A stretch of 18,775 nt of DNA from Planctomycetota bacterium. GTDB lineage: Bacteria; Planctomycetota; Phycisphaerae; WQYP01. This document shows, in pieces, positions 1-18,775 of the stretch. A program made the position numbers and the translations under genes. The first letter of the stretch is position 1; each line of letters opens with the position of its first letter. The notes under the pieces are model-generated. The model did no database searches and was not told the DNA's origin. It saw only the letters and a list, made by a program, of their open reading frames with translations. Where the stretch lies: positions 1-18,775 of the forward strand of contig JAJZGH010000072.1 in the NCBI GenBank assembly GCA_021798635.1, read 5' to 3'.

Positions 1-55
1 TATAGACCATAGTGTCGTAGCGGTTCGAAGCCGGCACCCAGGGATTCATTTGCAT
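1..55 (-). CDS. Aldo/keto reductase, YghZ-like (5' end only)
   Basis: Only the first 18 codons lie in the window; the gene runs off the left edge. Read on the minus strand, the peptide is MQMNPWVPASNRYDTMVY. The N-P-x(6)-RY-x-x-M-x-Y arrangement resembles the N-terminus of YghZ-type aldo/keto reductases (NADPH-dependent reduction of small aldehydes), which reads N-P-x-RY-x-x-M-x-YR-x-x-G-x-SGL. A GGAG ribosome-binding site (plus-strand CTCC at 61-64) stands 5 nt before the ATG at 53-55. A second in-frame ATG at 47-49 is possible but its spacing to GGAG is long. It lies downstream of, and in the same direction as, the GT87 gene, about 160 bp away. The identification rests on a short stretch and is tentative. 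Confidence 0.5.
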   Translation of the reverse strand, partial: MQMNPWVPASNRYDTMVY

Positions 56-155
56 AAATACTCCAAAACATTTTCGTAGGGGCCGCTGCGTGTGGCCCGC
101 AGGCTCCGCGATCCTGATGAATTTATCCGCTCATGACCGGTTTGGGAAGTTCTAT

Positions 156-195
156 GCACAAATCTAAGCACAAATCTGGGCACAATTCCAGGCAC
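156..195. repeat. 12-bp tandem repeat, 3.3 copies
   Basis: Three adjacent 12-bp units (GCACAAATCTAA, GCACAAATCTGG, GCACAATTCCAG) are followed by a further GCAC. They lie between the GT87 stop codon and the aldo/keto reductase start. The first two units differ at the last two bases only; the third has diverged more. The count is too small to suggest iterons or a CRISPR. The array is most simply a slippage-derived microrepeat, and no function is visible. Confidence 0.6.
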
Positions 196-216
196 GCGAT
201 TTCTTCAGGATGTGGT

Positions 217-1575
217 TTATGTTCCAGCCGCAGCGGTCAGCCATTCGCGCGGGGTTTCCCAATGCCACATCACAAATAATCCCAGACCCCAGAGCGCCAA
301 AGCGGAATAGGTAACCAGCCCCAGGCCACGCAGAATATAAAACGGCGGCGGGAGCACCGTCATAATATGGGATGCGGCAAAAAAGATGAACACCCAACCC
401 AATGCGCCGCCCAGAGGAAGCATCCGGTCATGTTCCCAACGCGCCGCCAGTAGCGCTGTAATCAGCGGCAGCACCATACAGAAATAATGGGGATGACAAA
501 TGGGGATAATGGGCATCATGATGGTAATCAGCACGCCAAGAAACAGATTGCGAAATATCGGATCATCCTTTCGGCGTAGAAATTCCACCAGCAGCGTAAT
601 CGCCACAAGCACGCAGGAAATTCCCCAATGCGCCAATTTCATCCATTTTGCCGGGGCTGGAGCGTGGCGCCCGAGGTAAACCGTATGGTCTATCATCGCT
701 TCAAAACTGGTCGAATCAGTCTTATTAATATCCAGAAGTTCCTTATCACGCGAGGTATTATGATTCAATCCCAGGGCAGGCTCCAAAACCACTTGGGCAA
801 AGCGGTGATACGCAGCCATCATGTGTTGCGGCCCCATGATGATCCCCGGGATAACCAACAAGCCCACCGCTAACGCCGCCGCCATACCGACAAGATACGT
901 CCACCGCAGCCGCGATATTCCATAAAGAATTAAAAAGCCCGGGAAAACCTTTAGCGCCGCCGCCAAGCCATTGGCAAACCCGGCCCAAAAGCGTTTGCGC
1001 GTGGCCAAAGCCGCCCCGGCAAAACAAAACAGCATTAAAAGAACACTATTGACCTGTCCGCGCACCACCGCGCGGCCAATGGCCGGCAGGCAGACCAAAA
1101 TTGGAATAATGCGAAGCGCCCACCACCGGCGGCAAAAACGCGGCATGTTGCGCACAGCCGGATCGGTGGAAGTTTTTTCCAGAGCCTCCGCCAGCGCATG
1201 ACTCCCCCACCAGATACAGCCAATGCTGATGAGAAACCAGATCGCCACGGAAACGGGATAGGGCAATAACCCCGCCCGACTGAATTTGGCCGGGGCGTCA
1301 GCCAGGGGGTACAAAAGAGTTGCCAGCAGAGGCGGATAATTGTAATGCCATCCATTGGTATCTGTGACATTGTAGGGATCTTTATGCACGCGCACCGCCC
1401 ATGCGGCGCGAAAATAAGTATCCACATCGGTCATCCGCCGTTTAAGAAAGGCGGACCGAACTTCCGTCACGCAGCCGAAGGCAAAAACGCCGATCAGCAA
1501 CGCGATCAGGCCCCATCGTTCAATTTTGGTCAACGGGTCAAAAGGGCCAATCTTGGTGGTGCTGGTCGTGTTCAC
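217..1575 (-). CDS. GT87-family membrane glycosyltransferase (DUF2029-like)
   Basis: A polytopic integral membrane protein of 452 aa with roughly ten hydrophobic segments. It matches the GT87 (DUF2029) pattern of polyprenyl-phosphate-sugar-dependent glycosyltransferases. Acidic residues D50 and D52 follow the first membrane helix, as expected for the GT-C active-site loop. A Y-N-Y-P-P-L motif is at about 78-83, G-Q-V-N at 173-176, and an A-A-L-K-V-F-P stretch at about 206-212. These enzymes add a mannose-type sugar to a lipid or glycan on the outer face of the membrane; donor and acceptor cannot be told here. The start is GTG (1573-1575), chosen because a GAGGAT ribosome-binding site lies 5 nt upstream. 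The gene is divergent from the sigma-54 unit at 1963-2222. Family confidence is high, substrate unknown. Confidence 0.8.
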   Translation of the reverse strand: MNTTSTTKIGPFDPLTKIERWGLIALLIGVFAFGCVTEVRSAFLKRRMTDVDTYFRAAWAVRVHKDPYNVTDTNGWHYNYPPLLATLLYPLADAPAKFSRAGLLPYPVSVAIWFLISIGCIWWGSHALAEALEKTSTDPAVRNMPRFCRRWWALRIIPILVCLPAIGRAVVRGQVNSVLLMLFCFAGAALATRKRFWAGFANGLAAALKVFPGFLILYGISRLRWTYLVGMAAALAVGLLVIPGIIMGPQHMMAAYHRFAQVVLEPALGLNHNTSRDKELLDINKTDSTSFEAMIDHTVYLGRHAPAPAKWMKLAHWGISCVLVAITLLVEFLRRKDDPIFRNLFLGVLITIMMPIIPICHPHYFCMVLPLITALLAARWEHDRMLPLGGALGWVFIFFAASHIMTVLPPPFYILRGLGLVTYSALALWGLGLFVMWHWETPREWLTAAAGT

Positions 1576-1962
1576 AACGGATCCTCATCTTGGTTGCGCC
1601 GGTCACTCCTGAAAATCCGGCAAGGTTCCCCGGCGCAGAGCGGGTGTGCGGCAACAGTTTTAGCTTGCCGGAGCAATTCCCGCAAATCTTAGGATTGTCC
1701 TGACGTGTTAGGCATGCCGGAGTAGCGCCTTGCATGGCGTATAAGCATCTCTGGGGCGTGCTGCACTAACTTTAGGCATTGGGTTGTGGGGTGTCCGGCT
1801 CCGGCACCCGCCCATTTTCAAGGCCCCATTTGGCTTTTTAAAACAGGTCTGTCCAATAATAAGGCAAAAGGCCCGGCTTTTTTTCAATAAAAATCCTGTT
1901 CCTTAAATCAAAGTGCGACGTCGTGTAGGGATTCGCAAAAAAAATTCCGCCGCATGTCGAAC
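1576..1962. other. Intergenic region between divergent units
   Basis: This stretch of 387 bases separates the GT87 start from the sigma-54 promoter. I see no credible coding frame. It contains small inverted repeats, for example CGCC/GGCG around 1727-1741 and the palindrome CGACGTCG at 1916-1923, which lies about 40 bp upstream of the -24 element. Sigma-54 activators usually bind inverted repeats upstream of the promoter, so an activator site may lie here, but none can be named. Confidence 0.4.
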
Positions 1963-1980
1963 TGGCATGAGAGTTGCAAT
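1963..1980 (+). promoter_or_regulatory. Sigma-54 (-24/-12) promoter
   Basis: The sequence TGGCATG-AGAG-TTGCAAT matches the sigma-54 consensus TGGCACG-N4-TTGCW with a single mismatch (T for C at the sixth base). The invariant GG (1964-1965) and GC (1976-1977) are exactly 10 bp apart. The flanking bases before the -24 element (CGAAC) also fit the consensus. Transcription would start near 1989. There is no protein gene in the expected place; the transcript would instead run to the intrinsic terminator at 2184-2221. Confidence 0.75.
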
Positions 1981-2019
1981 ATATCTAACGTGCGGCAAGG
2001 ACCGCGGGAGTGACAGAGA

Positions 2020-2073
2020 ATGCAAGAAATTCGGGACCGAAAGAACGGGACGGTGCTCGAATATGACAAGTGA
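2020..2073 (+). CDS. Possible 17-aa leader or small peptide inside the sRNA
   Basis: ATG at 2020-2022 opens a frame encoding MQEIRDRKNGTVLEYDK, ending in TGA at 2071-2073. A GGGAG ribosome-binding site at 2006-2010 stands 9 nt upstream, which is an acceptable distance. The peptide is highly charged and has no membrane segment. If translated, the candidate sRNA would be a dual-function RNA, or the peptide could be a leader of the kind used for attenuation. A frame this short can occur by chance, so this is a low-confidence call. Confidence 0.25.
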   Translation: MQEIRDRKNGTVLEYDK

Positions 2074-2183
2074 ATATGGATCGTGTATGGCGCAGGGCCA
2101 CCGCTTCCCAAGCACAACCTGGAGGTCTGTGCGGGTGTGATCTGCACCATACACTATCACTTAAACTCGTTTCCTCCTCCGCC

Positions 2184-2221
2184 AAGCCGTGTGGACCTAC
2201 CCTCCTCCACACGGCTTTTTT
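2184..2221 (+). terminator. Strong intrinsic terminator
   Basis: A perfect 12-bp stem, AAGCCGTGTGGA (2184-2195) with TCCACACGGCTT (2206-2217), has a 10-nt loop and runs into a T tract at 2216-2221. It points rightward and sits 76 bp before citrate synthase. No plus-strand protein gene precedes it, so it most likely ends the sigma-54 transcript. It also insulates citrate synthase from that transcript, unless read-through is regulated. Confidence 0.85.
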
Positions 2222-2297
2222 ATTGCGCCCAAAACTATACGATTCCATCTCCAGTGTGTATTATTAGTATCTCTGATGTGCGTTCAGGAGTAATCGT

Positions 2298-3437
2298 ATG
2301 ACCCAGACCCCCATGACTACCGTCGGCGCAACCAGCGGAGGCCTGCGCGACATCGTGGCGTTAAGCTCTTCCATTTGCTCCATTGAAAACGGCGTGTTGA
2401 CCTATCGCGGCATTTCCATCGATGAACTGGCGGAAAATTCCACATTTGAAGAAGTGGTATTTCTGCTTTGGAACGGGCGACTTCCTACGCGCGGAGAACT
2501 GGACGATCTGCGCCAATCCATTGCCGAGCAGGCACAATTGCCGGAAGGGCTGCTGGCCATGATGAAATCCTTTCCCCGGCGCAGCACGCCGATGGAAGCT
2601 CTGCGCACCGCCGCCAGCGCTATGGCTATGTTTGACGCTGAATCCGAAGACATGTCCGCCGCGGCCAATCAGCGAAAATCCCTGCGGATTCTGGGTCAAA
2701 TGGCCAGCGTCGTAGCGGCGTATGATCGCATCCGCAACGACCGCGAACCTCTGGCACCCCGACGTGATTTGAACCTGGCGGCAAATTTTTTATACATGCT
2801 CACCGGCCGATCGCCCGAACCTTTGGCCACACGCGCCCTGGACAAAGCTTATATTCTTCACGCGGATCATGAATTAAATGCCAGCACATTTGCCGCACGC
2901 GTGGCGGCAGGCACGCTGACCGATATGCACTCCGCGCTCGTAGCCGCCATCTGTGCCTTAAAAGGCCCCCTGCATGGCGGAGCCAATGAACAGGTCATGC
3001 GGATGCTTAATGAAATCGGCAACCCGGACACCGTGGATGCCTATATCCGGGCGAAGCTGGACAACCACGAAAAAATAATGGGTTTTGGACACGCGGTTTA
3101 TAAAAACGGCGATCCGCGCGCCCGGCATCTCAAGGAAATGTCGCGCCAGCTCGGCACCCTGACCGGGCAGCAGCGCTGGTATGAAATGTCTGTGCGCATC
3201 GAAGACTTGGTGGTACGAACAAAAAATTTGAAGCCGAATGTCGATTTTTACAGCGCATCAGTGTATCACTATCTGCATATACCCGCTGATCTTTTTACTC
3301 CGATTTTCGCCATCAGCCGCACCAGCGGATGGATTGCCCACATTCTGGAGCAATATTCAAACAACAAGCTGATCCGGCCCCGCGCGGAATATATCGGACC
3401 GCGCAATCAGCATTGGAAATCGTTTGAATCCCGCTGA
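2298..3437 (+). CDS. gltA: Citrate synthase
   Basis: Condenses acetyl-CoA and oxaloacetate to citrate, the entry step of the TCA cycle, in the cytoplasm. At 379 aa it has the length of the short bacterial (Bacillus/archaeal-like) form. The catalytic triad is visible: H226 in GPLHGGANEQ, H265 in GFGHAVYKNGDPRAR, and D316 in NVDFYSASVY. Other family signatures are the LHADHELNAST segment (187-197) and the C-terminal R-T-S-G-W-x-A-H and R-P-R-A-x-Y-x-G motifs (341-366), which include substrate-binding arginines. The ATG is supported by AGGAG at 2286-2290, 7 nt upstream, in a TTCAGGAGTA context also seen at sodA. It has little upstream space for a promoter; TATTAT at 2259-2264 is a weak -10 candidate. 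The symbol assumes the primary citrate synthase; a methylcitrate synthase is a less likely alternative. Confidence 0.93.
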   Translation: MTQTPMTTVGATSGGLRDIVALSSSICSIENGVLTYRGISIDELAENSTFEEVVFLLWNGRLPTRGELDDLRQSIAEQAQLPEGLLAMMKSFPRRSTPMEALRTAASAMAMFDAESEDMSAAANQRKSLRILGQMASVVAAYDRIRNDREPLAPRRDLNLAANFLYMLTGRSPEPLATRALDKAYILHADHELNASTFAARVAAGTLTDMHSALVAAICALKGPLHGGANEQVMRMLNEIGNPDTVDAYIRAKLDNHEKIMGFGHAVYKNGDPRARHLKEMSRQLGTLTGQQRWYEMSVRIEDLVVRTKNLKPNVDFYSASVYHYLHIPADLFTPIFAISRTSGWIAHILEQYSNNKLIRPRAEYIGPRNQHWKSFESR

Positions 3438-3499
3438 CGTATTTTTTCTCAAGGCGTTTTGGAAATGAAACCCCGCCATGCTTAATCGGGCTTGATGCT

Positions 3500-4189
3500 A
3501 TGAACATTCTGGTAATTGGACCCCACCCCGACGATCAGGAACTCGCTATGGGCGCAACGATTGCCCTGCTCACGCGACAGATGCACGCTGTGACACTTCT
3601 GGACATGACCAATGGCGAACCGACGCCCTTCGGCACACCCGAAACGCGGGCGGCCGAATCAGCCGCTGCCGCCAAGATTCTGGGAGCCACCCGCCTGTCA
3701 CTGGGGCTGAAAAATCGGGAAGTGACATGGAGTCTTGCCGCGCGCCATGCCACGGCCGCCGTGTTTCGCCGGCTTCGCCCTGATATTGTATTTCTTCCCT
3801 ATCCCCAGGACGCCCACCCGGACCATCGGCAAGTGACCAAAATCGCTGAAGATGCCCGGTTTGACGCCAAGCTGACAAAATCCGAAATCCCCGGTAAACC
3901 ATTTTATCCGCCGCGGTTGATCTACTATTTCTGCTCCCATCTGCGGTTTAATTTTCCGGCCTCTTTCTGTGTGGATGTTACAGATGCCATGGATGCTAAA
4001 CGTCAGGCGGTGCGGTGTTATGAATCGCAGTTCAGTACGGGGCGGCCGGCGGAATCGCAGTGGGAAATCCTCCCCTACATTGAGAATATCAACGGATATT
4101 TCGGCGGGACCATTCGCCGTCGATTCGCGGAACCCTTTTTCGTGCAGGAAACACTGGGGCTAAAATCCCTGGATGGACTGGCTTTTTAA
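3500..4189 (+). CDS. bshB1: PIG-L family deacetylase, BshB1-like
   Basis: A zinc-dependent N-acetylglucosaminyl deacetylase of 229 aa, close to the usual BshB1 length. The P-H-P-D-D-Q-E motif at residues 8-14 supplies the metal ligands H9 and D12, and H-P-D-H at 106-109 supplies the third histidine. T-x-G-E-type residues follow at 38-41. The C-terminal half carries features of the bacillithiol branch of the family: V-D-V-T-D near 158-162, Y-E-S-Q-F at 174-178, and a Y-F-G-G...A-E-P-F-F-V ending. BshB1 removes the acetyl group from GlcNAc-malate in bacillithiol synthesis. Partner genes bshA and bshC are not in the window, so another GlcNAc-type substrate is possible. It begins 62 bp after gltA, with no clear Shine-Dalgarno sequence, and may share the gltA transcript. 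Confidence 0.78.
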   Translation: MNILVIGPHPDDQELAMGATIALLTRQMHAVTLLDMTNGEPTPFGTPETRAAESAAAAKILGATRLSLGLKNREVTWSLAARHATAAVFRRLRPDIVFLPYPQDAHPDHRQVTKIAEDARFDAKLTKSEIPGKPFYPPRLIYYFCSHLRFNFPASFCVDVTDAMDAKRQAVRCYESQFSTGRPAESQWEILPYIENINGYFGGTIRRRFAEPFFVQETLGLKSLDGLAF

Positions 4190-4237
4190 GCGCGTGTGTT
4201 GTAAGTTTTAGTTTTTAGTAAGAAGGATAATGGTCGC

Positions 4238-5371
4238 ATGACTAAAGAATCGCAGGGTACAAAAGTTGAAGTCGCCGAATCCGCCAAGCGCGGAGCAACG
4301 CCGAAGATTCATAAATATTTTGAAGTTGTCACCAAGGTGGAAGGCAGCGATTTGCACATCAAGGCCGAGGTATTGCCGCGCGTGCGTAAATCCGGTCGGC
4401 TGGTTCCGACTACCGGCACACCGCTGACCAATGCGGAAATCGAAGCCATGGTCAAGGAAATGCTCACCGAAGAGCAGTGGCATGATTTCCTGCATCGCGG
4501 ATCACTGGATATCGCCTACGCCATAGGCCCCACCGAGCGATTCCGCGTCAATATTTTTCGCCAGCGCGGCATGGTCAGCTTGGCGGCGCGGCGCATTAAT
4601 CCGAAAATTCCGAATTTCGCCCAGTTGCACCTGCCTGAAGTTTTTGAAAAAATTGCGGACAACGAACAGGGACTGGTCATGCTCGCGGGCATCACGGGCA
4701 GCGGCAAAAGCACCACCATCGCTGCGATGCTCCAGCAAGTGAACGATCGGCGGTCATGCCACATTATCACCATAGAAGATCCTATTGAATACACCTATGT
4801 GGATCAGAAAGCCTTTATCAACCAGCGCGAAGTGGGTCTGGATGTTGAAAGCTTTGAAATGGCCATCCGCTACATGATGCGTGAAGACCCTGATGTTATT
4901 TTGATCGGGGAAATGCGTGACCGCCTGACATTTCAGGCTGCCGTACAGGCCACGGAAACCGGGCACATGGTGTTTTCCACCATTCATGCCGCCAGTGCTC
5001 CGGGAGCCATCACACGCGTTCTGGAATTGTTCCCTCCGGATATGCACATGAACATGCGTCAGGCTATTGCCAACAATATGAAGGCCATTATTTTTCAGAA
5101 ACTGGTGCCGGCCATCGATCCAGCCATTGGCCGAGTCCCGGTGGTCGAAGTCATGTTGAATTCACCCTCGGTCAGGAAATACATTCTTGAAGGCCGGGAA
5201 AATGAATTGACGCAGGTGATCCGGTCCGAGCGCGGAGCCGGGATGATTGACTTTAATGACATGCTGTGTGAACTTGTGGCCAGCGAGACCATTACACACA
5301 AAGAGGCCTATATTGCGTCGCCCAATCCGGATGAATTGCGCATGCGCATGAAGGGCATTCGTACGAATTAA
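4238..5371 (+). CDS. PilT/PilU-like type IV pilus retraction ATPase
   Basis: A 377-aa secretion ATPase of the PilT/GspE superfamily with all active motifs intact. S-D-L-H-I is at 37-41, the Walker A G-I-T-G-S-G-K-S-T-T at 151-160 (K157), the Asp box T-I-E-D-P-I-E-Y at 178-185, the Walker B D-V-I-L-I-G-E-M-R-D at 219-228 with catalytic E225, and the His box T-G-H-M-V-F-S-T-I-H at 241-250. No tetracysteine zinc motif is present, as expected for the retraction branch. These ATPases form cytoplasmic hexamers that drive pilus disassembly and twitching. The ATG is supported by AAGGA about 10 nt upstream. It is followed 149 bp later by a degenerate GspE-like gene, suggesting joint work in one envelope machine. 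It could be PilT or PilU; sequence alone does not decide. Confidence 0.88.
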   Translation: MTKESQGTKVEVAESAKRGATPKIHKYFEVVTKVEGSDLHIKAEVLPRVRKSGRLVPTTGTPLTNAEIEAMVKEMLTEEQWHDFLHRGSLDIAYAIGPTERFRVNIFRQRGMVSLAARRINPKIPNFAQLHLPEVFEKIADNEQGLVMLAGITGSGKSTTIAAMLQQVNDRRSCHIITIEDPIEYTYVDQKAFINQREVGLDVESFEMAIRYMMREDPDVILIGEMRDRLTFQAAVQATETGHMVFSTIHAASAPGAITRVLELFPPDMHMNMRQAIANNMKAIIFQKLVPAIDPAIGRVPVVEVMLNSPSVRKYILEGRENELTQVIRSERGAGMIDFNDMLCELVASETITHKEAYIASPNPDELRMRMKGIRTN

Positions 5372-5481
5372 CCCCTGCGGGAGGCGAAATAGCGCAGAAG
5401 CGCTAAGTGGCGTCAAGGATGATTCCGATTAAGAATCTCTGGCTTAATTAGCCGGATCATGGTAAGTTTTGCATTTGGCGG

Positions 5482-5511
5482 CGCGTAGCATGGTGCCTGA
5501 GGCTACACGCG
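5482..5511 (+). other. Hairpin just before the pseudo-GspE ribosome-binding site
   Basis: CGCGTAGC (5482-5489) can pair with GCTACACGCG (5502-5511) with a 2-nt bulge. The stem ends immediately before the AAGG ribosome-binding site of the gene starting at 5521. Such placement could tune translation of the second gene in the cluster. There is no T tract, so it is not a terminator. Confidence 0.35.
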
Positions 5512-5520
5512 AAGGCAGGA

Positions 5521-7290
5521 ATGATTGCTTTGATGTATGTAAATGTCATTTATGTTGCGGTGGCGGTTGCCGTTCTTGTGCTCTGGGGACGCTTTCTTGT
5601 CTGGATTGACAATGACCTTCCTAACATGCCCGAACAGCCCGCCCTGATATGGAAAGGCGCTTTGCTGGGATCCGTGGCCATTCTCCTGCTGATCTGGCTG
5701 CTGATTCCAAACTTCTGGTTTGCACTGCTACTGAATATATTCATTCCCGGAGCTTTACTGGGTTATTACTGGCGCACACGCGTGCAGGTGCTGGGATCTT
5801 CCGGCGATCTGCTGGGTGTGATATCCGGGCACATGGAGCAGTTTTCCGCCGGGCGGCGGGCAAAAAAGTCCGTTTCCCAACTGGGCTTGCGGTATGAAGG
5901 AAAGGGCGGAAAGCCGCTGCACCTGCCGGCGGTGGAAGACCCCGGTTACAACGGCGTGGTGCTGCTGGATCAGTTGCTGATACAAGGCTTGGAAAACCGG
6001 GCGCAGCGTATCGATCTTATGCCGGCGGCTCAGGCTTATGAAATGTCCTTCAGTACAGACGGGGTGGCCTACCCCCAATCCGGGATGCAGCGCACCAACG
6101 CCGAACCGCTGATCCAATCCGTCAAACAGCTTACCGGCCTTTCGCTGGAAGAGCGGCGGCGCCCGCAATCGGCAACATTTACCACCCGCGATGCGGACAA
6201 CAATCCGGTCCACTGGACCGCCAATACCAGTGGCACAACAGCTGGTGAACGGTTATGGCTCCAGATAAACGCCAAAGATAACTGGAAAATGCCGCTGGAT
6301 CACCTAGGCATGTCGTCCGAACAACTCACGGCCCTGCGCGAGGTGCTTCAGGGCAATGAAGGGCTGGTGATCGTATCATCTCCCCCGCACATGGGCCGCA
6401 CAACCACGCTCTATTCCCTGCTGGCTAATCATGACGCTTACACGACCAGCATCAACACTTTTGAAATTAACCCGCGGGCCGATTTTGAATCCATCTCCTT
6501 AACCCGCTTCGACCCCTCCGCAGCCAACGCCAGCCACTCTAAAGCCTTGCAAAGTCTTATGCTAAAAGACCCGCATATTCTGATGGTGGCGCAATGCCCC
6601 GACGCGGCAACGGCAGAAGCGATTGCCAAATACTCTCGTGAAGAGCATCGTGTTTATGTTGGTTTGCGAGCTAATGATGCCATTACCGCCCTGGAACTGT
6701 GGCGTAAAGTTTTGCCCGATAACCAAGTGGCTGCCACGCCGCTGCGCGCCATCATATCCCAGCGGCTGGTGCGCCTGCTCTGCCCGACATGCAAAATCGC
6801 TTATCAGCCCGATGAGGCGATGCTGGCCAAGTTGAATTTACCCGTCGGCCGCGATCTCTCAGCCTTTAAGGCCAACACACAACCGTCCCGTGATCCAAAG
6901 GGGAACTTAATAAAGTGTCCGGATTGCGCCAGTCTGGGTTACCGCGGACAGACCGGAATATTTGAAATCCTGGTGATCAATGACGAAATTCGCCGGGCTA
7001 TTGCCACCGGACGGCCGGCGGAAGAAATCCGCACCCTGTCGCGGAAAAATAATATGATGTTCATGGTGGAACACGGTTTTAGAAAATTTGCCCTGGGAAT
7101 TACTTCAATCCAGGAAGTGATTCGCGTGTGCACTCCGGACAAAAAGTCGGCCTCCAAACCGAAAGCCGCGCCTTCCGGACCCCCCAAGGCAGATACGGAC
7201 AAGACCGGGAAGATACCGGGGCAAACTCAGGCTGGTGCCACAGGTGCCGGTAGCTCTCAGGCTGGCGGATCGTCCGCTGGAAACAGTTAA
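5521..7290 (+). CDS. Membrane-anchored, degenerate GspE/PilB-like ATPase homologue
   Basis: A 589-aa protein clearly derived from GspE/PilB secretion ATPases but with damaged nucleotide-binding motifs. Two or three N-terminal membrane helices (about 6-27, 44-62, 66-82) are absent from cytoplasmic GspE/PilB. An N2-like domain follows (E-E-R-R-R-P-Q at 210-216, G-E-R-L-W-L-Q at 242-248). At Walker A the invariant lysine is arginine (R293 in P-H-M-G-R-T-T-T) and upstream glycines are lost. At Walker B, G-E-x-R-D has become A-Q-C-P-D (357-361), replacing the catalytic glutamate with Q358. The second His-box histidine is R. The zinc tetracysteine is kept (C421, C424, C466, C469). The tail (540-589) is Pro/Gly/Ser-rich. 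An intact reading frame argues for selection on a structural or regulatory role. Start ATG has AAGG 5 nt upstream; ATG at 5533 is an alternative. Confidence 0.85.
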   Translation: MIALMYVNVIYVAVAVAVLVLWGRFLVWIDNDLPNMPEQPALIWKGALLGSVAILLLIWLLIPNFWFALLLNIFIPGALLGYYWRTRVQVLGSSGDLLGVISGHMEQFSAGRRAKKSVSQLGLRYEGKGGKPLHLPAVEDPGYNGVVLLDQLLIQGLENRAQRIDLMPAAQAYEMSFSTDGVAYPQSGMQRTNAEPLIQSVKQLTGLSLEERRRPQSATFTTRDADNNPVHWTANTSGTTAGERLWLQINAKDNWKMPLDHLGMSSEQLTALREVLQGNEGLVIVSSPPHMGRTTTLYSLLANHDAYTTSINTFEINPRADFESISLTRFDPSAANASHSKALQSLMLKDPHILMVAQCPDAATAEAIAKYSREEHRVYVGLRANDAITALELWRKVLPDNQVAATPLRAIISQRLVRLLCPTCKIAYQPDEAMLAKLNLPVGRDLSAFKANTQPSRDPKGNLIKCPDCASLGYRGQTGIFEILVINDEIRRAIATGRPAEEIRTLSRKNNMMFMVEHGFRKFALGITSIQEVIRVCTPDKKSASKPKAAPSGPPKADTDKTGKIPGQTQAGATGAGSSQAGGSSAGNS

Positions 7291-7304
7291 GTGACACAGG
7301 CTTC

Positions 7305-7330
7305 TGAATCGCTTGCCGGATTGCGATTCA
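7305..7330. other. Intergenic hairpin in the pilT-gspE-cvpA cluster
   Basis: TGAATCGC (7305-7312) and GCGATTCA (7323-7330) form a perfect 8-bp inverted repeat with a 10-nt loop. It lies in the 68-bp gap between the pseudo-GspE stop and the CvpA-like start. No T tract follows, so termination is unlikely. It could be an mRNA processing or stability element within an operon transcript. Confidence 0.4.
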
Positions 7331-7358
7331 CACGCCGCAGCGCATTGGAAGATCATCA

Positions 7359-8996
7359 ATGATTCTTCAATTCATCGTACTATTGTTCATTATCCTCTTT
7401 GCGCTATATATGGCCAATGAGGGGCCGTTGTCAGCATTACTCCTGCTGTGTGCCAGCTTCTTTGCCTCTACGTTGGCGATGGGGGTCTATCAGGCGTGGG
7501 CCAATCCCATTCTGAATCATCGTCCTGATTTTGCTTACGGCGTTACGTTTTTACTGGTATTTTTCCTGGCTTTTTCCCTCATTCGCACGGCCTTTGACTA
7601 CCTGATTCGCGGCGATGTGGAACTCCCGCTCTGGCCGGGACGCATCGTTGGAGGGGCCTTTGGCTTTTTTACCGCCATGATTTTAATCGGCTCGGTAATG
7701 GTGGGCGTGCAAATGCTGCCGCTGCCCAGCAGTATTTTGGGATATTCCCGGTACAGCACGGCGGCGGATTTGGCCAGTAACTCACCCACCGGCCTGTGGC
7801 TGGATCCGGATGGTTTTGTTACCAGCCTCTGGGGCATGGTCAGCGGCCGAAGCGTAGGCGGGCAACCCTTCAGCAAGTACAATCCCCAGCCCCTCCGGCA
7901 ATGGTATGCCGACCGCTACACCGTCCAATATGCTGGGGCTAAAGCCCTTCCACCAAGTCTGTTGCATGTTCCCTTTGCCGCACCGCTGCCGGTGGCCGTA
8001 CTTAAGCAGTACGGGATTCCCGCGGCTGGAAAACAGGCTATTTTGGTCCGCACGGAAGTAAACCATGGCAGCGCCCAGCCCAATGTCAGCTCGGATCAGG
8101 GCTATTTTCGATTGACACCGGCAGAAGTGCAAATGGTCACCACCGGCGGCAAAATGTACTTTCCCAGCGGATATCTTAAGGACGGCCGCCAATATACGCC
8201 GGTGAAACTTAACAATGCCATGGTCGACGATTACCGAACCGTGCATGGCCATCGGCGCGTGATACAGGATTGGATATTCCTTATTCCCTCCAATGAAAAG
8301 CCCTTAGCCTTGCACATGAAACAGACAGCCAGTGTGGACCTCGCGAGCCTGTCCACTGAAAAACTTGAACCCCTGCGGGCTTCGGCTTATCCGCAACTGC
8401 CTTACAATAATTCCTCTCTGACGGTGCAGTTAGCCGCGAAGAATCTTTCATCAGCCCCGGTCAATATGTGGATAATCCCCGCCGGCACGCGCATGGCCGC
8501 TGTACGGTTTGCGATGCAGGCCGCATCGGCCAGACTCGGACGAATTCATCGTGCCATTGCAGCCGGCAAGCCGCCATGGTCATCCGCCAATATCAGCGGA
8601 ACGCCCAATACGTCCATGACCACGATGTACCATCAAAATGCCTTGAATCTCAGATTGCATCATGATGCCCCATGGTCGCAGCTATTACCGGTATTATTTG
8701 CGTCTCAAGTGGGCACCAATACCAATAGTTCATTGACACGCATACGCAGTTACTTCCGCGGTACCATTGAACCGTTACTGGCTGGTCAGCGCGTGGCGGC
8801 GGCAACGCTTAACGCACAAGGTTCGATGAATAAGCCCATTAAGCTTGGACCAGCCGAATATGATGTACTGATCTGGACGCACTCCGCCGCACAAATGCGT
8901 GTCTGGCTTAAAACCGTTACTGTGCATGAGGGCGGCAAGGCCAGTGTACAAATTTCATCGGGCGATAAAATCGTCAATTATTCAATAACGCAATAA
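7359..8996 (+). CDS. CvpA-like membrane protein with large unassigned C-terminal region
   Basis: Of 545 aa, the first 120 hold four hydrophobic helices (about 4-18, 23-47, 58-78, 94-118) whose spacing and content resemble CvpA-family proteins (colicin V production/envelope homeostasis). The remaining ~420 residues contain no further clear membrane segment and no motif I recognise. They are rich in A, P, S, T and polar residues and probably lie outside the cytoplasm. Ordinary CvpA proteins are about 160-200 aa, so the long extension is unusual. GGAAGA at 7347-7352 supports the ATG. It follows the pseudo-GspE gene by 68 bp, probably in the same operon, and precedes the separately promoted sodA. 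The CvpA assignment rests on topology and general resemblance; the function of the extension is unknown. Confidence 0.6.
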   Translation: MILQFIVLLFIILFALYMANEGPLSALLLLCASFFASTLAMGVYQAWANPILNHRPDFAYGVTFLLVFFLAFSLIRTAFDYLIRGDVELPLWPGRIVGGAFGFFTAMILIGSVMVGVQMLPLPSSILGYSRYSTAADLASNSPTGLWLDPDGFVTSLWGMVSGRSVGGQPFSKYNPQPLRQWYADRYTVQYAGAKALPPSLLHVPFAAPLPVAVLKQYGIPAAGKQAILVRTEVNHGSAQPNVSSDQGYFRLTPAEVQMVTTGGKMYFPSGYLKDGRQYTPVKLNNAMVDDYRTVHGHRRVIQDWIFLIPSNEKPLALHMKQTASVDLASLSTEKLEPLRASAYPQLPYNNSSLTVQLAAKNLSSAPVNMWIIPAGTRMAAVRFAMQAASARLGRIHRAIAAGKPPWSSANISGTPNTSMTTMYHQNALNLRLHHDAPWSQLLPVLFASQVGTNTNSSLTRIRSYFRGTIEPLLAGQRVAAATLNAQGSMNKPIKLGPAEYDVLIWTHSAAQMRVWLKTVTVHEGGKASVQISSGDKIVNYSITQ

Positions 8997-9015
8997 TTTC
9001 CCCCGCATTACGGCC

Positions 9016-9042
9016 TTGACGTGTGCGGAATTGTGCTACAAT
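9016..9042 (+). promoter_or_regulatory. Candidate housekeeping promoter of sodA
   Basis: TTGACG (9016-9021) and TACAAT (9037-9042) each match the sigma-70 hexamers at five of six positions, with a short 15-bp spacer. An alternative -10 (AATTAT, 9040-9045) gives 18 bp. It lies 70 bp upstream of the sodA ATG and just after the CvpA-like gene stops, consistent with independent transcription of sodA. Confidence 0.5.
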
Positions 9043-9112
9043 TATGAGAGTGAAAATACTGCCGCACGTAAGTGGCTGGTTGGATGAGTAAATTGTTTTC
9101 AGGAGTACCCTT

Positions 9113-9748
9113 ATGGCTTTTCAACTTCCTTCTTTACCCTATGACTTTAGCGCATTGGAACCAGTCATTGATACGCAAACCATGCAGATTCACCACGGCA
9201 AACATCACGGTGCCTATGTTACCAATCTGAACAATGCCGTCGCCGGTAAGTCCGCGTTGGAAAGCAAAAGCGTGGAAGCGCTGATCGCCGACCTCGCGTC
9301 CGTGCCTGAAGATATTCGTACCGCCGTACGCAACAACGGTGGCGGTCATGCCAATCACAGCATGTTCTGGCAAATCATGGCCCCCAAGGGCAAGGGTGGC
9401 GGCGGCGAGCCGACCGGCGACCTGGCGGCCGCGATTAACTCCTCCTTTGGATCCTTTGCTGACTTCAAGACCCGTTTCGGCGAAGCCGCGACCAAACGCT
9501 TTGGCTCCGGTTGGTCCTGGCTGGTTCTGAAGAATGGCAAACTGGCCATTGGTTCAACCGCCAATCAAGATAATCCGCTGATGGGCGACGCGGTTTGCGG
9601 CCTGTCGGGCAAGCCGATCATGGGCCTGGATGTATGGGAACACGCCTATTACCTCAAATATCAAAACCGCCGGCCTGAGTACATCACCAATTGGTGGGAA
9701 GTGGTCAACTGGGCCAAAGTTGCCGAAATTTATCAGGCCGCGAAATAA
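9113..9748 (+). CDS. sodA: Superoxide dismutase, Mn-type (Fe/Mn family)
   Basis: Converts superoxide to oxygen and hydrogen peroxide. The 211-aa protein is full length. The four metal ligands are visible: H27 in QIHHGKHH, H82 in [11 protein letters not shown], and D173 and H177 in [11 protein letters not shown]. Metal preference can be judged from two positions. The N-terminal domain has Gly in GGGHANH, where iron enzymes carry Gln, and the C-terminal domain has Gln152 in ANQDNP. This is the manganese-type arrangement, although cambialistic enzymes exist. There is no signal peptide, so it is cytoplasmic. AGGAG at 9101-9105 lies 7 nt before the ATG, within the same TTCAGGAGTA string seen before gltA. 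It is preceded by its own candidate promoter and is probably monocistronic. Confidence 0.95.
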
Positions 9749-10244
9749 CCGTGGCACCCCAAAGCGGCCCAACCGGCGTGCCGCGGGGTTCGTGCTTCGC
9801 CGATAGCAGGCGGAGGATAATGAGCTGGAAAGGAAGGCCACCGGCAGGTTCCGGTGACTGTCGCGATTCTAGTTTCAGGTTGGTTTGCGAGAGGAGCCTG
9901 TCCCTTGCTCCATCCGCCTGCAGGACGAGCTTTCTCGCGTCAGCACGAGCCACTCGGCCGGTTCCAGCGGAATAGGCTCCGTTCACCTTGCTAAATTCCG
10001 CTCTATTGCACCCCACCGGACGATTAGCCGTAAAATGTTTTGCAGGGTGCATCCGCTGGAGCGCCGCGGCTCGGCGGATTGGCCAATGCGGGTCCGCCCC
10101 GGCTGGCTCGAAATGATTAACCCATTCTCGGCGCAACTGAGGCAGCGGCACGTCGCGGGATCAGTTGGGCAGTGGCCGAGGCACGCCGCCATTCGGGGGC
10201 AGGGCAGTTCTCTCGCCCAGGCTGTTCACCTGAGGTAGCAGGAC
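9749..10244. other. Gene-poor 0.5-kb spacer
   Basis: No convincing gene is seen between sodA and the next membrane protein. Open frames on either strand look like shadows without conserved motifs, and the minus-strand one overlaps the sodA end. Two inverted repeats are present: CACCGG/CCGGTG (9839-9856) and CAACTGA/TCAGTTG (10134-10167). The second encloses a smaller GCG/CGC stem. Neither is followed by a T tract. The promoter of the downstream gene should lie here, but no good match stands out. Confidence 0.4.
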
Positions 10245-12047
10245 ATGAACAAACAAGCGGACAGCATGGATGCAAAGCGACACGAGGAAACGCGCCCTCA
10301 AACCACTTCGCAAGAAAAGCGAGGCTTGATATCGTTTCTCTCGACTTTCCCGTACTGCCTGCAGCCTGCGGCCGTGCTGGTTGTTTATATTCTCTGTGCG
10401 GCCGGTCTCCTGATCCCCATCAACTTCAATTTTTCCACCATGCTTGTCGCCCATCAGATTGCTGATGCCTCCCAGGCAATGTGGTTTTACGCCTGGTGGC
10501 CCTTTGCACTAAGTCATGGTCTGAACCCTCTATTCACCAGCCAAGTCTGGGCACCCACGGGACAAAGTCTGGCTTGGACACAATCCGCGCCCGTGTTGGC
10601 ACTTTTGTTGGCCCCCGTTACGCTGACGTTGGGACCAATAATCAGCTACAACCTGCTGGCGGTTGCCGCCCCTGTCCTCAATTCCTTTTCCGCACTGATG
10701 ACATGCCGACAGATTGGGGCCAAGTTGCCGGCTGCGGCACTGGGCGGATGGCTGTTCGGATTTTCTCCCTATGTCATGGCGGAGCTGATGGGGCGGCCGA
10801 ACCTTTATTGTGTCTGGATGATTCCCCTGATGACGCTGCTGGTAATTCGCTACATGAAAAATACAATATCGCCCCGGCGCTTTACCGGCTGGTTCTCCGC
10901 TGCCGGAATAGTGCTGTTTCTGACTTCCACGGAACTCTTTGCCACAACGGTGCTCACCGGGATCATCGCCGCCATCGCCGCGATAATATGCTGGAGAGAT
11001 AGCGAGACGCGGAAGAGGCTTTACCGCCTTTTCGCCTGCACGTTGACCAGCATGGTGGTCATTGGGGTTATGCTCTCCCCCATTCTCTACGTGATGTTCA
11101 CCGAATTGGGCCGACAGCCGGAGCTAATCCATCCGGCACGGGATTTTAGCGCCGATGCCGCCAACCTCCTGATTCCTACCCGGACTCTCTGGGCGGGTGG
11201 TGATACGATGGCGTTTGTATCCCGCCGCTTTTCCGGCTTCCTTCCCGAGCAATCTGCGTACATCGGATTGCCGCTGCTGGTGCTGGTGGGATTGTACGGC
11301 TGGGAGTTCCGTAAAAAGCCGGCCGCGTGCTTCCTGCTGTTGCTGCTACTGGGAATGGTGCTCCTGAGTCTGGGGCCGTATCTGACCGTCGCCGGATGGA
11401 ACCTTCCCATTGCCTTGCCGTGGAGCCTGCTTGGGCATATCCCCGTGCTGCAAAAGGCGCTTCCTGCACGATTGAGCCTGTATGTCAGTCTGGTAACGGC
11501 CTTGATTGCCGCGTGGTGGCTGACGAAATCGCGACGGCGTCCGGCTTTCCGTGCGGCGCTTGGCCTTCTGGTCGCGGCCACCATGTTCCCCAATATAGCT
11601 GCCGGTTTATGGGCGGTGCGCCCGCCAAACCCTTCTTTTTTTACAGGGCCTGCAGTTAGAGCCAGCCTTATGCCGGGAGAAAATATTGTCGCGCTGCCCT
11701 ACGGAATTAATGGAGACAGCATGATTTGGCAGGCGGAGACGGGATTTTATTTTCGTCTGGCCGGCGGCTATCTGGCCCTCACCGGTCCTTACGCGCAGCA
11801 GACGATCCCCCAAGCGTTCTATGCAGCCACGGCTCCCGCACATTATCATGCGGAACTGGCCGCGTTTGCCAGGCGCTTCCACGTTGGCGCAATTGTTGTT
11901 CCGGATGTTGACAAGCCTCAATACGCTGCGGTGCTTAAAAACGTCTCGCACCATCCGCTGCACACTGCCGGCGTCTGGGTCTATCCAATATCCTCCTTGC
12001 GGAGGAGTCGCAAGGCAAGTGTTGCCCGGAACGGGGTCCAAAAATGA
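10245..12047 (+). CDS. Polytopic membrane protein, GT-C glycosyltransferase-like
   Basis: A 600-aa protein with a short hydrophilic N-terminus, about ten to twelve hydrophobic segments to residue ~460, and a C-terminal ~140-residue soluble region. Features shared with large GT-C-type sugar transferases include an acidic residue after the first helix (A-D-A-S-Q at 73-77), then W-x(4)-WW and H-G-L-N-P (91-95), and A-P-T-G in the first outer loop. A late loop carries I-P-V-L-Q-K-A-L-P-A-R-L, similar to the 'P-x-R' loop of such proteins. These enzymes move sugars from polyprenyl carriers onto lipids or proteins at the outer membrane face. Donor and acceptor are unknown, and the family call rests on pattern likeness. 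Start ATG follows GCAGGAC closely. No partner gene is adjacent, and a GC-rich spacer and repeats flank it. Confidence 0.6.
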   Translation: MNKQADSMDAKRHEETRPQTTSQEKRGLISFLSTFPYCLQPAAVLVVYILCAAGLLIPINFNFSTMLVAHQIADASQAMWFYAWWPFALSHGLNPLFTSQVWAPTGQSLAWTQSAPVLALLLAPVTLTLGPIISYNLLAVAAPVLNSFSALMTCRQIGAKLPAAALGGWLFGFSPYVMAELMGRPNLYCVWMIPLMTLLVIRYMKNTISPRRFTGWFSAAGIVLFLTSTELFATTVLTGIIAAIAAIICWRDSETRKRLYRLFACTLTSMVVIGVMLSPILYVMFTELGRQPELIHPARDFSADAANLLIPTRTLWAGGDTMAFVSRRFSGFLPEQSAYIGLPLLVLVGLYGWEFRKKPAACFLLLLLLGMVLLSLGPYLTVAGWNLPIALPWSLLGHIPVLQKALPARLSLYVSLVTALIAAWWLTKSRRRPAFRAALGLLVAATMFPNIAAGLWAVRPPNPSFFTGPAVRASLMPGENIVALPYGINGDSMIWQAETGFYFRLAGGYLALTGPYAQQTIPQAFYAATAPAHYHAELAAFARRFHVGAIVVPDVDKPQYAAVLKNVSHHPLHTAGVWVYPISSLRRSRKASVARNGVQK

Positions 12048-12172
12048 CGCCACGAATACCGCCTTGGCATGGAGAGGCGGCGGCTGCGCCGGGAAGATGG
12101 GATACAAATGTATTTCACCTACTATTACTCCCAACCTTATTTGCGCTACTGCTCAACTGTTCTAAAAAACAT

Positions 12173-12446
12173 CTGCTCTATTTTTTTCCTGATGGCAAAA
12201 AAATCTGACCAGGTGAACAGGTGATCGCAGGAGGGACGGCGTTGTCTCGGCGACAGCCGCTCGTTGGCCCCAGCCGGATTTGCTCTACTCTCGCCTGCTC
12301 TATCGGGGCTTGAGCAGTAGAGAGTAGAGCAGTAGACCGCAGGAGGAGCCACGTGTCTCGGCGGCAGCCTCTCTTATGCGCCAGCCGAATGTGCTCTACT
12401 ATCTACTCTCTCCGAACTCCTGCTCTATTTTTGCCTTTGGCAAAAA
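12173..12446. repeat. Tandem repeat, two ~123-bp units plus a partial third
   Basis: CTGCTCTAT occurs at 12173, 12295 and 12420, giving periods of 122 and 125 bp. Inside the first two units the segments 12223-12289 and 12335-12400 align over about 66 bp, sharing CGCAGGAGG, TGTCTCGGCG, CAGCC and TGCTCTACT. The partial third unit (12420-12446) matches the start of the first, including a T-rich/A-rich inverted repeat (ATTTTT...GGCAAAAAT), and ends exactly at the tRNA-Arg 3' side. The array therefore lies between the GT-C-like gene and the tRNA. No coding frame in it is convincing. It may be a duplicated intergenic element or remnant of recombination at a tRNA. Confidence 0.7.
12282..12330. repeat. 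Long inverted repeat spanning the junction of the tandem units
   Basis: GCTCTACTCTC-gc-CTGCTC (12282-12300) pairs with GAGCAG-ta-GAGAGTAGAGC (12312-12330). That gives 17 paired bases of 19 around an 11-nt loop. It crosses the boundary between repeat units one and two, so part of the inverted copy is unique to unit two. There is no T tract on either side. In RNA it would be a very stable hairpin, perhaps protecting transcript ends of the upstream gene. Confidence 0.6.
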
Positions 12447-12520
12447 TGCGCCCGGCGGGAATCGAACCCACAACCGTCCGCTTAGAAGGCGGATGCTCTA
12501 TCCAATTGAGCTACGAGCGC
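12447..12520 (-). tRNA. tRNA-Arg (anticodon UCU)
   Basis: Read on the minus strand, a full cloverleaf is visible. The acceptor 5' strand GCGCTCG pairs with CGGGCGC (one G-U), with discriminator A. The D-loop region is TAGCTCAATTGGATAGAGC. The anticodon stem CCGCC/GGCGG-type arm encloses loop CTTCTAA with anticodon TCT, and the T arm contains GGTTCGATTCC. CCA is not encoded. It decodes AGA/AGG. It lies downstream of sucB on the same strand, about 110 bp away, with the 3' end touching the tandem repeat array. Confidence 0.95.
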
Positions 12521-12631
12521 GTGAGCCATAGTGTATCGCGCCTTGGCGGGATATGGTAAATCACCTCTCGTGTCACGGCGCAAATCAGTGCCATGACGTA
12601 GGGCCGCCATACAAGCGCGTGACAGATTTTA

Positions 12632-13888
12632 TCAAATCTCCAGCAGCAACCTTGTGGGGTCTTCCAGCGATTCTTTTATGTGTACCAGAAAGCTCACCGC
12701 CTGCTGCCCGTCAATGATGCGATGATCGTAGGAAAGTGCCGCATACATCATCGGCCGGATGACAATTTGATCGTTCACCACGACGGCACGTTTTTCAATT
12801 TTATGCAGGCCCAGAATGGCGCTCTGCGGCGGATTGAGAATCGGCGTGGACAACAGCGAGCCGAATACGCCGCCGTTGGTGATCGTAAACGTGCCGCCGC
12901 CCAGCTCATCGAGCGTAATTTTTCCTTCGCGGGCGCGTTGGGCCAGGCGTTTAATTTCCGCTTCAATCTGGGCCATGGACAGTTTATTGGCATAGCGCAC
13001 CACCGGCACCACCAAGCCTTTTTCCGTAGCCACCGCCACGCCCAGGTGCACATTGTTTTTATAAATAACAATCCGATTTTGCAGTTGGGCATTAACAATG
13101 GGGACAGCCTTGGCCGCGGCGCAGACAGCCCGGGCGAAAAAGGAGAGGAAACCCAGGCCCACACTGTGCGTTTTTTCAAATTTCTCTTTATATTTCTCAC
13201 GCAAGGCCATGACGGCGGACATGTCAATTTCATTGAAGGTGGTCAGGATGGCCGCGCTGTGCTGCGCTTCAACCAGGCGGCGGGCAATGGTTTCACGTAA
13301 TTTGGACATCTCCACGCGTGTTTCTTCCGGGCCATCGGCTTGAATGGCCGGGGCCCGGGCCGCGACCCCCGGCTTAACCGGCGTTGGCCGCGCTGCCGAA
13401 GCCGGCGGCGCAGCGACCCCTGGAGCCGGCGCACTACCACGTGCCTCCAAAAACTGCACCACATCCCCCTTGGTAATGCGATTGCCAGGACCCGTGGGAG
13501 AAACCGTTGCGGGGTCAATATTGTTTTCCTTCACCATGCGCTCCACCGCGGGTGAAAGCGTTTTACCCGCGGCCTTGTCACCGCCAACGGCTTTTGGTCC
13601 AGCCGTCGCCGGAGCGGCCGTGGGACTTTTAGCGGCTGGCTTGGCTCCCGGTTCAACGCGCGCAACCACGTCACCGACATTAACCGTCTGGCCGGCGGCT
13701 TTGACGATACGTAGCACTCCCTGCGCGCCGGCGGGCAATTCAACCGTGGCTTTATCAGTTTCTAATTCCGCCACCACGTCATCAGCGAGCACGGCATCGC
13801 CATCGGCTTTTACCCAACTGGCAATGCGGGCCTCGGTAACAGATTCCCCCAGTCCCGGAACAAACAAATCTACAAGTGTGTTACTCAT
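12632..13888 (-). CDS. sucB: Dihydrolipoyllysine succinyltransferase, E2 of 2-oxoglutarate dehydrogenase
   Basis: Transfers the succinyl group from E1 to CoA on a swinging lipoyl arm, and forms the core of the 2-oxoglutarate dehydrogenase complex. The 418-aa protein has the standard order. A single lipoyl domain (about 3-79) has the lipoylated lysine K46 in E-T-D-K-A. An Ala/Pro-rich linker follows, then a peripheral-subunit-binding domain (about 110-149, L-S-P-A-V...I-T-K-G-D-V), a second Ala/Pro linker, and the acyltransferase domain (about 185-418). The catalytic S-Y-D-H-R-I-I-D-G is at 386-394, with H389 and D393. The ATG has only a weak purine-rich site upstream. It follows sucA on the same strand after 208 bp holding a 71-bp structured repeat. 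The E3 gene is absent from the window. Confidence 0.94.
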
Positions 13889-13995
13889 AATGTATAGATT
13901 CTTTCATGATTTTTGTGACCTAGCCTCGCGGCATATTTCCTAACCGGCCGTCTCTTATAACGCGCCGGTGCGCAACCGAAAAGCGTCCCGCCGAG

Positions 13996-14066
13996 CACCG
14001 GATGGTAATCCGGTGGTTGATCTGGTGCCACGAACCAACCACCGGGTTATCACCACGGTGCTCCAT
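13996..14066 (-). repeat. 71-bp structured repeat, copy upstream of sucB
   Basis: This copy lies in the sucA-sucB gap, starting 30 bp after the sucA stop and ending 107 bp before the sucB start. It agrees with the copy at 17126-17196 at 65 of 71 positions. All six differences fall in the loop between CCGGTGGTTG and CAACCACCGG, so the stems are intact. A second hairpin, CACCGGAT/ATCCGGTG, shares bases with the first, so the two folds exclude each other. Relative to the downstream gene the orientation is the same at both loci. It may be a leader RNA element or an interspersed palindromic repeat. Confidence 0.75.
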
Positions 14067-14096
14067 CACACGTTGCGCCGCGGATCCGCTCCGCCT

Positions 14097-16961
14097 TTAT
14101 TTCGCTATCGGAGCGCCTTCCCGCACTTCCACTTCGCTGGGGCGGGATTGGCCTGCTGGGGCATGTTCCTTGCCCACCACATCCGCAACCGACAAATTCA
14201 GCGCTCGGGCCAATATTTCCGCCTGTTCATTCACGTGGCGTTCATGCGAACCGGCCGCCGGCGAACTCGACGGCTTGCGCCCGATATACGTCAATTTTTG
14301 CATGCCCGGCCAATGATAATGCAATTTCGCCCCGATAAATGGATACACCCCATTGTTGCGCGGTTCTTCCTGAACCCATACCATTTCCACACCTTTGGGA
14401 TACGTGCGCGCGATTTCGGTAAGGCGATCCGCATAAAAGGGATAAATTTGTTCCAGGCGAAGAATGGCGATATCGGTAATATGATTTTTATCACGCTCCG
14501 CCAGAAGTTCATAATAAATTTTCCCGCTGCAAACCAGCACACGCCGCACGCGTGAGCGATCGAGCTTGGAGGTCTCGTCGATGATTTCTTCAAATTGCCC
14601 GCCGCTGAATTCCTCCAGCCGCGACACCGCCATTTTGTTTCTAAGCAGACTTTTGGGTGCCATGACAATCAGCGGCTTGCGGAAACTGCGGTGCATCTGC
14701 CGGCGCAGTAGATGAAAATATTGCGCCGGCGTGGTGGGATTGCACACCTGAATATTATCTTCCGCGGCCAACTGCAGGAATCGTTCGAGCCGGGCATGGG
14801 AATGTTCCGGCCCCTGCCCTTCATAACCGTGCGGCAACAGCATGACCATACCGTTGTGTTTGCTCCACTTGGTCTCGGCGCTTACCAGAAACTGGTCAAT
14901 GATCGGCTGAGCCATATTGATAAAATCACCGAATTGCGCCTCCCACATGACCAGCGCATGGGGATCCGCGGATGAAAAGCCATATTCAAAACCCACCACC
15001 GCCAACTCGGAAAGCATGGTATTGATAATCGTAAAGCGTGCCTTGGCTTCGCTGAAGGCCGCCAAGGGATTGTATGGATTGCCGGTTTCCGAATCAAAAA
15101 TAACGGCGTTGCGATGGCTGAAAGTTCCCCGGCACACATCCTGCCCGGTCAGACGTACCCAAATGCCTTCATCCAGCAGCGAGCCGATGGCCAGCATTTC
15201 CCCGTTGCCCCAGTCGATGCCTTCGCCCTTGCGCACGGCATCCAGCCGCTGCTTGTACATTTGTGCCACTTTCGGATGCGGCGAAAACGTATCGGGGAAT
15301 TTACAGACTTTTTCAGCAATGCTCAGGAGTTCCTGGGAGCTTACGGATGTATCCACGCGCCAATCGCGAATATCGCGCGGGACTTTCAGCAAATCTTTCC
15401 ACGGGCCGTGTACGGGTGGTGCGGCTTCGGTGGGTTTGAAGGTTTGCGCGTATTCATGCGCCTTATCCAGGCGGTCATGAATCTCCCGCGCCATGTCATC
15501 AAGCTGGACTTGTGTCATGTGCCCGGATTCCAGAAGACGTTTAGCATAAAGTTGCCGGGTGGTGGGGTGTTTGGAAATTTCCCGATACATCACGGGCTGC
15601 GTTACGCCAGGGTCATCTAATTCATTGTGACCGCGCCGGCGATAACAGACCAGGTCAATAATCACATCCGCCTTGAAACGCTGACGAAAGGCAATCGCCA
15701 GACGAGCGGCCTGCACCACCGCTTCCGGATCATCGCCATTGACATGAAACACCGGGGACTGAATCGCCTTGGCCACATCGCTGGGATAGCGGGTAAAACG
15801 CCCATCATTTGGATTGGTCGTAAAGCCAATCTGATTATTTACAATAATATGAACGGTACCGCCCGTGCGATACGCTTCAAGTTCCGAAAGATATAGCGTC
15901 TCGGCCACAATGCCCTGCCCGGTAAACGCGGCATCCCCATGCATCAACACCGGCATGACACGCTGCCGCGTTACATCACCTTTGCGGTTTTGCTTGGCGC
16001 GGACTATGCCTTCCACCACGGGGTCAACAATTTCCAGATGACTCGGATTGGCCGAAAGCGATAAGTGCATGGACCGGCCGCAGCGTGTGGTGGAATCATG
16101 GGCATAGCCCAGGTGATATTTCACATCGCCATCGCCCATGGATTTCTGCGGGCGATCCAACACTTCCGCCATAATCATTTCGTAGGGCTTGTGCATGGTA
16201 TGGGCCAGCACATTAAGCCGGCCGCGGTGCGGCATGCCCATGACAATTTCGTCCACCCCATTTTCGGCCGCTTTTTCCACCACCTCATCCAGCAGATTAA
16301 TCAGCGATTCCGCGCCTTCAATACTGAATCGCTTGGTGGTGGGGTGCCGGCGCTGCAGGAATAATTCAAAATCTTCCGAGGCCGCCAGTCGCGACATCAT
16401 AAAGGCGCGATCCGCATCGGAAAGCTCCGGCTTATTGAGTGTCGGCTCCATGATATCTTGTAGAAATTGCCGCTGCTGGGGATCACGTATGTCCATATAT
16501 TCCACAGCCAGGGTGCCGCAATACGTGGCGCGCAACATGGCAATCAGTTGCCGCAATGGCACGCGGCCGCCGCCCCCAAAAATTCCCGCATTGACGGTCC
16601 GATCCAAATCCGCTTCGCTTAAGCCAAACTCATTGAGGCTCAATAATGGATGGTCTGTGGCGTTATGCCCCAGCGGGTCTAAATCGGCAATTAAATGGCC
16701 CAGTTCCCTATAGCTATGCACCAAGTCCGAGATCTGCAAATCCGGCTCGCCTTCCGCAGCCGGGGCGGCCGTGACCGCTGCGCCGACTTGCGATGCGGGC
16801 CGATCAGCCGCCAAGTCAAAGCCTCTGAAAAACCATTGCCATTGCGGATCAACCGCTTCCGGCTTGAGTTTCCATTGTTCATAAAGATTTTGCAAAAATT
16901 CGGGACTCAATCCCTCCAGCGATGCTTGAGAATCGCTACCGGCAACATCCGAGGTAACCAC
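14097..16961 (-). CDS. sucA: 2-oxoglutarate dehydrogenase E1 component
   Basis: Thiamine-diphosphate enzyme that decarboxylates 2-oxoglutarate and passes succinyl to the E2 lipoyl group. The 954-aa length is normal for the family. The N-terminal E-x(5)-Y-E-Q-W and V-D-P-Q-W-x-W-F-F segment (about 21-46) is the E2-binding arm. H-P-T-T-K-R-F-S-I-E-G is at 206-216, G-M-P-H-R-G-R-L-N at 242-250, and the diphosphate/Mg site H-G-D-A-A-F at 341-346 with N-N-Q-I-G-F at 375-380. The C-terminal half has L-P-H-G-Y-E-G-Q-G-P-E-H-S. The start is GTG (16959-16961), supported by CGGAG (plus-strand CTCCG at 16971-16975) about 9 nt upstream. A GGGCG/CGCCC hairpin (16982-16998) sits just before that site. It is first in a sucA-sucB unit and preceded by a copy of the 71-bp repeat. 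Confidence 0.95.
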   Translation of the reverse strand: MVTSDVAGSDSQASLEGLSPEFLQNLYEQWKLKPEAVDPQWQWFFRGFDLAADRPASQVGAAVTAAPAAEGEPDLQISDLVHSYRELGHLIADLDPLGHNATDHPLLSLNEFGLSEADLDRTVNAGIFGGGGRVPLRQLIAMLRATYCGTLAVEYMDIRDPQQRQFLQDIMEPTLNKPELSDADRAFMMSRLAASEDFELFLQRRHPTTKRFSIEGAESLINLLDEVVEKAAENGVDEIVMGMPHRGRLNVLAHTMHKPYEMIMAEVLDRPQKSMGDGDVKYHLGYAHDSTTRCGRSMHLSLSANPSHLEIVDPVVEGIVRAKQNRKGDVTRQRVMPVLMHGDAAFTGQGIVAETLYLSELEAYRTGGTVHIIVNNQIGFTTNPNDGRFTRYPSDVAKAIQSPVFHVNGDDPEAVVQAARLAIAFRQRFKADVIIDLVCYRRRGHNELDDPGVTQPVMYREISKHPTTRQLYAKRLLESGHMTQVQLDDMAREIHDRLDKAHEYAQTFKPTEAAPPVHGPWKDLLKVPRDIRDWRVDTSVSSQELLSIAEKVCKFPDTFSPHPKVAQMYKQRLDAVRKGEGIDWGNGEMLAIGSLLDEGIWVRLTGQDVCRGTFSHRNAVIFDSETGNPYNPLAAFSEAKARFTIINTMLSELAVVGFEYGFSSADPHALVMWEAQFGDFINMAQPIIDQFLVSAETKWSKHNGMVMLLPHGYEGQGPEHSHARLERFLQLAAEDNIQVCNPTTPAQYFHLLRRQMHRSFRKPLIVMAPKSLLRNKMAVSRLEEFSGGQFEEIIDETSKLDRSRVRRVLVCSGKIYYELLAERDKNHITDIAILRLEQIYPFYADRLTEIARTYPKGVEMVWVQEEPRNNGVYPFIGAKLHYHWPGMQKLTYIGRKPSSSPAAGSHERHVNEQAEILARALNLSVADVVGKEHAPAGQSRPSEVEVREGAPIAK

Positions 16962-17125
16962 GTTTTTTTCTCCGAAAATCAGGGCGTTTTTATCGCCCGC
17001 ACATCCTCTGTTCTACATAGTTCAGCCCGCAGAGGCAAATGTCCAAGGGAAAATCCAATAAAAATAACCGTAAACGCGAATTTATCTATCCTCAAACTGG
17101 CCAATCCCGCACCGCGCTCCGAGAT

Positions 17126-17196
17126 CACCGGATGGTAATCCGGTGGTTGATTCAATGCCCTGAACCAACCACCGGGTTATCACCACGGTGCTCCAT
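17126..17196 (-). repeat. 71-bp structured repeat, copy upstream of sucA
   Basis: This copy ends 164 bp before the sucA GTG start and has the same orientation to the gene as the copy before sucB. In sucA sense it forms a perfect 10-bp stem CCGGTGGTTG/CAACCACCGG. That stem can be lengthened by A-A-T/A-T-T and further pairs, or replaced by the overlapping stem CACCGGAT/ATCCGGTG. Near its 5' side in gene sense it has CAC-CGTG-GTG. Competing stems of this kind are seen in switching leaders, but also arise in REP-like palindromes. Confidence 0.75.
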
Positions 17197-17322
17197 GACG
17201 GCACTGCGTCTAACCCATACGTATCGGCATAATCCAATGTTTTGCATTATCGGAAGTGGCGTAATGTATCGCCCCGTTGCAGCCCATAATTTTCTTTTTC
17301 AAAATATTCCTGAAGATTTTCC

Positions 17323-17351
17323 TTGACGCCGCCGATAACTGGTGATAGGAT
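17323..17351 (+). promoter_or_regulatory. Candidate sigma-70 promoter
   Basis: TTGACG (17323-17328) and TAGGAT (17346-17351) are separated by 17 bp. The start of transcription would be near 17358. It faces right, away from sucA. The first signal met downstream is the intrinsic terminator at 17421-17451, so the unit would give a short RNA of about 95 nt unless the terminator is bypassed. Confidence 0.5.
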
Positions 17352-17357
17352 GATTTG

Positions 17358-17451
17358 TGGTGTGAAGCAGGAGCGATTGTTTCGTATACCGTCATCATCA
17401 TTGGCTCCGGTATTCCGGTGCCAGCGGCTTTTAGGCCGTGGTTTTTTCTTT
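17358..17451 (+). ncRNA. Possible ~95-nt short transcript
   Basis: Bounded by the promoter at 17323-17351 and a terminator ending near 17451. It contains a neat hairpin GGC-T-CCGG-tatt-CCGG-T-GCC (17403-17422), which overlaps the base of the terminator stem. The two hairpins can therefore compete, as in an attenuator. A frame in this region reads V-I-I-I-G-S-G, like the start of a Rossmann FAD protein, but it has no continuation. It could be a small RNA, an attenuated leader or a gene remnant. Confidence 0.3.
17421..17451 (+). terminator. Intrinsic terminator
   Basis: CC-a-GCGGC (17421-17428) pairs with GCCGTGG (17435-17441): seven base pairs including one G-U, with a bulged A. It is followed by TTTTTTCTTTT. 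It points rightward and precedes the prepilin promoter region. Confidence 0.6.
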
Positions 17452-17626
17452 TATTCCGCTCCTACGCAACCCACCATCATGTTCGCCTGATCCGTCGTCG
17501 GCAATGCCGGAACCTTGGACACGGGTCCCAAAATATCTCGAATTTGGTTCCGGCGGTATGGTTGCGCCCCGCATAACGGGCGGATTTCTAACAAAGGATT
17601 GTGTGTCCGGCTCTGAAGTAAAGGGC

Positions 17627-17653
17627 TTGACAGCTTTTGAGGTGGCTTATATT
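17627..17653 (+). promoter_or_regulatory. Candidate promoter of the prepilin gene
   Basis: A perfect TTGACA (17627-17632) and TATATT (17648-17653) are spaced by 15 bp, the same short spacing as in the sodA candidate. Transcription would begin near 17660 and leave a leader of about 220 nt before the prepilin ATG. The spacing is below the usual optimum, so it may need an activator. Confidence 0.45.
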
Positions 17654-17669
17654 CGGACTGTGCAGTCCG
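17654..17669. promoter_or_regulatory. 16-bp dyad at the predicted transcription start (possible operator)
   Basis: CGGACTG-TG-CAGTCCG is a perfect 7-bp inverted repeat with a 2-bp centre, directly abutting the -10 hexamer. A dimeric repressor bound here would block transcription. In RNA the tiny loop disfavours the full hairpin, so a DNA site is the more likely role. Confidence 0.4.
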
Positions 17670-17877
17670 GAGCTACCACGCGCAGGTTCATCCGAATCGG
17701 CAAAACCACGGGATCGTTTCCCATGGTTTTTGGTTAAAACCAAGCCGATGCCTTCCTTGGCTCCCGCGCGGTATTCAGTTCCCATAATAATCCGGTCTTG
17801 TGCTTTTCAGGCAAGATCGTTGCGCTATGGGACGCAGGATACACAATTAAGTGTTTCTCTTTTTCGGAGGCTTCCTT

Positions 17878-18775
17878 ATGCGAAGTTTTATCGTAAAAAA
17901 ACGAGGGTTTACCCTCATTGAGTTGCTCGTGGTGATCTCGATCATCGCGCTGCTCATTGCCATCTTGTTACCCAGCTTGGCCCGTGCCAAGGAACTGGCC
18001 AATCGGGCGGTCTGCTCGGCGAACATTCGCGGTATTATTCAATCCTGTTACATCTACGCCCAGAGCAACAACTCCCAGTTCCCGGCAACACTTGCCCCAA
18101 CAACTGGAACAACCACGCTTAAAATAACCCCCGGTGGCGCTCCGGGTGCCCCCAATACCGCTCCGGCTACACCTTACTCAGCAGGTACGGTTACCGCCGC
18201 TTGGTACAGTGGTACAGCGACTTACGCCGATCCACTTTCCTGTCTGTGGATGCTGGTATTGCAGGGCCAGGATACTCCCAAGAGCTTCATTTGCCCGTCG
18301 GATCCGATTGCGACCACACCGTCGCTGGAGTATCAGACCACTGCAAGTACGTCTGGTGCCGCATATTATTATAATTTTGGCAACATTTTGGGGACTACAA
18401 CGAATACCAGTGGCCAAGGCGAAAGCTATTCGGTCGCTTGCCCGTGGAACAATAGCGGCGGCGTCGGTGGCTGGTGGACGGATAATTCCGGCTCGGATGT
18501 TCCTGAAGTCAGCGATATGGCTCCCGCAGATGACGGCGGCACTGCTGGCAGCACCTTGCAGCGCGCTACGACGACTTTGGTTACTGGCAACACCTACGGC
18601 AACTACATCTACAATTCCGGCAACCATAATGGCGACGGCCAGAATGTCGGCTTTGGTGATGACCATGTCGGTTGGGAAGTCAACCCGTATGTCGGCCAGA
18701 GCGGCGACAACATCTTTACCTACTATACCGCAACGGGAACCGGACCGGGAAGCTCCACGCCCGCTACTGGTACAG
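17878..18775 (+). CDS. Type IV prepilin-like protein with H-X9-DG-type C-terminus (3' end cut by window)
   Basis: A long open frame from ATG at 17878 to the window end (299 codons, no stop). GGAGG at 17866-17870, 7 nt upstream, is the best ribosome-binding site in the window. The N-terminus is a type IV prepilin/pseudopilin signal: [14 protein letters not shown], with cleavage after G10, F11 as the first mature residue and E at +5, followed by one long hydrophobic helix to about L31. The body is rich in G, S, T and [19 protein letters not shown] at about 244-261 matches the signature of H-X9-DG pseudopilins, expanded in Planctomycetes and relatives. These are secretion or surface fibre components processed by prepilin peptidase. 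The exact partner system is unknown. Confidence 0.88.

Follow-up and report, generated by a model that had tools for sequence, protein, structure and literature searches.

A predicted sigma-54-driven, terminator-bounded small RNA upstream of gltA in a planctomycete, and the 3' module that it shares with other loci

Comparison among related genomes gives good support to reading the unit upstream of the citrate synthase gene gltA as a sigma-54-driven, terminator-bounded, non-coding RNA, apparently a regulatory sRNA that has not been described before. That support comes from the promoter and the terminator having been kept while their surroundings drift, and from their joint recurrence at other loci. 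On balance, we also favor the view that the gene encodes a trans-acting sRNA that is activated through sigma-54 and silences mRNAs without Hfq, by masking their Shine-Dalgarno sequences. The general kinds to which such an RNA family would belong, the anti-Shine-Dalgarno sRNAs and the sigma-54-driven sRNAs, are known; the combination was not found in the open-access literature searched. The window, by which is meant the whole stretch of 18,775 nucleotides that was analyzed, has the following features at and around this locus.

217 to 1575, minus strand: gene for a GT87 glycosyltransferase (PF09594, E 1.4e-25), a divergent neighbor often kept with the RNA
1851 to 1865, plus strand: putative activator (enhancer) site GTCCAATAATAAGGC, a phased motif in relatives
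1963 to 1978, plus strand: sigma-54 promoter (-24/-12) TGGCATGAGAGTTGCA, score 14.0 of 15, conserved in relatives
1989 to 2221, plus strand: predicted small RNA of about 233 nt, its start inferred from the -12 element and its end from the terminator, with no conserved ORF
2079 to 2158, plus strand: long imperfect hairpin (arms 2079-2095 and 2142-2158), from folding, its pairs kept in 10 distinct sequences
2166 to 2183, plus strand: conserved linker ("seed") CUCGUUUCCUCCUCCGCC, anti-Shine-Dalgarno-like, exact in 39 of the 40 loci read
2173 to 2183, plus strand: kernel of the conserved linker, CCUCCUCCGCC
2184 to 2221, plus strand: intrinsic terminator with a covarying stem and CCCUCC in its loop (2200-2205)
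2298 to 3437, plus strand: citrate synthase gene gltA (PF00285), next to the RNA in the closest relatives only and downstream of it in 7 of 40 loci

The promoter and a putative activator site

A first-pass annotation of the window had described a -24/-12 element one base away from consensus, and this description holds at 1963-1978, where TGGCATGAGAGTTGCA differs from TGGCAC-N5-TTGCA at a single base and has the spacing GG-N10-GC. A weighted scan that covered the two strands of the entire window gave no other site with 13 of 15 or more, the six next scoring 12.5. The C of the -12 element lies at 1977, from which a start at about 1989 is predicted, the value that had been proposed before.

Further upstream is a motif that may bind the activator. 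It was searched for as GTCCAATAATTGGGC with up to four mismatches, distances being counted from the T of TGGCA. Among the 18 loci that share the architecture of the window (group A, below), 11 have it ahead of the promoter, compared with 23 of 1051 control segments; in the other seven it was not found. Seven close relatives have the motif at -111/-112, and in another four it is found at -69/-70. These positions are 42 bp apart, or some four helical turns, which fits an activator obliged to face the polymerase. In two loci (L194 and L201), the motif is the palindrome CCAAT-A-ATTGG. Genome-wide it shows no clear enrichment (68 occurrences against 46 in the control), and among 30 of these loci that were read, a sigma-54-like site lay downstream in four, all of them loci of the RNA.

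Conservation at the gltA locus

A search with gltA, from which 80 loci were kept, placed the source of the window close to metagenome-assembled genomes (MAGs) titled Planctomycetota and Phycisphaerales; 11 of the loci are from planctomycete MAGs (L001-L010 under the former title and L038 under the latter). The RNA is found upstream of gltA in eight sequences, namely the window, L001-L006, and L038. It is not upstream of gltA in L007, L009, or L010, nor within the 239 bp available upstream of gltA in L008. A search of the genomes themselves gave a match to the RNA in every one but that of L010 (10 of 11); for L007, L008, and L009, the match lies away from gltA.

Mean pairwise identity among six sequences (the window, L003-L006, and L038) is 0.96 across the promoter compared with 0.56 and 0.61 in two stretches upstream of it. 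Within the RNA it rises from 0.82 in the 5' part through 0.92 in the hairpin and linker to 0.985 in the 59-nt 3' module, formed by the linker and the terminator. Between the terminator and gltA it is 0.74, and the coding sequence of gltA has 0.87. This profile indicates that the promoter and the RNA have been retained as the gaps on either side diverged. The first-pass annotation had named conservation of the promoter and terminator in close relatives as the test of its proposal, and both are indeed conserved.

The end of the T-tract is separated from the start of gltA by 76 bp, a distance at which the unit might be a cis element, either a leader or a read-through regulator of gltA. However, a strong terminator separates the RNA from the gene, the intervening stretch is less conserved than the 3' half of the RNA, and gltA is downstream in only 7 of the 40 loci at which the 3' module was read; we regard a cis-acting role as very unlikely. 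The attention previously given to the adjacent citrate synthase gene requires correction. The commonest shared neighbor is the gene for the GT87 glycosyltransferase, located divergently upstream in 14 of the 40 loci, and gltA is therefore best seen as an accidental neighbor of what we take to be a trans-acting RNA.

In L001 (about 1984-2265), an insert of ~280 bp with the inverted ends CAGGAGCCT and AGGCTCCT lies between the sigma-54 promoter and the body of the RNA. The same insert abuts the RNA body in L002 (about 5-286), on a contig that begins just before it, and part of it is also present upstream of gltA in L008. It looks like a small mobile element.

The RNA and its terminator

The terminator with a 12-bp stem that had been noted before was confirmed as an exact stem (2184-2195 with 2206-2217) enclosing a 10-nt loop, with six T residues at 2216-2221. 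A generic terminator scan, which admits only loops of 3-8 nt, misses it, and the eight terminators found by that scan in 1-5000 are at the level of shuffled sequence. Among the 11 modeled pairs of the stem, two-sided changes are seen in six by one count and in five by another. Of all terminator cells, 99.2% are paired, a figure that falls to 34-57% if the partners are slid against one another. Four of five measures of covariation exceed all 500 shuffles; the number of further pair types (9 versus 10.6 in shuffles) shows no excess.

Folding of the segment 2081-2224 gives -55 kcal/mol, with a z-score of -5.2 relative to dinucleotide shuffles. For the long hairpin, the 10 distinct sequences contain a single two-sided change, which is the level found in shuffles, and covariation support for this element is correspondingly weak. 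Within 1989-2080, a small stem-loop close to the predicted start is, by eye, seemingly common to other group A RNAs, with a differing sequence.

That no convincing protein frame lies between promoter and terminator was also borne out. A small-protein reading was rejected, as none of the six ORFs that cross the region matches Pfam, and among seven close sequences the frames are interrupted by stop codons, shifted by a 1-nt deletion, or deprived of their start. Short frames, such as the 17-codon frame MQEIRDRKNGTVLEYDK of the window, are present in several relatives, and the unit could in principle be the mRNA of a small protein of this sort. Yet the 17-codon frame meets a stop after six codons in L006 and has no start in L038, the next frame is lost in L003 through the 1-nt deletion and in L005 through a stop, and the terminator loop differs in length by 1-2 nt among copies, all of which make a coding function highly improbable. 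A feature of the minus strand is just as hard to credit. The reverse strand reads GGCGGAGGAGGAAACGAG, which would offer a leader with a strong ribosome site, GGAGGAGGAAACGAG, to a divergent gene, and long minus-strand ORFs do extend to the module in L186 and L188. Against this, the T-tract and the sigma-54 site both indicate the plus strand, and in the other loci with a GT87 or GH123-like gene the minus-strand ORF begins some 230 to 1060 bases before the module.

The 3' module as a family

The 59-nt 3' module, CUCGUUUCCUCCUCCGCC followed by the covarying terminator, is not confined to the gltA locus. A covariance model built from 26 sequences (alignment A2) and applied to 397 genomes of the class detected 43 copies in 33 genomes at E ≤1e-6, with up to four in one genome, a multiplicity that suits a trans-acting RNA. 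Searching the same genomes by blastn gave matches in 36 at E ≤0.01, several of them short. L116, a blastn match lacking the module, was dropped. Within the order (28 genomes), strong matches to the module occur in 18 and a weak one in a nineteenth. The linker is exact over 18 nt in 39 of 40 loci, L184 differing at the first base, among copies that the covariance model had picked out and that were allowed up to two substitutions. This is a fairer figure than the invariance within A2, which is partly due to selection because its 26 rows were picked by an exact linker match. The 40-locus set includes the window as its 40th member as well as close relatives, and so its loci are not independent. 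Of the 43 copies, four were kept out of these counts: that of G002, whose contig is cut off at the insert, the upstream member of the tandem pair in G080, and G087:C2 and G016:C13, which were checked separately. Two divergent copies, L189 and L191, retain CUCCUCCGCC.

In the wider phylum, the 18-nt pattern with one mismatch gave 17 matches in 15 of 392 genomes, compared with six for the reversed control. Only the copy belonging to G003 was exact, and a terminator followed none of the other 16; such a pattern would miss divergent copies and says nothing firm about absence outside the class.

Reading of the 40 loci allowed several architectures to be assigned. Group A (18 loci including the window) has TGGCAY-N5-TTGC, a variable 5' part, and then the module, which is preceded by a GUGYAUGG hairpin in 13 of the 18. 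Group B1 (ten loci) has a -12 element of the TTCGC type and, ahead of the module, a long hairpin together with the conserved stretch (G/A)AGCGCGGUUGGUUCCC; at this second conserved stretch, no Rfam match was found in the seven of these loci that were searched. Group B2 comprises four short units with CGGCAC...TTTG (L176, L177, L187, and L188). In group B3 (six loci), a TGGCAC...TTTGT site, which in one case begins TGGCACA, is followed by a small CBM48-like gene and then by the module. Matches to CBM48 (PF02922) were obtained for both of the proteins tested, and the remaining four cluster with them by blastp. L170 and L186 fit every type poorly.

Among neighboring genes, a large divergent protein of 800-1000 amino acids accompanies the RNA in 13 of the 40 loci (L170, L173, L176-L179, L182, L184, L186-L188, L192, and L193). 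It has no NCBIfam match, and its GH123 label comes from one sub-cut-off match, to PF22680 (GH123 N-terminal; 20.7 bits against a cut-off of 27), in one of four proteins tested. In the B1 copies, the sequence (G/A)AGCGCGGTTGGTTCCC followed by a GC-rich hairpin precedes the module, the loci being L169, L171, L172, L174, L175, L180, L181, L183, L185, L189, and L190. The tandem modules of G080 lie on the minus strand of L193 (about 3001-3061 and 3109-3169), and the upstream copy has a different terminator stem and a poor T-tract.

Sigma-54, RpoN, and Hfq in the order

The association of the module with sigma-54 promoters extends across the architectures. A score of at least 14 is reached upstream of the module in 16 of 40 loci and in none of 1302 control segments, and a strict pattern occurs upstream of 17 of 40 copies and in none of 1190 controls. 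With a relaxed pattern the corresponding values are 37 of 40 and 15 of 1190, L170 being counted as positive only through an irregular match. The misses are L001, where the promoter is intact and has been displaced by the insert, L176, which is one letter off, and L186. As the relaxed pattern was widened after the loci had been viewed, the two divergent copies outside the 40-locus count constitute a cleaner test, and a sigma-54-like site is present upstream of both.

The gene rpoN was found in 24 of the 28 genomes of the order, including 17 of the 18 with a strong match to the RNA; the exception, G002, is a MAG for which completeness is not given. Seven genomes have rpoN and no RNA. Hfq was found in none of the 28 genomes by a model that was positive in 5 of 14 control genomes.

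Proposed mechanism and candidate targets

The following sequence of events may be envisaged. An activator bound some 110 bp upstream would allow the sigma-54 polymerase to start near 1989, as the motifs suggest, and transcription would stop at the terminator near 2221, a prediction backed by the covariation seen in the family. The resulting RNA is predicted to consist of a variable 5' region, the long hairpin, the CU-rich linker, and the terminator hairpin, a layout that conservation supports. The linker would then pair with the Shine-Dalgarno sequences of mRNAs and block their translation without Hfq. The grounds for proposing such pairing are the likeness of the linker to the CU-rich 3' end of 16S rRNA (the 16S gene of G056, a genome with the RNA, ends GGATCACCTCCTTT), the lack of a detectable Hfq, the precedent of NfeR1, and the fact that ar14, although far short of its cut-off, is the best Rfam match. 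Since the same 3' module is found on several different sigma-54 transcripts of related genomes, different activators may feed one silencing output.

Another explanation is that the module is only a strong shared terminator or 3'-end stabilizer, on an RNA that has no target. In keeping with this, it is at the transcript 3' end in the architectures read, the CBM48-like mRNAs included, its stem is kept by covariation, and access to the linker is unclear in folds of the full-length RNA. What speaks against it is that the best-conserved letters are the 18 that precede the stem, which termination does not need and which are near-invariant, while the stem itself varies with compensation; we consider this explanation unlikely. 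An RNA that binds a protein, as a decoy or scaffold in the manner of CsrB or CrcZ, in place of pairing with mRNAs, strikes us as a little more doubtful still. Sigma-54-linked decoy RNAs such as CrcZ exist, and the invariant CU-rich motif, with its partial repeat in the terminator loop, could serve as a protein site. However, this motif is unlike the GGA contained in CsrA sites, and the order appears to lack Hfq.

Returning to Shine-Dalgarno pairing, two observations weaken it, namely the pairing of the linker in full-length folds and the thin outcome of the target search. In all five folds of the 3' part alone, the linker is left unpaired. In full-length folds, it is largely paired with the 5' region, its mean unpaired probability being 0.32 in the window and ranging from 0.04 to 0.57 among 17 group A RNAs (the set omits L001 because of its insert). 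Self-masking as a built-in lock was considered and rejected, as the mean unpaired probability in 13 RNAs, with the near-duplicates L003, L004, L038, and L197 also omitted, was 0.34 compared with 0.35 for shuffled 5' regions. With shuffled regions giving equal pairing, the linker does not behave as a conserved lock, nor does it seem to be freely open as a seed.

The 8-nt target pattern GGAGGAGG followed by ATG is weakly enriched in 11 genomes (65 versus 43 in the control) and occurs 76 times in G080 against 18 in the control. Among 36 of 141 such sites that were read, the sole group of orthologous proteins was a response regulator (PF00072) in G007, G008, and G009. A search for this protein added G109, and all four encoding genomes, out of the 28 of the order that were searched, carry GGUGGAGGAGG before the start. 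This sequence could form 11 bp with the RNA kernel, including one G-U pair, with a duplex energy of -26 to -27 kcal/mol. The response regulator gene is thus a candidate target, drawn from sites preselected for GGAGGAGG; it is absent from the clade of the window (G003-G006 and G011). Within that clade, 30 of 32 target-pattern sites were read and had no protein gene in common; only a 9-codon frame, identical between G003 and G011, was shared. A scan for linker duplexes at gene starts near the RNA gave its own reverse strand as the top matches, with no neighbor prominent.

As a broader and more tentative proposal, this order, in which no Hfq was detected, might possess a sigma-54 RNA regulon in which one anti-Shine-Dalgarno 3' module has been joined to several unrelated sigma-54 transcripts, namely CBM48-like mRNAs and stand-alone RNAs with differing 5' types, such that different activators converge on shared silenced mRNAs. 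These could belong to polysaccharide or carbon-storage metabolism, a guess based on the GT87, GH123-like, and CBM48 neighbors.

Relation to known regulatory RNAs

Several sigma-54-dependent sRNAs are known, including Qrr, CrcZ/CrcY, NrsZ, and GlmY, and in the case of Qrr sibling copies exist within one genome. The present RNA resembles these in being an sRNA under a sigma-54 promoter and in having sibling copies; it differs in its seed and in the order having no detected Hfq. sRNAs derived from 3' UTRs are likewise an established class, of which sodF is reportedly a case. The module follows a CBM48-like gene in six loci and is to that extent similar, whereas at other loci it forms the 3' end of what appear to be independent non-coding transcripts.

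The likeliest mechanism is an Hfq-free pairing with Shine-Dalgarno sequences similar to that of alphar14/NfeR1, by an RNA outside that family. According to the available excerpt of PMC10746234, NfeR1, the founder of alphar14, is independent of Hfq and silences mRNAs through CCUCCUCCC anti-Shine-Dalgarno motifs; NfeR1 and the present RNA have CCUCCUCC motifs in common. The score against ar14 (RF02344) is 23.4 bits compared with a cut-off of 58.8 (E 0.019), which places the RNA outside the family. In the same excerpt, alphar14 RNAs have three hairpins, each with CCUCCUCCC, whereas here there is one copy in the linker and a partial copy in the terminator loop, with none in the long hairpin. NfeR1 is described there as activated by LsrB and repressed by NtrC, whereas the present RNA has a sigma-54 promoter. 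The two also differ in distribution, alphar14 occurring in Alphaproteobacteria and the present RNA in Planctomycetota. AbcR1 and AbcR2 offer a further parallel, with two anti-Shine-Dalgarno motifs, one located in a loop (CUCCUCCC) and the other lying between stems (UUCCCCUC; PMC8844928, in excerpt); the positions and sequences of these motifs are different, and a dependence on Hfq is implied in the excerpt of PMC10746234.

Regulatory RNAs of the Planctomycetota seem to have been barely described. A table excerpted from a review lists eight for the PVC group against 345 for Proteobacteria, if its column has the meaning that we presume (PMC9029176), and the terms "sRNA" and "non-coding" are absent from the main text, as far as available, of a recent comparison of sigma-54 regulons (PMC12316311). 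In the open-access literature, no publication joining sigma-54, sRNA, and Planctomycetota was found, and for Phycisphaerae with sRNA nothing was related by title among the matches listed. A conserved family of sRNAs coupled to sigma-54 would provide a concrete entry to Hfq-free RNA regulation in this phylum and make one output of sigma-54 there testable. In line with the suggestion of an undescribed RNA in the first-pass annotation, neither the window nor any of 20 related loci gave a match to the RNA in Rfam 15 at the gathering threshold, the only matches being to tRNA and 16S rRNA. The window contains a tRNA gene at 12447-12520 on the minus strand (70.6 bits).
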